Shown in pieces: positions 1 to 64,000 of a stretch of DNA of 64,000 bases (position 1 is its first letter; the number at the start of each line of letters is the position of its first letter). This stretch comes from Thermococcus camini (lineage in GTDB: Archaea; Methanobacteriota_B; Thermococci; Thermococcales; Thermococcaceae), in NCBI RefSeq assembly GCF_904067545.1, contig NZ_LR881183.1, positions 562,277-626,276 of the forward strand, written 5' to 3'. Under the pieces are notes generated by a model. It was given only the letters and a program-made list of their open reading frames with translations. It had not been told where the DNA came from and searched no databases. A program made the translations under genes and the position numbers.

Positions 1-210
1 CTCCAGGAGAGGTCTTCCGGGATTAAATAGCGCCATGATGAAAAGAAGCCCCTCAAAGCCGAGGAGGAAGCCGAGCTTTTTGAAAACACTCCTCTCTGGC
101 CTCATGGCGAGCATAACGACTAGGAAAAGGAGTCCGAAATAGGTCAGCTCCGTTAGGCTCTTTCTCGTCACAACCCCTGTTGCATAAAGGAAAATGAAGG
201 GCAGGTACAC
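1..210 (-). CDS. cbiQ: Energy-coupling permease CbiQ-like, C-terminus cut by window edge
   Basis: The first 70 codons of a transmembrane permease are present and the gene runs off the left edge. CbiQ/NikQ is the T component of ECF-type metal uptake and links the substrate-binding CbiM to the ATPase. The visible part is hydrophobic with charged loops, as expected for the first membrane segments. The GTG at 210 starts two bases after the PDGLE-protein stop (212-214); an in-frame GTG at 219 would make the genes overlap. A GGGTG motif before 210 favours 210. Assignment rests mainly on operon context with CbiM and the PDGLE protein. Confidence 0.7.
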   Translation of the reverse strand, partial: MYLPFIFLYATGVVTRKSLTELTYFGLLFLVVMLAMRPERSVFKKLGFLLGFEGLLFIMALFNPGRPLLE

Positions 211-211
211 C

Positions 212-460
212 TCAGGCACCCTTGGCGAGCTTTGCCAGACCGTAGCCAACCGCAAAGGTCAGTCCAATGCCGACCAGCCCCATAATGAGGCTCTGGCCCC
301 AGGTTTCACCGTAGTCAAGGGGCGCTTGATAAACGGGTTTCTCCTCAAGGCCGACCTTTTCCATCGTTGCTTCCAACCCGTCCGGGTTGCTCGATGCGAG
401 GGGCAGCACTACCGCCAGCACGACTGCTATGATTATCAGGCCTTTAAAAATCGTCCTCAT
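212..460 (-). CDS. cbiN: CbiN-like PDGLE-domain membrane protein
   Basis: 82 residues with an N-terminal membrane segment (about 5-23), the PDGLE signature near residues 26-30, and a second membrane segment near 55-75. PDGLE/CbiN proteins are small accessory subunits of cobalt and nickel ECF transporters, working with CbiM in the membrane. Its ATG overlaps the cbiM stop in an ATGA arrangement, so the two are probably translationally coupled. The protein has no catalytic motif. Substrate cannot be told from this subunit alone. Confidence 0.85.
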   Translation of the reverse strand: MRTIFKGLIIIAVVLAVVLPLASSNPDGLEATMEKVGLEEKPVYQAPLDYGETWGQSLIMGLVGIGLTFAVGYGLAKLAKGA

Positions 461-1071
461 GCAGGCACCCCCTCAATCGATGGAAGCTTTGCCCTTACGG
501 CGTGGACTATCAGGACGGTGAGTATCGCCTCGCCAATTCCGATTATCGAGTGATAGGCAATCATCAGGGTGAGGACTTTGAAGAACGGAAGGCTGTGGCT
601 GAGGCCTATCTCGAGCGAGGCGAGACTCGCCCCCAAAACAACGGAGAGCCATGCGGCAAAGCTCATTGCAAAGGTCTCGCTGATGTCCTTGAGCTTCGTG
701 TAAACCCCGTAGCCTATGAACGCTCCAATAAGCCCCATGTTGAGGATGTTTGCGCCGATTGCCGTTATTCCTCCGTCCCCGAAGAGGAGCGTTTGTATGA
801 GCAGAACTGCCGTCATGACTATTACCGCCGCGTAGGGTCCGAGCATTATGGCAACCAGCGTTGCTCCTAGCAGATGTCCGCTTACTCCTCCTATTATCGG
901 GAAGTTGACCATCTGAGCCGCGAAGATTCCGGCCGCGAAGAGGCCCAGGAGCGGTATCTTCTCCTCCGGGAAGTTCCTGAGCTTCCTCACCGCGTAGGCT
1001 ATCCCGGCTATCGTTATTGCGTAGGTTATGACTATAACGGGTGTACTCAACAGTCCATCCGGGATATGCAA
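457..1071 (-). CDS. cbiM: CbiM/NikM-type metal-binding transporter subunit, TTG start
   Basis: The S component that binds Ni2+ or Co2+ in an ECF transporter. I place the start at TTG 1071 rather than the upstream in-frame GTG at 1080. GGAGGTG lies six bases before the TTG, and this start gives the canonical N-terminus MHIPDGLL. In characterised NikM the metal is held by the free N-terminus, His2 and a His near 67; here His2 and His66 (in GGVSGHLLG) are both present, so the start matters for function. Six or so hydrophobic segments follow. Product 204 residues. A NikR-like operator lies upstream, favouring nickel. Confidence 0.92.
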   Translation of the reverse strand: MHIPDGLLSTPVIVITYAITIAGIAYAVRKLRNFPEEKIPLLGLFAAGIFAAQMVNFPIIGGVSGHLLGATLVAIMLGPYAAVIVMTAVLLIQTLLFGDGGITAIGANILNMGLIGAFIGYGVYTKLKDISETFAMSFAAWLSVVLGASLASLEIGLSHSLPFFKVLTLMIAYHSIIGIGEAILTVLIVHAVRAKLPSIEGVPA

Positions 1072-1096
1072 CCTAAACACCTCCGGTGGTTTTGTT

Positions 1097-1124
1097 GTGC
1101 TATCAATTGAATAAAGAGTAACAC
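1097..1124 (-). promoter_or_regulatory. NikR-like operator over the cbiMNQ transcription start
   Basis: On the plus strand the site reads GTGCTAT, 14 bases, GTAACAC, a near-perfect dyad. It closely resembles the GTGTTAC-N13/14-GTAACAC sites described for NikR in some bacteria, as I recall them. A TATA element (plus-strand TTTTTTAAA at 1137-1145) would set the transcription start near 1117, inside the dyad, so binding would repress the operon. That the regulator is NikR is inference. Confidence 0.6.
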
Positions 1125-1216
1125 GAAATAAAAGCGTTTTTTAAACCGCGTATTACCAACCAAAGGTTGAGAACAGTGATTGTGCGGCCTCGTTACAGAA
1201 AAGAAATGGGATGGGC

Positions 1217-2017
1217 TCAGAGGTAGCCCCTGTCTTCCTCCTCCGGGGCGGGAGGCATCTGCTGCTCCAGCATGGCCCTCTGCATCTCCTGGACCTTCCT
1301 GAGTATTTCCTCCGTCTCCTTGGCGCGCTCTTCGAGGGCAGTCATGTCCAGCTCAAGACCGAGGATTTTGGTTACCGCCAGAAGGACAGACTTTGCGGCT
1401 TTGGCATCAACGATGTAACCAAGGCTCTCGCCGAGAAGGCTTATCCCGTACATCGAGCGGAGCTTACCCATGCCGAGGAGCAGTCCAGCGGCGCCGACTA
1501 TTGCCCCCCCTTCGTCCTCGCGCCAGATAACCTCGATGCCACAGCCTTCCAGCTTTCTCTGGTAATACTCTACCAGCTCCTCGTGGGTTACCGCCGCTAA
1601 AACCCTCGGCTCCCCCTGGAGCTCGGGCACCTGGTAGCCGCCCATCGTGATTATTTCGCGGACACCGAACTCGTTGACGAAGTCCAGCATCTTTCCGACG
1701 ACCTCGAAGTGGCCGGGACTGTCCGTGGGCGGAACCTGCTGGTCGCCGGTGATGATTATGATGTCCCTGCCGTTTTCGTCTGGGTTCTTCCAGCAGTAGA
1801 ACTCGTTCTTCATAAGCTCAACCACGGAGTTCTTCTTGATGAGAACCTGGTGCATAAAGTGCGGCGAGTAGAGTTCCGCGAACTTGACCGCGTTGAGCTC
1901 CTGGATCAGGTGTTCGGCAGCCAATTTCCCGACGAGGCCTATACCGGGGAGCCCTTCGATGAATACGGGATCCCTGAGATGGGGCCTCTCATACACGTGG
2001 ATAACGGATTCTTTCAT
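1217..2017 (-). CDS. PAC2 family protein (proteasome-assembly chaperone-like)
   Basis: 266 residues with the PAC2-family N-terminus (FIEGLPGIGLVGKLAAEHLI at about 18-37), a GxGxxG-like turn and a Rossmann-like core, then a C-terminal helical, Glu-rich tail from about 210 ending in a Pro/Glu-rich segment. PAC2 proteins include eukaryotic and archaeal proteasome-assembly chaperones (PbaB-like). No catalytic residues can be assigned. It is the last gene of the L44e-S27e-aIF2-alpha-nop10 operon, one base after nop10. The ATG at 2017 has GGGAGGGATT upstream. Actual chaperone activity of this member is unproven. Confidence 0.85.
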   Translation of the reverse strand: MKESVIHVYERPHLRDPVFIEGLPGIGLVGKLAAEHLIQELNAVKFAELYSPHFMHQVLIKKNSVVELMKNEFYCWKNPDENGRDIIIITGDQQVPPTDSPGHFEVVGKMLDFVNEFGVREIITMGGYQVPELQGEPRVLAAVTHEELVEYYQRKLEGCGIEVIWREDEGGAIVGAAGLLLGMGKLRSMYGISLLGESLGYIVDAKAAKSVLLAVTKILGLELDMTALEERAKETEEILRKVQEMQRAMLEQQMPPAPEEEDRGYL

Positions 2018-2018
2018 C

Positions 2019-2201
2019 TCAATCCCTCCCGGTAATGCCCAGCTGCTCGCGCTTCAGCCTTCTCCTGTACTCACCGTACGGATCCTCCGGTGAGAAGCGC
2101 GGCGGGTGGGCTACCTTTGTTTTAGCCCCGCAGAGGGGGCAGGTTTCCTTGAGGGTGTAGCGCCCGCACTCTGGGCACTTCCTTATGCGGAAGTGCATCA
2201 T
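2019..2201 (-). CDS. nop10: H/ACA snoRNP protein Nop10
   Basis: 60 residues with two CxxC zinc knuckles (CPEC, CPLC) followed by the Nop10 signature with AHPPRFSPEDPYGEYRR. Nop10 bridges Cbf5 and L7Ae in H/ACA guide particles that make pseudouridine in rRNA. The ATG-ATG start overlaps the aIF2-alpha stop (ATGA), so it is coupled to the initiation factor gene. Length and domain layout are typical of archaea. Confidence 0.97.
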   Translation of the reverse strand: MMHFRIRKCPECGRYTLKETCPLCGAKTKVAHPPRFSPEDPYGEYRRRLKREQLGITGRD

Positions 2202-3025
2202 GAACCCCTCTTTTTGACCTTCTTAATGCGCTTCTCCTTCCTGATGAGCGTCGCTTCGCCGCCCGCTTCCTTTATGACGCGAAGTATCTCCTCGGCTATG
2301 TTCTCAAGGACCTCCTCGGCCTTGTAGTAGTCCGGGGCGGTGATGTCTATCCTGTATCTCGGCGCTCCCTGATAGGAAAACTTGACGTCTATCTCCTTCT
2401 CCTCGTTGGCCCTGTCGCGGGCCCTTATGAGGGCTTCCCTGATTATCTCGATGCCGTCGGGCTTCGGAACCGTTATCTCGAACTCCGCGTCGATCGTGAC
2501 GGTCGGAATCTCGACGTAGGCCTCGATTATCGGCTTCAGGGCCTCCACCCACTCGTCGCTGATGATGCCCTTGAGGACGTCCATGCCGTTCTGGGCGGCG
2601 TCTTCAAAGGCGGCATAGACTTCTCCGTACTCCTCCTCGAGGGGGACCCAGACCTCTTTCCATGCAGTGTCGAAGTCCTTTCCTATCTTCTCCGCCGCCA
2701 TCTTGAGGAGGTTCTCCGCTTTCTGGGCGCGCTTGTACTCCTGGAGCTTGGCCTTCCTCTGCTGCTGGTTCACCCTCTTGAGGCTAAGGTCAATGTGCCC
2801 CTTGCTCGGGTCAACGCGTATAACCTTGGCGACTATCTTCTGGCCCTCTTTAACGTGGTCCCTGATGTTCTTGACCCATGTTGATGCGACCTCGCTTATG
2901 TGCATGAATCCCTCCTTTCCGGGGTACTCGTCGAGCTTGAGAAATGCACCGTAAGGGTGAATGCTCTTGACGGTAGCAACCACGAACTCTCCCTCTTCGG
3001 GGTACTCTTTGGCTTTCCTCGGCAT
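2198..3025 (-). CDS. Translation initiation factor aIF2, alpha subunit
   Basis: An N-terminal S1/OB domain (residues about 10-85, with GFMHISE), a helical middle domain and a C-terminal alpha/beta domain match aIF2-alpha, which with beta and gamma delivers initiator tRNA to the small subunit. ATG 3025 is preferred over the in-frame GTG at 3034 because GAGGTGG lies five bases before it; this gives 275 residues, the family's usual length. The N-terminal loop lacks the phosphorylated Ser context of eukaryotes. It lies in an operon with ribosomal proteins. Confidence 0.97.
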   Translation of the reverse strand: MPRKAKEYPEEGEFVVATVKSIHPYGAFLKLDEYPGKEGFMHISEVASTWVKNIRDHVKEGQKIVAKVIRVDPSKGHIDLSLKRVNQQQRKAKLQEYKRAQKAENLLKMAAEKIGKDFDTAWKEVWVPLEEEYGEVYAAFEDAAQNGMDVLKGIISDEWVEALKPIIEAYVEIPTVTIDAEFEITVPKPDGIEIIREALIRARDRANEEKEIDVKFSYQGAPRYRIDITAPDYYKAEEVLENIAEEILRVIKEAGGEATLIRKEKRIKKVKKRGS

Positions 3026-3061
3026 TACAACCACCTCTAATTTTCTCTGCCTGGGTAAGTT

Positions 3062-3073
3062 ACGAAAAGAGGT
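3062..3073 (-). promoter_or_regulatory. TATA-like element before aIF2-alpha
   Basis: The minus strand reads CTTTAAATACCTC about 40-50 bases before the aIF2-alpha ATG and downstream of S27e. It could give the factor and nop10 an internal promoter beside read-through from L44e. Confidence 0.4.
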
Positions 3074-3091
3074 ATTTAAAGTTTAGCAGAA

Positions 3092-3109
3092 GCCTCCGGG
3101 CACGGAGGC
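3092..3109 (-). terminator. 7-bp hairpin after the S27e gene
   Basis: GCCTCCG and CGGAGGC form a perfect stem with a four-base loop 18 bases after the S27e stop. No U-run follows, so it is more likely a 3'-end stabiliser than a classic archaeal terminator. A hairpin of the same build follows ribosomal protein P1 at 60208-60224. Confidence 0.35.
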
Positions 3110-3126
3110 AAAGGAAAGGGAAAGGT

Positions 3127-3324
3127 TCACTCGAGAACCTCGAGTATCTTGGCCTTGATGACGCCCTTGCCTCCGGTCGGCTCGACGAGCGTTGCACCGC
3201 AGACGAGGCACCTGACGGTGGTGGCCGGGTTGCTGAAGACTATCTGCTCGTTGCCGCAGTCTATGCACTTGACGCGGAGGAACCTGCTCCTGGGCATCGG
3301 GATGAGGTTCTTCGGGAGCGCCAT
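3127..3324 (-). CDS. rps27e: Ribosomal protein S27e
   Basis: 65 residues with the four-cysteine zinc ribbon (CIDCGNEQ ... CLVCGATL) typical of S27e, a small-subunit protein shared by archaea and eukaryotes. It lies three bases after L44e and shares its transcript. Length and motif spacing are standard. Confidence 0.97.
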
Positions 3325-3327
3325 GCT

Positions 3328-3612
3328 TCACACCTCCACCAGCTCGAACTTCTTAACGCGGAAGCCCTGTCCCCTGGTGTGGGCCTTGCCGCAGACGGTG
3401 CAGCGGAAGCGGAGGTCGAGCTTCTTGACCGGCTTCTCCCTTCCGGCCGGGTTCGGCCTCGGGAAACCGCGGTAACCCTTCATGATCCTGCGGAAGCGCC
3501 TCTGACCCTGGCTGAGCTCGCTCCTCGGTCTCTTCTTGACCTTCTCGACCTTGTGGATCGTGTGCTTCTTACAGTAGGGGCAGTAAGTCCTTATCTGCTT
3601 CGGATACTTCAT
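3328..3612 (-). CDS. rpl44e: Ribosomal protein L44e
   Basis: 94 residues; a zinc site from CPYCKKHT near the start and CTVCGKAH near the end, and the L44e block with [24 protein letters not shown] large-subunit protein near the E site. GGAGGTGAGAG lies before the ATG at 3612. It heads the L44e-S27e cluster, with a leader of roughly 80 bases after a TTTAAA promoter near 3720. Confidence 0.97.
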
Positions 3613-3727
3613 TCTCTCACCTCCACGCAGAGGCCCGGTGGGTTCCTACTCGCCCCAGCCTCGGACACCCCCGAGCCGTGAGGCATGATAGTGCCTGCAG
3701 GCATCGGTAGGGGTGAGGCTTTAAAAA
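3613..3727 (-). promoter_or_regulatory. L44e promoter and structured leader
   Basis: A TATA element (TTTTTTAAAGCC on the minus strand, near 3718-3727) would start transcription near 3695. The flanking sequence holds pairings: GCCTC/GAGGC and ACCCC/GGGGT close a long stem, and TGCC-TGCA-GGCA forms an inner hairpin. Such a leader could serve autoregulation of the ribosomal operon; this is inference. No known riboswitch or guide RNA could be recognised. Confidence 0.4.
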
Positions 3728-3783
3728 AGTTTTTGCCTTGGTGGGTGGAAGGTGGGTATAAATTAGTGGAGACGGGGAACGCA

Positions 3784-3963
3784 TCACTCGGCGGGTGCAT
3801 AGTAGCAGCGCTTTGGAGATATTATCTTGCCCTCCTTTTTGAGCACTTTTATGGCCTTGTCCACTTCCTTTTTATCGATTCCAGCGAGCTCGGCTATCTC
3901 CTTGCTCTTGAGGGGCTTTCCAGCTTCCTTTAGGACTTTGAAAACGAGTTCAACCTCTGCCAT
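3784..3963 (-). CDS. Small winged-helix/HTH protein
   Basis: 59 residues forming one helix-turn-helix unit (helix about 3-14, LKSKEIAELAGIDKKEVDKA about 19-38, then a basic wing ending in KRCYYAPAE). The C-terminal KxxxPKRCYYxP motif is seen in many small archaeal HTH proteins. The start is ATG 3963, five bases after GGGTGA, not the upstream GTG at 3972. It stands alone between L44e and the LysO genes. Its target is unknown. Confidence 0.8.
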   Translation of the reverse strand: MAEVELVFKVLKEAGKPLKSKEIAELAGIDKKEVDKAIKVLKKEGKIISPKRCYYAPAE

Positions 3964-4024
3964 CTTCCTCACCCTCTGAGTTTGTTCATAGAACCTAAAA
4001 TGTTTGAACTTAAAAAGTTATTGG

Positions 4025-4606
4025 TTAGAATTGAAGGATAAATGGGACAACGAAGGGCACCAGTGCGGTGAGGACGAAGCCGTGAACGAAGGCTATAAGC
4101 GCGACCTCGCCGCCTCCAAACTTCGTCATTATTGGCAGCGTCGTGTCCATGGTTGTGGCGCCACCCATGGAGACCGCCAGCTCCCTTCGGACCCTTTTGA
4201 TAGCAACGGGGTACAGCAGGACAGTGAATATCTCCCTGGTGAGGTTGGCAAGGAAGCCGAGGGTGCCGTAGACTGCTGAGTACTGGGCGATCAGCGGTCC
4301 GGCGAGGCTGTACCAGCCGCAGCCGGCCGCCACGGCCAGCCCCCACCTGAGTTCTATCCCCAGAATCAGGGAAGCGACGAGGCCGCCCAGGATTGAGCCC
4401 AGGAGTGTGCCGAGGGGCAGCTTTATGGCGAGCTTTCCGAGTTTCCTGATCTCCCCTAGACGAAAGCTCTGCCCCAAGTCAATTCCGATTATCAGTATAA
4501 GCAGATATAGCATGACCTCGTAGAGGTTGCCGAATTCCGGGGCGTAGAAGTGGCCTGTGAGTATGCCTGAAATCAAAGCTACCAGAACGTAGACTAGAAA
4601 CCTCAT
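4025..4606 (-). CDS. LysO (DUF340)-family exporter, C-terminal half
   Basis: 193 residues with about six hydrophobic segments and the DUF340 block (LILIIGIDLGQSF near 36-48; GCGWYSLAGP near 95-104; MGGATTMDTTLP near 146-157). In E. coli LysO (YbjE) exports lysine and is a single chain of about 300 residues. Here it is encoded by two genes overlapping by four bases (ATGA), so the halves are presumably made together and assemble. Substrate is inferred from the family. Confidence 0.82.
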   Translation of the reverse strand: MRFLVYVLVALISGILTGHFYAPEFGNLYEVMLYLLILIIGIDLGQSFRLGEIRKLGKLAIKLPLGTLLGSILGGLVASLILGIELRWGLAVAAGCGWYSLAGPLIAQYSAVYGTLGFLANLTREIFTVLLYPVAIKRVRRELAVSMGGATTMDTTLPIMTKFGGGEVALIAFVHGFVLTALVPFVVPFILQF

Positions 4607-4848
4607 TCCCTTCCCCCCATGAGAAGAGCAATACCAACGCTTCCGGCTATGGTCAGAGCGGCGAAGACAACGGACGAGCTGAGGAGCCAGAATGCGTCTA
4701 TCCTTACTTTCCCTGCCTCGACACCCATGAAGAATATCAGGAGCAGCAGTGCGGCGCTCATTGGAAGATCAACGTTCACCCTGCGCTCTTTCCTGCGGAG
4801 AACGTACCCGATGATAACACCCGCAATGAGTGGGATGAAGATGTTCAT
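4603..4848 (-). CDS. LysO (DUF340)-family exporter, N-terminal half
   Basis: 81 residues with three membrane segments (about 2-16, 30-47, 52-75) matching the N-terminal LysO region, including MGVEAGKVRIDAFWLLSSS. It overlaps the downstream half by ATGA. There is no sign of a frameshift: each part has its own start and the junction lies in a loop between domains. Likely a natural two-subunit form. Confidence 0.78.
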   Translation of the reverse strand: MNIFIPLIAGVIIGYVLRRKERRVNVDLPMSAALLLLIFFMGVEAGKVRIDAFWLLSSSVVFAALTIAGSVGIALLMGGRE

Positions 4849-4884
4849 GTAAAAACCTTCCTCTGAAGGTTAATAAACGTATCG

Positions 4885-4952
4885 AGGGGCTCGGAGGGTG
4901 TTCACTTCATCATCCGTGAGCTTTCAGTTTGCTTGCTAATCGTCATCGCCCG
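4885..4952 (-). ncRNA. Box C/D guide sRNA
   Basis: On the minus strand in order: stem GGGC, C box ATGACGA (4946-4940), 12-nt guide (4939-4928), D' box CTGA (4927-4924), C' box ATGATGA (4913-4907), 12-nt guide (4906-4895), D box CCGA (4894-4891), stem GCCC. A TATA box (TTTAAAAAGA, 4980-4971) lies 25 bases upstream of the stem. Such RNAs guide fibrillarin 2'-O-methylation of rRNA or tRNA at the fifth base upstream of D or D'. C box UGACGA with D box CCGA is unusual but self-consistent. Targets were not identified. Confidence 0.8.
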
Positions 4953-4970
4953 TAATCCGTTATCCTCGCT

Positions 4971-4980
4971 TCTTTTTAAA
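4971..4980 (-). promoter_or_regulatory. TATA box of the C/D sRNA at 4885-4952
   Basis: The minus strand reads TTTAAAAAGA, centred 25 bases before the predicted 5' stem of the guide RNA, the normal archaeal distance. The core is symmetric, but no plus-strand RNA fits that spacing. Confidence 0.55.
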
Positions 4981-5036
4981 CCTATGTGGGCAAAGCTTTT
5001 TACCACAAACCTCTCACCATTCAAATGGTGATTCAC

Positions 5037-6236
5037 ATGATTCGTGCATCCGAAAGGGCTATGGGAATTGAGTACGCCATCAGAGATGTTGTTCTCCCTG
5101 CCAGGGAGCTTGAGAAGAAGGGAATAAAGGTCATCCGCCTCAACATAGGCGATCCGGGCAAATACGACTTCCAACCGCCGAAGCACATGAGGGACGCTTA
5201 CTGTAAGGCCATTCAGGACGGCCACAACTACTATGGACCGAGCGAGGGACTTCCAGAGCTTAGGGAGGCTATAGTTGAGAGGGAGAGGAAGAAGAACGGC
5301 GTTGAGGTAACTCCCGAGGATGTTCGCGTTACCGCAGCTGTTACAGAGGCGCTGCAGTTCATATTCGGGGCCCTCCTCAACCCCGGGGACAACATCCTTG
5401 TTCCGAGTCCAAGCTATCCGCCTTACACTGGCCTCGTCAAGTTCTACGGCGGCATTGCCAACGAGTACCTTACCGTGGAGGAGAACGGCTGGCAGCCCGA
5501 CATAGACGACATGAGGAAGAAAATCAACGAGAGAACTAGGGCAATAGCGGTTATCAACCCGAACAACCCAACAGGAGCGCTCTACGAGAAGAAGACGATT
5601 AGGGCGATACTCGACCTTGCCGGTGAATACGACCTGCCTGTGATAAGCGATGAGATATACGACCTCATGACCTACGAAGGAAAACACGTCTCTCCGGGCT
5701 CCCTCACCAAGGACGTCCCGGTTATAGTGATGAACGGTCTCTCCAAGGTTTACTTCGCCACAGGGTGGCGTCTCGGCTACTTCTACTACGTCGACCCCGA
5801 GAACAGGCTCGCCGAGGTCAGAGAGGCTATAGACAAGATGGCCAGGATAAGGCTGTGCCCCAACACCCCGGCCCAGTTCGCTGCCATAGCAGGCCTAACG
5901 GGCCCGATGGATTACCTTGAGGAGTACATGGCCAAGCTTAAGGGGAGGAGGGACTACATCTACAAGCGCCTAAGTGAGATTCCGGGGATAAGCACTACCA
6001 AGCCCCAGGGGGCGTTCTACATCTTCCCGAAGATTGAAGAGCGCTCGAAGTGGAAGAGCGACAAGGACTTCGTTCTGGATGCCCTCCATGAGGCCCACGT
6101 GCTCTTTGTCCACGGCTCCGGCTTCGGCTACGCCGGCGAGTGGCACTTCAGGATAGTTTTCCTACCGCCGGTCGAGATACTCGAAGAGGCCATGGACAAC
6201 TTCGAGGCATTCATGAGGAAGAGGCTTGCGGAGTGA
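5037..6236 (+). CDS. Alanine aminotransferase, class I/II PLP enzyme
   Basis: 399 residues starting MIRASERAMGIEYAIRDVV, almost the N-terminus of P. furiosus AlaAT. It interconverts pyruvate plus glutamate with alanine plus 2-oxoglutarate, the route by which these cells dispose of reductant as alanine. Visible features: NPNNPTGALY near 183-192, SDEIY near 213-217, and the PLP lysine in NGLSKVYFATGWRLGY near 239-254. ATG 5037 is chosen over upstream starts because GGTGA lies five bases before it and the length fits the family. A C/D sRNA runs divergently upstream. Confidence 0.95.
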   Translation: MIRASERAMGIEYAIRDVVLPARELEKKGIKVIRLNIGDPGKYDFQPPKHMRDAYCKAIQDGHNYYGPSEGLPELREAIVERERKKNGVEVTPEDVRVTAAVTEALQFIFGALLNPGDNILVPSPSYPPYTGLVKFYGGIANEYLTVEENGWQPDIDDMRKKINERTRAIAVINPNNPTGALYEKKTIRAILDLAGEYDLPVISDEIYDLMTYEGKHVSPGSLTKDVPVIVMNGLSKVYFATGWRLGYFYYVDPENRLAEVREAIDKMARIRLCPNTPAQFAAIAGLTGPMDYLEEYMAKLKGRRDYIYKRLSEIPGISTTKPQGAFYIFPKIEERSKWKSDKDFVLDALHEAHVLFVHGSGFGYAGEWHFRIVFLPPVEILEEAMDNFEAFMRKRLAE

Positions 6237-6287
6237 ATTCTTGGCACATCTTTCCTTTCCCTTCTGGCTGGTCATTAAAAAGAGAGA

Positions 6288-6491
6288 TCAGCCGCCGGAA
6301 ACTACCGGGATAACCTCAACGTAGTCGCCATCCTTCACGTTCTCGTCTTCAAGTGCGACCCTTCCGTTGAGCTTTGCTATCGCGCTTTCTGTGTTGAAGC
6401 CGACCCCGCGGAGAACGTCCGCGATTTTCATGCCCTTCGTCCATTCAATCTCTTTCTCGATTCCCCTTCCCAGGACCTTGACCCTGATCAT
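6288..6491 (-). CDS. MoaD/ThiS family ubiquitin-like sulfur carrier
   Basis: 67 residues with a beta-grasp pattern and a C-terminal Gly-Gly (VVSGG), the site adenylated and thiocarboxylated by E1-like enzymes. Archaeal members act as sulfur carriers for molybdopterin or tRNA thiolation and some as protein modifiers (SAMP). Nothing nearby (no E1, MoaE or ThiF) says which. GGTGGTGAGAG precedes the ATG, and a TATA element (GATTTATAAAAG) lies near 6523-6533 on the minus strand. Confidence 0.88.
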   Translation of the reverse strand: MIRVKVLGRGIEKEIEWTKGMKIADVLRGVGFNTESAIAKLNGRVALEDENVKDGDYVEVIPVVSGG

Positions 6492-6592
6492 CTCTCACCA
6501 CCCCCATGAACTCCGAGGGAGTCTTTTATAAATCCGCCGGAAGCCAAAAAACTTAAAAACCCTCCCCGGCTCATATAACCTGGGCACGGAGT

Positions 6593-6675
6593 GCCGCGGT
6601 AGCCTAGCCTGGTAGGGCGCCGGCCTGCTAAGCCGGTGGCCGTTGGCCACAGGGGTTCAAATCCCCTCCGCGGCG
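6593..6675 (+). tRNA. tRNA-Ser (GCT)
   Basis: Acceptor GCCGCGG pairs with CCGCGGC; anticodon arm CCGGC-CTGCTAA-GCCGG gives anticodon GCT. The long variable arm (TGGCC...GGCCA) is the class II hallmark of tRNA-Ser. GTTCAAAT is the T loop, G the discriminator, and CCA is encoded at 6676-6678. A TATA element (CTTAAAA) lies near 6551. No intron. The next tRNA begins 22 bases downstream, so the two are probably co-transcribed. Confidence 0.97.
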
Positions 6676-6699
6676 CCAAAATCTTTCTCCGGGTCGAAT

Positions 6700-6771
6700 G
6701 CCGGGATAGCCTAGAGGCGAGGCGGTGGACTGCAGATCCGCTTTACGGGGGTTCAAATCCCCCTCCCGGCT
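6700..6771 (+). tRNA. tRNA-Cys (GCA)
   Basis: Acceptor GCCGGGA pairs with TCCCGGC; anticodon arm GTGGA-CTGCAGA-TCCGC gives GCA. Discriminator U73 is the tRNA-Cys identity element. CCA is encoded at 6772-6774. Four bases later the first copy of the hairpin repeat begins. Confidence 0.97.
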
Positions 6772-6778
6772 CCACAAC

Positions 6779-6839
6779 AAACTTTTGCAGGGCAAAAGTT
6801 TGATCAAAGAAACTTTGCTTGTGCAAAGTTTCATCAAAA
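6779..6839 (+). repeat. tRNA-3'-flank hairpin repeat, two tandem copies
   Basis: Copy 1: AAACTTTTGC, loop AGG, GCAAAAGTTT, then GATCAAAG. Copy 2: AAACTTTGC, loop TTGT, GCAAAGTTT, then CATCAAAA. Copy 1 starts four bases after the tRNA-Cys CCA. The same element follows three other tRNA units in the window. Confidence 0.85.
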
Positions 6840-7047
6840 CGGGCATGCCCTTTAAGTGGGCTAATTTTTGCATGGTTTGCTATTCTTGCTTGTTCTTGTG
6901 TTGTGTTTTTCTGCTTTTAGCGCCCTTCGGGCGCTGGTTTGAGGTAAAACACCTTTCAACAGTTTATTTAAACGTAAAACCCCAAATTCTTGCCTACTTG
7001 GAAGGCATGCAGCTATTCACGACTCCTAAAGAAGAGCCTGAATATTT
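6840..7047. other. Gene-free, AT-rich stretch after tRNA-Cys
   Basis: No convincing coding sequence. It lies between hairpin repeats (6779-6839 and 7045-7077) and holds the AGCGCCC-TTC-GGGCGCT hairpin at 6919-6935. Short open frames here lack ribosome sites and normal composition. The base composition is richer in A and T than the neighbouring genes. Confidence 0.7.
6919..6935. repeat. 7-bp triloop hairpin (class 2 repeat)
   Basis: AGCGCCC-TTC-GGGCGCT is a perfect dyad. Similar hairpins with three-base loops, each in a gene-poor block near tRNA repeats, occur at 22921-22937 and 59868-59884. Confidence 0.6.
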
Positions 7048-7077
7048 GATGAAACTTTTTGCAAGAAAAGTTTCTTG
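7045..7077 (-). repeat. Hairpin repeat, inverted stray copy
   Basis: On the minus strand: AAGAAACTTTTC, short loop, AAAAAGTTT, CATCAAA, matching the tRNA-flank consensus but with no tRNA beside it. It lies just before the NreA promoter. Confidence 0.7.
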
Positions 7078-7118
7078 GGGGAACAAACCATAAATACCCT
7101 CCCTCTTACCTACCTTCG

Positions 7119-8369
7119 ATGGTCGAGCTCTTCAACTCAAAACTCTGTGCGGTATGCAAAGGCAGGAAGCTCCTCTGTGGCAGGCCAACCTGCCCTATTC
7201 TTGAGCGCTTCAGTGTAGCCCGCACCGTCGAAAGAAAACTGAACAAACGCCATCTCTTCGGCTCTTCCCCACCGAGTATCTTCGTCGGTGAGTACGGCTA
7301 TCCCAAGGTTCGCATAGGTCCGCTCGTGCCACCGATCGAGGGAAACACGAGCTACCTCGATAATCCCCTGAAGTGGGAGGACAAAACGATTCGGGATATT
7401 CTATACTACCGCTCGCTTTTGGTTATGGGTGAGACCAAAGCTGATATTCACGTGAGGAGGAGCGGCAGAATCTTGGGAGAAGTCCAGGAGCTGGCCATGT
7501 CAGTAAAGCCAGTTGACAGCGAGATTTTGCTGAAGAAAAAGCCCGTTCTAAAGATTCTACCGAGCGAGTTCGCCCCGCCGGTAGGGCCGAAGGCGGAACT
7601 TTTAGATTTTGAACTCACGGAGAATCCTCGCATTCCGAGGAGGACAGACTACGTCGTTAGTGACGAGCTGAAGGCCGAGCAAGCTATAATGCGCCTGTAC
7701 AATTGGGGCTTCGACGAGTACTATATCATAAGGCTTCTCTCCGCTGGTCTTCTGGGCCTGGACAAGAGGCTCGTCCCGACGAGGTGGAGCATCACCGCCG
7801 TTCAGGACACGATAGGAAAAAACCTCAGGCGTGAAATCCTTCATTACCCTGAAATAAACGACTACGAGGTCTACTTCTACCGATTCCTTGGCAACCGCTA
7901 CGCCGTTCTGCTCATGCCCGAGAGCTACGCCTTTGAGCTTTTGGAGGTCTGGCTTAAGGGCTCTCTCTTCGGTGCGAGTGAGCCGAGTGTAATCCACGAC
8001 TACGAGGACTTCCGCGGGAGGAGGGAGTACGTCAAGGAAACGGCCGGAGCCTACCACGCCGCCCGCTTGAGCGTTCTGGAGGCCCTGAGAGCAAGGCGGA
8101 GACAGGCTAGAGCGGTAGTCTTCCGCGAGGTCACCCCGGAATACTACGCCCCAGTCGGCGTGTGGCAGATTCGCCTTGGCGTCAAGAAGGCGATGAGCAA
8201 TTTAATCGGACGCTTCGAGACGCTCAACGAGGCCCTCGATGCCATAAAGCGTCGCCTTGAGCACCCGTTCGAGGAGTACCTGCGGAAGAGCTACATCCTC
8301 GGAAGCCTCGCGAGGCAGAAGACTTTAGACGAGTGGCTCGGAAAGAATTTATACCGGGTTGAGAAATAG
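7119..8369 (+). CDS. nreA: DNA repair protein NreA with PCNA-interacting tail
   Basis: 416 residues. An N-terminal cysteine cluster (CAVC ... C ... CP, within residues about 9-26) looks like a zinc ribbon, followed by the large NreA core. The extreme C-terminus carries QKTLDEWL, a PIP box that binds PCNA. NreA proteins act in archaeal DNA damage tolerance, shown in Haloferax; the biochemical activity is not settled. ATG 7119 is chosen because a TATA-like CATAAATACC near 7089 would make a nearly leaderless mRNA; upstream in-frame residues come from repeat sequence. Confidence 0.9.
   Translation: MVELFNSKLCAVCKGRKLLCGRPTCPILERFSVARTVERKLNKRHLFGSSPPSIFVGEYGYPKVRIGPLVPPIEGNTSYLDNPLKWEDKTIRDILYYRSLLVMGETKADIHVRRSGRILGEVQELAMSVKPVDSEILLKKKPVLKILPSEFAPPVGPKAELLDFELTENPRIPRRTDYVVSDELKAEQAIMRLYNWGFDEYYIIRLLSAGLLGLDKRLVPTRWSITAVQDTIGKNLRREILHYPEINDYEVYFYRFLGNRYAVLLMPESYAFELLEVWLKGSLFGASEPSVIHDYEDFRGRREYVKETAGAYHAARLSVLEALRARRRQARAVVFREVTPEYYAPVGVWQIRLGVKKAMSNLIGRFETLNEALDAIKRRLEHPFEEYLRKSYILGSLARQKTLDEWLGKNLYRVEK
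8347..8356 (+). promoter_or_regulatory. TATA box of the C/D sRNA, inside the nreA 3' end
   Basis: AATTTATACC lies within the last codons of nreA, about 24 bases before the predicted 5' stem of the guide RNA at 8374. This supports the RNA having its own transcript rather than being processed from nreA mRNA. Confidence 0.55.
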
Positions 8370-8373
8370 GAAC

Positions 8374-8432
8374 GGTGGATGATGACCACTCCATCCCACT
8401 GAGCGGTGACGAGTGCACGTCAGGCTGACACC
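8374..8432 (+). ncRNA. Box C/D guide sRNA
   Basis: In order: stem GGTG (8374-8377), C box ATGATGA (8379-8385), 13-nt guide (8386-8398), D' box CTGA (8399-8402), C' box GTGACGA (8406-8412), 12-nt guide (8413-8424), D box CTGA (8425-8428), stem CACC (8429-8432). This is the complete archaeal architecture with canonical terminal boxes. The RNA would guide 2'-O-methylation opposite the fifth base before D and D'; targets were not identified. It sits between nreA and the next small gene. Confidence 0.88.
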
Positions 8433-8448
8433 GGTTGGGGGTGATAAC

Positions 8449-8640
8449 GTGGAGGGAGTTGATGTTATTGGGGAGCTCATGAGGATTGAGAAAAAGCTTG
8501 AGAACATAGAGAAACTCTTGAGGGAGTTGCTCGAAAGGGAGGAGAGCTACGCCCCGATGAAACTCTCGGAGGAATCACTAAAGGAGTTCCCTGAGAACGA
8601 GCCGGACATGTACTCGGAGAAAGACCTTAGGATGAGATAA
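8449..8640 (+). CDS. Small coiled-coil protein, antitoxin-like
   Basis: 63 residues. Residues about 5-33 form a charged coiled coil (ELMRIEKKLENIEKLLRELL) and the tail is acidic, ending in PDMYSEKDLRMR. That build resembles small archaeal antitoxins, but no toxin gene follows, so function is open. I choose GTG 8449, four bases after GGGGGTGAT; the upstream GTG at 8413 lies within the guide RNA. The next gene starts 34 bases downstream on the same strand. Confidence 0.6.
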   Translation: MEGVDVIGELMRIEKKLENIEKLLRELLEREESYAPMKLSEESLKEFPENEPDMYSEKDLRMR

Positions 8641-8674
8641 ACCAGAAGATATGCTCTCTTCTGGGGTCTGAGCC

Positions 8675-9793
8675 ATGAGAAAGAAGCTCTCGCTGATAAG
8701 CCTCGACGGGAATGGAGTCTACAACCTAAAGCACATGCCATTCCTGAGCGAGTTAGCTGAGAGTGGAAGTTTTAGTGTGGTTGACTCCATCTTTCCAACG
8801 CTGACCGACCTCGTCCACACCAGCGTGATGACGGGTGTCTGGCCGAAAAACCACGGCGTGGTGGAGAACGGCTACTACGACCGCTTAACGGACAGGAAGG
8901 TTAACTTCTACGACTACGAGGTGGCCTTCAACCCCCACAGGGTCATTAAGGCCCCGACCATCGTTGACCTGTTGCGGCAGAAGGGTGTTAGAACCGCCAG
9001 TGTCTCCGGTTACACCATGCCACCCTTCAGCGGAACCGACGTGAGGATCTTTCCCCCATTCTTCGCAAATGATAAGATGTACCGCCAGCACGGAAGGGAC
9101 TGGCGAAAAGACCTCTGGGTTCTCAACTCTGCCCTCTACCTCTACGAGGAGTGCAGACCGGATCTGCTCCTCGTCCATTTCGCCTCGATTGACGGCATGA
9201 GCCATGACCATGGCCCCCTGAGTGAGGGTTCTCTAAAGGCCCTCGAGACAGTCGATACTGAAGTAAGAGCCCTCTGGGAAAGGCTGAAGGAAGAGTACGC
9301 CTTCATCATTTTCGCCGACCACGGGCAGGAAGAGGTTCACACGTGGGTGAACCTCAGGGTTTACCTGAGAAAGCACGGAATCGAGACGCTCCGCGTTTCC
9401 TCTGGCGGTGGGGTTCACGTTTATCTCAGAGATCCGAACCAGGCCGAGGAAGCCTTTCAGGTTCTGAGGAGAGCACCCGGCGTTGGTGCGGTTTTCTTCC
9501 GCGAGGATTTGGAGCACCTCAACACTCAGAACAGCGGCGAGCTGATAGTTTCTGCCAAGCCGGGCTACTGGTTCTGTTCCCACAGGATGTGCAGGGGAAT
9601 AAAGGGGGTAAGCCACTGGGTTAAGGGAATGCACGGTTCGATGAACGAGCCGGTAATGAAGGTTCCGCTCATCCTTTGGGGCTTTGAGAGGGTGAAGCTT
9701 GACGAACCGAGCCTCATAGATATAGCACCGACGGTTTTGAAGTTTTTTGGCTTAGAAAAGCCGGGGAATATGGTGGGAAAAAGTCTAGTTTAA
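8675..9793 (+). CDS. Alkaline phosphatase-superfamily phosphodiesterase/pyrophosphatase
   Basis: 372 residues of the nucleotide pyrophosphatase/phosphodiesterase type. Metal and catalytic elements: Asp11 (SLDGNG), the nucleophile Thr region FPTLTDLVHTSVMTG near 40-54 (probably Thr44), FASIDGMSHDHGP near 168-180, FADHGQEE near 222-229, and a late His near 321. No signal peptide, so it is cytoplasmic and hydrolyses an unknown phosphodiester or nucleotide. Family-level assignment only. Confidence 0.85.
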   Translation: MRKKLSLISLDGNGVYNLKHMPFLSELAESGSFSVVDSIFPTLTDLVHTSVMTGVWPKNHGVVENGYYDRLTDRKVNFYDYEVAFNPHRVIKAPTIVDLLRQKGVRTASVSGYTMPPFSGTDVRIFPPFFANDKMYRQHGRDWRKDLWVLNSALYLYEECRPDLLLVHFASIDGMSHDHGPLSEGSLKALETVDTEVRALWERLKEEYAFIIFADHGQEEVHTWVNLRVYLRKHGIETLRVSSGGGVHVYLRDPNQAEEAFQVLRRAPGVGAVFFREDLEHLNTQNSGELIVSAKPGYWFCSHRMCRGIKGVSHWVKGMHGSMNEPVMKVPLILWGFERVKLDEPSLIDIAPTVLKFFGLEKPGNMVGKSLV

Positions 9794-9814
9794 CAAGCTC
9801 TCCGGTGGGAAGGA

Positions 9815-10555
9815 ATGGAGCTGAACCTCCGCATTGACGATACAACGCTTTCGGACATCATCTCCGGTGGTAGAAATGACCCTTTCGAAATCTTCAGGGT
9901 GGGGCAGGAGATTGAGGTAGAACCCGTTATCGAGACTTTTATAGACAAGGTGGAAGTACTGAAGGACGCAACTTCATCAATCGAACCCTTGGACGACAAA
10001 GGGACGTACAGAATAGTCGCTAAGATTCTTGGCGGCTACGCTCGAACCATAATGCCAAAAGCAGGACAAGAAATTCAGTGCAACGATTGGAATGAGGAGA
10101 CCTATTGGGGAACTGTGCATTTAGCGGTGGACTTCGGCCTTCTCTCCAGGGTGGTCATAAATTTTCCAGTCCTCTGCCGGCTTTGTAGAGTGGGCCGGGA
10201 ATCGTTCGCCTACGTCCCCATTGATGAGAAGCTTACCGAAGAAATGACTTTTAAACGAGGTGAGTACATAGAAATAACCGGTCGGCTCTCCCCTGTGTTT
10301 CTGGACTTCTGGGAGAGCGCCATCACCGTGAGGCCCTTTAAAGGCATTATCAGGGGATTCAGACCATTGCCCGGGAATGGTGGGATACTAAGAGTTGAGG
10401 TTACGGGGAAAGGAAAAATCTTGGAGGTAGGAGGCGGTGGCCACATGGTCTTCGGTGACTTTGCCTACGACAGTTATTATGCCAGCTTTTTGCCGGGAAT
10501 CGACGAATACAGGGACTCATTCACGGTGAGGTTCAGCAAAGGTAAATTGGAATGA
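9815..10555 (+). CDS. Uncharacterised protein
   Basis: 246 residues, not recognised. There is no signal peptide or membrane segment. The chain is rich in beta-forming residues, has a CRLCR pair near residue 121, and a glycine-rich stretch (EVGGGGHMVFGDF) near 207-219. GGTGGGAAGGA lies before ATG 9815. It follows the phosphodiesterase gene by 21 bases and may be co-transcribed. A convergent VapC gene lies downstream. Confidence 0.7.
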   Translation: MELNLRIDDTTLSDIISGGRNDPFEIFRVGQEIEVEPVIETFIDKVEVLKDATSSIEPLDDKGTYRIVAKILGGYARTIMPKAGQEIQCNDWNEETYWGTVHLAVDFGLLSRVVINFPVLCRLCRVGRESFAYVPIDEKLTEEMTFKRGEYIEITGRLSPVFLDFWESAITVRPFKGIIRGFRPLPGNGGILRVEVTGKGKILEVGGGGHMVFGDFAYDSYYASFLPGIDEYRDSFTVRFSKGKLE

Positions 10556-10598
10556 TTACCTTTTTCTTTTGAGAGACTTGCCCTTAGCCAGGAGGAGG

Positions 10599-10994
10599 TC
10601 AGAGCCACTCAATCTTAACCCTGTCCTCGACGCTCCTGAACTCATCGTCGCCAGTCAAAAGAACCGCATCAAGATCTATTGCGGTAGCTACCGCGAAGGC
10701 ATCTGCATAGCTCAACTTGTGAAAGGCCTTTATCCGGCCAGCCATTAAAGCGAGCCTTTCATCTGCGATGATGAACGTTATTGGCTCCTTCTTTAAAAGG
10801 GCCATCGCAATATTGGCCACATCAACACCTTTTTGCCTTGAAAGGACGTAGTAAACTTCTCCTATATTAACAACGTTCATGTACAGCTCAACCTTTCCTT
10901 CCTTTCCGAGGTCAAGGTATTCTTGAACCTTCTCGGCCGCAGGCTCGTCGTTTATATAAACAAGAATTGCGTGGCTGTCCAAAACAGCTTTCAT
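10599..10994 (-). CDS. vapC: VapC-type PIN-domain toxin
   Basis: 131 residues with the four acidic PIN residues Asp6, Glu46, Asp98 and Asp116, and the LSYADAFAVATA motif. VapC toxins are Mg2+-dependent RNases that cut tRNA or rRNA. It follows vapB by two bases, the classic antitoxin-first order. All catalytic residues are intact, so it is probably active. Confidence 0.95.
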   Translation of the reverse strand: MKAVLDSHAILVYINDEPAAEKVQEYLDLGKEGKVELYMNVVNIGEVYYVLSRQKGVDVANIAMALLKKEPITFIIADERLALMAGRIKAFHKLSYADAFAVATAIDLDAVLLTGDDEFRSVEDRVKIEWL

Positions 10995-10996
10995 AG

Positions 10997-11224
10997 TTAG
11001 TCCTCCGGCTCCTCTTCCGCTCTAATCTCCCTTAGAATCTCCTTAGCTGGTTTTTCGAACTTCACAAGGCCTCTAAGTTTCATTCCTTTCTTTATTGGAA
11101 CTATCACTATCTCGTCCCCGAAGTCGAGAACCTCCAGCTCGTCCCCCTCTTTGATGCCGAACTTCTCTCGAATGGATTTAGGTAAGACTATCTGGCCCTT
11201 TGAGGAAACTTTTACAGTAGTCAT
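10997..11224 (-). CDS. vapB: VapB-type antitoxin, AbrB/SpoVT fold
   Basis: 75 residues. Residues 1-46 form a swapped-hairpin AbrB DNA-binding domain (VSSKGQIVLPKSIREKFGIK), and the acidic tail (IRAEEEPED) would fill the VapC active site. GGTGAGAG precedes the ATG, and TTTTTAAAAGG near 11256-11266 is a likely TATA box. The antitoxin normally represses its own promoter. Confidence 0.94.
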   Translation of the reverse strand: MTTVKVSSKGQIVLPKSIREKFGIKEGDELEVLDFGDEIVIVPIKKGMKLRGLVKFEKPAKEILREIRAEEEPED

Positions 11225-11365
11225 CTTACTCTCACCTATATCTATCTTACCAATGCCTTTTAAAAAGGTATGGATGCGATATTTGCCCTTGTCGGCTTTA
11301 TGTAGACAAACCCTCTTTCGTAACTCGTAAACTGAAATCGAACCGGCTTAAATATGAATCCAAAG

Positions 11366-11375
11366 CCATATATAC
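11366..11375 (+). promoter_or_regulatory. TATA box of the GMC-type oxidoreductase
   Basis: CCATATATAC, 66 bases before the ATG at 11441, places transcription start near 11396. The leader then contains the dyad at 11410-11425. Confidence 0.55.
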
Positions 11376-11409
11376 TTTGGGCGTGTAGGGTTAAGTGAGA
11401 ATAACTCTT

Positions 11410-11425
11410 CTTCAATCAATTGAAG
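11410..11425 (+). promoter_or_regulatory. Perfect 7+7 dyad in the GMC-oxidoreductase leader
   Basis: CTTCAAT-CA-ATTGAAG lies just after the predicted transcription start and 15 bases before the ATG, where a repressor would block the polymerase. No known regulator motif is recognised. Confidence 0.45.
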
Positions 11426-11440
11426 CCGGGAGCTGGTTTT

Positions 11441-12724
11441 ATGAAAAAGCACTCTGAGTACTTGATTGTTGGTTCTGGGGCCGGTGGGGCTACCCTTGCG
11501 AGGGAGCTGAGTAATGCCGGGAAGGAGGTTCTGATCGTTGAGGCCGGCAGACGCGAGGAGCACCTGGGGACCCTCAGAGACTCTCTTGGTTACTTTGACA
11601 TGACCCCCTATAAGACTCCGAGCACGTCCAGGGAGGGTGTCATTCTCTGGAGGACTATAATGGCTGGGGGCTCCACAGTGGTATCGTGCGGAAACGGAAC
11701 CCGCTGTCTCCAGGAGGATTTCAAGGACCTTGGAATAGACCTGGAGACCGAGTTCCGGGAGGCGGAGGAGGAGATGAAGATCACCCCCACGCCCAGGGAG
11801 GTTCTCTCGGAGGCATCACTGAACATGCTCGAGGCCTCCACAGACCTCGGCTATACGATGGAGCCCATGCCGAAGTTCGTTGACTTTTCGAGGTGCATCC
11901 GCTGCGGCTGCTGCGTATTTGGGTGTGCCCAGGGGGCAAAATGGACTGCCCTTGAGTACCTGAACGATGCCCTTTCTCACGGTACCGAGGTAATCTACGA
12001 AACCACCGTTGAGGAAGTAGTGATAGAAGATGGAAAGGTTGCTGGAGTCAGGGGGCGCGGTAAAAACGGCTACGTTGAGGTGGGGGCAGACCACGTCATT
12101 CTCGCAGCCGGGGCGCTGGCAACGCCGGTAATACTCCAGAACTCCGGTCTGGAGTGCGCGGGAAAGGGTCTCTTCATCGATGCCTTTGTGAACGTTTACG
12201 GAAGGGCTGAGGGCATGCACCAAGTGATGGAACCGGCCATGGCGCTCGTTGACCACGAGTTCCACGACGATGGAGGCTTCATACTCTCCCCCTACATAAA
12301 CGCGAGCAGGACGGTTAGGTTCATGGAGGCCGGCAGGAGGGGCTTTATGATGCCCACGGACAAACTGGTCGGCATCATGGTGAAGACCTCAGACGATCCT
12401 TCTGGGAGGGTTTACCCAAGCGGCAAGGTCTCGAAGGCGATTACAAGGGACGACAGGAAAAGGATCGACGATGGTGTCGCTGTGGCCAAGGAGATACTCG
12501 AGGGCATAGGGGCTGATCCAAGTTCCTTCGTCGTTTCCAAGCCAGAGGGAGCCCACGTGGGTGGAACCGCGACCATCGGAACCGTGGTTGATGGCTACCT
12601 TGAGACAAGGGTCAGAAACCTTCACGTCTGTGACGCCAGCGTTCTGCCGCATTCTCCGGGAATGCCGCCGATACTGACGATAGTGGCCCTCGCCAAGTGG
12701 CTCGGAAAAGCGCTAGCCCACTGA
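11441..12724 (+). CDS. GMC-like FAD-dependent oxidoreductase
   Basis: 427 residues. The N-terminal Rossmann motif GSGAGGATLARELSNAGKEV near 12-31 binds FAD; the C-terminal GMC block holds VCDASVLPHSPGMPPILT with a conserved His. A cysteine cluster (CIRCGCCVFGC near 153-163) is unusual in classic GMC enzymes and could hold an iron-sulfur centre or disulfides. Substrate unknown. ATG 11441 has GGAGCTGG upstream; earlier in-frame residues come from a TTG at 11420. It is a lone gene with its own promoter and dyad. Confidence 0.85.
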   Translation: MKKHSEYLIVGSGAGGATLARELSNAGKEVLIVEAGRREEHLGTLRDSLGYFDMTPYKTPSTSREGVILWRTIMAGGSTVVSCGNGTRCLQEDFKDLGIDLETEFREAEEEMKITPTPREVLSEASLNMLEASTDLGYTMEPMPKFVDFSRCIRCGCCVFGCAQGAKWTALEYLNDALSHGTEVIYETTVEEVVIEDGKVAGVRGRGKNGYVEVGADHVILAAGALATPVILQNSGLECAGKGLFIDAFVNVYGRAEGMHQVMEPAMALVDHEFHDDGGFILSPYINASRTVRFMEAGRRGFMMPTDKLVGIMVKTSDDPSGRVYPSGKVSKAITRDDRKRIDDGVAVAKEILEGIGADPSSFVVSKPEGAHVGGTATIGTVVDGYLETRVRNLHVCDASVLPHSPGMPPILTIVALAKWLGKALAH

Positions 12725-12779
12725 CCTTTAATTTTTGGACAAAAGCCAGGAGAATAGGAAAGGAGAAACCAGCCAGCCC

Positions 12780-13427
12780 TCAGCGTGAGGACTGGGCGAT
12801 CCTCTCGATCTCTTCCTTCTTGCTGTAGGCGAAGCTCTTCGGGTCCCTGTTGGCGGCAGCGATTATCTCCTCGGCGAGGGCCTGGGCATAGCTGGTCTTG
12901 TTGCGGTAGCACTTGGCGCTCGCACCGAGGGCGAGGTTCTTGAGGGCTATGTCGAGCCTCCTGAGCGGGGCAACGTCAACGGCCATGTGGTAGCGGATTC
13001 CACCGAAGGCGATGGTGGTGGTGTCTTCCCTCGGGGAGGAGTTCTCAAGGGCCCTGACGAGAACCTGTATCGGGTTCTGCTTGGTTCTGCGCTCGATGAT
13101 CATGAAGGCCTCCTTAACGACCTCATAAGCTTTCATCTTCTTGCTCATGAGGGAGCGGTGCTCTCTCCTCATGAAGTGGCCACCGACCTTGTGGCCGCTG
13201 GCACCGCTGCGCATGACCTTGTTAATCAAGCGCTCAACGATGTGAACGTTGGCCTTGCCGAAGGACTTCTTGGCGTGCCTTCCGTGGCTGTGCGGGAGGA
13301 TTCTCGGCTCCAGGTTGATGTAGGGCCTGAGGGACGGGTCGTTCACGACGACGTCCTCAACGCTCCACCTGCCCATGACCTTGAGCTCCTTAGGCTGGTA
13401 AAAGCGCTCAGTGATTGCCTTGGCCAT
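12780..13427 (-). CDS. rps7: Ribosomal protein S7
   Basis: 215 residues matching archaeal S7, the head-domain primary binder of 16S rRNA, with [18 protein letters not shown] near 42-59 and the S7 core to the end. It starts five bases after S12 and is the last gene of the rpoH-to-S7 run. EF-1alpha and S10, which often follow in archaea, do not; a convergent oxidoreductase gene does. Confidence 0.98.
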
Positions 13428-13432
13428 TCACT

Positions 13433-13876
13433 TCACCTCCTCGGCTTCTCCTTCCTTCCCTTGACGAGCTCCTTGAGGGAGACCCTGTTGACCTTGACGA
13501 CCTTGTACCTGATTCCCGGGATATCACCGACGGAACCACCCTTTGGACCACCAATTCCCTCGATGATGACCTCGTCGTGCTCGTCGATGTGGTTTATAGC
13601 TCCGTCACCGGGGGTGAAGGCGGTAACGACCTTACCGTTCTTGATGAGCTGAACCCTGACGGCCTTACGCATAGCCGAGTTCGGCTGCTTTGCCTCGACG
13701 GCTATCTTCTCGAGGACGATGCCCTTGGCCTGCGGGGCACCTCCAAGCGGGTCGCTCTTCTCCTTGAGCCTGAGGACTCTCCTCTTGTACCTGATGTCGC
13801 TCCAGCGGAACTTCTTCCTCTTGAGCTTGAGCTTCCTTCCGGCAAACTCTCCATACGGGGCCTTCTTTCCAGCCAT
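13433..13876 (-). CDS. rps12: Ribosomal protein S12
   Basis: 147 residues from ATG 13876, chosen over 13885 because GAGGTGA precedes it. S12 sits at the decoding centre; [19 protein letters not shown] and the Pro-rich loop [14 protein letters not shown] are clear. It is 10 bases from the NusA-like gene and adjoins S7, the conserved archaeal order. Confidence 0.98.
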
Positions 13877-13886
13877 GATCATCACC

Positions 13887-14632
<746 letters not shown>

Positions 14633-14645
14633 ACATCACACCTCC

Positions 14646-15821
14646 CTACTCCCTTTTCGGTCTCAGGGGGAGATTCATTGCCAGTTTGACCATTCCGGTT
14701 CCGACTGGAACCGGCTGTCCTATCAGCACGTTCTCCACGACACCGTTGAGGGGGTCCTCATCGCCCCTCTCAGCGGCCTCGAAGAGGTGCTGGGTGGTTA
14801 TCTCGAAGGCGGCCCTGGCAAGCACGCTGGCCTTCTCCCCAACTATACCGTGCCGGCCTATGGGCAGTATCACACCGTCGAGCGTCATCATGTCGGCGAC
14901 GAGCATGATGTGCCTGACGTCAACCTCGAGACCCTGCTCGCGCATCGTGTTGACGATTTCCTCTATGATGGCGTTCCTTGCCGCTTCAATGCCGAGCACA
15001 TCAGCGATCTCCCAGATGTTGTTCGTTCTGGTTCTCGTGGGGTCAACGCCCGGGACCTTGAGCACCTGCTTGAAGTTCGAGCCCTCGGTATAGATGACGT
15101 ACTCGTCGCCTTCCTTCCTTATGATGGTCTTCCCGACGCCCGAGAGGCCTTTAAGGCGGTGCTTTTTAACCTTTTCGGCAAGTCTCCTGAGGTCTGAGAG
15201 TTTGCCGACCTTCTTGGGCCTCATTATGAGCGTGTATCCATCAACCTCGAACTCAGCGCTCTTGAAAGAGCCCTCGAGCTTCCTCTGGACCTTCTCCATG
15301 TCCAGACCTGCCTTCTCAAGCCTCTCCAGGTCTATGTCAACGACGAACTCGTAGTTGAGTATGTCGATGCTCATCTCGCGGGCTAGGTTTTCCAGGGTGG
15401 TACCTTCGATCCTCCTCGCGACCTCAAGGGCCTTCTCCCTGTCGTGGCGGTGCTTCTCGTCGAGGTAAACGGTCATGATTGGCGTTGACGGGTTCTTCCT
15501 CGCATCGACGATCTCGATGATTCTCGGCAGACCGAGGGTGACGTTGATTTCAGCAACTCCTGCGTAGTGGAAGGTGTTGAGGGTCATCTGCGTTGAGGGC
15601 TCACCTATGGACTGTGCGGCAACGGTTCCTATGGCCTCTCCTGGCTCGACTAAGGCTCTCTGATACTCGCGGACAGTCTCCTCGATGATGGCCTCTATCT
15701 CGGCCTTCTTGAGCTTGTACTTCTTGTTGTACTCGACCAGCTTGTTGTAGAGCTCCTCCCTGAGGTTCTCCGGGAGGTCGGCCTTGTCCACCAGGCTCTT
15801 GATGGTCTTCGCTGCGACCAT
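14646..15821 (-). CDS. rpoA2: RNA polymerase subunit A'' (Rpo1C)
   Basis: 391 residues forming the C-terminal part of the largest subunit, split from A' as in all Thermococcales. The bridge-proximal and jaw region EPGEAIGTVAAQSIGEPSTQMTLNTFHYAG is present near 56-85. Start ATG 15821 lies five bases after GGGGAGGTGA; a GTG at 15830 is possible. The gene overlaps nothing and follows the rpoA1 stop at once. Confidence 0.97.
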   Translation of the reverse strand: MVAAKTIKSLVDKADLPENLREELYNKLVEYNKKYKLKKAEIEAIIEETVREYQRALVEPGEAIGTVAAQSIGEPSTQMTLNTFHYAGVAEINVTLGLPRIIEIVDARKNPSTPIMTVYLDEKHRHDREKALEVARRIEGTTLENLAREMSIDILNYEFVVDIDLERLEKAGLDMEKVQRKLEGSFKSAEFEVDGYTLIMRPKKVGKLSDLRRLAEKVKKHRLKGLSGVGKTIIRKEGDEYVIYTEGSNFKQVLKVPGVDPTRTRTNNIWEIADVLGIEAARNAIIEEIVNTMREQGLEVDVRHIMLVADMMTLDGVILPIGRHGIVGEKASVLARAAFEITTQHLFEAAERGDEDPLNGVVENVLIGQPVPVGTGMVKLAMNLPLRPKRE

Positions 15822-15822
15822 T

Positions 15823-18540
15823 TCACTCACCTCCCCTCATCTTGACGAGGGTTCTAAGGATGACCCTGTCAACATCAACGGTCTTGCCCTGCCAGCTCTT
15901 CATCGGGTCGATGCCGTCCTCACCGTACTTGAACTGGACGATAATTCCGGTCGGGTCTCTCACGGTTCCGTCGTAGTCCACCTTGAGGTCCTGGAGGGCG
16001 TTGATGAGCCTTCTCTGCATGTAACCGCTCTGAGCTGTTCTAACGGCCGTATCAACCAGTCCCTCACGTCCACCCATTGCGTGGAAGAAGTACTCCTGCG
16101 GCGTAAGCCCGCTCTTGTAGGAGTTGGTGACGAATCCCTTTGCCCTCGCGCCGAGGTCTTCCGGCTTGAAGTGGGTCAGGACTCTTCCGCGGTAGCCGCG
16201 GTAGAGGCGCTTTCCACGGATGGACTGCTGGCCGAGCATAGCGGCCATCTGGGTGATGTTGAGCATCTTACCCCTTGCTCCGGTCTTGGCCATGATGACC
16301 GCGTGGTTGCCCATACCGAGGTACTTTTCAGCGACCTTACCGGCGTTGTCACGCGCCTCAGCTAAGACCGCCATGATGTTGCTCTCGAGGGTCTCCTCAA
16401 GGGTCTTACCCGGCAGCGGCTCAAGCTCACCGTTCTTATATGCCTCTATGAGCCTGTTGACCCTCTCCTCCGCCTCGCGGATTATCTCGTGAATCCTGTC
16501 GAGGGCCTCGCTCGGAAGGTCCTCATCGTCTATGGCGGTGGTGAAGCCCTTGTGGGTGATGGTCCAGATGGCGAGCTTGGTGACCTGGTCGAGGAACTGC
16601 CTCGCCCTCTCGACCCCGTACTCCCTCACTATGAGGTCGAGGAGCTTTCCATCCTCCCTTCCGTAGGCCTTCTTGTCTATGGCGCCGCTGAGGAGCTTCC
16701 CGTTCTGAATGTAGACGAAGCCGTCGTAGGCGAGCTTTTTGACTTCCTCCGGGTCGGGGACGAGCTTCTCCTCGATGAGCTTCTCCAGGGCCTCACAGCG
16801 CTCCGGCTCGTCGCAGAGCTTGTTGCGGTACCAGATTGTGAGGTCCTCCGGCAGGACGAGCGAGAAGATGGTCTTTCCGCTCCAGAGTTCGACGCCGTTC
16901 TCCACCTTGTCCGGCTCAGGAAGCTCGCGGATGTCGATTCCCGCGAACATGAGCATCTGCTCGACCTCTGAGCGGGTGAAGTAGGCACCCTCACGGGTGA
17001 GCAGGTAGCCGCCGGAGATGTGGTCCTGGATTCCGGCGATGAGCGGGCCTCCATACCTCGGCGAGATGATGTGGTTCTGGACCTCCATGAGTATCCTCGC
17101 TTCAGCCTGCGCCTCCTCGGTCTGCGGCACGTGGAGGTTCATCTCGTCACCGTCGAAGTCGGCGTTGTACGGCGGGCAGACCGAGAGGTTGAGACGGAAT
17201 GTTCTGTACGGCATAACACGAACGCGGTGGGCCATGATGGACATCCTGTGGAGTGAGGGCTGCCTGTTGAAGAGCACTATGTCTCCGTCCATGAGGTGCC
17301 TCTCGACCGTCCAGCCAAGGTCGAGCTTCTCGGCTATTATCTCGAGGTTGTTCTCCATGAGGCGGATTCTCCTTCCCTCGGGGTCGATGACGTAGTTGGC
17401 TCCTGGATACTTCTCCGGCCCGTTGAGGACCATCCTCTTGAGCTTCTCGAAGTTGAACTCAGTGACCTTCTCCGGAACGGTGAGTTCCATTGCCACAGCC
17501 ATCGGAACGCCGACCTCGTTGATGCTTATCATCGGGTCGGGGCTGATGACGGTTCTTGCCGAGAAGTTGACACGCTTACCGCTGAGGTTTCCACGGAAGC
17601 GGCCTTCTTTACCCTTGAGCCTCTGGGAGAGGGTCTTGAGGGGCCTTCCGCTCTTGTGCTTGGCCGGCGGAATGCCCGAGGTCTCATTGTTGATGTAGGT
17701 GGTGACGTGGTACTGGAGGAGGTCCCAGAGGTCCTCTATGATGAGCTGCGGTGCACCGGCCTCGATGTTGGACTTGAGCCTGTTGTTGATACGGATAATA
17801 TCGACCAGCTTGTGGGTGAGGTCGTCCTCCGCTCTGATGCCGCTCTCGAGGGTGATGGAGGGCCTCATGGTAACCGGCGGAACCGGGAGGACCGTCAGTA
17901 TCATCCACTCCGGCCTGGCCTTCTCAGGGTGAAGTCCGAGGAGCGGTAAGTCCTTGTCGGGTATCTTCTCGAGCCTGTCGCGAACTTCACTCGGCATCAT
18001 TCTGTGCCTGTACTCGTTGCCCTCCTCATCCTTCCTGAGCTCCCAGTAGATGGTCGGCCTCTCGAACTTGATCGGGAACTGCGGCGCTCCACAGTGAGGG
18101 CAGACCATTCTCTCCTTGGCCTTCTTGTGGATCTCCTTGATGAGCCTGTCCTTGGCCTTCTTCCTGTCGCCCATAACGGTGAACTTGTGGGTGTACTCCT
18201 CTATCTCCTCGTCGGTGAGCTTTATCCTTCCGCACTCGCGGCAGGTGCTCTCGAGGACCCTGTGAATGGTCTTGGCGAAGCCGACGTGGACTATAGGTCT
18301 GGCGAGCTCAACGTGGCCGAAGTGACCCGGACAGTCTCCAGCTCTCGCTCCGCAGGTCTCACAGCGAAGTCCAGGGTCAACAACACCCAGTCTTTTGTCC
18401 ATGAGACCGCCTTCGATTGGGTAGCCGTCGTCGTCGTAGGTGTCGGGGACGGTTATCTCGGCCGCGCTCATCTTTCTGATTTCCTGGGGTGAGAGGATAC
18501 CGAATTCAATACTCCCGATGATCTTCTTCATCGACTGCAT
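15823..18540 (-). CDS. rpoA1: RNA polymerase subunit A' (Rpo1N)
   Basis: 905 residues. Zinc sites at CETCGARAGDCPGHFGHVE near 59-77 and CRECGR/CPHCG near 100-150; catalytic Mg site NADFDGD near residue 454-460. No intein interrupts it. It is the largest part of the catalytic core and lies between rpoB and rpoA2. Confidence 0.99.
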   Translation of the reverse strand: MQSMKKIIGSIEFGILSPQEIRKMSAAEITVPDTYDDDGYPIEGGLMDKRLGVVDPGLRCETCGARAGDCPGHFGHVELARPIVHVGFAKTIHRVLESTCRECGRIKLTDEEIEEYTHKFTVMGDRKKAKDRLIKEIHKKAKERMVCPHCGAPQFPIKFERPTIYWELRKDEEGNEYRHRMMPSEVRDRLEKIPDKDLPLLGLHPEKARPEWMILTVLPVPPVTMRPSITLESGIRAEDDLTHKLVDIIRINNRLKSNIEAGAPQLIIEDLWDLLQYHVTTYINNETSGIPPAKHKSGRPLKTLSQRLKGKEGRFRGNLSGKRVNFSARTVISPDPMISINEVGVPMAVAMELTVPEKVTEFNFEKLKRMVLNGPEKYPGANYVIDPEGRRIRLMENNLEIIAEKLDLGWTVERHLMDGDIVLFNRQPSLHRMSIMAHRVRVMPYRTFRLNLSVCPPYNADFDGDEMNLHVPQTEEAQAEARILMEVQNHIISPRYGGPLIAGIQDHISGGYLLTREGAYFTRSEVEQMLMFAGIDIRELPEPDKVENGVELWSGKTIFSLVLPEDLTIWYRNKLCDEPERCEALEKLIEEKLVPDPEEVKKLAYDGFVYIQNGKLLSGAIDKKAYGREDGKLLDLIVREYGVERARQFLDQVTKLAIWTITHKGFTTAIDDEDLPSEALDRIHEIIREAEERVNRLIEAYKNGELEPLPGKTLEETLESNIMAVLAEARDNAGKVAEKYLGMGNHAVIMAKTGARGKMLNITQMAAMLGQQSIRGKRLYRGYRGRVLTHFKPEDLGARAKGFVTNSYKSGLTPQEYFFHAMGGREGLVDTAVRTAQSGYMQRRLINALQDLKVDYDGTVRDPTGIIVQFKYGEDGIDPMKSWQGKTVDVDRVILRTLVKMRGGE

Positions 18541-18544
18541 GCTA

Positions 18545-21500
18545 TCACACCCTATCCGTTATCTTGAGGGACGGCCTTATTCCCATAGCCTTCAGCTCGT
18601 CGAGCAGCAGCTTGAAGGCGTAGCTCATCTCCACTTTGCTGATCTTCTCTTCCTCTCCACAGACCGGGCAGTAGACCTTTCCTCTGCGCTTGTCCTCGAG
18701 TGCCAGATGCCCACAGCTCTCGCAGACCCATACCTCTGTCTTGTCGCTCTCCTCGAGGAGACGCTCAATGAGCAGCATCGCGGCGCCGTGTCCGATGAGA
18801 ACGTCACGCTCCATCTCACCGAACCTGAGACCGCCTTCCCTGGCCCTACCCTCGGTTGGCTGCTTGGTGAGTACCTGCACCGGACCCCTGCTCCTCGCGT
18901 GCATCTTGTCGGCGACCATGTGGTGGAGCCTCTGGTAGTAGATGACGCCCACGAATATGTCGGCCTCCAGTCTTCTTCCGGTTATGCCGTCGTACATGAC
19001 TTCCCTGCCGCTGTGCTTGAATCCAAGCTCCTCGAGCTCCTTCCTGAGCTTCTCCTCTGGCTCACCAATGAACGCGGTTCCATCGACCCTCCTTCCGGTG
19101 AGGGCGGCGACCTTTCCGCCTATGGCCTCAATGAGCTGTCCGACGGTCATACGGCTCGGGATACCGTGTGGGTTGACGATGAGGTCGGGAACGATTCCAC
19201 TCTCGGTCCAGGGCATGTCCTCCTGCGGAACGATGAGGCCCACGACACCCTTCTGACCATGCCTCGATGCGAACTTGTCTCCGAACTCCGGGATGCGGAG
19301 GTCCCTGGTGGTCACCTTGACGAGCTTGGTTCCGTCGCCGGTCTCGGTAATGATGACCTTGTCAACTATGCCCCTCTCGCTCGGCCTGACGGTGACGCTC
19401 GTCTCCCTTCTCTCCTGGAGTATTATTCCTCCGAGGCCGCTCTGCTCCTCAAGGAACCTCGGCGGTGAGGTCCTGCCGACGAGAACGTCCTTACCCGTGA
19501 CCTTTGACTCCGGGAAGATTATGCCGTCCTCATCGAGGTGCCTGTAGTACTTCTCGCCGAGATAGCCCTGTATAGTCGGGTCGGGGACCTCAAAGCGGTC
19601 GGTCTGACCGCCGAGGTAGCGCTTCTCCTCGGCCTCATAGGTCCTGAAGAACGTGCTCCTTCCGAGACCGCGCTCGATGGAGGCCTTGTTCATGATGATT
19701 GCGTCCTCCATGTTGTATCCCGAGTAGCTGAGAACCGCGACCACGAAGTTCTGGCCTGCTGGCCTCTCCTCGAAACCGACGGCCTTCATGATGCGTGAGT
19801 TGACGAGCGGAACCTGCGGGTAGTGCATGAGATGCCCGCGCGTGTCCACCCTTATCCTGAAGTTGGCGGCACCAAAGCCGAGGCTCTGCTTGGCCATACC
19901 CGCTCCGTAGGTGTTACGCGGGGCGGCGTTGTGCTCCGGATACGGAACGAGCGAAGCAGGAATACCGAGTATCGCGGCCGGCATGAGCTCGAGGTGGGTG
20001 TGCTCCTCCGTGACCTCCCACGGCCAGGTGGCAACGTAGGCGTTCTCCTCCTCTTCCGCGTCGAGGTACTCTATGATGCCCATCTTCACCAGATCGTTCC
20101 AGGTGAGGGTTCCGTTCTTTATCGCATCGACGTGCTCCTTGGTGAGCTTCGGCTTGCCGTTCTCGACGATGATGAGCGGTCTTCTAACCCTGCCGTCGTC
20201 GCTGTTGACGTATACCTCCCGAACCTCCTCGTCCTGGTATATAGCCACGTTGATGACGTCGCTTATCTTTCCGCTTCTCCTGTCGCTCCTTATCCTGCGG
20301 ACGAGGGACTCTCCATCCTCTATGGTCCCGATGAGAACTCCGTTGAGGTAGAGGCGCCAGAGTTCGGGGCTCGGGCGGCGCTCCTCGATGGAAACGACGC
20401 CGAGCTTGTTCAGGTACTCCCTGACCTCCTCCTCGGGAATGCCGGTGGTTATCTGGGACATCAGGGACAGGTTCTTAACGAGACCACAGTTCGGACCTTC
20501 CGGAGTCTCCGTCGGGCAGATTCTTCCCCAGTGGGTTCCGTGAAGATCACGCGCCTCGAAATGGGGCTGATCCCTGCTGAGCGGAGAAGTGACGCGCCTG
20601 AGGTGTGAAAGAGTGCTCATGTAGTTCGTTCTATCGAGAAGCTGGCTCACACCGGTCCTTCCGCCGGGCCAGGCACCGGTCGCTAAAGCATGCTCGATCC
20701 TCTCGCTGAGGACATCGGGTCTTATGGAGTTTCTCACAAACCTCTGGATGTTCTCGAAGGTGTAGCGCTCGCCCTTCCTCTGGTAGGTCTTGGTCATCTG
20801 GTACTGCATGTCCTTGACTAGCTGGCCGAAGGCGACGCGGAAGAGGTCCCTGAGGAGGTCTCCCGCTAACTTGAGTCTCTTGTTGGCGTAGTGGTCCTTG
20901 TCGTCCTCACCGCGGAGGCCGAGGGAAAGCTCGAGAACCTTAAGGGCCATCATGCCGAGGTAGTAGGCCTTGGCCTTTCTCCTCTCGGGCTCGACACCCA
21001 TGTGCGGAAGGAGGTTGTTGTCTATTATGTGCTCGGCCCTCCTGAGCCTGTACTCCTTCGGCTGGCCGGGCAGGGAGAGCTTTCCTATGTAGTCGAGTGC
21101 GTCCTCCTGGTTCATTATGTCGCTCGCATCTTCGAGGTTGTCGAAGAGAACCTGCTGTATCCTCGGATCGTCGCTCACGGCCTCGACGATCTCTTTATCA
21201 CTCAGAAGACCAAGGGCGCGCATGACGTAGACGAACTTAACCGGCCTGGGGACGTTTGGTATGTTCACGTAGAGGATGCCGTCCTTCCTCCTCTCGACGG
21301 TTATCAGCGCCCTGTAACCGTGTCTGTAGGAGAAGACCTTGGCGATTATCCTGTTCTGTCTCTCGTCACGCTCAACGAGAGTCTTGTTCGGGGCGAGATC
21401 CTCGATAGAGACTATAACCCTCTCGGAACCGTTTATGATGAAGTATCCTCCCGGGTCCTTTGGATCCTCGCCGAGCTTGATGAGCTCCTCGTCGCTGAGG

Positions 21501-21913
21501 CCGTAAAGTCTGCAGGCCTTGGACTTGAGCATTATCGGGAGCTCGCCGATGCGGACCTCGACTGGTTCCTGCTCGATGCCCTTGATGATGGGGATGAGCT
21601 CGAGGTAGAGCGGGGCAGAGTAGGTCAGGTTCCTTATCCTGGCGTCCATCGGGTAGAGCGGCTTCCTCTGTCCCTGGGCCTCCTGGAATTCGGGTTCACC
21701 CAGGCGTATTTTACCGAACTTAACCTCGAAGTCCGGGATATCCGGCTTCAGTCCGCCGAACTCGTATATGACCTGCTGCATGCCGCCCTCAATGAAAGCG
21801 TTGTAAGAATCAAGGTGCTGCCTTACGAGTCCCCTCTCCTTCCAGTAGGCGTCCATAACAAGCCAGAGGTCGTCAGGGGTAACATCCACAACGGTTGGTC
21901 CTCTCGATGCCAT
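18545..21913 (-). CDS. rpoB: RNA polymerase subunit B (Rpo2)
   Basis: 1122 residues in one chain, not split into B' and B'' as in many methanogens. Visible landmarks: [17 protein letters not shown] near 162-178, the hybrid-binding [18 protein letters not shown], the [15 protein letters not shown] block, and a C-terminal zinc ribbon CESCGHL ... CPVCGEEEK. No intein. It is in the usual place between rpoH and rpoA1. Confidence 0.99.
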
Positions 21914-21930
21914 AATCTCACCTCGCAGAA

Positions 21931-22179
21931 TCAGTCCTCCACCACAAGGCGGTAGTAGTTGTAGTAACCCGCCGTCGGGCTTTTTCTTTTGATCTCAAGG
22001 ATATCGCCAGGCTTTGCCCCAAGGGCCACAACAGCGGGGTCTGAAGCCTTGATCTGCGGAAGCTGGGAGATTCTGATCCTGTACTTCCTGAGGAGCTCCT
22101 CCTTCTCCTCTTCGCTCAGTATTCTGTGCTCGGGAACCAGCTCATGCGTGAATATATCAAACTCTTTTTTCGTCGCCAC
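21931..22179 (-). CDS. rpoH: RNA polymerase subunit H (Rpo5)
   Basis: 82 residues with the archaeal Rpo5 core ([19 protein letters not shown], then [21 protein letters not shown]), the assembly domain shared with eukaryotic Rpb5. GTG start at 22179 follows an AAAGGGGG motif. It heads the polymerase operon. Two TATA candidates lie upstream, near 22245-22253 and 22198-22208; the nearer would make the mRNA almost leaderless. Confidence 0.97.
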
Positions 22180-22244
22180 CGAGAATTGCCCCCTTTAACA
22201 TTTTTTAAGAACGATTATCACTACCTCACACCTGCGGGTTTCGG

Positions 22245-22253
22245 TATATAAGC
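22245..22253 (-). promoter_or_regulatory. TATA box of the RNA polymerase operon
   Basis: The minus strand reads GCTTATATA, with start expected near 22224 and a leader of about 45 bases. A second element (CTTAAAAAATG) at 22198-22208 could instead start transcription at the GTG. Confidence 0.5.
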
Positions 22254-22675
22254 TTTTCGAGTGGTATCTGGCTCGTAGGGGTTTATATCGGTTGCGCAAA
22301 GTTTAAGAACCGTTTTCCATGCCGAAAAGCTACTATGATGCACTTCTATGTCCATCAGTATGGGGAAAGACTTATAAATGTCTGCCGTCGGTTCGATGTT
22401 CGAACTTTCTAAAAAGCGGCCATGTGCTCGAAATCTGCTGTAATTTTGACATGATTTATGCCAGAATAATGGCATAACGTGGCTGATTAACGGGTTCATC
22501 TGTCATATCTGGCCAAAATACGGGTAAAATTTGGTCAGTTTTTTGTGCGAAACAATGCCCACTGACGCTTTTAAATGTCCAATACGACCTTGAAAGGCTC
22601 AGTAGTTTGGATCAGAATGTTTTTACCGCTCAACCATGCGAACCGCTTGAGAAACAGGTGTTTTGTTTGTGAGGG

Positions 22676-22743
22676 AAGCTTTTGGAAAAGCCTCACCAAG
22701 AAACTTTTCTGGCGAAAAGTTTCATCAAAGTTCGTGATTCCTT
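22676..22743 (+). repeat. tRNA-flank-type hairpin repeats, tandem pair without a tRNA
   Basis: GAAGCTTTT-GG-AAAAGCCTCACCAAG is followed by AAACTTTTC-TGGC-GAAAAGTTT, CATCAAAG, then TTCGTGATTCC. The second unit extends the consensus seen after tRNA-Arg (CATCAAAG, TTTGTGATTC). No tRNA is present, though TCACCAAG before the hairpin recalls a tRNA 3' end. Confidence 0.7.
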
Positions 22744-22778
22744 TCAAAATGCAACTTGGGGAATGTTTGCGCTCTTAA

Positions 22779-22821
22779 GAAGCTTTTGGAAAAGTTTCAT
22801 CAAAGAGTTAGTAGCTCTCCT
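22779..22821 (+). repeat. Tailed hairpin repeat copy
   Basis: AAGCTTTT-GG-AAAAGTTT, CATCAAAG, then AGTTAGTAGCTC. The tail matches the downstream flank of the CAT-anticodon tRNA (CATCAAAG, TTGGTAGCTC), so the repeated unit is longer than the hairpin. Confidence 0.65.
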
Positions 22822-22920
22822 CCAAAAGAATGCTCACAAGTTGGGTTTCGTACTCAGATATCCCCCTTCAAACGTGGAATGCGTTATGGCAAGTCCTTTG
22901 AGAGGGGTTTATTCTCTGGT

Positions 22921-22937
22921 GACGCCCTTCGGGCGTC
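22921..22937. repeat. 7-bp triloop hairpin (class 2 repeat)
   Basis: GACGCCC-TTC-GGGCGTC, a perfect dyad, related in build to those at 6919-6935 and 59868-59884. Confidence 0.6.
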
Positions 22938-23044
22938 GATTCTAAAGTTAAACCCTCACAAAAGACTAACTTACAAAGATTCCTCATCCCCAGCGCACAT
23001 ATAAGAAAACTCCCTCAAGAACTTGCACTCTAAGAAGGAGCTAC

Positions 23045-23080
23045 CAACTTTGATGAAACTTTGCGCAGGCAAAGTTTCTT
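23045..23080 (-). repeat. tRNA-3'-flank hairpin repeat after the CAT tRNA
   Basis: On the minus strand, three bases after the encoded CCA: GAAACTTTGC, short loop, GCAAAGTTT, CATCAAAG, TTGG. Confidence 0.85.
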
Positions 23081-23084
23081 GTGG

Positions 23085-23159
23085 TGGGCCCGGGGGGCTT
23101 TGAACCCCCGACCACGCGGTTATGAGCCGCGCGCTCTGACCAGGCTGAGCTACGGGCCC
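23085..23159 (-). tRNA. tRNA with CAT anticodon (elongator Met or Ile2)
   Basis: Acceptor GGGCCCG pairs with CGGGCCC; anticodon arm CGCGG-CTCATAA-CCGCG gives CAT. CCA is encoded (23082-23084 on the plus strand as TGG). It is not the initiator, which starts with an A1-U72 pair in archaea. The GGGCCCG acceptor is like archaeal tRNA-Ile, so it may be the agmatidine-modified Ile2; sequence alone cannot decide. It follows tRNA-Asn by 6 bases after CCA. Confidence 0.9.
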
Positions 23160-23168
23160 ACGGGATGG

Positions 23169-23241
23169 CGCCGCCGCCCGGACTCGAACCGGGGACCGCC
23201 GGATTAACAGTCCGGCGCTCTACCGACTAAGCTACGGCGGC
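23169..23241 (-). tRNA. tRNA-Asn (GTT)
   Basis: Acceptor GCCGCCG pairs with CGGCGGC; anticodon arm CCGGA-CTGTTAA-TCCGG gives GTT. Discriminator G and an encoded CCA. A TATA box (GATTTATAAATC, minus strand, near 23270-23280) lies upstream and probably drives this and the following CAT tRNA. Confidence 0.97.
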
Positions 23242-23383
23242 ACGACCCAATGTAGGGAATATGGAGTGGATTTATAAATCTTACGGTGCCTCCCGATGGG
23301 GGAATGTCAGTCATTTTTGCGAAACATGGTACGAGAACCGGCTGCGAAAACTTTATATTTTCCCCTGGGAGTCTTTAAACCGT

Positions 23384-23457
23384 GCCCCGGTAGCCTAGCC
23401 TGGCGGGGCGGCGGACTTGTAATCCGCCGGTCGCGGGTTCAAATCCCGCCCGGGGCT
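23384..23457 (+). tRNA. tRNA-Thr (TGT)
   Basis: Acceptor GCCCCGG pairs with CCGGGGC; anticodon arm GCGGA-CTTGTAA-TCCGC gives TGT. Discriminator T and CCA at 23458-23460. TATA element CTTTATATTTT near 23351. The hairpin repeat starts four bases after CCA. Confidence 0.97.
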
Positions 23458-23464
23458 CCACTAC

Positions 23465-23493
23465 AAACTTTTCTGGCAAAAGTTTGATCAAAA
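23465..23493 (+). repeat. tRNA-3'-flank hairpin repeat after tRNA-Thr
   Basis: AAACTTTT, loop CTGGC, AAAAGTTT, GATCAAAA, four bases after the CCA of tRNA-Thr. Beyond it (to 23674) there is no gene; a further AAAGTTTATGATTC recalls the extended consensus. Confidence 0.85.
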
Positions 23494-23674
23494 GTTTATG
23501 ATTCTTCAAGTGGTTTCTCATTATCGGGGCGTTTAACACGGGCAGCCATAAAATACCTGCACAACGGGACGTTTTTTGAAGCCCCAACAGAAACGTTCTT
23601 AGCCTTGAACATGGGCCGGAGTTGAGAAACGTCCCCAAACGGCACTTCCTTTTTGAAAATTAAAGGGAGCGGGC

Positions 23675-25183
23675 CTAAATATCGACCTCTCCCTTCTCCT
23701 TCAGCTCCCTGTACATTCTCCAGGTGATGATCGGCCTCTTCGCCGCCAGAACGTCGTCCACCCTCTTCACCGCTGTGTTGTGGGGTGCGTTCTTGACGAC
23801 CTCCGGGTTGCTGTAGGCTTCCTCACTTATCTTCTTCAGAGCCTCGACGTACGCGTCGAGTTCCTCTTTGCTGACGGTCTCGGTGGGCTCTATCATTAGA
23901 GCCTCATGGACTATCAGCGGGAAGTATATGGTCGGAGCGTGCAGTCCGAAGTCGAGGAGCCTCTTCGCCACGTCAAGGGCCTTAACTCCCGTTTCCTTCT
24001 TCATGGGCTCGGCGCTGAACACCACCTCATGCTTCCTGAGCTCCTTGTGGGGCAGCTCGTAGCCCCTCGTTCCCTTCAGCTTCTGGGTGAGGTAGTTGGC
24101 GTTGAGAACCGCTATTTCGCTGACCTCCCTGAGGCCTTCCCTGCCCATTATCTTGAGATAGGTCAGGGCCCTGACCATCACCGCGAAGTTGCCGTAGAGC
24201 TCCTTGACTTTGCCGATGCTCTTGGGCACGTTGTAGTCGAGGTAATAGCGATCGTTCTCCTCGTCGTAGCCCACGAGCGGAACCGGCAGGTAGTCCCTGA
24301 GGAAGTCCTTAACGCCGACCGGCCCGCTTCCCGGTCCGCCGCCGCCGTGCGGGGTTGAGAAAGTCTTGTGCAGGTTGAGGTGGACGACGTCGAAGCCCAT
24401 ATCGCCGGGCCTTATCTTTCCGAGAACGGCGTTGAGGTTGGCGCCGTCGTAGTAGAGCAGGCCACCGGCTTTGTGGACTATTTTCGCTATCTCGAGTATC
24501 TCGTCCTCGAAGATGCCGAGGGTGTTGGGGTTGGTGAGCATTAAACCGGCGGTCCTTTCACCGACGGCGTTCTCAAGGGCCTCAAGGTCCATCGTTCCCT
24601 CCTCGGTCGAGGGGATTTCAATGACCTTAAAGCCGGCCATTGCTGCAGAGGCGGGATTGGTTCCGTGGGCAGAATCAGCTACCAGCATCTCGTCCCTCTG
24701 CGGTTCACCGTTATCGAGGTGGTAGGCGCGAATTATCGAAACGCCTGTGAACTCGCCGTTGGCTCCGGCCGCCGGCTGGAGTGTGAAGCGGTCCATGCCG
24801 GTTATCTCCTTGAGCCACTGCTCAAGCTCCCACATTATCCTCAGCGCGCCTTGAACGGTCCTCTCGTCCTGGTACGGATGGATGTAGGCGACACCCGGAT
24901 GGGCGGCAATCTCCTCGTTTATCTTGGGGTTGTACTTCATGGTGCACGAGCCGAGCGGATAGATGCCGGAATCGACGCCGTAGTTCATCTCGCTGAGGCG
25001 GGTGTAGTGCTTCACAACCTCCGGCTCGCTCAGCTCCGGAAGGTTCAATGGGCTTTTTCTTTTGATCTTCTCTGGAATTTCAACTGCCACGTCCTCTATG
25101 GGGGCCGGCATCGTGTAGCCAACCCTTCCCGGCCTTGAGAGCTCAAAGATGAGAGGTTCGCTCCATTTAGCCTGACGGAACAT
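23675..25183 (-). CDS. gcvPB: Glycine dehydrogenase (decarboxylating), subunit 2
   Basis: 502 residues of the P-protein beta subunit of the glycine cleavage system. The PLP lysine is in [21 protein letters not shown] near 270-290. With subunit 1 it decarboxylates glycine and passes the aminomethyl group to H protein. It starts the base after the subunit 1 stop. H, T and L proteins are not in the window. Confidence 0.97.
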
Positions 25184-26524
25184 TCAGGCCACCTCCTTGA
25201 GGGCCTCTATTAGTGCATCGACCCATTCTTTTCGCGTGGTCTCAGTTGCGGCGAAGAGAGAGCTCTCTCCCAGCTCCGGGAAGTGCTGCCCTATGTAGTA
25301 GCCGCCGTGGATGTTTCTTGCCAGGAGCATCTCGTGTACCTCGCTGTAGGGTTTCTCAAAGCGGACGAGTACGTCCTTGAAGTTCACGCCATCGAACGGA
25401 ACCTCCGCCACCTCCGAGAGCCTTTTCTTGAGGTAGGCGGTGTTCTTGAGGATGACCTCTCCGAGCTCCGTTAAACCCTTCGGCCCGAGGGTTGCGAGGT
25501 GTATTGCCGAGGCAACAGCCACCAGGGCCTCGTTTGAGCATATGTTTGAGGTTGCCTTTGCGCGCCTTATGTGCTGCTCCCTGGTCTGGAGCGTCATCAC
25601 GAAGGCCCTCTTTCCGTCCGAGTCTCTGCTCATTCCGATTATCCTTCCGGGCATCTGGCGGATGAGCTTTTTGTCGTTCCTGACCGCAAAGATTCCCGCC
25701 CTCGGGCCTCCGAAGTTCATCGGGTTTCCAAAGTAAGCGGCCTCACCAACTGCTATGTCGGCCCCGAGCTCTCCCGGCGCCTCCACTATGCCGAGGATCG
25801 TTGGGTCCACACCCACCACGAAGAGCGCCCCTGCCTCGTGAGCTATTTCGCCGATTTCCCTGAGGTTCTCCTCGATCAGCCCGAGGAAGTTGGGTACCTC
25901 AACGTAAACACCTGCCGCACCGTCGGCGGCTTCCTTGAGCTTCTCCATATCGACCTGTCCCCTCTCGTCCCAGGGCACCTCGGTTATCTCCATACCCGGG
26001 CCCGCGGTATAGGTTCTGAGGACTGCCTTCTTCTCGGGGCTCAGGGCCCTGGGGATGACGAACTTCTTCCTTCTGGTAACGCGGGCGCTCATCAGCGCCG
26101 CCTCTGCCATCGCCGTGCCCCAGTCGTACATCGATGAATTGACTATTGGGAGACCCACGAGCTCGGCTATCATGCTCTGGTACTCGAAGAGGGCCTGGAG
26201 CATCCCCTGGCTTACCTCCGGCTGGTATGGCGTGTAAGCCGTCAAAAATTCGCTCCTTTCGATGAGGTACTTCACGTGCGCGGGAACGTAGTGGAAGTAG
26301 GTTCCAGCGCCGAGGAAGCTGGGCATCTCAAGGGCGGTCCTGTTCTGACCCAGGACTTCGTTAAGCTCCATGAAGACCTCATACTCGCTCTTCCCCTCAG
26401 CCAGGTTGAACTTCTGGACCATGCCCTTCGGGACATCGGAGAAGAGGTCGTCAATCGAATTGAACCCGATCTCTTTCAGCATTTCATCCCTGTGCGCCAG
26501 GTTCGGGAGGTAGTGCCTTCCCAT
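25184..26524 (-). CDS. gcvPA: Glycine dehydrogenase (decarboxylating), subunit 1
   Basis: 446 residues from ATG 26524, which has AAGGTGATAGGC before it and gives the family N-terminus MGRHYLPN; longer open frame upstream is non-coding. This alpha subunit has a PLP-transferase fold without the PLP lysine and pairs with subunit 2. ACATATATTC near 26572-26582 (minus strand) is the likely TATA box. No glycine riboswitch is visible. Confidence 0.96.
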
Positions 26525-26634
26525 GCCTATCACCTTCTGAGCTTTAAGATGCTCGTTGAAAGTTGGGGGCTGAGAATATATGTTTTGTGCCGCGGGTGAA
26601 AATGCCGGAGGAAAAAATAGGGGGATAAAAGGCC

Positions 26635-27930
26635 TCAGCCGGTAACGCCGACGTCCTCGAAGAACTTCTCCATCAGGCCAGCAACGGCCCTTATGTCGTA
26701 CTGCATGGTCTCGTAGACCGCCCACTGAACCTTGCTGTAGGTCCTGCCGTCGAGGGTCTTGAAGCCGCTAGGGGCGTTCACGTCGAAGTTGGCGTGGAGC
26801 TCGATGTTCCTTACCGCCCAGCCGTCCACATCATCGTCGAGCCAGTCATCCTTATCGACGTGGGTGTAGATGTAGACCGTGTCGCCCGGAACGGTGACGC
26901 TGGTATCGACGAGCGGGTTCGGGTCCTGGTCATAGCGAGCTATAAGGTTCCAGTTCTTATCATAGACCTCAACGTATCCGAGGGTCCTGAAGTATGCGTT
27001 CTGCATGTCGATGTCCTTAAAGACGAGGGTTATTGAGCTTGCCCCCTTGAACTCGAGCTTGAGTACGCTCCAGTCTCCCTTCTTGAGGGTTCTCGTCCAG
27101 AAGTAGCTTCCAAGGTGGCCGCGCTCGCTCCAGAGGTTGATGTCCTTGCCGGTCGAGTAGAGCATGTAGCGCCAGGAGTTGTGGGCGATTAGGTCGGCGT
27201 AGGCCCAGGCGACGCCGTTGGCAAGGCTCATGTGGCCGTTCTCGTTGTCGGCTATGTAGATGTCGTAGCCGTAGATGAACCTCTGCTTCTCCTGCGGAAT
27301 CTGCCACCACTTTATCGGAGTGAGGTCGAGGGGGACGCGGTCGTTGAGTATGTCGTCGGCGACGGTGGGGGAGATATCGTTCTCAACGAAGTCGTGGGCA
27401 TCTTCGATGTAGCTGAACTGCTCAAGATCCTCGAAGAGCGCCGGGGTGGTGTGAGCGATCAGCATGCTCATGTCCTCGAGTATGTGAACGGCCCTGCCGA
27501 GGTAGAGCATGGCCTCCTCCCTGTTGCCCTGCTTCCAGAGCTGAACCGCCTGCTCGTAGAGCTTCTGGGCCATGTCTGCGCCGGAGCTGTCACGGTCTCC
27601 GAAGAGATCGACGGTTATAAGCTCGGAGTGGTCCATCGGGTCGAGGAAGTGGTACTGGCTCTGGAGGGTGTAGGTCTTCCCGTTGAACTCGATGCTCCCG
27701 CCGCGCCAGTCCTCGTCGTAGGCTCCATAGAGGAGCTTGTCCTGGTACTGCATGAGTATCGAGCCAAGGGTCGGGTTGTCCTTGTACACCGCCTGTATGG
27801 CCTTGTAGGTCAGCTTCTGGTGGACGTTCATGGGATTGCTGAGGGTCGGCCCGTCGGTCGGCCAGGCGCTCACGAAGCCCAGGCCGCCGAGGACTATAAG
27901 GACGAGAACTATGGCTCCAGCCCTCTTCAT
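26635..27930 (-). CDS. Secreted zinc-dependent phospholipase C/P1-nuclease-like protein
   Basis: 431 residues. A signal peptide ends at VSA22, so cleavage leaves Trp23 as the new N-terminus. With Trp as residue 1 the zinc ligands are W1, H15, D52, H72, H127, D131, H138, H157 and E161, matching those of B. cereus phospholipase C (W1, H14, D55, H69, H118, D122, H128, H142, E146). So the trinuclear zinc site is complete and depends on signal cleavage. A beta-rich domain of about 130 residues follows (from about 275), resembling a lipid-binding C2/PLAT-like fold. Substrate (phospholipid or nucleic acid) is unknown. Expressed divergently from the HAD gene. Confidence 0.85.
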
Positions 27931-28105
27931 TTTATCACCCCAGGTGTATGCGTGGCTTGTGAGGTGACGCGGGGTTAAAACTTTTTCGAGTTACTGGGGT
28001 TATGGCTTTTGGAGCCCTCCAGGTCATGCCGTATCATCCGACATGGAAAAAGTCACCCGGGACAACGCTTAAATGCCCATCTTCCTCCCCAGTTAGGGGG
28101 TCGTC
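27931..28105. promoter_or_regulatory. Divergent promoter region
   Basis: Holds a minus-strand TATA-like GTTTTAACCCC near 27973-27983 for the secreted protein and a plus-strand CGCTTAAATGCC near 28066-28077 for the HAD gene. The centre (28000-28060) has no gene or recognised RNA. Confidence 0.5.
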
Positions 28106-28786
28106 ATGATAATCGCTTTCGACTTCGATGGAACTCTAGCGGACACCTACTCGTGCATCGAGGAGGCGTTTCAGCGTGCGCTCGAGAGGCGCTACCGATG
28201 GCTTCCCGGAAAGGCCATCTGGGCGAAGCTCCTGACTAAAATCGAGCTCCAGTTTGAGAGGCCTACCTTTGGAAAGCACAGGAAGAAGAGCAGGCCACCT
28301 TTCTTCCTCCGCACAAAGTTCTTTGAGGCATGGTTCGAGGAGCGGGCAGAGCTCACGAAGCCCATCGACGACTCCATTGAACTGCTGAAGAAGCTCAGGG
28401 AGGACGGCCACGTGGTCCTCTCCTTCTCGGCGGAGGATTTCATCGATGGCATGAAGGTGAAGAGGTTGAGGAGAATGGGCATCTACGACCTCTTCGACGA
28501 CGTCATCGTCTTTGGCCACGACATGACCATAGACGAGGCCTTTAAGCTGGTTCGCGAGAAGTACGGGAACGAGACTTTCATCTGGGTGGACGACAAGCCC
28601 TGGCGCTTCATCGGTCACGGCGACGAGAACACCGAGTACGTCTGGTACTACTTCCCGTTCACAGCAAAGTTCGTGGAGAAGAACCCCGAAAAACTGGCCC
28701 TGATACCTCACCTCCACGTCATAAGGGACCTGTGGAGCATATTCGACGTCATTGAGCGAGTAAAGCAGGAGAGGGGCATGATTTAA
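28106..28786 (+). CDS. HAD-superfamily hydrolase
   Basis: 226 residues with catalytic FDFDGT (Asp6 nucleophile, Asp8 acid/base), a helical cap rich in Arg and Lys, LSFSAEDF as motif II near 110-117, and FIWVDDKPWRF as motif IV near 167-177. Such enzymes are mainly phosphatases. The cap is of the C1 type. Substrate is unknown. ATG 28106 follows AGGGGGTCGTC. Confidence 0.88.
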   Translation: MIIAFDFDGTLADTYSCIEEAFQRALERRYRWLPGKAIWAKLLTKIELQFERPTFGKHRKKSRPPFFLRTKFFEAWFEERAELTKPIDDSIELLKKLREDGHVVLSFSAEDFIDGMKVKRLRRMGIYDLFDDVIVFGHDMTIDEAFKLVREKYGNETFIWVDDKPWRFIGHGDENTEYVWYYFPFTAKFVEKNPEKLALIPHLHVIRDLWSIFDVIERVKQERGMI

Positions 28787-29071
28787 TCAGCCTGAGTCCG
28801 CGTTGGTGTACTCTATCGTGTCCTCCACAAACTCGTCGTAGTTTTCCCTATCGACTTCTTCCAGCCGGAGCGAGAATTCCCTTCCGAGTGACCATCTCAC
28901 GGCAACGGGCCCCCGATCGGTCTCGGCGACGATGAGGCCGAAGGGAAGGTCTCCCGCCCAGTGGTGCTTTGCGAACTCTACTCTGAAGCCCATCTTCCCC
29001 AGCTCTTCGAGCACCATTTCGTAGGTTCTTCCGGGGCCGTGGGGGCTCTTGGCGAAACCAATGTAGGGCAT
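28787..29071 (-). CDS. Uncharacterised small protein
   Basis: 94 residues, soluble, with an HHWAGDLP patch near 36-43 and an acidic C-terminus. Not recognised. GGTGAGTAGAA precedes ATG 29071, so translation is likely. It is convergent with the HAD gene, with stops adjoining. Confidence 0.7.
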   Translation of the reverse strand: MPYIGFAKSPHGPGRTYEMVLEELGKMGFRVEFAKHHWAGDLPFGLIVAETDRGPVAVRWSLGREFSLRLEEVDRENYDEFVEDTIEYTNADSG

Positions 29072-29231
29072 TTCTACTCACCGATGTTCCATTGGTGGAC
29101 GGATTTAAAACCTTTTCGGTTTCCCTAACAAAATTTGAGCTGCGAAGAAGAAACTTCACTGGCACCGGAACACCCCGGGAGGCGATGCTAACCTTTTAAT
29201 ACCCCGTGGGAGAGTTATCTCGGGTGATGGA

Positions 29232-29993
29232 ATGAGGAAGCTTTACATTGGCCTGTTCATTGTTCTGGTGGTCTTTGCCGCGGGCTGCATCTCCGGTGGC
29301 GGGACGACCCCGGCTCCAACCACGACAACCACCGCGAACCTTCCTTTTACCCCCGATGATATGGAGAACGCCATAAAATCCCTCAAGAGCTACGAGTACA
29401 CCATGCACGTGGACAGCTACAACGGAACAAAACTCGTGGCCCAGCTCTCGAACGAGGGTGCGATAGACTTTGAAAGGAAGCTCAAATCCGTCTCCACATT
29501 CTCGAACAGCACCGTAGGGGGTGGCTCGTATTATAAGAGCTACTACTACACCACCTCCAGCGGCTACGCAAGCTATTTCGACCGGAACGGCACCGTGACA
29601 TGGGAGGCCTCGTGCTACGGACCGGGCGAAGGGCCGGATTTCAACTCCACGATCCTCAGCGGGCTCTGGGAGGTCCTTAACATCGATAACGTCAGGGTCG
29701 TCGAGGATGGAGATTACTACGTTATCTACGCCAACGAGACCGGCGGCACCGCTATTGGGCCCAACGTGACGAACGCATACAAGACCAGGATCGAAGTCAG
29801 GCTCACCAGGGATCTGATTCCGGTGGAGATAAAGAAAACCGTCTATTACGAGAAGGGTGGTTCCAAGTGGGTTGACGTGATCACAATAGACGTCAGGAAC
29901 CCCAACGCCGCCGTGGTGAAGCCGCCCAAGGAGCTCGTCGGGTACCTCAAGGCACAGGGTATCGACCTGGAGGACTTCCTGAGTGGATGCTAA
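29232..29993 (+). CDS. Secreted lipoprotein of unknown function
   Basis: 253 residues with a lipobox (VFAAGC, Cys19) and a Thr/Pro-rich linker (TTPAPTTTTT), so it is a membrane-anchored extracellular protein. The rest is a beta-rich domain with about ten N-glycosylation sequons. It resembles the lipoprotein at 32392 in plan (lipobox, alpha start, beta sheet). GGGTGATGGA precedes the ATG; CTTTTAATACC near 29191 is a TATA box. Confidence 0.75.
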   Translation: MRKLYIGLFIVLVVFAAGCISGGGTTPAPTTTTTANLPFTPDDMENAIKSLKSYEYTMHVDSYNGTKLVAQLSNEGAIDFERKLKSVSTFSNSTVGGGSYYKSYYYTTSSGYASYFDRNGTVTWEASCYGPGEGPDFNSTILSGLWEVLNIDNVRVVEDGDYYVIYANETGGTAIGPNVTNAYKTRIEVRLTRDLIPVEIKKTVYYEKGGSKWVDVITIDVRNPNAAVVKPPKELVGYLKAQGIDLEDFLSGC

Positions 29994-30037
29994 ACCTTTA
30001 AATCCCACTTCCCCCATTTTCTTTTGGTGGATCTGCG

Positions 30038-30745
30038 GTGGATGCGTTCAGCGGTCTGGTATTCTTTGCGTACGGGCCAGCACTGGCGATACTCTGGTAC
30101 TTCTATCACGCCGACAGGTACGAGCCCGAGCCGAGGAGGTACGTCCTGGGCACGTTCATCCTGGGAGGGACGCTCTCGGTTGGCATAGCTTTCATTCTGG
30201 AGAGCTTTCTGACTCTCGGCGGAGCCATTCAGCCCCTCCTGCCCGCGTCTGCATTCTACGTCGCCCTCGTGGCCGGAATAGTGGAAGAACCCGCCAAGGC
30301 GCTGGCCATACGCTGGCCATTCAATGCCGGTCAGATGGACGGAATAATGGACGGCCTCGTCTACGGCGTGGCTGCTGGCCTCGGTTTCGCCGCGACGGAG
30401 AACTTCCTCTACGGCCTCGGCTGGGGTCTTGGGGTAACGGTGATGCGCGCGTTCCTCACCCCCCTCGCCCATGCCACGTGGAGTGCTGTGATAGGAGTGG
30501 CCTACGGCATGAAGGCGGAGGGCAAAATGACCTCCCCTGCCCCGTACTTCCTGCTGGCGATGTTTCTGCACTTCATCTGGGACTACTACGCGTTCATGAG
30601 TGCCGCGGTTCCGGCGTACAACATCCTGCTGATATTCTTCATAATCCTGAGCCTTGCCCTGCTCCGCTACTTCCTCCTCCTGGGACAGGCGGAGGACAGG
30701 AGCAGGCTGTGGTACTACTGGTTCAAGAGGAGGGACGGACTGTGA
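30038..30745 (+). CDS. PrsW-family intramembrane metalloprotease
   Basis: 235 residues, about seven membrane segments. The family motifs are intact: EExxK (Glu83, Glu84, Lys87), TEN near 120-122, and HxxWS/HFIWD near 144 and 177. PrsW cleaves a sigma-factor anchor in Bacillus; archaeal substrates are unknown. GTG 30038 follows GGTGGATCTGCG. It lies among lipoprotein and membrane-anchored genes, and may act on one of them. Confidence 0.85.
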   Translation: MDAFSGLVFFAYGPALAILWYFYHADRYEPEPRRYVLGTFILGGTLSVGIAFILESFLTLGGAIQPLLPASAFYVALVAGIVEEPAKALAIRWPFNAGQMDGIMDGLVYGVAAGLGFAATENFLYGLGWGLGVTVMRAFLTPLAHATWSAVIGVAYGMKAEGKMTSPAPYFLLAMFLHFIWDYYAFMSAAVPAYNILLIFFIILSLALLRYFLLLGQAEDRSRLWYYWFKRRDGL

Positions 30746-30945
30746 ATGAGCTAGAGAAGGCCCTATTTGAGGCCAGGCCTTACGTGGAGTATTATGATCG
30801 GCTGGAGAATCTGGTAAAGCGCCTCTGGGAGGAGGCTACCGACAGGGAGAACTTCCTCCAGCTGCTGAACGAGGAGCTGGAGCGGGCCGAGGAACCCTTC
30901 AGAACGGACCTCAGGATATTCCTGCAGAAGTTTGAGGCGCTATGA
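30742..30945 (+). CDS. Small helical protein coupled to PrsW
   Basis: 67 residues, not separately visible as an open frame because it sits inside a longer one. GTG 30742 overlaps the PrsW stop (GTGA), with GAGGAGGGA eight bases upstream. The product is charged and wholly helical by pattern (NELEKALFEARPYVEYY ... LRIFLQKFEAL). No family is recognised. Tight coupling hints at a partner or regulator of the protease, which is inference. Confidence 0.65.
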   Translation: MNELEKALFEARPYVEYYDRLENLVKRLWEEATDRENFLQLLNEELERAEEPFRTDLRIFLQKFEAL

Positions 30946-31006
30946 GATTCCATCCTTGATGGTAACCTTTATAGCCTTCCATTTCAAACTTTTTTCGGTG
31001 GACGTG

Positions 31007-31639
31007 ATGAGAAAAACGGCTGTTGCGGCCGCGGTGGCTGTTCTCGTAGTGCTGGCGGTCTGGGCCGTGGTAAATGCAACGCTGGGGGGACCATCTGCGG
31101 AGGACGTTCTCGATGCCATTGGGGGCCAGAGCTCCTTCTGCTGGAGGGCGGAGCTTACTGACAATCTCACGAAGGAAGAAATCTTTGCCTGCGTGAACTA
31201 TAACAACGGGAGTGCCTTCTGGAAGGTGACTTCAGGGAATGGAACCTCTCTGACCAGGGCTTTTCCCGGCGAGGATTTCTACGACCTCAACTGGGACCTT
31301 GCGCTCCATAGCAAAGGTGTTGAGTGGAACGTCATGAACTTCGCGAGCTGGGTTCTAAAGGAAGGCACGGCTGAAGGAATCGAGAAGGTCGGGAGGGATG
31401 AATACGAAATCCGCGTCGTTCTCAGGGGGACCGATAGCTACGCCGTTGGGACCCTCGAGAACGGGAGCAGGGTCGAGGAGAGGCACGAGATAATCGCCTT
31501 TCTCAGGGTGGACGGAGAGGGCAAGCTTAAGGGTGGACACTTCACATGGAGGCGTGAGATGCACTACACTGATTGGAGCAGGGATGAGGTCATGGAAATC
31601 CGCGGGAGCTTTGAGATGCTTGGGCCGTGGAATAACTGA
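31007..31639 (+). CDS. Membrane-anchored extracellular protein
   Basis: 210 residues from ATG 31007 (GGTGGACGTG upstream). One N-terminal membrane anchor (about 3-21), then an exported domain with several NxS/T sequons and two Cys (near 40 and 60). Not recognised beyond this. A TATA-like CTTTATAGCC lies near 30967. Part of the run of surface proteins 29232-33198. Confidence 0.7.
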   Translation: MRKTAVAAAVAVLVVLAVWAVVNATLGGPSAEDVLDAIGGQSSFCWRAELTDNLTKEEIFACVNYNNGSAFWKVTSGNGTSLTRAFPGEDFYDLNWDLALHSKGVEWNVMNFASWVLKEGTAEGIEKVGRDEYEIRVVLRGTDSYAVGTLENGSRVEERHEIIAFLRVDGEGKLKGGHFTWRREMHYTDWSRDEVMEIRGSFEMLGPWNN

Positions 31640-31653
31640 CCCGGGTGGTCTGC

Positions 31654-32283
31654 ATGTCAAGGCGGAGAAAGGTGCTCGTTGTTATCCTTCTTCTGCTCTC
31701 AATTCTGCTCCTCGTCCCGATGTCCCTGGAGGGCTACACCTACCGCTACGAGCTTGAAAGCCGGGGTTTCATGTCGTTCTCGGAGATGGGCTACGGGGTA
31801 GCGTGCCCGGGCGTCTTCAGGGCCTACTACCAGGTGGACGACGAATGGAGGGTGAGGTTCATTAGCTCCTATCTTCCATCGGAGGAAAACACCAAGAGGT
31901 TCAACGACCCCCACGCAATAATAGACGAGTTCGAGAAAAAGGCCCGGTCGAGGCGGCTCGTCAGTAAAGACGAGTACTCAACCCTGGTGCTCTCCAGGGA
32001 CGCGAAAGGGTGGCCGTTGAATACCCACCTCCGGCTTAAGGCGGTTTATGAGGGAGACGCTCTGAGGTGGGTCTCCTTCAACCTCACCCACTCCCTCAAC
32101 TACGACCCGAGGAACAGCAGCGTTCTGGTGGATTACGTGGATACCTACGAGACCTACGAAATTGAGGAGACCCGCTGCTGGCAGGTTCTCATAGGCTGGT
32201 TGAAGCCCCTACTCAAGAGGTACCTACGCGACCAGCTTGGGGAGATACCCTACCCAAAGCCCTGGGAGCGGGAACCCTGGTGA
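31654..32283 (+). CDS. Membrane-anchored extracellular protein
   Basis: 209 residues. Basic MSRRRK then a membrane segment (about 6-24), followed by an exported domain with Cys near 49 and 178 that could form a disulfide. ATG 31654 follows GGGTGGTC. It is 14 bases after the previous gene, so they are probably co-transcribed. Family unknown. Confidence 0.68.
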   Translation: MSRRRKVLVVILLLLSILLLVPMSLEGYTYRYELESRGFMSFSEMGYGVACPGVFRAYYQVDDEWRVRFISSYLPSEENTKRFNDPHAIIDEFEKKARSRRLVSKDEYSTLVLSRDAKGWPLNTHLRLKAVYEGDALRWVSFNLTHSLNYDPRNSSVLVDYVDTYETYEIEETRCWQVLIGWLKPLLKRYLRDQLGEIPYPKPWEREPW

Positions 32284-32336
32284 TCGTTTCCACTTTTTGC
32301 GAACTTTTGTCAGTAGTGTGCAAAATTTGAATAGAA

Positions 32337-32348
32337 AAAGTATTTAAA
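32337..32348 (+). promoter_or_regulatory. TATA box of the lipoprotein at 32392
   Basis: AGTATTTAAACC, about 25 bases before an upstream ATG (32368) and 50 before the chosen start. This lipoprotein gene therefore has its own promoter. Confidence 0.5.
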
Positions 32349-32391
32349 CCTGCCCTGCTCTCTACAGATGAGAACAACTGGGGGTAGTACG

Positions 32392-33198
32392 ATGAAGCGG
32401 GCGATAGCCCTCCTTCTGATGGCAGTTGTGGTGCTGGCAAGCGGATGCATCGGGAACAGCGTTGGCCTCACCGAGGAGAAGGTTCTCGAGGCCCTTCAGA
32501 GCATAGAAACGGCCAGCTACGACCAGAACTTTTCAATGAGCATGCACTTCACCGATCCGGAGGGCAACAAGACGATAAACTTCACGATGTCGGGTCGCGT
32601 CCTTGGCGTCTTCAACAACACGGCCGGACTGGAGAGAGGTAACATGAGCATAACGATGCACATGATGGGAATGGACGTCAACATGAACTGGCCCTACTTC
32701 GTCAATAACTCCAGCGTCTACTTCATGGTCGATGGGAAGTGGTACAACGTCTCCCCCGACGATGACTTTTATTCCCAGGCCAAGGGCTCGCTCAACGTGG
32801 ACTACATCAGAAACCTCCTCAGGACCAAGAACGTTACCATAAAGAAGCTCTCCGACGGCTACTCCTTCCGCGTGAACGTGACATTCTGGGAGTTCGCGAA
32901 CGCCACAAACCAGAGCGGATACCTCAACGAGCTTTGGAGCGTCGATGGCGAGAGGCGGGTGAACGTCACGACCAACACGGGCTGGGTGGAGGTTCACCTG
33001 ACGAAGGACGGAATGCCAACATTCATTGAAACCCACATGGACCTCATAATTACGATAAAGAACTACAGCGGGGAGACGACCGATATCCACATGACCCTCC
33101 ACGAAACCGTTGCCCTCTCCAACATCAACGAGCCCGTTGAGATAAAGGCCCCTGAGGGGATAGAGAACGCTGGAGACTTCGAGGAAATATTCTGGTGA
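32392..33198 (+). CDS. Secreted lipoprotein of unknown function
   Basis: 268 residues with lipobox LASGC (Cys19), followed by LTEEKVLEALQSIETASYDQ and a beta-rich domain full of NxS/T sequons. The plan resembles LppX/LolA-like lipoproteins and the product at 29232; a shared origin is inference. ATG 32392 has GGGGGTAGT before it, chosen over ATG 32368, which lacks one. The last gene of the surface run. Confidence 0.73.
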   Translation: MKRAIALLLMAVVVLASGCIGNSVGLTEEKVLEALQSIETASYDQNFSMSMHFTDPEGNKTINFTMSGRVLGVFNNTAGLERGNMSITMHMMGMDVNMNWPYFVNNSSVYFMVDGKWYNVSPDDDFYSQAKGSLNVDYIRNLLRTKNVTIKKLSDGYSFRVNVTFWEFANATNQSGYLNELWSVDGERRVNVTTNTGWVEVHLTKDGMPTFIETHMDLIITIKNYSGETTDIHMTLHETVALSNINEPVEIKAPEGIENAGDFEEIFW

Positions 33199-33203
33199 GG
33201 GGC

Positions 33204-33554
33204 CTAAGCCCCCCTCGTAGCCACTATTTTTATTCCGTTCCACTCGGCAACGACTTCCTCAATCTCAACGGGTGCCTCGAGCTTCAGCTCCGTCAGGAAT
33301 TTCATCAGCTCCGGAATCAGCTCCTTCGGCACCGGTTCCGCGGTTTTAACGCTCACCGTTGGCAGTGCGCCGCCTTCCACGGGAACGACGCTCATGACGA
33401 CCCTTTTTGGGCTGGTGGCCTCCTCCACCGCCCATTCCTGCCCCCTGGGGCAGGTGTGCCCGGTGACGCCTAGGACCTTTCCGTCCTCAATCCTTACCTC
33501 GATGGAGCACCCAAGGGGACAGACGATGCACGTGAAGCGGTACGTCTTCGTCAT
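33204..33554 (-). CDS. DUF1667 protein, G3P-oxidation accessory subunit
   Basis: 116 residues. N-terminal CIVCPLGC and a later CPRG make a cysteine cluster (near 9, 12, 16 and 35) that could bind an iron-sulfur cluster or zinc. DUF1667 proteins sit beside GlpA-like dehydrogenases and the flavoprotein found next door. It overlaps that gene by four bases. Probably the third subunit of the complex. Confidence 0.85.
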   Translation of the reverse strand: MTKTYRFTCIVCPLGCSIEVRIEDGKVLGVTGHTCPRGQEWAVEEATSPKRVVMSVVPVEGGALPTVSVKTAEPVPKELIPELMKFLTELKLEAPVEIEEVVAEWNGIKIVATRGA

Positions 33555-34807
33555 TCTCTCACCACCTCTACGGTGAGCTTCTCTGCATCCCTGATCTCCT
33601 CCGCCTTCAGCTTCACCCTGAGCATCTCGGCTGGCTTAACAACCGGGAGCTTTATCCTCTTGCCGATTTCGGGAATTCTAAGCTCCACTTCCTCCATCGG
33701 TCTCGCGACCCTGAGGTAGAGGTAAACGTCTCTGTCACCGCTGAGGTAGTGGGGAGCGAGGATGCGGACGTTTTGGCCCTTCTCAACCTTAATCCACTTC
33801 CTGCTCTCTATTCCGCCCTTCTCGATGAACTCCTTTGCGCTCTCCGCCGCTAACTCACCCTGCTCGGCAACGTAGTCAACGAGGTCGTTGATGAGGAGCG
33901 CGTTTCCGGCAACGAAAATCCCCGGAACGCTCGTCTCAAGCCTGTCGTTGACAACCGGCCCGCCGGTGGACGGGTCGATCTCAACGCCTATGGCTTTCAG
34001 CTTCTTGACGCTCGGCACTAATCCAGCGGAAACAATCAGTGTGTCTGCCTCAATCCAGAACTCACTTCCAGGGATTTCGTTGAGGTTCTCGTCCACCTTT
34101 ACGACCTTCACCCTCTCGACCCGTCCCTTACCACGGACTTCCACGACCTTGTGGCCCAGGTAGAGCGGTATGTCGAAGTCCCTCAGAATCATGACGTTCC
34201 TTGCCAGGCCACCCGGATAGGGCATCAGCTCGATGACGGCCTTCACCTTCGCTCCTTCAAGGGCGAAGCGGCGCGCCATTATCAGGCCAACGTCACCGGA
34301 ACCAACGATGACGACTTCCTTCCCGGGCAGGACTCCGTAGATGTCCATCAGCGTCTGGGCCTCTCCGGCGGTGTAGACTCCGGCGACTCTGTCGCCGACT
34401 ATTCCTATCTCGAAGGCGTGCCTCTCGCGAGCGCCGGCGGCGTAGATAATAGCCTTAGTCCAGACCCCGTAGGCACCGCTCGGGGAGGTGAAGATTACGA
34501 CCTTCTCCAGGTCGGAGTAGTTTCTGATTTCCATAACCCTCGCGGCGGTTCTGTATTCCACCCCAAGCTCAACCAGCCTCTTCGCGAGCCTCGACGCGAA
34601 CTCCGGGCCGGTCAGCTCTTCCCTGAAGTAGTGAAGCCCGAAGCCCGGGTGAATGCACTGTGGAAGGATTCCACCGAGGTAGTCGTTCTCGTCGAGGAGC
34701 AAAACCTTTAGTCCGAGCTCCTTCGCCCTTATGGCGGCGGCCATTCCAGCAGGCCCACCGCCGATGACGACGACGTCGTAGTTCAGCATCGGAATCCTTG
34801 GGAACAT
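33551..34807 (-). CDS. FAD/NAD(P)-dependent oxidoreductase partner of GlpA
   Basis: 418 residues. FAD motif VVIGGGPAGMAAAIRAKELG near 12-31, ILPQCIHPGFG with a redox-capable Cys near 51, and a second nucleotide site VIVGSGDVGLIMARR near 161-175. The start ATG 34807 overlaps the GlpA stop (TGATG), with GGGGTGATG upstream. Likely passes electrons from G3P oxidation to NAD(P) or another acceptor. The acceptor cannot be told from sequence. Confidence 0.85.
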   Translation of the reverse strand: MFPRIPMLNYDVVVIGGGPAGMAAAIRAKELGLKVLLLDENDYLGGILPQCIHPGFGLHYFREELTGPEFASRLAKRLVELGVEYRTAARVMEIRNYSDLEKVVIFTSPSGAYGVWTKAIIYAAGARERHAFEIGIVGDRVAGVYTAGEAQTLMDIYGVLPGKEVVIVGSGDVGLIMARRFALEGAKVKAVIELMPYPGGLARNVMILRDFDIPLYLGHKVVEVRGKGRVERVKVVKVDENLNEIPGSEFWIEADTLIVSAGLVPSVKKLKAIGVEIDPSTGGPVVNDRLETSVPGIFVAGNALLINDLVDYVAEQGELAAESAKEFIEKGGIESRKWIKVEKGQNVRILAPHYLSGDRDVYLYLRVARPMEEVELRIPEIGKRIKLPVVKPAEMLRVKLKAEEIRDAEKLTVEVVRE

Positions 34808-36294
34808 CAGGCATCACCCCTGAGAAGGGCCTTGACGTCGCCCACTCCAATCTCGCTTCCCCTACCTTTCAGGGTAACCTTCCACGGCTCAACGCCGTAC
34901 TCCCTCGCCAAAAGCTGGACTATCCTCGGCCTGCAGAAGCTCCCCTGGCATGTTCCGGTTGTGGCCTTCGTCCTGAACTTGACAGAGTCAACGCTCGGCG
35001 TTTTAACGCCTATGAACTTCATTCTCTCGATGGCTTCAAGCACGTCCCCCTCGCTGACGTTGTTGCACCTGCAGACGATCTTTCCGTAGGAGGGGTTCCT
35101 CTTGACCGCCTCGTTAATCTGCTCTGGACTCATCATGAAGAAGTGGCTTATCTCTTTCCGGTATGGGTTCCACTTGGACTTCTCGACCAGTTTTATCCCG
35201 AGGTCGCGCTGGATTAACTCCGCCACTTCCTCCGCAATGGCCGGAGCGCTTGTCAGCCCGGGCGAGCGAATGCCAGCGACGTTGATGAAGCCCCAGACTT
35301 CTTCTTCGGCCTTAATTATGAAGTCCCCTCCCGTTGGTTCGGGCCTTAAGCCGGCGAAGGTTCTGATGACTTTGCTCCTCGGCGGTAGCTGCGGCCAGAG
35401 CTTCTTTGCCCCTTCCCAGACTTCTTCAAGCCCCTCTCTGGTTGTGGCGAGGTTATCCTTCTCCTCCTGCGGCAGATCCTGGGCGTTTGGCCCTATCATC
35501 AAGTGCCCGGAAATCTCTGTGGTCACGACTATTCCCTTGCTTATCGGAGTTGGAGTCGGGAAGAGGACTCTCCTCGGCCCTGGAACGTCGTCGTCAAAAA
35601 TCCAGTACTCGCCTTTCCTCGGGTGTATCTCGAAGTAGTCTATCCCGGCCATTCTCGCTATCCTGTCGGCGTAGAGACCGGCGGCGTTGATTATTATATC
35701 CGCCTCGATGAAGCCGTTGTTTGTCTCAACTCCTTTTACCTCGCCGTTCTCAACCTTTATGCCCCTAACTTCCGTCTCGAGGTGAGTTTTGACGCCGTTC
35801 GCCACCGCGTTCTCTGTTATTGCTATGACGGCTGGAATCGGCCCAATCTGCCCCACTATCGGAACCCACAGGGCACCTATCGCTTCCTGAGTCAGGTTCG
35901 GTTCGAGGTGGAAGAGCTCTTCCCTATCAACGAGCCTCATCTCTGGCACGTTGTTCCTCCTTCCGCGCTCCAACAGTTTTTCAAGCTCGTCAAAGTCTTC
36001 CTCCCTGGTTGCGACTATCAGGGCCCCGTTCCAGATGTGGGGAATCTGGAGCTCTTTCACCCACTGGTGCCAGAGCCTGTTTCCCCTTATGCACAGCCTG
36101 GCCCTCGTCGGATACCAGTCAGGGTCGTCATCGTAACCGCCGTGAATCAAAGCCGTGTTGGCCTTGCTCACCCCCCAGCCGACGTCTGGAGCTTTCTCGA
36201 TTAGGTGAACTTCAAGGTTCTCGTATTTGCTTAAAATCCTCGCTATGCTGGCCCCACTAATCCCCGCGCCTATTATGGCGACCTTGGTCTTCAT
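34807..36294 (-). CDS. glpA: Glycerol-3-phosphate dehydrogenase, GlpA type
   Basis: 495 residues from ATG 36294 (GGAGGGAGAAAAG upstream; the longer open frame is non-coding). FAD motif IIGAGISGASIARILSK near 6-22, DAO-fold core, then a C-terminal [2Fe-2S] domain with CRCNN and TGTCQGSFCRP. Oxidises glycerol 3-phosphate to dihydroxyacetone phosphate. It forms an operon with the flavoprotein and DUF1667. TATA GCTTTAAAACG near 36334-36344. Confidence 0.92.
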   Translation of the reverse strand: MKTKVAIIGAGISGASIARILSKYENLEVHLIEKAPDVGWGVSKANTALIHGGYDDDPDWYPTRARLCIRGNRLWHQWVKELQIPHIWNGALIVATREEDFDELEKLLERGRRNNVPEMRLVDREELFHLEPNLTQEAIGALWVPIVGQIGPIPAVIAITENAVANGVKTHLETEVRGIKVENGEVKGVETNNGFIEADIIINAAGLYADRIARMAGIDYFEIHPRKGEYWIFDDDVPGPRRVLFPTPTPISKGIVVTTEISGHLMIGPNAQDLPQEEKDNLATTREGLEEVWEGAKKLWPQLPPRSKVIRTFAGLRPEPTGGDFIIKAEEEVWGFINVAGIRSPGLTSAPAIAEEVAELIQRDLGIKLVEKSKWNPYRKEISHFFMMSPEQINEAVKRNPSYGKIVCRCNNVSEGDVLEAIERMKFIGVKTPSVDSVKFRTKATTGTCQGSFCRPRIVQLLAREYGVEPWKVTLKGRGSEIGVGDVKALLRGDA

Positions 36295-36515
36295 CTTTTC
36301 TCCCTCCGATTTAACTTGAGAAAGGACTTTCATCGTTTTAAAGCTTTCCTTAACCTTAAGTTTGCCTGAAAAGGGAGGAGAGAACAGTTCTGGGCATGAA
36401 GGGGAAGGACATGGGTGGACACTCATAGAATGAACAGATATGGCGTTCGCCCTGCAGGCAACTTCAGGTTTTGCATGTACGTTAAAGAAAGAGATGGGCC
36501 GGAGTCGTGAGTTTG
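36295..36515. other. Intergenic region between glpA and glpK
   Basis: Apart from the glpA TATA region (36334-36344) there is no gene. glpK ends at 36516 on the same strand, so the 220 bases separate two transcription units. Nothing else is recognised. Confidence 0.6.
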
Positions 36516-37997
36516 TCAGACCCCAACGATCTTCGCCCAGCCCATCGCCCTCTTTACAGCTTCCTTCCAGCCGCGGTAGAGCCTCTCCCTCGTTTCTTCG
36601 TCCATCTTTGGCTCGAAGACCCTCTCTGCCCTCCACAGGTTCTTTATCTCCTCGAGGCTCTCCCAGTAATCGACGGCCAGTCCCGCCAGATAGGCCGCTC
36701 CCAAAGCTGTGGTCTCCTTCACGACGGGCCTGACGACCCTCCTGTTGAGTATGTCCGCCTGGAACTGCATCAGGAAGTCGTTCGCCGTTGCTCCCCCATC
36801 GACGCGGAGCTCCTTTATTCCGACGAGCCTCTCCATCTCCTCGACCACGTCGCGCGTCAGATATGCTATGGCCTCTAAAGTCGCCCTCGCGAGGTGCTCC
36901 CTGCCGGTTCCGCGCGTTATACCAATTATCAGTCCCCTTGCGAACTGGTCCCAGTAAGGGGAACCGAGTCCAACGAAGGCCGGGACGAAGTAAAGGCCCT
37001 CGTTGCTCTCAAGCTTCCTTGCGAGTTCCTCGGTCTCGGGCGCGCTCTGTATTATCCTGATTCCGTCGCGGAGCCACTGCACAGCGGCCCCGGTTATGAA
37101 GACGCTCCCTTCTAAGGCATAGGTGACCCTTCCGTTGAGCCCCCAGGCTATCGTCGTGAGCAGGTTGTTGGAGTAGCGGACGGTCTTGCCCGTGTTGGCC
37201 AGTATAAAGCTTCCCGTTCCGTAGGTGGCCTTCACCATTCCTGCCTCGAATCCCGCCTGGCCGAACAAAGCAGCTTGCTGGTCACCCGCGTCGCCGCTGA
37301 CGGGTATCTCTGCACCGAGGAGTTCCCTCTTAGTGTGGCCGTAGACCCCGCTCGATTCCCTGACCTCGGGCAGAACCTCCTCGGGGATGTTGAAGATTTC
37401 GAGCAGCTCATCATCCCATTCGAGCCTCCTGATGTTGAAAAGCATCGTTCTTGAGGCGTTGGAGTAGTCTGTGACGTGCTCCCCGGTCAGGCGGTAGATT
37501 AGGAACGTATCGACCGTTCCGAAGAGAACCTCCCCCCTCTCGGCCTTCTCCCTCAAACCGGGAACGTTGTCGAGGAGCCACTTCAGCTTGCTGGCCGAGA
37601 AGTAGGCATCCGGCACGAGGCCCGTCTTCTCCTTGATTACATTGCCGTATTCCCTCTTTATCTCCTCCACCATCTCAGCCGTTCTCCGGCACTGCCAGAC
37701 TATCGCGTTGTAGAGCGGTCTTCCGCTCCTGTCCCAGACTATCGTCGTTTCGCGCTGGTTGGTAACACCTATCGCTGCTATTTGGCTTGGCTCGACCCTG
37801 GCCCTCTCCAGGGCGGTCTTTATCGCCCTGAACTGGGCGTCCCAGATTTCTTCCGGGTTGTGCTCGACCCAGCCCGGTTTGGGATAGTGCTGGGGAAACT
37901 CGTACTGGCCGACGCTTAGAACGTTGCTCTCTCTGTCAAAGATTATTGCTCTAGCCGAGGTAGTTCCCTCGTCGAGGGAGAGGATGAACCTTTCCAT
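36516..37997 (-). CDS. glpK: Glycerol kinase
   Basis: 493 residues starting [18 protein letters not shown], with the ATP-binding [16 protein letters not shown] near 243-258 and substrate residues ATYGTGSF. It phosphorylates glycerol to sn-glycerol 3-phosphate, feeding glpA. ATG 37997 follows GGTGGGCATCA. A TATA element (CTAATATACC, near 38030-38039) sits before it. Confidence 0.97.
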
Positions 37998-38051
37998 TGA
38001 TGCCCACCAAAGAGGAAGAAAGAGCAAGGAGGTATATTAGGGATTCGGTCT

Positions 38052-38798
38052 TTACTTCAACCCTAACCGGGACAGGTACTCAACCATTTTCTCAACATCG
38101 TTGACTATGACTCCATCGAAGAGTCCGCCGAGGCGGACGAGGTTATCGTTGGTGTAGTATGTCTCGTCTTTGAGGGACCACAGAACGACCTTAAGACCCG
38201 TTCCCCTGGCCATCTGGAGGGCACCCACTGTTTTTTCCACACCGATGAATTCAAGCGCCTCCACCGGGGGATTTATTGACCACAAGGATAGCTCGCCGAT
38301 GAGGGCGGGGAGCCGTGCGAGCGTCTCTTCCCTATCCACGAGGAGCCCCATCCTTGTCTCCCTGTCGTATTTCCTGTACTCCCTGAGGGCATCGATTAGG
38401 AACGAGGACACCATAACCCTCGACGGGTTGTTTGCCCCGATTATTGCGGCCGTCTTTTTAACCGCTTCTACATCCTTTATCTCCACGTTGATTAAAATAT
38501 CCTCCGGGAGGGCTTCAAAGGTCTCTTCGAGTGTTGGAATCATCTCTCCGTTCCCGAAGTCCAGGGACTTCAGCTCGTTCAGCGTCATGTCCTTGACCTT
38601 ACCGCTCCCGTTGCTCGTCCTGTCAACCGTATCGTCGTGGATCACCACGACCTCCCCGTCCTTTGTCAGCCACACGTCCAGCTCAATTCCATTGGCACCT
38701 GCTTCAACCGCCTTTTTGAAAGCAAGAAGCGTGTTCTCTGGGTACCTGGCGGAGTAACCCCTGTGGCCGAGCACTATAACCTTATCCCTTTCCCACAT
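38052..38798 (-). CDS. Glycerophosphodiester phosphodiesterase
   Basis: 248 residues with [18 protein letters not shown] near 10-27, [10 protein letters not shown] near 39-48 and [15 protein letters not shown] near 52-66: the catalytic His pair and Glu/Asp metal ligands are intact. It releases glycerol 3-phosphate from deacylated phospholipids. Cytoplasmic (no signal). It starts within the end of a broken paralogue, which is upstream on the same strand. Confidence 0.94.
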
Positions 38799-39568
38799 TG
38801 GAATCGCCCCATGAAAATACCCCCTCCCCGTAAAAACCTTTCCTCAACCTGGCAGGGTCGTCGGAGATGACCGCGTCCGCGAGGGAGAGCAGCCTTGGAA
38901 TCCAGTGGAGTTCGTCCATACCGTGGTTCCAGAGGTAGATTTTAAGTCCACGCTTTCTGAAGGATTGGAGAAGGCTCCTGAACGCCCCGTATCCAACGTA
39001 CGAAACGGCATCTATTGGCACGTGGAGGGAGTAGATGCCCTTCAACCGCGGAACCCACATGAGGGAGGAGTAGCCCACTATGGAAAAACCCACCCTGCAG
39101 TTCGGGCATGCCTTCAGAACGGCCTCCACTATCTCCGGTCTCTCCGAGGAAAAGACGGTTCTCTCGAGGGCCTCCAGCTCCGCCTCCCTTAGCAGGGGTT
39201 CAACGGCCCTGGCTTCTTTAACGTCGGCGTTGAATACCGCACCGTTAAGCCGTGTGAAAACATCCCCCACCCGTGGTATTATCCTCCCCATTGGGTGCAG
39301 CCTTCTCAGCTCGACGAAGGTTAGATTTTTGAGGGAGTAGAAAGCCCCGTTGGAATAAAAGCCCGCGTCGTGGTGGGTTACATTTTTCTTCTGAAAGCTC
39401 GCCCTTCAGGGCGGGGGAGGAGGTCAGGAGCTTTCCGTCGCGGGTCAGCCTCACATCGAACTCCACTCCATCCGCGTATTTAAGCACCCTCTCGAAGGAT
39501 GGGAGTGTGTTCTCGAGCCTCCCCCTGACCCCTCTGTGTCCAAGGATGAGGGGTCTCTCACTGTCCAT
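38782..39568 (-). pseudogene. Second GDPD-like gene, broken by a 44-bp insertion
   Basis: The 5' part (39568 down) encodes RPLILGHRGVRGRLENTL and EFDVRLTRDGKLL, GDPD motifs. It then meets an insert at 39382-39425 and continues out of frame. Past the insert the correct frame resumes with VTHHDAGFYSNG and the C-terminal half (38782-39381), which reads well to the end. Removing the insert would restore one gene of about 247 codons. ATG 39568 has AGAGGTGA upstream, so the 5' fragment could still be translated. No activity expected because the catalytic HHD is lost from the first frame. Confidence 0.85.
39382..39425 (-). mobile_element. 44-bp hairpin insertion, IS200/IS605-like end remnant
   Basis: The inserted segment contains GCCCTGAAGGGC and GAGCTTTCAGAAG. 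Its 3' part, reaching into the flank, is GCTTTCAGAAGAAAAATGTA (39398-39379), repeated exactly at 53529-53548. Palindromic hairpins next to such sequences recall ends of IS200/IS605 elements in Thermococcales; that link is from memory, not a search. Confidence 0.6.
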
Positions 39569-39648
39569 AGTTGTCACCTCTCCAACCGCTCAAAAATGGG
39601 CTCACAAGTCTTAAAAGTTTCATCCATGTATTTTCCCCGTTAATTAAA

Positions 39649-39657
39649 ACCATATAA
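39649..39657 (+). promoter_or_regulatory. TATA box of the first MFS gene
   Basis: CCATATAAT, about 25 bases before the TTG/GTG start region, so the mRNA has a very short leader. Confidence 0.5.
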
Positions 39658-39674
39658 TCTAGGGGGTGTACGGA

Positions 39675-40997
39675 TTGGAGTTTAAGTACAGCAGGATATT
39701 CATACTCGGTTTTGGATTTTTCGGAATAAGTATCATCTGGGCCCTCTACAACGCATACATTCCGATTTTTCTCCAGGATACGTTCCACCTCAGCAAGACA
39801 GTGACGGGCTTCATCATGACCATCGACAATCTCTTCGCGGTTCTCCTGCTCCCGTTCCTGGGCGCACTCAGTGACATGACGAGAACGCGGATCGGGCGGC
39901 GTAAGCCGTACATCCTTCTGGGTGCACCGTCGGCGGCCCTGATGTTCGCGCTCATCCCGGTGGCGAGGACCCACGAAAATCTGGCCCTCTTCATGGGAAC
40001 GATTATCCTGATGAACTTCTTTATGGCGCTGTTCCGCTCCCCGGTCGTTGCGTTCATGCCGGATATAACGCCAAGCGAAAAGAGGAGCCAGGCCAACGGA
40101 ATAATTAACTTCATGGGTGGCCTTGGCGCCCTGCTGGCGTACTTCGGGGGCAAGGCGCTCTACGACATGAACTATGCGTATCCCTTCTACTTTGGTGCCG
40201 CGATAATGCTCCTCGCCAACATACTCGTCGTTCTCGTTGTTCCGGAGCCCGAAGAGTACCGCGTTCCCGGGAAGAAGATAAGCGTAAGAAAGCTGCTCTC
40301 TGAGACATCCCACAGGAGCTTCGGTGAGCTGAAGGACAACCTCAGGGACGTGTTCACGAGTCACGAGAGGAGCCTCCTGGCGGTCCTCCTCGCGATATTC
40401 CTCTGGTTCGTAGCCTTCAACTCGCTGGAGACTTTCTTCACCAGCTACGCCAAGTACTACCTTGGGATAGATGAGAGCACGGGAGCCTTCATGCTCGGCG
40501 TCTTCAGCCTGAGCTTCATGCTCTTCGCAATCCCTGCCGGGTTCATCGGCGGTCGCTTCGGAAGGCGGAGGACGATAACCCTGGGTCTCATAATAGTGAT
40601 TGGGATAATGCTCGCTGCGTATCTCGTCGGCGAGGGCTCGAAACCCGAATCCAGCTCCCTGAGCGACCCCGTCGTCATGACGTTCATGGGCCTGTTCTTC
40701 GTGGGCGGTATGGGATGGGCAATGGTCAACGTCAATTCCCTGCCGATGGTCGTGGACATGACGACCGAGGAGAAGCTCGGAGGCTACACCGGGCTCTACT
40801 ACTTCTTCAGCCAGGCGGCAAACCTCGTTGCCCCGCCATTTGCTGGAGCCTTCCTCGACGTTATCGGCTACAGAACCTTGCTCCCCTTCGCGACGCTCTT
40901 CTTCATACTCGCGGCCGTGGCGATGCAGTTCGTCCGGAGGGGCGACATCGTTCGGAGGAAGGGCGACGCCCTCGACTACGTCCCGGATATGGATTGA
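39675..40997 (+). CDS. MFS transporter, sugar-type (SLC45-like)
   Basis: 440 residues, twelve membrane segments. GALSDMTRTRIGRRKPYILLG near 62-82 is the loop 2-3 motif of disaccharide/H+ symporters. TTG 39675 is chosen because GGGGGTG lies six bases before it; GTG 39666 is an alternative. The neighbouring gene encodes a paralogue. Substrate unknown; a role in glycerol or sugar uptake is only suggested by the nearby glycerol genes. Confidence 0.85.
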   Translation: MEFKYSRIFILGFGFFGISIIWALYNAYIPIFLQDTFHLSKTVTGFIMTIDNLFAVLLLPFLGALSDMTRTRIGRRKPYILLGAPSAALMFALIPVARTHENLALFMGTIILMNFFMALFRSPVVAFMPDITPSEKRSQANGIINFMGGLGALLAYFGGKALYDMNYAYPFYFGAAIMLLANILVVLVVPEPEEYRVPGKKISVRKLLSETSHRSFGELKDNLRDVFTSHERSLLAVLLAIFLWFVAFNSLETFFTSYAKYYLGIDESTGAFMLGVFSLSFMLFAIPAGFIGGRFGRRRTITLGLIIVIGIMLAAYLVGEGSKPESSSLSDPVVMTFMGLFFVGGMGWAMVNVNSLPMVVDMTTEEKLGGYTGLYYFFSQAANLVAPPFAGAFLDVIGYRTLLPFATLFFILAAVAMQFVRRGDIVRRKGDALDYVPDMD

Positions 40998-41072
40998 GTT
41001 CAGTTTTCCCAATTTTAATCTTTAAATCCCGCTTGGATTGTTATGGACTGGCAGAGATAAGGGGGTGGTACC

Positions 41073-42326
41073 ATGGAACGGAAGTTCAACTGGGGTGTTG
41101 TTCTCGGTCTGGCTCTCCTGGGATTCAGCAGGAGCATGGGATGGGCCCTCAACAAGGGGTTCTCTTTTCCCCTGCTCTCCGATTACACCAGTTCCGCCTT
41201 TGTGAAGGGAAGCATTCTGGCGCTCGAGGGGTTTATAGGCTTAATAATCCCGCCGCTCCTCGGCTATTACAGCGACACCCTTAGGTCAAGGCATGGGAGG
41301 AGGAGACCCTTCATATTCATAGGAGGCATCCTCGCGGCGCTGGCGACACTCATGATATGGACTGCCTACAGGATGGGCGCGCCCCTCTGGGCCTTTGCCC
41401 TCACGCTGGGCTTCCTGTACTTCTCACTTCACCTCTACACCGCCCAGTTCAGGGCTTTGATGCCGGACACGGTTGAGAGCGGCCAGCGAGGAAAGGCGAG
41501 CGGAGTTATAACGCTCCTCGAGTGGGCCGGCAACCTCTTCCTATTCGGCCTTGGGGGCTTCCTGGTTGCAAAGTACGGGAAGGGCTACATCGGTCCGTTC
41601 GGGCTCACTGCACTTTTCCTCTTCATCGCGGCGGCTTTTGTCTACCACAAGGTCAGGGAGCCGGAGGCTCCGGAGATAGAGGAAAACGAGAGTCTTTCGG
41701 GATATGTGAAGAGCATATTTGCCACGAGGGACTTTCTGAAGTTCTACACGGCCCAGATTCTCTGGTGGATGAGCTTCGAGTTCATAGCCATATTCCTGTA
41801 CGGCATCATAGCGTTCATACTCAAGGGCAGTGCGACACCCGAGAACATCGATGCGGTGACCTCGATGGGCCTCTACCTGATGGCGCTCTTCAACGTTGCC
41901 GTGCTCGTTGGCTCTCTCCCGGGTGGCTACATCTACGACAGGGTTGGCAGAAGGCTCAGTATAATCATGGGGGGCTTTATCTTCGCCCTGCCGCTCCTGT
42001 GGGGGTGGTTCATCCACACGGAGACCCAGATTTACATGGCACTGTTCCTGGCAGGAATCGGGTGGGGGGCGCTCATAGCGGCATCCTACCCCGTGGTCGG
42101 AGACCTTCTCACCAAGTTCGAGAAGGAGGCCTTCACGGGGCGCTACTACGGTGTCTACGAGGCCACCAAGTCGATCCCTGTACTGCTCGCGGGCACCGTG
42201 GGCGGGGCCATCGTTGACCTAGCGGGCGGCAACTACCGCATTCTCTTCCCGATAGGGGCCATCCTCGTATTCCTTGCGATGCCCCTTATATGGAGCATGA
42301 AGGAGCTTGATGTTGAGAAAAGTTAA
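41073..42326 (+). CDS. MFS transporter, paralogue of the preceding gene
   Basis: 417 residues, twelve membrane segments, with GYYSDTLRSRHGRRRPFIFIGG near 64-85 matching the same loop motif. GGGGGTGGTACC precedes ATG 41073 and CTTTAAATCCC near 41022 is a TATA box, so it is separately transcribed. Tandem paralogues suggest related but distinct substrates. Confidence 0.85.
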   Translation: MERKFNWGVVLGLALLGFSRSMGWALNKGFSFPLLSDYTSSAFVKGSILALEGFIGLIIPPLLGYYSDTLRSRHGRRRPFIFIGGILAALATLMIWTAYRMGAPLWAFALTLGFLYFSLHLYTAQFRALMPDTVESGQRGKASGVITLLEWAGNLFLFGLGGFLVAKYGKGYIGPFGLTALFLFIAAAFVYHKVREPEAPEIEENESLSGYVKSIFATRDFLKFYTAQILWWMSFEFIAIFLYGIIAFILKGSATPENIDAVTSMGLYLMALFNVAVLVGSLPGGYIYDRVGRRLSIIMGGFIFALPLLWGWFIHTETQIYMALFLAGIGWGALIAASYPVVGDLLTKFEKEAFTGRYYGVYEATKSIPVLLAGTVGGAIVDLAGGNYRILFPIGAILVFLAMPLIWSMKELDVEKS

Positions 42327-42361
42327 ATATTCCCACCCTACAATTTTTTGCAGGTGAGAGC

Positions 42362-42655
42362 GTGAAGTCTTTGGAGGAAATTAGAGAAATCCTCAGAGCA
42401 CACATGGGAGAACTACAGCGGAACTACTGTGTTCGGGAAGTTGAAATTTTCGGTTCCTACGCGAGGGGAGAACAGAGTGAAAACAGTGACCTTGACATCC
42501 TTGTAGAGTTTGAAAAACCGGTAGGACTTCTAACCATCTCCATGCTCCAAATTTATCTATCAGAACTTCTCGGAATCGAAGTCGACGTTATCCCAAAGAA
42601 TTCCCTCCGGAAGGAGCTCTGGGACGACGTCAGCAGGGAGGCAGTTAAAGTATGA
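42362..42655 (+). CDS. mntA: MNT-type nucleotidyltransferase antitoxin
   Basis: 97 residues. Gly31-Ser32 and Asp43/Asp45 in [20 protein letters not shown] form the minimal nucleotidyltransferase site. In HEPN/MNT pairs the MNT protein AMPylates a Tyr of the HEPN toxin to silence it. GTG 42362 follows GGTGAGAGC. It overlaps the toxin gene by ATGA. AGTTAAATATTCC near 42322 is the TATA box. Confidence 0.9.
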
Positions 42656-42999
42656 GACGGTATGACATGTACCTGAAGGATATCATTGAGCATATTGAAA
42701 AGGCCCAACGATTTGTGGAGGGAATGAGCTTTGAAAACTTTCTGGAGGACGAAAAAACCGTCTATGCTGTGATAAGGTGCATAGAGGTAATCGGCGAGGC
42801 TGCAAAGGCTATTCCAACGGAAATTCGCGAGAAGTATCCGGAGGTTCCCTGGAGAGCAATGGCCGGAATGAGGGACAGGCTAATACATGGCTACTTCGGA
42901 GTTAACCCCGAAATCGTGTGGATTACCGTCGTTAGGGACTTGCCACCACTAAAAGAAAAGCTGAAGTTGATTTTAGACGAGATGGGTGATGGAAAATGA
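42652..42999 (+). CDS. hepT: HEPN-domain RNase toxin (DUF86)
   Basis: 115 residues with the RX4HXY motif intact: Arg74, His79 and Tyr81 in [11 protein letters not shown]. These toxins cleave RNA, and Tyr81 is the expected AMPylation site for the MNT partner. The stop overlaps the start of the alpha/beta hydrolase gene (ATGA), so the pair shares a transcript with it. Confidence 0.9.
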
Positions 43000-43862
43000 T
43001 AGGCGTTTTGATTCTCCTCATTGCAGTGGCTTTTCTGGCCTTTTCGGCCTTCGTGGGTTACAAAATGGTGAAGCCGCCGCGCCTCATTGGGGACTGGACG
43101 CCCAGGGATCTCGGCTACGACTACGAGGATGTCACCATCGAAACGGAGGACGGGATCAAGCTGAGCGGCTGGTGGATTCCGAACGGGAGCGACAGAACTG
43201 TCGTTCCGCTGCACGGCTACACGGCGAGCAGGTGGAACGACCTCTACATAAAGCCCACGATCGAGTTCCTTCTCAGGGAGGGCTACAACGTCCTTGTCTT
43301 TGACTTCAGGGCCCACGGGAAGAGCGAAGGGAAGTACACGACAGTCGGCGATAGGGAGATAGCCGACGTGAGGGCCGCCGTAAGGTGGCTGAGGGAGAAG
43401 CACCCCGAGAGCAGCAGTAGAATCGGGTTGATAGGTTTCTCGATGGGTGCCATGCTGACCATACGCTCGCTCGCCGAGATTCCTGAAGTCTGCTGCGGCG
43501 TCGCAGATTCACCGCCGATGGACCTCGATAAGACAGGCGCGAGGGGGCTGAAATATTTCGCCAAACTACCAGAGTGGCTGCACATCTTCGTCAAACCCTT
43601 CACGAGGCTCTTCAGTGGCGGGAAGGAGGTTCACCCCATAGAGTACGCCGATGACGTCAGAAAACCGCTCCTAATTATAGCCGGTGAAAAAGACCCCCTG
43701 GTCACGGTCGAGGAAATCAGGGAGTTCTATGAGAGGAACAGGGCCGTGAACGATGACATTGAGCTCTGGGTTACCGACGCCCCCCACGTGAGGACGCTCA
43801 AGTTCCATCCCGGGGAATGGAAAGCCCGGGTCGGGGAGTTCCTGAGAAGGTGCATGGGTTAG
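42996..43862 (+). CDS. Membrane-anchored alpha/beta hydrolase
   Basis: 288 residues. N-terminal membrane anchor (about 3-20), then an alpha/beta hydrolase domain: oxyanion [10 protein letters not shown] near 72-81, nucleophile elbow GFSMGA near 148-153 (Ser150), Asp near 229 in EKDPLV, and His near 259 (APHVRT). Substrate unknown. It overlaps the HEPN gene by ATGA, which is unusual for a toxin pair and suggests shared expression. Confidence 0.83.
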
Positions 43863-43900
43863 GCTTTTAGCCTCGGGTTTCCATTTTTTCCTGTGAGAGC

Positions 43901-44626
43901 ATGAAAGCGGAAGTCTCGGCCATTATCATCATCGTCCTCGTCTTCGCGGCGTCGTCCTCCATATCCGCGCCCGCCTACATCCCCCGGTTCGGGGACTTCG
44001 CCATTCTCATACACGATGTCGGCCCCGGATACTTTGAGCAGCTGAAGGAGATAACAGCCCTTATAGATGCCTACTCCCTCCAGAACGTGACTTACCTCTT
44101 CGTGATTCCGAACCACGGCGGAGGAATGCCGCTTGAGGATTACCCCGCTTTCGTGGCTTTCCTCGGGAGGCTGAAGGCAGAGGGCTATCACGTGGAGCTT
44201 CACGGCTACACCCACATCGGGGACGAGTTCGACTGCAACTCAACGGCTGCCGAGGAAAAGCTTGAGCTCGGCCTGAGGGCCTTGAAACTCCTCAACGTCA
44301 CGCCGGAATACTTCATAGCCCCGCGCTACTCTCTCTCGGAGGATGCACTGGCGGTTCTCCTGTCCCGCAACATAACCGTCATCGGGGAGGATTTCGTGTA
44401 CTTCCCCAATGGAACCGTTGAACCCGTCTGCAACCGGGAGTACACGTGGTATCTTCCCAGCCCCTTCCTCGACTACCAGCTGGTGAGCGCCAGGGCCTCG
44501 TACGCCCACACCCGGGGAACTTTTTTCCTGTCCATCCACCCCGGGGCGGTGAACAACGATGCCGGGATGGAGTTCCTCAGGGAGTTCCTGGGTTTTCTGA
44601 AGGCCCATGAAAAACGGAATCCATGA
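43901..44626 (+). CDS. DUF2334 polysaccharide deacetylase-like protein, exported
   Basis: 241 residues. Signal or anchor segment (about 5-22), then IHDVGPGY near 37-44 (metal-binding Asp) and ELHGYTHIGDEF near 97-108 (His-x3-His), the deacetylase metal site. SIHPGAVNN near 210-218 gives a third His. The substrate is an extracellular glycan or related amide; not determined. TGTGAGAGC precedes the ATG. Confidence 0.8.
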   Translation: MKAEVSAIIIIVLVFAASSSISAPAYIPRFGDFAILIHDVGPGYFEQLKEITALIDAYSLQNVTYLFVIPNHGGGMPLEDYPAFVAFLGRLKAEGYHVELHGYTHIGDEFDCNSTAAEEKLELGLRALKLLNVTPEYFIAPRYSLSEDALAVLLSRNITVIGEDFVYFPNGTVEPVCNREYTWYLPSPFLDYQLVSARASYAHTRGTFFLSIHPGAVNNDAGMEFLREFLGFLKAHEKRNP

Positions 44627-44629
44627 AAC

Positions 44630-44687
44630 GGCCTCGGCTAACCCTCTTCTCCTCACCGCTCAGCGTGGCTAACGCTCGTCATCGGCC
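44630..44687 (-). ncRNA. Box C/D guide sRNA, divergent partner 1
   Basis: On the minus strand: stem GGCC, C box ATGACGA (44682-44676), 12-nt guide (44675-44664), D' CTGA (44663-44660), C' GTGAGGA (44656-44650), 12-nt guide (44649-44638), D box CCGA (44637-44634), stem GGCC. The TATA centre at 44711/44712 lies 24-25 bases upstream. C box UGACGA with D box CCGA matches the odd pairing of the RNA at 4885-4952. Both guides contain GTTAG, which may mean neighbouring targets. Confidence 0.75.
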
Positions 44688-44705
44688 GGGAGAATTTTGG
44701 GGGAA

Positions 44706-44717
44706 CCTTTTAAAAAG
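44706..44717. promoter_or_regulatory. Palindromic TATA box shared by two divergent sRNAs
   Basis: CCTTTTAAAAAG, with core TTTTAAAA centred at 44711/44712. The 5' ends of the two C/D RNAs lie 24-25 bases away on each side, the standard distance, so one element can serve both directions. Confidence 0.65.
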
Positions 44718-44735
44718 CAACCGCCGAGAAGGGAA

Positions 44736-44801
44736 GGGGGATGAAGAGCGTTTACCGGTCTGATTCGCTACCGAATGATGAGACTGGCACTGGCAGACCC
44801 C
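44736..44801 (+). ncRNA. Box C/D guide sRNA, divergent partner 2
   Basis: Stem GGGG (44736-44739), C box ATGAAGA (44741-44747), 12-nt guide (44748-44759), D' CTGA (44760-44763), C' ATGATGA (44775-44781), 12-nt guide (44782-44793), D box CAGA (44794-44797), stem CCCC (44798-44801). The A in the C box and the A in the D box occupy the U-U pair of the kink-turn. Targets not identified. Its 3' end touches the tmk stop on the other strand. Confidence 0.75.
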
Positions 44802-44802
44802 A

Positions 44803-45420
44803 TCACTTCTTGAAGAGCTCGTGCTCCACGAGCGCGACTATGTCGTTGTGGATGTCCTCAACGCTCGCCAGGGCATTGACTATCCTTATCTCGGGGAAGC
44901 GCTCGGCTAACTTGAGGTAGTTCTCGCGCACCTTCTTCTGGAGCTCGACTATCTTGTCAAACTCGGTCTTTATGCTCCGTCCGTTTATACGCTTCATGCT
45001 CTCCTTAACGGGCAGGTCAAGGAGTATCACGAGGTCGGGCCTCACGGCGAATCTGTTGAGGTCAATGAGCCACTCAAGGTCAAGCCCTCTCGCCCACTGA
45101 TAGGCGAGTGACGAGTAGAAGTAGCGGTCGGATATGACGATTTTACCCGCCTCTATCGAAGGTTTTATCAGCTTGCTGACGTGTTCTGCCCTGTCGGCGG
45201 CAAACAGGAGCGCTTCCGCTTCGTGGCTTATCCTCGCCCCGTCTATGATGCCCTCCTTTCCGCCTGTGAGCACGAGCTTCCTGATGAGCTTCCCGAAAGC
45301 GGTGTCTGTTGGCTCCTTTGTGAGAACGACCTCGTGGCCCTTCTCCTCAAACCACTCAGCCAGAAGTTTTGTCTGAGTTGATTTTCCCGCACCATCGATG
45401 CCTTCGATAACAATGAACAT
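44803..45420 (-). CDS. tmk: Thymidylate kinase
   Basis: 205 residues from ATG 45420: P-loop [16 protein letters not shown] near 5-20, [13 protein letters not shown] near 92-104 (dTMP-binding Arg-Tyr), and the DLPV lid region near 133. Phosphorylates dTMP to dTDP. The chosen start matches the usual length; the preceding seven codons lack a role. TATA GCGTTAAAAAGG lies upstream on the minus strand. Confidence 0.96.
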
Positions 45421-45527
45421 TCCCACAGAGGTCACCCCCAAAATGAACGGAGGATTATAACGGCGCGGGCCTTTTTAACGCTTTTCCGTGAAAATTTTTG
45501 AGAGGGGTTTAAAAAGAGTCCAAAAAT

Positions 45528-46235
45528 TCAAAGGTTCTTTTTCATGTGGTCGAGCAGCTTCCAGATGCTGCCGAACTCCAGCTCCTCCCCGTCCCTGTAG
45601 AACTCGACGACCCCCTCGGGCCTGAAGCGCAGTCCGAAGTCGTAGTCACCCTTCCCGAGCTTGTGGAGGAAGACCTCCTTGGGCTTCGGGGGGAGGTAAC
45701 TGGTCATCATATCGTTGATCAGCTCGATCTCGAAGCCGAAGTGGTCGCTCATGCGCGGGAAGAAGAGCACCGCGGGGGTGTTCATGGCATCGACGAGGGC
45801 TTTTCCATCGATGTGGAAGTTGTAGTGCTTGAAGACCTCATGAAGGAAGTCGTCGAGGGCGTTGGGATAATACACCGTCGCCCCGATGTCGTTGGGGTGG
45901 GCCTCTATGAAGCTCCTGCTCTCCAGTATGGCCCCTATTTCGTCGCCATCGATGCCGCTGACGTAAACGCGGACGCCGCCGTAGTAGTACACGTAGGCCA
46001 GGGGCAGGCCCTTCCTCATTGCGAAGTCCTTGAGGGCTATGAGGGGGATGAGTCTGACGTCCATGATGGTCGAGCCGGTACTGACGATTCCGACTACCAT
46101 GGCGCGCTTCCCGTACCTTGAGATGGCCCTTCCGTCCCTTCCGACTATTATCGTGCCGTGGGATATCGTTCCTATTGCCCTTCCGAGGAGGGCGAGCTCC
46201 TCAGGGTTGAACCTGGGGGAATAATACACCTCCAC
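45528..46235 (-). CDS. Degenerate phosphohexomutase-like protein
   Basis: About 235 residues. The start of phosphohexomutase domain I (LGRAIGTISHGTIIVGRDGR near 17-36, then TGSTIMDVRLIPLIAL) is clear, and domain II is followed by FGLRFRPEGVV. But the phosphoserine loop (TASHNP) is missing and the Mg loop (DGDADR) is replaced by a sequence without those Asp. Domains III and IV are absent. So it is not a mutase. It lies 10 bases after a sugar-1-P nucleotidyltransferase gene and may be its subunit or regulator. GTG 46235 is favoured (GAGGTGA five bases before); 46241 is possible. Confidence 0.72.
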   Translation of the reverse strand: MEVYYSPRFNPEELALLGRAIGTISHGTIIVGRDGRAISRYGKRAMVVGIVSTGSTIMDVRLIPLIALKDFAMRKGLPLAYVYYYGGVRVYVSGIDGDEIGAILESRSFIEAHPNDIGATVYYPNALDDFLHEVFKHYNFHIDGKALVDAMNTPAVLFFPRMSDHFGFEIELINDMMTSYLPPKPKEVFLHKLGKGDYDFGLRFRPEGVVEFYRDGEELEFGSIWKLLDHMKKNL

Positions 46236-46245
46236 TTTCATCACC

Positions 46246-47331
46246 TCAATCGGGCAGTATTATACTCTCCTTTCCAATCCGGGACTCCACCCAGATCTTA
46301 ACGTTGGAGCCGATCTTGCTGAAGTCTTCGATGAGCGTGTTGTCGCCGATTACGCTTCCGGGCTGTATCACAACGCCCTTCCCGATGCGGACGTTTTCGC
46401 CTATTATGGCCTCCCGAATCTCGGCACCGTCCTCTATTACGGCACCTGAAAATATCACCGAACGCTCTATTTTAACGTTTCTGCCAATTTCAACGTCGTC
46501 TCCAAGCACCGCGAACCCCCTTATCCCGGGCCGCCTCAGCACGCACCGCCTTCCCGTGACGAGCGCCCCCCCGTGTTCGAGGTTTCCCTTGAGGCCCTCC
46601 GTCCGCAGCTCGGGCAGCAGGAGCCGCCCGTGAAACACGTCCTCCGTAGCCTGAAGGTAGCTGGAGGGTCTGCCCACGTCGTTCCAGTACTCATTGAACG
46701 GGAAACCGTAGAGGGCCAGATCGTTTTCGAGCATCCTGGGAAAGAGATCCTTGGAAAAGTCGAAGTTCTTCCCCTTGGGAACCAGGTCGAACGCCTCCGG
46801 CTCGAAGACGTAAATGCCGGCGTTGACGAGGTTGCTGAACGCTTCCTCTGGCTTCGGCTTCTCCTTGAAGCGGAGTATCCTGCCATCGTCGTTGATCACG
46901 GCTATGCCGTACTGGGTGGGGTCCTCGACCCTTGACAGGGCTATCGTGGCGAGGGCTTTTTTCCTGCGGTGGTACTCGTAGAGCGCCTTCAGGTCAAGGT
47001 TCGTCAGCACGTCGCTGGAGACGACGAAAAACGTTTCGGCCATGTTCTTTACCACCTTCTTCGTCGCCCCCGCCGTTCCGAGCTTGATGTTATCGCCGTT
47101 GGAATACCTCATCCTGACGCCCCAGCTGCTTCCGTCCCCAAAGTAGTCGATTATGCGCTCTTTGAGGTATCCGACCAGGACGTATATCTCGTTCACGCCA
47201 GCCTTCACCAGGTTTTGAACGGCGTACTCCATAAGCGGTCTGTTGAAGAACGGGATCATCGGCTTTGGCCGGTACACCGTTAGTGGAAGCAACCTCGTGC
47301 CTCTACCGCCGGCCAGAATCACGGCTTTCAT
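46246..47331 (-). CDS. Sugar-1-phosphate nucleotidyltransferase
   Basis: 361 residues. MKAVILAGGRGTRLLPLTVYRPKPM is split by the signature GGxGTRxxPLT; a second part near 240-345 has left-handed helix hexapeptide repeats (such as IGENVRIGKGVVI). Members make NDP-sugars such as GDP-mannose or UDP-GlcNAc; substrate not resolvable. ATG 47331 follows GGTGCTTGTA. It is transcribed with the degenerate phosphohexomutase. TATA AAAGTATATTAAC lies near 47363-47376. Confidence 0.9.
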   Translation of the reverse strand: MKAVILAGGRGTRLLPLTVYRPKPMIPFFNRPLMEYAVQNLVKAGVNEIYVLVGYLKERIIDYFGDGSSWGVRMRYSNGDNIKLGTAGATKKVVKNMAETFFVVSSDVLTNLDLKALYEYHRRKKALATIALSRVEDPTQYGIAVINDDGRILRFKEKPKPEEAFSNLVNAGIYVFEPEAFDLVPKGKNFDFSKDLFPRMLENDLALYGFPFNEYWNDVGRPSSYLQATEDVFHGRLLLPELRTEGLKGNLEHGGALVTGRRCVLRRPGIRGFAVLGDDVEIGRNVKIERSVIFSGAVIEDGAEIREAIIGENVRIGKGVVIQPGSVIGDNTLIEDFSKIGSNVKIWVESRIGKESIILPD

Positions 47332-47428
47332 TACAAGCACCGATAGTCTATATCACCGCGAGTTAATATACTTTGCGCCTGATGCCGACAGATGAACACC
47401 GGTCGATGGATATGGACATCGGGTACCT

Positions 47429-47511
47429 GTCGTTGTGACAAGCTGTCCTCCCTTTTCTGGATAATAACCAAAACACGCCCTGGAATTGCCCCATCTGCTG
47501 GTCACAACGAC
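47429..47511. repeat. 11-bp inverted repeat in the divergent intergenic region
   Basis: GTCGTTGTGAC at 47429-47439 and GTCACAACGAC at 47501-47511, perfectly complementary, 61 bases apart. The second copy lies just before the PEP carboxykinase TATA box (AATTTTTAAGC near 47516). It could be two half-sites for a regulator; no known protein is assigned. Confidence 0.5.
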
Positions 47512-47556
47512 GAAGAATTTTTAAGCCTGAATCCAACTCCCAACGGAGGCGATATT

Positions 47557-49434
47557 ATGAACGCCCTTGAGAAGCTTGAAAAGCTCCTTGATAGAGAGCA
47601 GTTTGAGAAAATCAAGGCTCTGAACAACCCCGAACTCCACGAGTTTCTGGCGGAGTGGATTGAGTGGCTTGAGCCAGATAAGGTCTTCGTCTGCACGGAC
47701 AGCCCCGAGGACGAGGCCTATGTCAAATGGAAGGCCCTCTACTACGGCGAAGAAAGGATGCTCGAGACCCCGAATCACACGGTTCACTACGATAATTACT
47801 ACGACCAGGCCCGCGACAAGGCCAACACGAAGCTCCTCGTTCCCGGCGGGAAGGAGATTCCCTTCCTGAATACCAAGGACAGGGATGAGGGGCTGAAGGA
47901 GATACGCGAGCTCATGAAGGGCGTTATGAAAGGCAAGGAGCTCTTTGTGTGCTTCTTTGCTCTCGGACCCAGGAACTCGGTCTTCACGATTCCCGCCGTC
48001 CAGCTCACAGATTCAGCCTACGTTGCCCACTCGGAGTTCATCCTCTACAGGAAGGGCTACGAGGAGTTTAAGAGACTCGGGAGGAATGCTAAATTCTTCC
48101 GCTTCGTTCACTCGGCTGGGGAGCTCGACGAGAGGAAGACGAGCAAGAACCTCGATAAGAGGCGTATCTATATAGACCTTCTCGACGATACCGTCTACTC
48201 CGTGAATACCCAGTACGGAGGGAACACAATCGGTCTGAAAAAACTCGCCTTCCGCCTTACCATCCAGAAGGCTGTTAAGGAAGGCTGGCTCAGCGAGCAC
48301 ATGTTCCTTATGCGCGTTAACGGCCCGAACGGAAGGAAGACCTACTTCACCGGCGCCTACCCGAGCATGTGCGGAAAGACCTCAACGGCCATGATACCCT
48401 GGGAGAACATAGTTGGAGATGACCTCAGCTTCATAGTGCCCGTCAATGGCGTCGCCAGGGGAGCGAACGTCGAGAAGGGTGTCTTCGGCATCATCCAGGG
48501 CGTCAATCCCGAGGACGACCCGATTATCTGGAAGGTCCTGCACTCGCCGGTCGAGATAATCTTCTCCAACGTCCTCGTCAAGGACGGAAAGCCCTACTGG
48601 AACGAGATGGGCATAGAGATTCCAGAGGAAGGTGAGAACCACAGCGGAAGGTGGTGGCGCGGGAAGAAGGACAAGGAAGGAAACGAGATACCCCCGAGCC
48701 ACAAGAACGCGCGCTTCACCGTTTCGCTCGAGCACTTCCCGAACGTTGACCTTGAAGCTCTCGAGAACCCATGCGGCGTTGAGGTCGGCGGAATGATATT
48801 CGGCGGCCGCGACAAGGACACCTGGCCGCCGGTCAGGGAGGCCTTCGACTGGAAGCACGGTGTCATAACGATGGGTGCCTCACTTGAGAGCGAGACCACC
48901 GCGGCAACCCTCGGCAAGGAGGGTGTCAGGGCCTTCAACCCGATGGCCATACTCGACTTCATGAGCGTCCCGCTCGGGGAGTACATCAGGAACTACCTGG
49001 ACTTCGAGAAGAAGCTCAGAAAGGCTCCAAAGATATTCGCAGTGAACTACTTCCTCCGCGACGAGAACGGCAACTGGCTCAACCACAAGCTCGACAAAGC
49101 GGTATGGCTCAAGTGGATGGAGCTGAGGGTTCACGGCGACGTCGATGCCATTGAGACGCCAATAGGCTACATCCCGAAGTACGAGGACCTGGCGAGGCTT
49201 TTCAGGGAAGTTCTCGACAAGGATTATACCAGGGAGGACTACGAGAAGCAGTTCACCATCCGCGTTCCGGAGCTTCTCGCCAAGATAGAGCGCATCGAGA
49301 CAATCTACCGCGAGAAGGTTGGGGAAGTCCCGGAGGAGCTCTTCCAGGTTCTTGAGGAGGAAAGGAAGCGCCTCCTTGAGGCCAGAGAGAAGTACGGGGA
49401 CTACATCAGTCCCTCTGCCTTTGAGGGAGAGTGA
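47557..49434 (+). CDS. pckG: Phosphoenolpyruvate carboxykinase (GTP)
   Basis: 625 residues from ATG 47557 (GGAGGCGAT upstream; the frame before it is non-coding). Kinase-1 motif PSMCGKTSTAM near 269-279 with the reactive Cys, and the GTP-type sequence FGGRDKDTWPPVREAFDW near 414-431. It interconverts oxaloacetate and phosphoenolpyruvate, linking amino-acid catabolism with gluconeogenesis. It precedes the glucan phosphorylase, an arrangement also known in T. kodakarensis. Confidence 0.96.
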   Translation: MNALEKLEKLLDREQFEKIKALNNPELHEFLAEWIEWLEPDKVFVCTDSPEDEAYVKWKALYYGEERMLETPNHTVHYDNYYDQARDKANTKLLVPGGKEIPFLNTKDRDEGLKEIRELMKGVMKGKELFVCFFALGPRNSVFTIPAVQLTDSAYVAHSEFILYRKGYEEFKRLGRNAKFFRFVHSAGELDERKTSKNLDKRRIYIDLLDDTVYSVNTQYGGNTIGLKKLAFRLTIQKAVKEGWLSEHMFLMRVNGPNGRKTYFTGAYPSMCGKTSTAMIPWENIVGDDLSFIVPVNGVARGANVEKGVFGIIQGVNPEDDPIIWKVLHSPVEIIFSNVLVKDGKPYWNEMGIEIPEEGENHSGRWWRGKKDKEGNEIPPSHKNARFTVSLEHFPNVDLEALENPCGVEVGGMIFGGRDKDTWPPVREAFDWKHGVITMGASLESETTAATLGKEGVRAFNPMAILDFMSVPLGEYIRNYLDFEKKLRKAPKIFAVNYFLRDENGNWLNHKLDKAVWLKWMELRVHGDVDAIETPIGYIPKYEDLARLFREVLDKDYTREDYEKQFTIRVPELLAKIERIETIYREKVGEVPEELFQVLEEERKRLLEAREKYGDYISPSAFEGE

Positions 49435-49489
49435 ACTTCTTCCCGTTTTCTCCTTTTGTGAGCCTTCGTCAAACGTCGAGCGGCAAGGC

Positions 49490-49499
49490 TTTTTAAGGA
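49490..49499 (+). promoter_or_regulatory. TATA box of glycogen phosphorylase
   Basis: The CTTTTTAAGG element, which places the start near 49518, inside the TGM. Confidence 0.5.
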
Positions 49500-49513
49500 C
49501 ATCAATGACTAAG

Positions 49514-49530
49514 TATCACCCAGGATGATA
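49514..49530 (+). promoter_or_regulatory. Thermococcales Glycolytic Motif (TGM)
   Basis: TATCAC-CCAGG-ATGATA differs by one base from TATCAC-N5-GTGATA. The TGM is the site of Tgr/TrmBL1. Placed downstream of the TATA box, over the transcription start, it predicts repression in gluconeogenic conditions and expression when maltodextrins are present. Confidence 0.8.
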
Positions 49531-49544
49531 TACGGGTGGTTGCC

Positions 49545-52046
49545 ATGGCGGAGTTAGATACGTGCACGTGTGATACAATCAGGGAGAAGCTTCCCCATCC
49601 GCTTAAGGGCCTGGCCGACCTGGCCTACAACTACTGGTGGAGCTGGAACAGACGCGCTACCAAGCTCTGGGAACGGATAGACCCGGAACTCTGGCGCGAG
49701 CACAAGAACCCCGTTAAGCTCCTGCTGGACACACCGGAAGACCGCTTCAGGGAGCTCCTCCGTGACGATGATTTCATGAACCTCTACGAGCTGGTGATGG
49801 ATCAGTTTGAGGCTTATATGAATCCTGAGAGCACCTGGTTCTCGACCAACTATCCCAAGTGGGACAAGCCGATAGTGTACCTGTGCATGGAGTACGGCAT
49901 AAGCAGAAGCCTGCCCATCTATTCCGGTGGTCTGGGAATTCTCGCCGGCGACCACGTGAAGACCGCGAGCGACCTCGGGCTTCCGTTCATAGCGGTTGGC
50001 CTTCTCTACAAGCACGGCTACTTCAGGCAGGAGATTGACAGGGATGGCAGGCAGAGGGAAATATTCCCAGAGTATCGGCCGGAAGAGATGCCGATCACAC
50101 CGGTTCTCGGTAGCGATGGAAAACCGCTCCTGGTCGAGGTTCCTATTGGGGATGGCATCGTCCACGCTAGGGCCTTCGAGGTGAGGGTCGGCAGGGTCAG
50201 GATATACCTCCTCGACACGGATGTGCCCGAGAATAGCGAAGACGATAGGAAGATATGCGACTACCTCTACAACGCTGAGATGGACAAGCGCATAAAGCAG
50301 GAGATACTCCTTGGAATCGGCGGGATGAGGCTCCTGAAAAGGCTCGGAATAGAACCCGGTGTCGTTCACCTCAACGAGGGGCATCCTGCCTTTGCGAACC
50401 TCCAGAGGATGGCCTGGTACATGGAGGAGGGCCTTACCTTCACGGAGGCGCTCAGCATAGTTAGAGGCACGACGGTTTTCACCACGCACACCCCGGTTCC
50501 GGCCGGCCACGACAGGTTCCCGATAGAGGAGGTCAGGAAGAGACTGGCAAAGTTCCTCGATGGCAGGGAAGAGCTTCTGGAGCTCGGCAGGGAAGGTGAC
50601 CAGCTTAACATGACCCTTCTTGCCATAAGGACGTCGAGCTACGTCAACGGCGTGAGCCAGCTCCACGCGGAGGTCAGCAAGCGCATGTGGAAGGACCTGT
50701 GGCCCGACGTCCCCATAGACGAGATACCGATAGAGGGCATCACGAACGGAATCCACACCATGACGTGGGTCCACAACGAGATGAGGAAGCTCTTCGACCG
50801 CTATATTGGAAAAGTCTGGCGTGAACACACGAACCTGGAGGGAATCTGGTACGCCGTTGAAAGGATCCCCGACGAGGAGCTCTGGGAGGCGCACCTCGAA
50901 GCCAAGAGGCAGTTCATTGAACTGCTCAGGCGGAAGGTAATGCAGAGGAACGGGCGCCTCGGTACGGACGACCCCCTCCCGAACATCGACGAGAACGCAC
51001 TCATAATCGGCTTCGCCAGACGCTTTGCAACCTACAAGCGGGCGACGCTCCTGTTCACTGACCTCGAGCGGCTGAAGAGGATCCTCAACGACCCCGAGCG
51101 GCCGGTGTACCTGGTCTTCGGTGGAAAGGCCCACCCGATGGACGAGGCGGGCAAGGAATTCCTTAAGCGCGTTTACGAGGTCAGCCAGATGCCCGGGTTC
51201 AGGGGCAAGATATTCGTGATGGAGAACTACGACATGGGAAGCGCCAGACTAATGGTTGCCGGCGTTGACGTCTGGCTCAACAACCCGCGCAGACCGCTGG
51301 AGGCGAGCGGAACGAGCGGCATGAAGGCTGGCCTGAACGGTGTCTTAAACGCGAGCATCTTCGACGGTTGGTGGGTTGAAGGCTACAATGGCAAGAACGG
51401 CTGGGTGATCGGCGAGGAGAGCACGGAGCCTGAAACTGAGGCTGACGACCTCAAGGATGCACAGGCTCTCTACGAACTCCTTGAGAGGGAGATAATCCCG
51501 ACCTACTACGACAACCGCGAGCGCTGGATTTACATGATGAAGGAGAGCATCAAGGGCATAGCCCCCCGCTTCAGCACACACAGAATGGTCAAGGAGTACA
51601 TGGACCGCTTTTACTCCAAGGCCATGAGCAACCACATCTGGCTCACCCGCGACGGATACCGCGGTGCGAAGGACATTGCCGCGTGGAAGGACCGCGTCAC
51701 CGCCTCGTGGGACAAAGTGCGGCTCTGCGATCCGAAGGTTCGCGAAGACGGAACCGGTCTGGAGGTGGAGGTCGTCCTAGACGGGCTTGAGCCGGAAGAC
51801 GTCCGCGTGGAGCTCTACTATGGGGTTAAGGCGGAGGGCTACAGCGTCGAGAGGGCCCACATAATAGAGCTCAGACATCCGAGGAAACTCGAAGGCGGCA
51901 GGTGGCTCTACACCTACGAGGGCAACGCTCTCAGGCATCTGGGCGACCCCTGCTGGCACTACGCACTCCGCGTTTATCCGCACCACGAGAAGCTGCCCCA
52001 CCGCTTCCTCCTCGGTCTGGTGAAGTGGAAGAACCTCGACGCCTGA
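49545..52046 (+). CDS. glgP: Glycogen/maltodextrin phosphorylase
   Basis: 833 residues. EASGTSGMKAGLNGVLNAS near 585-603 is the PLP-binding lysine block; GGLGILAGDHVKTASDLGLP near 125-144 is the substrate-side loop. Releases glucose 1-phosphate from alpha-1,4-glucans. It belongs to the GT35 subgroup of hyperthermophiles (with an N-terminal extension and a C-terminal beta domain). ATG 49545 follows GGGTGGT. Regulated by the TGM. Confidence 0.97.
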   Translation: MAELDTCTCDTIREKLPHPLKGLADLAYNYWWSWNRRATKLWERIDPELWREHKNPVKLLLDTPEDRFRELLRDDDFMNLYELVMDQFEAYMNPESTWFSTNYPKWDKPIVYLCMEYGISRSLPIYSGGLGILAGDHVKTASDLGLPFIAVGLLYKHGYFRQEIDRDGRQREIFPEYRPEEMPITPVLGSDGKPLLVEVPIGDGIVHARAFEVRVGRVRIYLLDTDVPENSEDDRKICDYLYNAEMDKRIKQEILLGIGGMRLLKRLGIEPGVVHLNEGHPAFANLQRMAWYMEEGLTFTEALSIVRGTTVFTTHTPVPAGHDRFPIEEVRKRLAKFLDGREELLELGREGDQLNMTLLAIRTSSYVNGVSQLHAEVSKRMWKDLWPDVPIDEIPIEGITNGIHTMTWVHNEMRKLFDRYIGKVWREHTNLEGIWYAVERIPDEELWEAHLEAKRQFIELLRRKVMQRNGRLGTDDPLPNIDENALIIGFARRFATYKRATLLFTDLERLKRILNDPERPVYLVFGGKAHPMDEAGKEFLKRVYEVSQMPGFRGKIFVMENYDMGSARLMVAGVDVWLNNPRRPLEASGTSGMKAGLNGVLNASIFDGWWVEGYNGKNGWVIGEESTEPETEADDLKDAQALYELLEREIIPTYYDNRERWIYMMKESIKGIAPRFSTHRMVKEYMDRFYSKAMSNHIWLTRDGYRGAKDIAAWKDRVTASWDKVRLCDPKVREDGTGLEVEVVLDGLEPEDVRVELYYGVKAEGYSVERAHIIELRHPRKLEGGRWLYTYEGNALRHLGDPCWHYALRVYPHHEKLPHRFLLGLVKWKNLDA

Positions 52047-52186
52047 ACTTTCCTTTTTGTTTCATACCTGTGCGGTACTGTGCCTTAGAATACAAGTTGG
52101 AACTTTTAGACTTTCTTAGTGGAGGGACATCTTTTTAACCTGAAGCGTTCATTGTAAAAGCTGAACAACCCATGGGGGTGAAATCA

Positions 52187-53476
52187 ATGGATGAGGTGAA
52201 GAAGTGGACCCTGTATCTGATATTCCTGGTTGCAGGATTTGCCACAGGCATCGGCAGCATAGGACTGTTTCCGCAGTTCTGGCTCCAGTATGGTATAACC
52301 GGAATGGCAGTGTACATAGTGTTCCTAACGATACTGACCTATGTCGCCATACTTGAAGCGGAAACTGTAATGAAGTCCGGCTACTACTTCGTTGAGCTGT
52401 ACAACAAGGTTTCCAGCAGACCCGCGATGGTGCTGTCGATCTTCGTGGTTGTGGCAATGTTCCTGTCATACTACACCGCCAATACTATGCTCTCCATACT
52501 GTCGCCGGTTCTCGGCACCGGAACCGTTGCAAGGCTCATAGCGAAGATAATAATGTTCGCCATAATCTTTCTGATACTCACCAGGGCCAAGGAGAAGACC
52601 TTTGCGATAATGGCCTTCGGTTCGATAATCTTCGTCGTCGCGGTTTTCATCACCGCTATTGCTTTCAAGACCCAGATACCTGAGAACGCCGCGTTCCTTG
52701 GCATGGCCAAGCACATGGTGTTTGCCAGGCACGGAATAAGCCTCGCTATGATAAAGGCTGCCGCGGAGAGGGCCATCTATGGAGTCGGCCTTGGGTTTGC
52801 CTTCTACCTGATGCTCGGCAGCTTCATCAACGAGCGCTTCAACGCCAAGGTCATCATCGGAACTGGAATCCTGATTCAGCTGCTAATCGGAATTTTCTCC
52901 ACGGTGATAGTCGTCTACGCCATCGCACCCACGACCCCCGACAGGCTTCTCCAGTACGTCTACGGTGGTGAAGAGGGAGCCATCCAGATGCTCGGGGACC
53001 TCCCGGACATACTGGTGGATTACCAGACTCTGTTGATTCTGATAGGAGTATCGGCGTTCTTCGCGGGAGTAACCAGCCTGCTCCCGACGGCGGAGGTTGG
53101 CCTCCAGATAGTCGAGTCCCTATTCGGAGTCGGCAGAAGCAGGGCCGCCACCTACCTGATCGGAACATCGCTGCTCATAGGAATCTTTGACTCCCCCCCG
53201 ACGATAGCGGACATGGTACTTAAGGCCGTCGTCGCTGCGACGTTCTTCACGGCCATATACGAGCTGTATCCAGTGGTGTCCTCAAAGGAGAAGCTCTCGA
53301 CCCCGGCAATGGCAGTGGTTGCAATAAGCGCTATTATACTGGCAGTTGGTGGCCTTTACGCCTTCTTTGGAGTCTTCAGGATGGGTGGGGTGTACATTGC
53401 TTCCGGAATCCTGGCGGCGATAGTCGTGCTCTTCGGCTTCTTTGGGGACAGCCTGGTCCCACAGAGGAGCGCCTGA
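52187..53476 (+). CDS. Sodium-dependent transporter, NSS (SNF) family
   Basis: 429 residues, about eleven to twelve membrane segments. GSIGLFPQFW near 23-32 is the unwound TM1 signature of the neurotransmitter:sodium symporter fold. Typical substrates are amino acids. ATG 52187 follows GGGGGTGAAATCA. TATA TCTTTTTAACC near 52130. The terminal part is followed by the hairpin/20-mer at 53500-53552. Confidence 0.88.
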   Translation: MDEVKKWTLYLIFLVAGFATGIGSIGLFPQFWLQYGITGMAVYIVFLTILTYVAILEAETVMKSGYYFVELYNKVSSRPAMVLSIFVVVAMFLSYYTANTMLSILSPVLGTGTVARLIAKIIMFAIIFLILTRAKEKTFAIMAFGSIIFVVAVFITAIAFKTQIPENAAFLGMAKHMVFARHGISLAMIKAAAERAIYGVGLGFAFYLMLGSFINERFNAKVIIGTGILIQLLIGIFSTVIVVYAIAPTTPDRLLQYVYGGEEGAIQMLGDLPDILVDYQTLLILIGVSAFFAGVTSLLPTAEVGLQIVESLFGVGRSRAATYLIGTSLLIGIFDSPPTIADMVLKAVVAATFFTAIYELYPVVSSKEKLSTPAMAVVAISAIILAVGGLYAFFGVFRMGGVYIASGILAAIVVLFGFFGDSLVPQRSA

Positions 53477-53503
53477 TTCTTTCTCTCTTTTATCCTGGAT
53501 CTG

Positions 53504-53552
53504 TCCTATTCCCTGCCGGTAGGATAAGGCTTTCAGAAGAAAAATGTAGTAA
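53504..53552 (+). mobile_element. Second copy of the hairpin plus 20-mer element
   Basis: TCCTA...TAGGA forms an imperfect hairpin, then GCTTTCAGAAGAAAAATGTA at 53529-53548, identical over 20 bases to the flank of the GDPD insert (39379-39398 on the minus strand). It lies in the 3' gap between convergent genes. Likely a decayed element end; no transposase is present. Confidence 0.55.
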
Positions 53553-53560
53553 GAACGGGA

Positions 53561-55279
53561 TCATCTGTGGGCGAATATCGCAACGACCTTCTCCCCAACC
53601 TCGTCTATTCTGACGAACCCAAAGCGCTCGAACTGAACAACGTCGTCCACGCTGACCCTGGCATCGCTCTCCAGGAGGCCCTTCCTTACCACGAGTTCGT
53701 CCCCCTCCGGGACAAGGACCTCACAGGGCTTCCCCTCTGTGACCCAGTGCACCATCCTCCAGCGGTTCTCCCTGGCGACTTCGTAGTCGACGCTGTGGAA
53801 CCTCGCTTTTATGCTCCCCTCTGAGACCTCGGCTATCTCGACGTTGAAGAGGTCCTTCAGGCGGACGAAGTTGCCTGGCTTGAACAGCTCCATGTCATCC
53901 TTCGAGACGTAGATGGGTTTTCCGGGCACGAACTTGAGCCTTCTAACGCCCCTCTCCGGGTGATCCGGGTGGAGCGGAATCTCGGCAATGAATTCCTCGT
54001 CATAGCCCTCGATGTACATCGGAATCGGGTCAGCGACGAAGAAGTAGCGGTTTGCTATCGGCTCGATTATCCTCCTGTTTATCGCGGCTAAATTGTCCCA
54101 GCTTATCGTGGTGTCGCTCCTCTTGAGGCCGACCTCGATGATGAGCTCTCTTATTGCCTCCGGCCTTATGCCGCGCCTCCTGAGGGCCCTTATGGTGCCG
54201 AGCCTGGGGTCGTCCCAGCCGAGGTACTTGCCCTCCTCTATTCCTTTTCTGGTTTTGGACTTGCTGAGGATGACCCCCTCGATGCTGAGCCTTCCGTGGT
54301 GAACCGTCTGCGGGTATTCCCAGCCGAAGTAGTCGTAGAGGTAGCGCTGTCTTGTCTCGTTCTCCGCGTGCTCCTGTCCGCGGAAGATGTGGGTGACGCC
54401 AAGTTCGTGGTCGTCTATGGCCGAGGCAAAGTTGTAGAGCGGCCAGACGCGGTACCTGTCGCCGACGCGCGGGTGGTCCGCGTTATCGATTATTCTCAGC
54501 GCCGGCCAGTCTCGGACGGCGGGGTTGGGGTGCTTAAGGTCAGTCTTTATCCTGACGACGGCTTCGCCTTCCCTGTACTCTCCGTTCAGCATCTTCTTCC
54601 AGCGCTCGAGCTGGACCTCCGGCGGCTCCTCTCTGTGCGGACAGGCGATGCCCTTGTCACGAAGCTCGCGGAACTTCTCAGGCGGGCAGGTGCAGACGTA
54701 GGCCTTTCCGCCCTTTATGAGCTCCTCCGCGTACCTGTAGTATATCTCCAGCCTGTCGCTGGCGATGTGAACCTCATCGACCTTGAAGCCAAGCCACTCG
54801 AGGTCCTCCTTGATCCACTCATAGAACTTCGGTTCGGGCCTCTTGACCTTGGGGTCTGTGTCGTCGAAGCGGAGTATGAACCTGCCGCCGTAGAGCCTCG
54901 CGTACTCGTGGCTCAGAATAGCGGCCCTCGCGTTTCCGAGGTGGAACGCGCCGTCCGGATTGGGGGCGAAGCGGGTAACTACCTTCCCCCTCTCGGCCTT
55001 TGGCAGGGGCGGGAGGCCTTTTTTCTCCTCCTTTTTCTCCTTCTTTGCCTCAAAGAACTCGGGGTAAAGCTCCCTCAGCTTTGCCTCCTGCTCCTCGAGC
55101 TGGAGTGTGTTCACCTTTTCAACTATCTCGTTCACGAGCGGGATTATCTCCTTTGCTTTTGGCCTGAGCTCAGGGTTCTCGCCGAGAACCTTTCCTATAA
55201 CCGCCTTCGGGTTTGCCTTTCCCTTGTGGGTGTAGGCATTGATGAGCGCGTACTTCAGTATGAGTTCCTCCACGTTCAT
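53561..55279 (-). CDS. gltX: Glutamyl-tRNA synthetase
   Basis: 572 residues from ATG 55279 (GGTGAGGAGA upstream). Class I signatures: HLGNARAAI near 114-122 in RFAPNPDGAFHLGNARA and LSKSKTRKG (KMSKS-like) near 350. Archaeal GluRS is usually non-discriminating in organisms with a GatDE amidotransferase. The preceding gene on this strand is DnaG. The N-terminal extension (about 1-90) is helical. Confidence 0.96.
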   Translation of the reverse strand: MNVEELILKYALINAYTHKGKANPKAVIGKVLGENPELRPKAKEIIPLVNEIVEKVNTLQLEEQEAKLRELYPEFFEAKKEKKEEKKGLPPLPKAERGKVVTRFAPNPDGAFHLGNARAAILSHEYARLYGGRFILRFDDTDPKVKRPEPKFYEWIKEDLEWLGFKVDEVHIASDRLEIYYRYAEELIKGGKAYVCTCPPEKFRELRDKGIACPHREEPPEVQLERWKKMLNGEYREGEAVVRIKTDLKHPNPAVRDWPALRIIDNADHPRVGDRYRVWPLYNFASAIDDHELGVTHIFRGQEHAENETRQRYLYDYFGWEYPQTVHHGRLSIEGVILSKSKTRKGIEEGKYLGWDDPRLGTIRALRRRGIRPEAIRELIIEVGLKRSDTTISWDNLAAINRRIIEPIANRYFFVADPIPMYIEGYDEEFIAEIPLHPDHPERGVRRLKFVPGKPIYVSKDDMELFKPGNFVRLKDLFNVEIAEVSEGSIKARFHSVDYEVARENRWRMVHWVTEGKPCEVLVPEGDELVVRKGLLESDARVSVDDVVQFERFGFVRIDEVGEKVVAIFAHR

Positions 55280-55356
55280 TCTCCTCACCGGTGGGAGAAT
55301 GGAGGGAGCGGTTATAAAGTTAGTCCTCAGAAATTGGGAGAAAAGGGGTGCGGAGC

Positions 55357-56670
55357 TCACTCCGCGAAGGTGACTATCTTGAGGTTTATCGGGCGCCTGA
55401 CGACGTTGTACTTCCTCGCGCCGACGAGGTATTTGACGCCGCTCTCGCTCACCGTGTCGATGAGCCTCTGGGTGATGACGCCGTTAAAGACGACGGCGTA
55501 GACGTCCTTGCGCTCCTTGAGCCGCCCGGTCATCTCCCTGACGGGTATCTCCGCGAGGACGTTTTTGTCCTTGTCAAGGAGGAGCGCCATCGACTCCTTG
55601 GAGGCCTTGACCTTCTCTATGAGCTCGCCGAACTCATCGAGCTCGCTTGGCTTCGGCTGCTGGATGGGTTTTATTATCCTCTCCTCCCTCTTGGGCTCGG
55701 CCCTTTCGGGCTTTTCCGGCTTCTTCTGCACCTGGCCGGGGGCGTGGGCAGGGGGTTTCCGCTCCTCCGTCCTCTCTTCCCTTGCCTTTGCCTTCTCCTT
55801 TTCCTTGATGACGTCGTAGAAGTTCCTGCCCTTGTAGAATATCTCGGTTATAACCTGCTCCGCCGGGACCTTGCTCCTGAGGGACTTGACTATCTCCTTC
55901 TTGGTAAGCTCTTCAACTTCTTTGCCCTCCGGTGCCCTTGCCACGTAGTCCACATCGGCAACCTGAAGGAGCTCCTTCAGGATGAGCTCGCCGCCGCGGT
56001 CGCCGTCGGTGAAGGCGGTAACGATGCGCTCCCTGCTGAGTTTTATTATCGTCTCGGGAACCGAAGTACCCTCTACTGCTATGGCGTTCTTTATCCCGTG
56101 CTTGAGCAGGTTGAGGACGTCGGCCCTTCCCTCGACGACGATAATCGAGTCAGAGAACGGAACGTGGGGTCCGGCTGGGAGCTTCTCGGGGCCGTACTCT
56201 ATGAGCTCCTTGGCACGGACAGCTTTCTTAACCTCCTCGGTGAGTTCCTGGGTTTCCGGTATCTCTTGCTCCATGAGCCCCTCGAGTATCTCCTTGGCCC
56301 TCTCTATGATGTACTTCCTCTTGGTTGCACGGACGTCCTCGATGCGGAGGACCTTTATGTTGGCCTCCGCCGGGCCAACGCGGTCGATGGTCTCGAGGGC
56401 TGCCGCCAGAATCGCGGTCTCAACCCTGTCGAGGCTTGAAGGGACGGTTATCGTTCCGTAAGTCTTTCCGGCCTTGGTGTGAACTTCAACCCTTATCCTT
56501 CCAATCCTTCCGGTTTTCTGAAGCTCCCTGAGGTCAAGATCGTCACCGAGAAGACCCTCAGTCTGTCCAAAAATAGCACCAACAACGTCCGGCCTTTCAA
56601 CAATTCCGCTTGCTTCAAACTCCGCGTATATTACATACTTGGTCGTTCCGAATTCGTCCTTGGCTGACAT
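55357..56670 (-). CDS. dnaG: DnaG-type primase, archaeal
   Basis: About 437 residues with an N-terminal archaeal domain (TTKYVIYAEFEASGIVE), Toprim core with IIVVEGRADVLNLL near 178-191 and TDGDRGG near 228, a charged linker (about 280-345) and a C-terminal domain. Archaeal DnaG associates with the exosome and can prime RNA. I choose ATG 56670 (GGGTGATGGT upstream), which aligns with other archaeal N-termini. ATG 56748 overlaps the preceding stop (ATGA) with GGAGGGGAT and would add 26 basic residues; it cannot be excluded. Confidence 0.9.
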   Translation of the reverse strand: MSAKDEFGTTKYVIYAEFEASGIVERPDVVGAIFGQTEGLLGDDLDLRELQKTGRIGRIRVEVHTKAGKTYGTITVPSSLDRVETAILAAALETIDRVGPAEANIKVLRIEDVRATKRKYIIERAKEILEGLMEQEIPETQELTEEVKKAVRAKELIEYGPEKLPAGPHVPFSDSIIVVEGRADVLNLLKHGIKNAIAVEGTSVPETIIKLSRERIVTAFTDGDRGGELILKELLQVADVDYVARAPEGKEVEELTKKEIVKSLRSKVPAEQVITEIFYKGRNFYDVIKEKEKAKAREERTEERKPPAHAPGQVQKKPEKPERAEPKREERIIKPIQQPKPSELDEFGELIEKVKASKESMALLLDKDKNVLAEIPVREMTGRLKERKDVYAVVFNGVITQRLIDTVSESGVKYLVGARKYNVVRRPINLKIVTFAE

Positions 56671-56744
56671 ACCATCACCCTCTTTCCGTTTTTCAAACTT
56701 CTGCTTTTCAGCCAAAATGTGGTGAAGCACTGTCTTCTTCCTCT

Positions 56745-57146
56745 TCATCGAATCCCCTCCGCCAGGGGGTCAGAAACGGAGACGACCTTAAGGTAAAGGC
56801 CGTAGAGATCCTCGATACCTTTAATGTCCTTCTTTGCGATTCTCCTGAGCTCCCTGCGCGTCTCTGCATCGACCCTGCAGGGATAGCCCTCCAGATAACG
56901 GAGGAGCTTCCTTGCGAGTTCCTCGCCCTTCCTGTCGAAGTCCGTAAGTATCATGACCTCTTTATGCAATGAGGCGATGAGCGCAACTTCCGTTAAAGGC
57001 AGGCGGGAGAGCCTTATTATCTCCGCCCTGACCCCCAGATTCCTCAGAGCCACCTCGTCTCGCATGCCCTCCACTATGAGGGCACCCTCAAACTCTCGCA
57101 GTTTATCTATAAGCTCCAGGAATCTTTTATAGTTTTCGGCGTACAT
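56745..57146 (-). CDS. Small Toprim-domain protein
   Basis: 133 residues with VEGMRDEVALRNLG near 25-38 and MILTDFDRKGEELA near 70-83, the two halves of a Toprim metal site (Glu and DxD). Similar stand-alone Toprim proteins act in RNA or DNA processing. It precedes dnaG and ends four bases within a possible dnaG start. TATA GCTTATAACC near 57179-57188. Confidence 0.85.
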   Translation of the reverse strand: MYAENYKRFLELIDKLREFEGALIVEGMRDEVALRNLGVRAEIIRLSRLPLTEVALIASLHKEVMILTDFDRKGEELARKLLRYLEGYPCRVDAETRRELRRIAKKDIKGIEDLYGLYLKVVSVSDPLAEGIR

Positions 57147-57225
57147 TTCGCCGTCGGTTGGATAACGAAAGAATGAGGTTATAAGCTTATTGGGTGGCTC
57201 TTTGACATGTCCATGTGAATGGTAA

Positions 57226-58500
57226 TCAGCAGACGTTACGCACGGGCACCGTGTGGCTCATGGGCTCCTCATAGAACTCCTCCATAAGCCTCTGGAGTTT
57301 TCTGGAGAGCTCAATCTGGTTGCCCCACGAGCCCTCTACCTTACCCTTCGCTGCCATCCTCCCCAGGAACTTTTTCATCTCATCGCTCAGCGGGGAAGGT
57401 TTACATTTTGCCCACGGCGTTCCGGGGAGCGGCATGAAGTAGTGGGCCCTGACCTTGCCACCCTTACGCATTATCCATTTCATCAGCTCGATGCTTCTGC
57501 GCTGGCTTTCTTCACTCTCGTTCGGCAGGCCGACGATGAAGTCAACGACCGGCTCGAAGCCGTACTCAAGCATGTATTCCACCGCCCGCTGGACGTGCTC
57601 GACCCTGTGAATCCTGTGCATGGCTCTGAGCATGGCATCGTCCCCGCTCTGGGCGCCTATGGCCAACCTCCTGTTGTCTGCATAGTCAATGAGGAGCTCC
57701 AGTGTCTCCGGGAGGACGAACTCGGGCCTGACCTCGCTCGGAAATGTCCCGTAGTAGAGTCTCCTACTCTCTTTCCGGAGGGGCTGAAGTGCCCTGAGAA
57801 GGGCCTCGAGCTTGTTGAGCCTGAGTATTGCCCCCGGTGAGCCGTAGGCGAAGGCGTTGGGGGTTATGTAGCGCATGTCCCTCATCCTGCGGGAGTACTT
57901 TACGATCTGGTCTATCGGCCTGTGTCTCATCCGGAGCCCCTTGATGTACGGCGTCTGGCAGTAGTAGCAGCCGAAGGGGCAGCCCCTCGTTATCTCGATG
58001 GGGGATATCAAGCGAACGCTCTCGGGATACGGCGGAAAGCGCCAGAAATCCTCCACCTTTGCAAAACCGGTGAAGGTGAACTCACCATTGAGGTAGAATG
58101 CCAGCCCCCTTATGTCGAGGAGCTCCTTTGTGATCCGGTACCCAGTCTTTTTCAGCACGGTGAGGAGCCTGTAGAGAACCTCCTCCCCTTCGCCTATAAC
58201 GGCGATGTCAAAACCGAGCTGGTTCAGGGTGTGCTTCGGCATGGCTATCGCGTGGTAGCCTCCGGCAACGAGGAGGGCCCCTTTCTCCTTCAGAAGGCGT
58301 ACCTCCTCGGTCAGGGGCCCCCATATCTCCTCGGTGAAGAAGGAGTAGAGAACAACCTTCGGTCTGGCTTTCAGTATCTCCCTGAAATCCTTGGTTATTA
58401 TCAGCTCACTGAGGTCAAATCCCTGGCTCTCCAGGGCTCCGAGCAGATGAACAAAGGCGTTGTGATTGCGCTTTGTCATCCTCACCGCTATCTCTGGCAT
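57226..58500 (-). CDS. B12-binding-type radical SAM protein
   Basis: 424 residues. A degenerate cobalamin-type N-terminal domain (about 1-115) is followed by a radical SAM domain with CPFGCYYCQTP near 181-191 (CX3CX2C cluster). It resembles the MJ1487 family. No partner gene shows the substrate. TATA CGTTTTAAGTTAATT lies upstream. It ends with a free Cys. Confidence 0.82.
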   Translation of the reverse strand: MPEIAVRMTKRNHNAFVHLLGALESQGFDLSELIITKDFREILKARPKVVLYSFFTEEIWGPLTEEVRLLKEKGALLVAGGYHAIAMPKHTLNQLGFDIAVIGEGEEVLYRLLTVLKKTGYRITKELLDIRGLAFYLNGEFTFTGFAKVEDFWRFPPYPESVRLISPIEITRGCPFGCYYCQTPYIKGLRMRHRPIDQIVKYSRRMRDMRYITPNAFAYGSPGAILRLNKLEALLRALQPLRKESRRLYYGTFPSEVRPEFVLPETLELLIDYADNRRLAIGAQSGDDAMLRAMHRIHRVEHVQRAVEYMLEYGFEPVVDFIVGLPNESEESQRRSIELMKWIMRKGGKVRAHYFMPLPGTPWAKCKPSPLSDEMKKFLGRMAAKGKVEGSWGNQIELSRKLQRLMEEFYEEPMSHTVPVRNVC

Positions 58501-58573
58501 GTTTGAAGCCTGGAGAATTAACTTAAAACGCTAACGGTTGTGGAAGGAGAAGTAAAAGAAGCCAGAAAGGCCT

Positions 58574-58777
58574 TCAGGCCTTGATGGCAAGCTTGATGTC
58601 CTCGGCCTTGACGGTCTTCCTGCCGGCGTGCCTAGCAAAGTCGGCGGACTTTCTGGCAAGCTCGATGGCGTACTCCTCGAGGTACTCGGCAAGAACCTTG
58701 GCAGCGTCCTCGCTGACCCTCTCAGCGCCGGCCTTCCTTATAAGCCTGTCAATCGGGGCAATCGGAAGCTCGGCCAT
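58574..58777 (-). CDS. Archaeal histone
   Basis: 67 residues from ATG 58777 (GGAGGTG upstream; the longer frame is non-coding). The histone fold starts [19 protein letters not shown] and ends [18 protein letters not shown]. No N- or C-terminal tail. Packages DNA in nucleosome-like structures and affects gene expression. TATA GGTTTATATATC near 58836-58825. Monocistronic. Confidence 0.98.
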
Positions 58778-58881
58778 TCGCAACACCTCCTTAACGGGTT
58801 CTTCGGTATTCTTTAGGGAATTGGAGATATATAAACCTTTCGGTAAAAGGGGGCTTTTCCGCCGGTTTAACGCCGGATACA

Positions 58882-58927
58882 CCCTTAAATAAATTTAACT
58901 TGGCCAGTTAGGTGTTCATTGACACCT
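58882..58927 (+). promoter_or_regulatory. Orphan plus-strand TATA box with an 18-bp dyad
   Basis: CCCTTAAATAAATTT (58882-58896) predicts a start near 58914, and AGGTGT-TCATTG-ACACCT (58910-58927) covers that start. The site looks like a regulated promoter, but no convincing gene follows. Confidence 0.45.
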
Positions 58928-59114
58928 GCTTTCCTTCCGGTTCTGCCGTCATGACACTACGGCCCATTGGAGGGTCCACCCAGGTGGAGCCTTTTAACGG
59001 CCGTGGGCACGATTGGAAAAAGGTACTGGTCGATACTGCTAACGGCACCGGAAAATTATTCAAACGTGGGCGGCGAGAGGGAGAAGAAAGGGGAAAACCC
59101 TCATCTAGGGGAAA
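58928..59114 (+). ncRNA. Possible structured RNA downstream of the orphan promoter
   Basis: About 190 bases with several short hairpins (GCCGT/ACGGC, TCCAC/GTGGA, the self-pairing ACGGCCGT). Codon use of the only frame (82 codons, from GTG 58912) favours CGN arginines unlike the neighbours and overlaps dcd. RNA class not recognised. Could simply be unused sequence. Confidence 0.25.
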
Positions 59115-59582
59115 TCACTTCTTTCTCTTTGAGAGCGCTAAGTGCTGGCTTCCCTGGTAGTTGCCCCTGTAGGGGTCTTTGGCCGGTCCCTCCAGCCTTA
59201 TGAAGGCTATCTGCACGAAGCGCTCTCCGTAGGAGAGCTCGACCGGTTCATCGGAGGCGTTGTAGATTCCGAGGGTAAGATTGCCGTCCCAGCCGGGATC
59301 AACCCATGCGAAGGAGCCGAGTAAACCCTCCCTGGCGAGGCTGCTCCTGAGCTTCATGTCACCCATGACGTCGTCAGGGAGTCCTATCCTCTCGAGGGTA
59401 AGGATGAGGGCGTATGTCTTTGGGGGAATTACCACTTTACCAGCCTCTTCAACGTCTATCAGTTCTCCGTTTATGTACGCCTCTCTCCCAACGCGCAGGT
59501 CGTAGCCTGCTGACTGAAGGGACTTCTCGTTGAAGGGCTCGATTAGAATTTCCTTCCTGATTTTCCAGTCTGGGAGCATCAT
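59115..59582 (-). CDS. dcd: dCTP deaminase
   Basis: 155 residues from ATG 59582 (GGTGGTTGGTA upstream). QSAGYDLRVG near 24-33, MKLRSSLAREGLLGSFAWVDPGWDGNLTL split by the active-site Ser and Glu region, and YRGNYQGS near 142-149. Deaminates dCTP to dUTP, supplying dTTP synthesis together with tmk. TATA CTTTTTATAG near 59620-59612. Confidence 0.96.
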   Translation of the reverse strand: MMLPDWKIRKEILIEPFNEKSLQSAGYDLRVGREAYINGELIDVEEAGKVVIPPKTYALILTLERIGLPDDVMGDMKLRSSLAREGLLGSFAWVDPGWDGNLTLGIYNASDEPVELSYGERFVQIAFIRLEGPAKDPYRGNYQGSQHLALSKRKK

Positions 59583-59744
59583 TACCAACCACCGCCAAAC
59601 GTTGGAGTGAGAACTATAAAAAGAATCCGGCCAGTATCCAGCAGACGCCCAATCGCGAAGAACGCACTTTGAACTGGCGAGATATGAGGGCAGACTGGAC
59701 ATAAGCCCTGTAGAATAGTCCTCAACATTCCGCCAGCAAAAAGG

Positions 59745-59777
59745 AAGCTTCACCAAAAGGTCGTGATTCCTCTCGGA
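59745..59777 (+). repeat. Partial tRNA-flank-type repeat
   Basis: GGAAGCTTCACCAAAAGG, TCGTGATTCC resembles the copy at 22676-22743 (TTTCATCAAAG, TTCGTGATTCC) but the hairpin has decayed. Confidence 0.5.
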
Positions 59778-59867
59778 GAGCCTATAACGGAGGCATTTCG
59801 TGCGAGCTTGCCCCGTTAGAGCGTGAACCCTTTTAAAATTGTTCATTAGTGGGGATTCGTCTTTTCA

Positions 59868-59884
59868 GGCACCCCTCGGGTGCC
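59868..59884. repeat. 7-bp triloop hairpin (class 2 repeat)
   Basis: GGCACCC-CTC-GGGTGCC, perfect dyad; followed by GTTTTGAG, as GGTTTGAG follows the copy at 6919-6935. Confidence 0.55.
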
Positions 59885-59985
59885 GTTTTGAGCGAATCTT
59901 TTTGATAGTTCTCTTTCCACTGGTTCGATGCAGAGGGGCCTTTTAGGAGAAATGCACCCTAACTTCGCATTGTGGCGAGAATCAC

Positions 59986-60020
59986 AAACTTTGATGAAAC
60001 TTTTGCTTGGCAAAAGTTTC
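59986..60020 (-). repeat. tRNA-3'-flank hairpin repeat after tRNA-Arg
   Basis: On the minus strand, three bases after the encoded CCA: GAAACTTTTGC, loop, GCAAAAGTTTC, ATCAAAG, TTTGTGATTC. The stem is a perfect 11-bp match. Confidence 0.87.
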
Positions 60021-60023
60021 TTA

Positions 60024-60099
<76 letters not shown>

Positions 60100-60207
60100 C
60101 CGTGGTAAGTAACGGGGCCCAAAAATAAAGTTTGCGGTGCTGATTGCAAAAGAAAAAAGTCAAAGAATCACCCCTTTGATTGAGAACTTCAAAGAAAAGT
60201 GGTTGGT

Positions 60208-60224
60208 GTCCGCCAGGGGCGGAC
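60208..60224 (-). terminator. 7-bp hairpin after ribosomal protein P1
   Basis: GTCCGCC-AGG-GGCGGAC (plus strand) begins 16 bases after the P1 stop, at the end of the spt5-to-P1 cluster. Similar to 3092-3109; likely a 3'-end structure. No U-run follows. Confidence 0.35.
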
Positions 60225-60239
60225 AAAGGGAAAAGGAGT

Positions 60240-60557
60240 TCAGCCGAAGAGGGCACCGAGACCGGCGAGGGCCTCCTCCTCGCTGGCCTCCTCTTCCTCT
60301 TCCTCCTCTTCCTCAGCAGCGGCCTCAGCCGGGGCCTCGGCAGCCGGAGCAGCGGCAACGGCAACCGGGGCGGCAACCGGCATGGCGGCCTTCTCGATGA
60401 CCTCGTCGATGTTGACGCCCTCAAGGGCGGCAACGAGGGCCTTTATCCTGGCCTCGTCCGGGCTGACACCAGCGGCCTCAAGGATGGCCTTGAGGTTCTC
60501 CTCGGTTATCTCCTTACCAGCGGCGTGGAGCAGCAGAGCGGCATACACGTACTCCAT
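60240..60557 (-). CDS. rplP1: Ribosomal protein P1 (L12-type stalk)
   Basis: 105 residues from ATG 60557 (GGAGGTGCGAAAA upstream). N-terminal dimerisation helices, an Ala/Pro hinge near 63-85 and the acidic tail [24 protein letters not shown] in its end. The tail is shared with P0. Recruits translation factors such as EF-1alpha. The last gene of the cluster. Confidence 0.97.
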
Positions 60558-60635
60558 TTTTCGCACCTCCAATCATCTTCATTTTTTCATTCATTTCACA
60601 CGGATTTGTTCAGGGATACGAGGGAAATGGAAAGT

Positions 60636-61655
60636 TCAGCCGAAGAGCGCGCCCAGTCCTGCGAGCGCGTCCTCCTCTGAGGCTTCCTCTTCTTCCTCCT
60701 CTTCTTCCTCAGCCTCCTCGACCTTCTCCTCTTGAGGCTGAGCGGCAACGGCTATTTGTGCCTGTTGGTTTAAAAGCTCTTTGGTCTTCTCGTCGAGTAA
60801 CTCTTCAGGCAGTTCCTGGGCTATGAGCAGGACTGCACGCAGAGCCCTGCCAAAGATGTCCTCGACGGTCTCTGGGGTGACGTAGCCAGCCTCCACAGCG
60901 ACGTTCTTCGCTCCGAGGAAGGCCTTCTGGATGATGGCCTCGATGGTCTGGCCCGTCGGATAGGCGGTGTTGACCGACAGGTTGAACGCGTGCATGTAGG
61001 CCTGCTGGAGCAGGTTGATGTACTCGCTCTCGTCGATCGCCAGGACTTCTGGAGTGTAGACGATTCCGTCCTCGTAGGCCGCGAGCAGGTTGAGACCGAC
61101 CTCGAGCGGCTCGATTCCGAGCGCGTTGAGGATTCTCGCGAGCTGGTCGGTTATGACCTCACCGGCCTTGAGGACGGTGTAGTCCTTCTGGATGCTGACC
61201 TTACCCTTCTCGATCCTCGCCGGGATTCCGAGGGTCTGCATCTCACCGACGAGCGGGCCCGGCGAGATTGAGGTCGGACCGGCTGGGATCACGACGTCCC
61301 TGGGAACCACCGCTCCCGGCTTGGCCGGGGCAGGGGTCTTGCTCTCCTCAAGGAGCTTGTAGAGCTTGAACGGGTTCATCTCGGTGGCGAGGATTCCGGC
61401 TCCGCCCTGGATGTGGTCAATGAGCTTCTCGAGGTCCGGGTTGTTGAGCTCCTGGGCGGCCCTCTTTATGGCGAGCTCTATGAGGGTGTTCCTGCTGACC
61501 CTGAGGAGCGCCTTGCCCCTGAGCTTCTCACGCATCTTGCTGAGCGGGTAGGCTGGAACGTTGGCGACGTCAACGAGCGCTATCACTGGGTAGCTCTTGA
61601 TTATGTTGGCGAGCTCTTCAACTTCCTTCTTCTTCCACTCGGCAACGTGGGCCAT
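60636..61655 (-). CDS. rplP0: Ribosomal protein P0 (L10)
   Basis: 339 residues from ATG 61655 (GAGGTGAGG upstream). N-terminal rRNA-binding domain (to about 105), insertion domain, a helical spine for P1 dimers and the acidic tail ending [10 protein letters not shown]. Forms the base of the stalk. Five bases after L1's stop. Confidence 0.98.
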
Positions 61656-61660
61656 CTTCC

Positions 61661-62311
61661 TCACCTCTCCACCTTAACTGCCGGTCCCATGGTGGTCTTG
61701 ACGTACACTGACTTCACTTGGTTCTCGCCGCGCTCCAGCTTGTTGATGATAGCGTTGAGAACGGCCTCTGCGTTCTCTGCCAGCTTCTCGTCGTCCATGT
61801 CCTCGGTTCCTATCCTGGCGTGCACAACGGGGTTGTTCTTGAGCTGCAGCCTGACGGTCCTCTTGAGCCTGGCAACTATCGGTTCGAGGTTGGTCATGGT
61901 CGGCGGAACTACCTGCGGCATCTTGTTCCTCGGACCGAGGTACCTACCGAGGTACCTACCGATCTTCGGCATCAGCGGGGCCGCCGCTAGGAAGAAGTCG
62001 TAGTTCTTCGCGAGCTTCCTGGCTTCCCTTGGGCTCTTGGCAAGTTCCTCAAGCTGCTCTCCACTAATCACATCAAGCCCGAGCTTTTTAGCCGCCTCGG
62101 CAACGGCACCATCAGCGATGACCGCGATCTTGGGCTCCTTCCCACGACCGTGGGGCAGCACAACCTCAAGCTTAAACCTGTTCTCCGGCTTGCGGAGGTC
62201 TATATCCTTGAGGTTGACTGCCACTTCGACGGTCTGTGTGAAGTTGCGCGGCTTAGCCCGGGCCTTCGCCTCCTTCACCGCTTCCACGAATTTCTGCCTG
62301 TCAAAGGCCAT
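61661..62311 (-). CDS. rpl1: Ribosomal protein L1
   Basis: 216 residues with [15 protein letters not shown] near 117-131 and the RNA-binding face. Binds 23S rRNA at the L1 stalk and in some archaea represses its own mRNA. The GRYL-GRYL duplication is a local DNA repeat (ACCTACCGAGGT), within a normal family loop. No L1-type site could be recognised in the leader. Confidence 0.97.
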
Positions 62312-62390
62312 TTACAGCCCTCCTTTCGTTTTTGATTTAAGCCGGAAAAAGTCAAAGATGCCTAAAAAGAGGGATTTTTAAACTTTTCCC

Positions 62391-62882
62391 TCACTCCTCG
62401 GCGTTGGCGAAAATCTCGTCGTAAACGCCTTCGTCAATCTCCCTCTGAACTTCCCTGGGATCCTTGCCTTCGATGGTAACGCCCATGCTGAGGGCGGTAC
62501 CGATGACCTCCTTCGCCGCAGCCTTAATGTCGGCCGCGAGCATCTGGTCAACCTTGGCCTTCGCTATTCTGATGACCTGCTCCATTGTCAGGTTCCCGAC
62601 CGGGCTGTGGCCAGCCTCACTGGAGCCCTTCGGGGCGCCTATCTCTTTCTTGATGAGCTGGCTGACCGGTGGGACACCGACCTCGATCTCGAAGGTCTTC
62701 TTCTTCGGGTCGGTGACGATGATCTTGACGGGAACCTGCATTCCCTCGAAGTCCTTGGTGGCCTTGTTTATCTCGTCAACGACCTGCTTGACGTTGAGTC
62801 CGAGCGGACCGATGGCAGGACCGAGCGGGGGTCCGGGTGAAGCCTTTCCTCCCTCAACGAGCACCTCAACAACCTGTGCCAT
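62391..62882 (-). CDS. rpl11: Ribosomal protein L11
   Basis: 163 residues from ATG 62882 (GAGGTGAGAAAA upstream), not the longer frame. [20 protein letters not shown] near 12-31 is the diagnostic N-terminal Pro/Gly loop. Binds the GTPase centre. It is followed by an intergenic gap with the L1 TATA box (TTTAAAAATCC). Confidence 0.97.
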
Positions 62883-62908
62883 TTTTCTCACCTCTGTCTG
62901 TTGACCGT

Positions 62909-63367
62909 TCACTCCTTCTGGCGTTTGCTTATAAGTCTAACGTATTCGCCCCTCACCGTGACCGGAATCGGGACGATCGAGCCTATGAGTTCGACTACTA
63001 TCTCGTCCTTGGCTTCGTCGACCCTGACGACCTTGGCCTTCTCGCCCTTGAACGGGCCGGAGATGAGCTCAACGATGTCGCCGGGCTCGAAGCCGCTCAC
63101 AGCGGGCTTCTCCTCGAGGAAGTGCTCTATCTCCTCGAACTTGACCTCGCCGGGGAGGGTCCCCTTGGCGTGGCGTATGCCCTTTATGGCCTCATCCACG
63201 GCGCTTTTACTCGGCGCCTCTATGAAGATGTAGCCTTTAACCTTCGACGGCGCCAGTATGGCGTAAACTGGAAGGTTGTACGTCTTAATCTTGCTGTATA
63301 TCAGCTTGGCGGTGGTCTCTTCCTGTCCCACCGTGACACGCACTGTGAATATCTTGCCGTCGCTCAT
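62909..63367 (-). CDS. spt5: Transcription elongation factor Spt5 (NusG)
   Basis: 152 residues from ATG 63367 (GGGTGAGAGCG upstream). NGN domain to about 85, then a KOW domain ([21 protein letters not shown]). It clamps RNA polymerase with Spt4. In an operon with secE and L11, as in other archaea. Confidence 0.97.
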
Positions 63368-63387
63368 CGCTCTCACCCGTGAACAGT

Positions 63388-63573
63388 TCAGGCCCCTGTA
63401 ATCAGGTAGCCTATCAGGCGGAGTATAAGGCCAATGGTACCTATCAGGAGCATTCCGATGCCGGTTATCTTCGCTGCCATCTTAAATTCCTTCATTCCCG
63501 GCTTTTTAGTGACCATCAAAACCCTCCGCGACTCCGCGAAGAAGCTTTTAAGCTTTTCCGTGGTCGTTGCCAC
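63388..63573 (-). CDS. secE: Protein translocase subunit SecE (Sec61 gamma)
   Basis: 61 residues from GTG 63573 (AGGTGA five bases before it). [21 protein letters not shown] near 4-24 is the amphipathic helix, then a single membrane segment (about 34-58). Part of the SecYEG channel. Confidence 0.94.
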
Positions 63574-63610
63574 TCCCGTCACCTCGCTAAATTTTGAAAA
63601 TGAAAGTTAC

Positions 63611-64000
63611 TCAGAGCTCCTCAAGATCGAGCTTAATAACTTTTCTCTCCTGCTCCTCACCGTAGTAGCCCGGTTCCTCCTCGGCCACCGCGTAGGGTGA
63701 GCTGACGCCGGTGACCACGATGAGGATGCGGATCATCTTCTCCAGCTCCTCGTCGAGCTGGATACCCCAGATGACCTGCGCCTCCGGGTCGAGCTTGCTC
63801 GTGACGAGTTCGATGATCTGCTGGGCCTCCTCGAGCTTGACGTCGCTTCCGCTGATGCTTATCAAAGCTCCCTTGGCACCGCTTATGTCAACATCGAGGA
63901 GCGGGCTGTTCAAAGCTTGCTGGGCAGCTTCGAGGGCCCTCTTCTCGCTGTCGCTCTCGCCGATACCGATCATGGCGACGCCGCCGTCCTTCATGACGGC
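63611..64000 (-). CDS. ftsZ: Cell division protein FtsZ, N-terminus cut by window edge
   Basis: The last 129 codons, beginning beyond 64000: VMKDGGVAMIGIGESDSEKRA, then the C-terminal GTPase-activating domain and a short acidic/basic tail ending EEL. Tubulin-like GTPase that forms the division ring. It leads the secE-spt5-L11 cluster, the common Thermococcales order. The GTP-binding half lies outside the window. Confidence 0.95.
   Translation of the reverse strand, partial: AVMKDGGVAMIGIGESDSEKRALEAAQQALNSPLLDVDISGAKGALISISGSDVKLEEAQQIIELVTSKLDPEAQVIWGIQLDEELEKMIRILIVVTGVSSPYAVAEEEPGYYGEEQERKVIKLDLEEL

Follow-up and report, generated by a model that had tools for sequence, protein, structure and literature searches.

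In Haloquadratum walsbyi, 52-bp terminal-only PATEs have been described that derive from HqIRS46 and from the TnpB element ISHwa23, and repeat-mediated deletion between near-terminal palindromes is given as their origin; six 52-bp copies are strain-specific, and according to the authors they may be mobilised (PMC3119063). For IS608, the account in PMC5934647 gives CL as TTAC with GL AAAG and CR as TCAA with GR GAAT, with the pairs A+16:T-3 and A+17:T-4. REP sequences and REPINs are dispersed hairpins related to IS200/IS605 ends, and mobilisation in trans by a Y1 enzyme is the model proposed for them (PMC3116915), while the free-standing IS605 stem loops on Borrelia plasmids are single end hairpins without a transposase gene (PMC2775950).

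The 46-bp insert reported here interrupts a GDPD-like gene in a 64,000-nucleotide stretch of the Thermococcus camini genome (the window), and is the Thermococcus counterpart of the Haloquadratum terminal-only PATEs. As the latter are portrayed in PMC3119063, both are of IS605-type origin, about 50 bp long, carry a 5' targeting oligonucleotide and have long forms alongside, and the tnpB-only ISHwa23 parallels the TGAC class of Thermococcus elements; the two belong to different archaeal lineages and are likened here without a sequence comparison. The Thermococcus copies (hereafter stumps) are set apart by a tested link between guide and target and by their spread over the genus. Like IS608 as described in PMC5934647, the stump is inserted 3' of TTAC, has the left guide AAAG and shares the subterminal hairpin structure, and the Thermococcus right site TCAG with guide GAAC parallels TCAA/GAAT; unlike IS608, it is gene-free and has one hairpin rather than two. 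REPINs, in the account of PMC3116915, are inverted doublets whose singlets are thought defunct, whereas each Thermococcus copy keeps both transposon termini. The Borrelia stem loops match one end, and the description in PMC2775950 does not extend to a fused left-plus-right unit of this kind. We found no report of such an element for Thermococcus in the open-access literature searched. Terminal-only IS605 relics are hereby extended from haloarchaea to a hyperthermophile genus, in which they are shown to break genes.

The interrupted GDPD gene and its empty site

The minus strand carries a GDPD-like gene (39577-38782) that is split by a hairpin-bearing insertion, which leads to a frameshift. The relevant features of the window are as follows.

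39428-39577, minus strand: N-terminal half of the broken GDPD gene; its translation has 50 codons (...GHRG...EFDVRLTRDGKL) and is intact in relatives
38785-39381, minus strand: C-terminal half of the same gene, with 199 codons (VTHHDAGF...) and the stop at 38782-38784; orthologues in relatives
38052-38798, minus strand: intact GDPD paralogue in tandem with the broken gene, whose 3' end it overlaps; PF03009, E 4.9e-40
39382-39427, plus strand: terminal-only IS200/IS605-type element of 46 bp, composed of left tail, guide, one hairpin and right tail; absent from seven aligned relatives
39378-39381, plus strand: TTAC target tetranucleotide, retained at the left flank and present in the empty site of seven relatives

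Each half still reads as protein, the open reading frames and translations agreeing on this point with a sequence-only reading of the same DNA. When the Pfam search was run, the N-terminal half matched PF03009 over 39425-39577 (E 3.4e-9) and the C-terminal half alone had no match. With the C-terminal half as query, a protein scan of GTDB r220 returned no relative, the own and very near genomes possibly having been left out of that scan; within the genus, matches to this half were found in 59 of 61 genomes (E 0.001, both paralogues counted). The first ORF (39577-39245) carries the N-terminal GDPD signature and is out of frame past DGKL, and the second, VTHHDAGF... to 38782, lies in a different frame, such that the combination that identifies a GDPD (PF03009 with HRG...HHD in one frame) is missing from the broken gene, in which HRG and HHD are now in separate frames. 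The HHD motif is part of the GDPD catalytic site, and because it falls after the insertion the gene is very likely dead as a GDPD, a loss of enzyme function predicted from sequence. The intact tandem paralogue may compensate. Since its start overlaps the end of the broken gene (38782-38798), translation coupling between the two genes could be disturbed.

In an alignment of the locus with L026-L032, one relative from each of seven genomes, the insert is the sole large gap at the site and spans 46 bp (39382-39427). All seven relatives have the empty site, in which GGGTTAC is followed directly by GAGC, with 0 bases duplicated or lost. Without the insert the broken gene measures 750 bp (796 - 46), as does the corresponding stretch in L027, L028, L029 and L031, and besides the insertion there is no net length change relative to these four. 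The sequence-only reading had correctly recognised an insertion with a frameshift; it placed the insert at 39382-39425, and its 44 bp fall two bases short. Its proposal that removal of 44 bp restores one frame fails on arithmetic, as 44 leaves a remainder of 2 and the frames of the halves differ by 1; 46 leaves a remainder of 1 on division by 3, and the frame therefore shifts. Nor do the relatives join DGKLL to VTHHDAGF as it supposed: they read DGKLVTHHD, with a single L.

The intact gene that this reading expected in relatives is indeed present, with both HRG and HHD in one open frame at 24 of 29 relatives' loci; the remaining five comprise L030, which has a 1-nt deletion, and four unmatched by the motif expression used. 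The same interruption in relatives, which would have spoken against the reading, was not seen, as 0 of the 29 GDPD loci carry the hairpin. Private codon changes in the broken copy number seven synonymous and three nonsynonymous, and its dN/dS against L026-L029 is 0.21-0.29, compared with 0.18-0.29 among those intact genes. There is thus no sign of relaxed selection in the codon changes or in dN/dS against L026-L029, from which it follows that the loss is recent and that the gene was under selection until recently. The central claim of the sequence-only reading, that a small hairpin insertion recently broke a GDPD paralogue, is borne out by the intact orthologues, the exact empty site, the otherwise unchanged length against four relatives and this lack of relaxed selection. 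Separately, the 1-nt deletion in L030, the GDPD orthologue of a second species (G003), lies about 16 nt from the insertion point; that genome is a draft, and the deletion is possibly an error.

A genus-wide family of transposon ends

The insert, whose identity the sequence-only reading had left blank, is one copy of a genus-wide, IS200/IS605-derived terminal-only element. It lies in the orientation opposite to the GDPD gene strand and contains these further features.

39394-39397, plus strand: left guide (GL) AAAG, on the 5' side of the hairpin base and the same as the IS608 GL; covaries with the target in sampled copies
39398-39415, plus strand: hairpin CTCGCCC-TTCA-GGGCGGG, DNA fold -7.1 kcal/mol, z -1.97
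39424-39427, plus strand: TCAG right end, candidate right cleavage site, with its boundary set by empty sites

As in a terminal-only PATE, the left tail is that of long left ends, the right tail is that of long right ends, and one palindrome lies between them; GGTCAG or a close variant ends nearly all sampled copies. The targeting oligonucleotide is on the 5' side and is not duplicated, both at the seven GDPD empty sites and at five further loci. The IS200/IS605 insertion rule is also obeyed: elements sit 3' of a set tetranucleotide, and a guide at the foot of the hairpin pairs with that tetranucleotide (TTAC/AAAG, TGAC/CAAG). The family's gene content (TnpA and/or TnpB) is lacking from the 46-bp unit, which is gene-free, whereas its long relatives do encode these proteins. 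The insert is thus a terminal-only form of an IS200/IS605 element, and probably a relic.

Several other identities were considered and rejected. A classical MITE would have target duplications and terminal inverted repeats, and neither is present at these sites, where the element ends differ (a T-rich left tail and a GGAGGAGGTCAG right tail). A REPIN, an inverted REP doublet with a RAYT enzyme, is at odds with the single hairpin and with the lack of a Y1_Tnp match in the own genome. A known Rfam RNA is ruled out, the four loci scanned having yielded only a tRNA, and so is a chance hairpin or local slippage, given that the insert belongs to a dispersed family.

The core pattern, which captures stumps and full-length right ends alike, occurs in 44 of the 61 genus genomes, and a reversed-pattern control gave 0 matches in all 61. 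From fetched loci among the matches listed, 142 rows were sampled, 91 stump-like and 51 right-end-like, a few of them decayed or mis-sorted (e.g. L068). Among the stump-like rows, 46 have TTAC and 23 have TGAC; the remaining 22, in which the tetranucleotide was a different one or could not be recognised, did not enter the Fisher test. The guide base is A in 41, C in 4 and G in 1 of the TTAC rows, and C in 22 and T in 1 of the TGAC rows, an association with p 5.5e-14 (Fisher, A/C cells) that is nominal, as some rows share an insertion by descent and are not fully independent. The observed change, A/C against T/G, falls on the IS608 pair A+16:T-3, and this covariation in natural copies provides independent support for the IS608 recognition rule in archaea. 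Most long right ends have GAAC before the hairpin and TCAG at the end, which fits the same guide/target rule as in IS608; the stumps have the left-type guide only (AAAG or CAAG), without the right-type GAAC.

Y1 matches were found in 15 of the 61 genus genomes. The tnpA-bearing sister loci with these ends mostly begin with TTAC followed by TTTTTTCTTYTGAAAGCCTCG... on the left and have GGAACCCTCG... on the right; in several of the tnpA-bearing elements the left end reads TTAC, then ...GAAAG, and the right end GAAC-hairpin-AGGAGGTCAG. Variants among the tnpA-bearing loci are L095, which has TGAC with GAAAG, and L100, with another left flank, and L085, L088 and L093 have unrelated hairpins. An exact stump is also present in L281 (QMTU01000019.1), on a contig labelled Thermoplasmata archaeon, which probably belongs to Thermococcales and was mis-binned.

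Searched by BLAST against the own genome, 121 bases spanning the insert gave 18 matches; the part common to the best matches, which end at about the insert edges, is the insert itself. A probable further copy lies in the window.

53501-53545, minus strand: probable decayed second copy between two genes, preceded by CTAC, with a 20-bp exact match and ending GGACAG

Its left tail is identical to that of the GDPD copy (ATTTTTCTTCTGAAAGCC...), and its hairpin is eroded. Two full tnpB elements are present in the own genome, with left ends of TGAC followed by TTTTTTCTTTTGC(or CAC)AAGCCTCGCCCTTTAGGGCGGGGTAC... and right ends of ...CGCCCTTCAGG(G/A)CGGG(G/A)AGGAGGTCAG; the miniature copies correspond to the left end through the hairpin, and then the right tail. 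A third TnpB gene (L020) is not linked to these element ends. Because searches of the own genome found neither a Y1 transposase (tnpA, Y1_Tnp) nor a TTAC-class left end, the source of the GDPD insert is gone from this genome or was never resident in it. The tnpB element at 892.8 kb (L012) and one in G059 (L280) have catgcatatttcggagttgac in common as their left flank, which makes this insertion a shared or an old one.

Probable collapse in place and the alternatives

A search with the flanks of 21 stump loci in six genomes recovered base-exact empty sites in relatives, of 45-46 bp and without duplication, for five of the 21 (L153, L149, L009, L126, L131). At L010, L118, L015 and L115 the relatives have no room for the insert, with small differences or without a base-by-base alignment, and for L141 and L011 this search matched no flank in other genomes; the 21 also include L144 and L152. 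L140 is the only clean long-versus-stump pair among the 21 loci: G027 has a 46-bp stump where G003, with the same flanks, has a 1460-bp element with an open 413-codon TnpB frame, and G010 has a diverged stump. The hairpins at this site are GCCCTTTAGGGT (long, left), GCCGTTCACGGC (long, right) and GCCCCTCACGGC (stump), the last being mixed, with the left arm of the long left hairpin and the right arm of the long right hairpin. The pair is consistent with collapse of the element between its left and right hairpins. A chimeric hairpin does not by itself decide for collapse, as long right ends show mixed closing pairs too (5 of 60, against 7 of 90 stumps).

Further sites show longer or rearranged states. 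At L138, G003 has a longer element without tnpB, with the same right flank and a different left flank; at L134, which has two copies, a long element is present in the sister and the intervening segment is inverted; and at L147 the sister carries a different remnant at the same TTAC. In the L134 comparison (G027 against L264 of G003), the inverted segment is 1.9 kb long and lies between inverted stumps in G027, and the G003 long element sits at one breakpoint.

We therefore consider it probable that the GDPD insert is a terminal-only relic left by in-place collapse of an IS200/IS605 element. A TTAC/AAAG-class element, the class that carries tnpA in sister genomes, would have inserted 3' of TTAC within the GDPD gene, in antisense orientation and without target duplication. 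Its directly repeated left-end and right-end hairpins would then have recombined or slipped on each other, removing the core and leaving the left tail, one hairpin and the right tail, and the remaining 46 bp would have shifted the frame and parted the N-terminal HRG section from the HHD section. The exact insertion, its empty site, the membership of a dispersed family and the match of target and guide were observed directly at this locus, as was one orthologous long-versus-stump pair elsewhere; from these we infer the passage of the GDPD copy through a long form. Against this route stand the lack of a long element at the GDPD site in the genomes examined, the lack of tnpA and of a TTAC-class left end in the own genome, and the single clean long-versus-stump pair among the 21 loci.

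The alternative is that the 46-bp unit is itself mobile, with TnpA acting in trans to cut at TTAC and TCAG, and that a stump hit the GDPD gene directly. This we regard as unlikely, though it draws on several observations. Species-specific stumps occupy exact empty sites even between sisters that are ~98-99% identical, and mobility has been raised by the Haloquadratum authors for their 52-bp copies (PMC3119063). G014 has six pattern matches, and the five fetched are near-identical, all of the TTAC class and with the same tail and TTTA loop; searches of this genome found neither tnpA nor a TnpB above the cut-off, and left ends of both classes are absent, a stumps-only state that could reflect complete loss of long forms or stump movement. 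Against stump mobility, the presence at one site of the long form in one sister and the stump in the other indicates collapse in place; the right cut would lack its usual guide, as stumps are without GAAC; and TnpA, as characterised in PMC5934647, is a dimer that acts on two end hairpins. It is accordingly doubtful that IS200/IS605 ends fused at a single hairpin, 46 nt in all, form a live unit which TnpA moves in trans and which reached the GDPD gene in this way. If true, the stump would rank among the smallest mobile units of DNA, and synapsis would have to be modelled anew for substrates with one hairpin. With many copies, and with empty, long and stump states in close relatives, the mobility of one-hairpin IS605 stumps becomes testable.

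An assembly or sequencing artefact is highly improbable: a frameshift is a type of lesion that errors also produce, but the insert belongs to the family, has the proper target and guide as well as both ends, and sits at an exact empty site, in a genome assembled as a single contig of 2.02 Mb with 99.84% completeness. It is scarcely credible that the hairpin is a functional regulatory or recoding element kept in the gene, as might be supposed from a stable hairpin in a coding region with the downstream frame still open, since it is absent at all 29 relatives' loci checked, the Rfam scan of four loci gave no match besides a tRNA, and the insert lies opposite to the gene strand and obeys transposon insertion rules.

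For annotation, inserts of 45-47 bp that follow TTAC or TGAC can account for small frameshifts in genomes of Thermococcus. Collapse in place aside, some stumps are accompanied by losses of host DNA: at L142, L143 and L145 (all G003) stumps replace about 470, 1087 and 183 bp, respectively, that relatives keep. When L145 and L143 are set against L261, L259, L260 and L258, the right junction of the 183-bp loss falls immediately after GTTAC in G027 and that of the 1087-bp loss immediately after TCTAC, and these stumps look as if a second target-like site had been used.

An intermediate class of ~375-405 bp, without tnpB, combines a left end with a long structured right end; it is represented by L018 (3033-3408, at about 1996432-1996807 of the own genome) and L275, and by similarity L121, L183 and L186, and G057 has several left and right ends spaced in the same way. 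This class could supply guide RNAs in trans. Finally, one exact TGAC site is occupied by a stump in each of two species, L149 in G003 and L267 in G010; the two stumps differ in their tails, and G027, G021 and G032 have no insert there.
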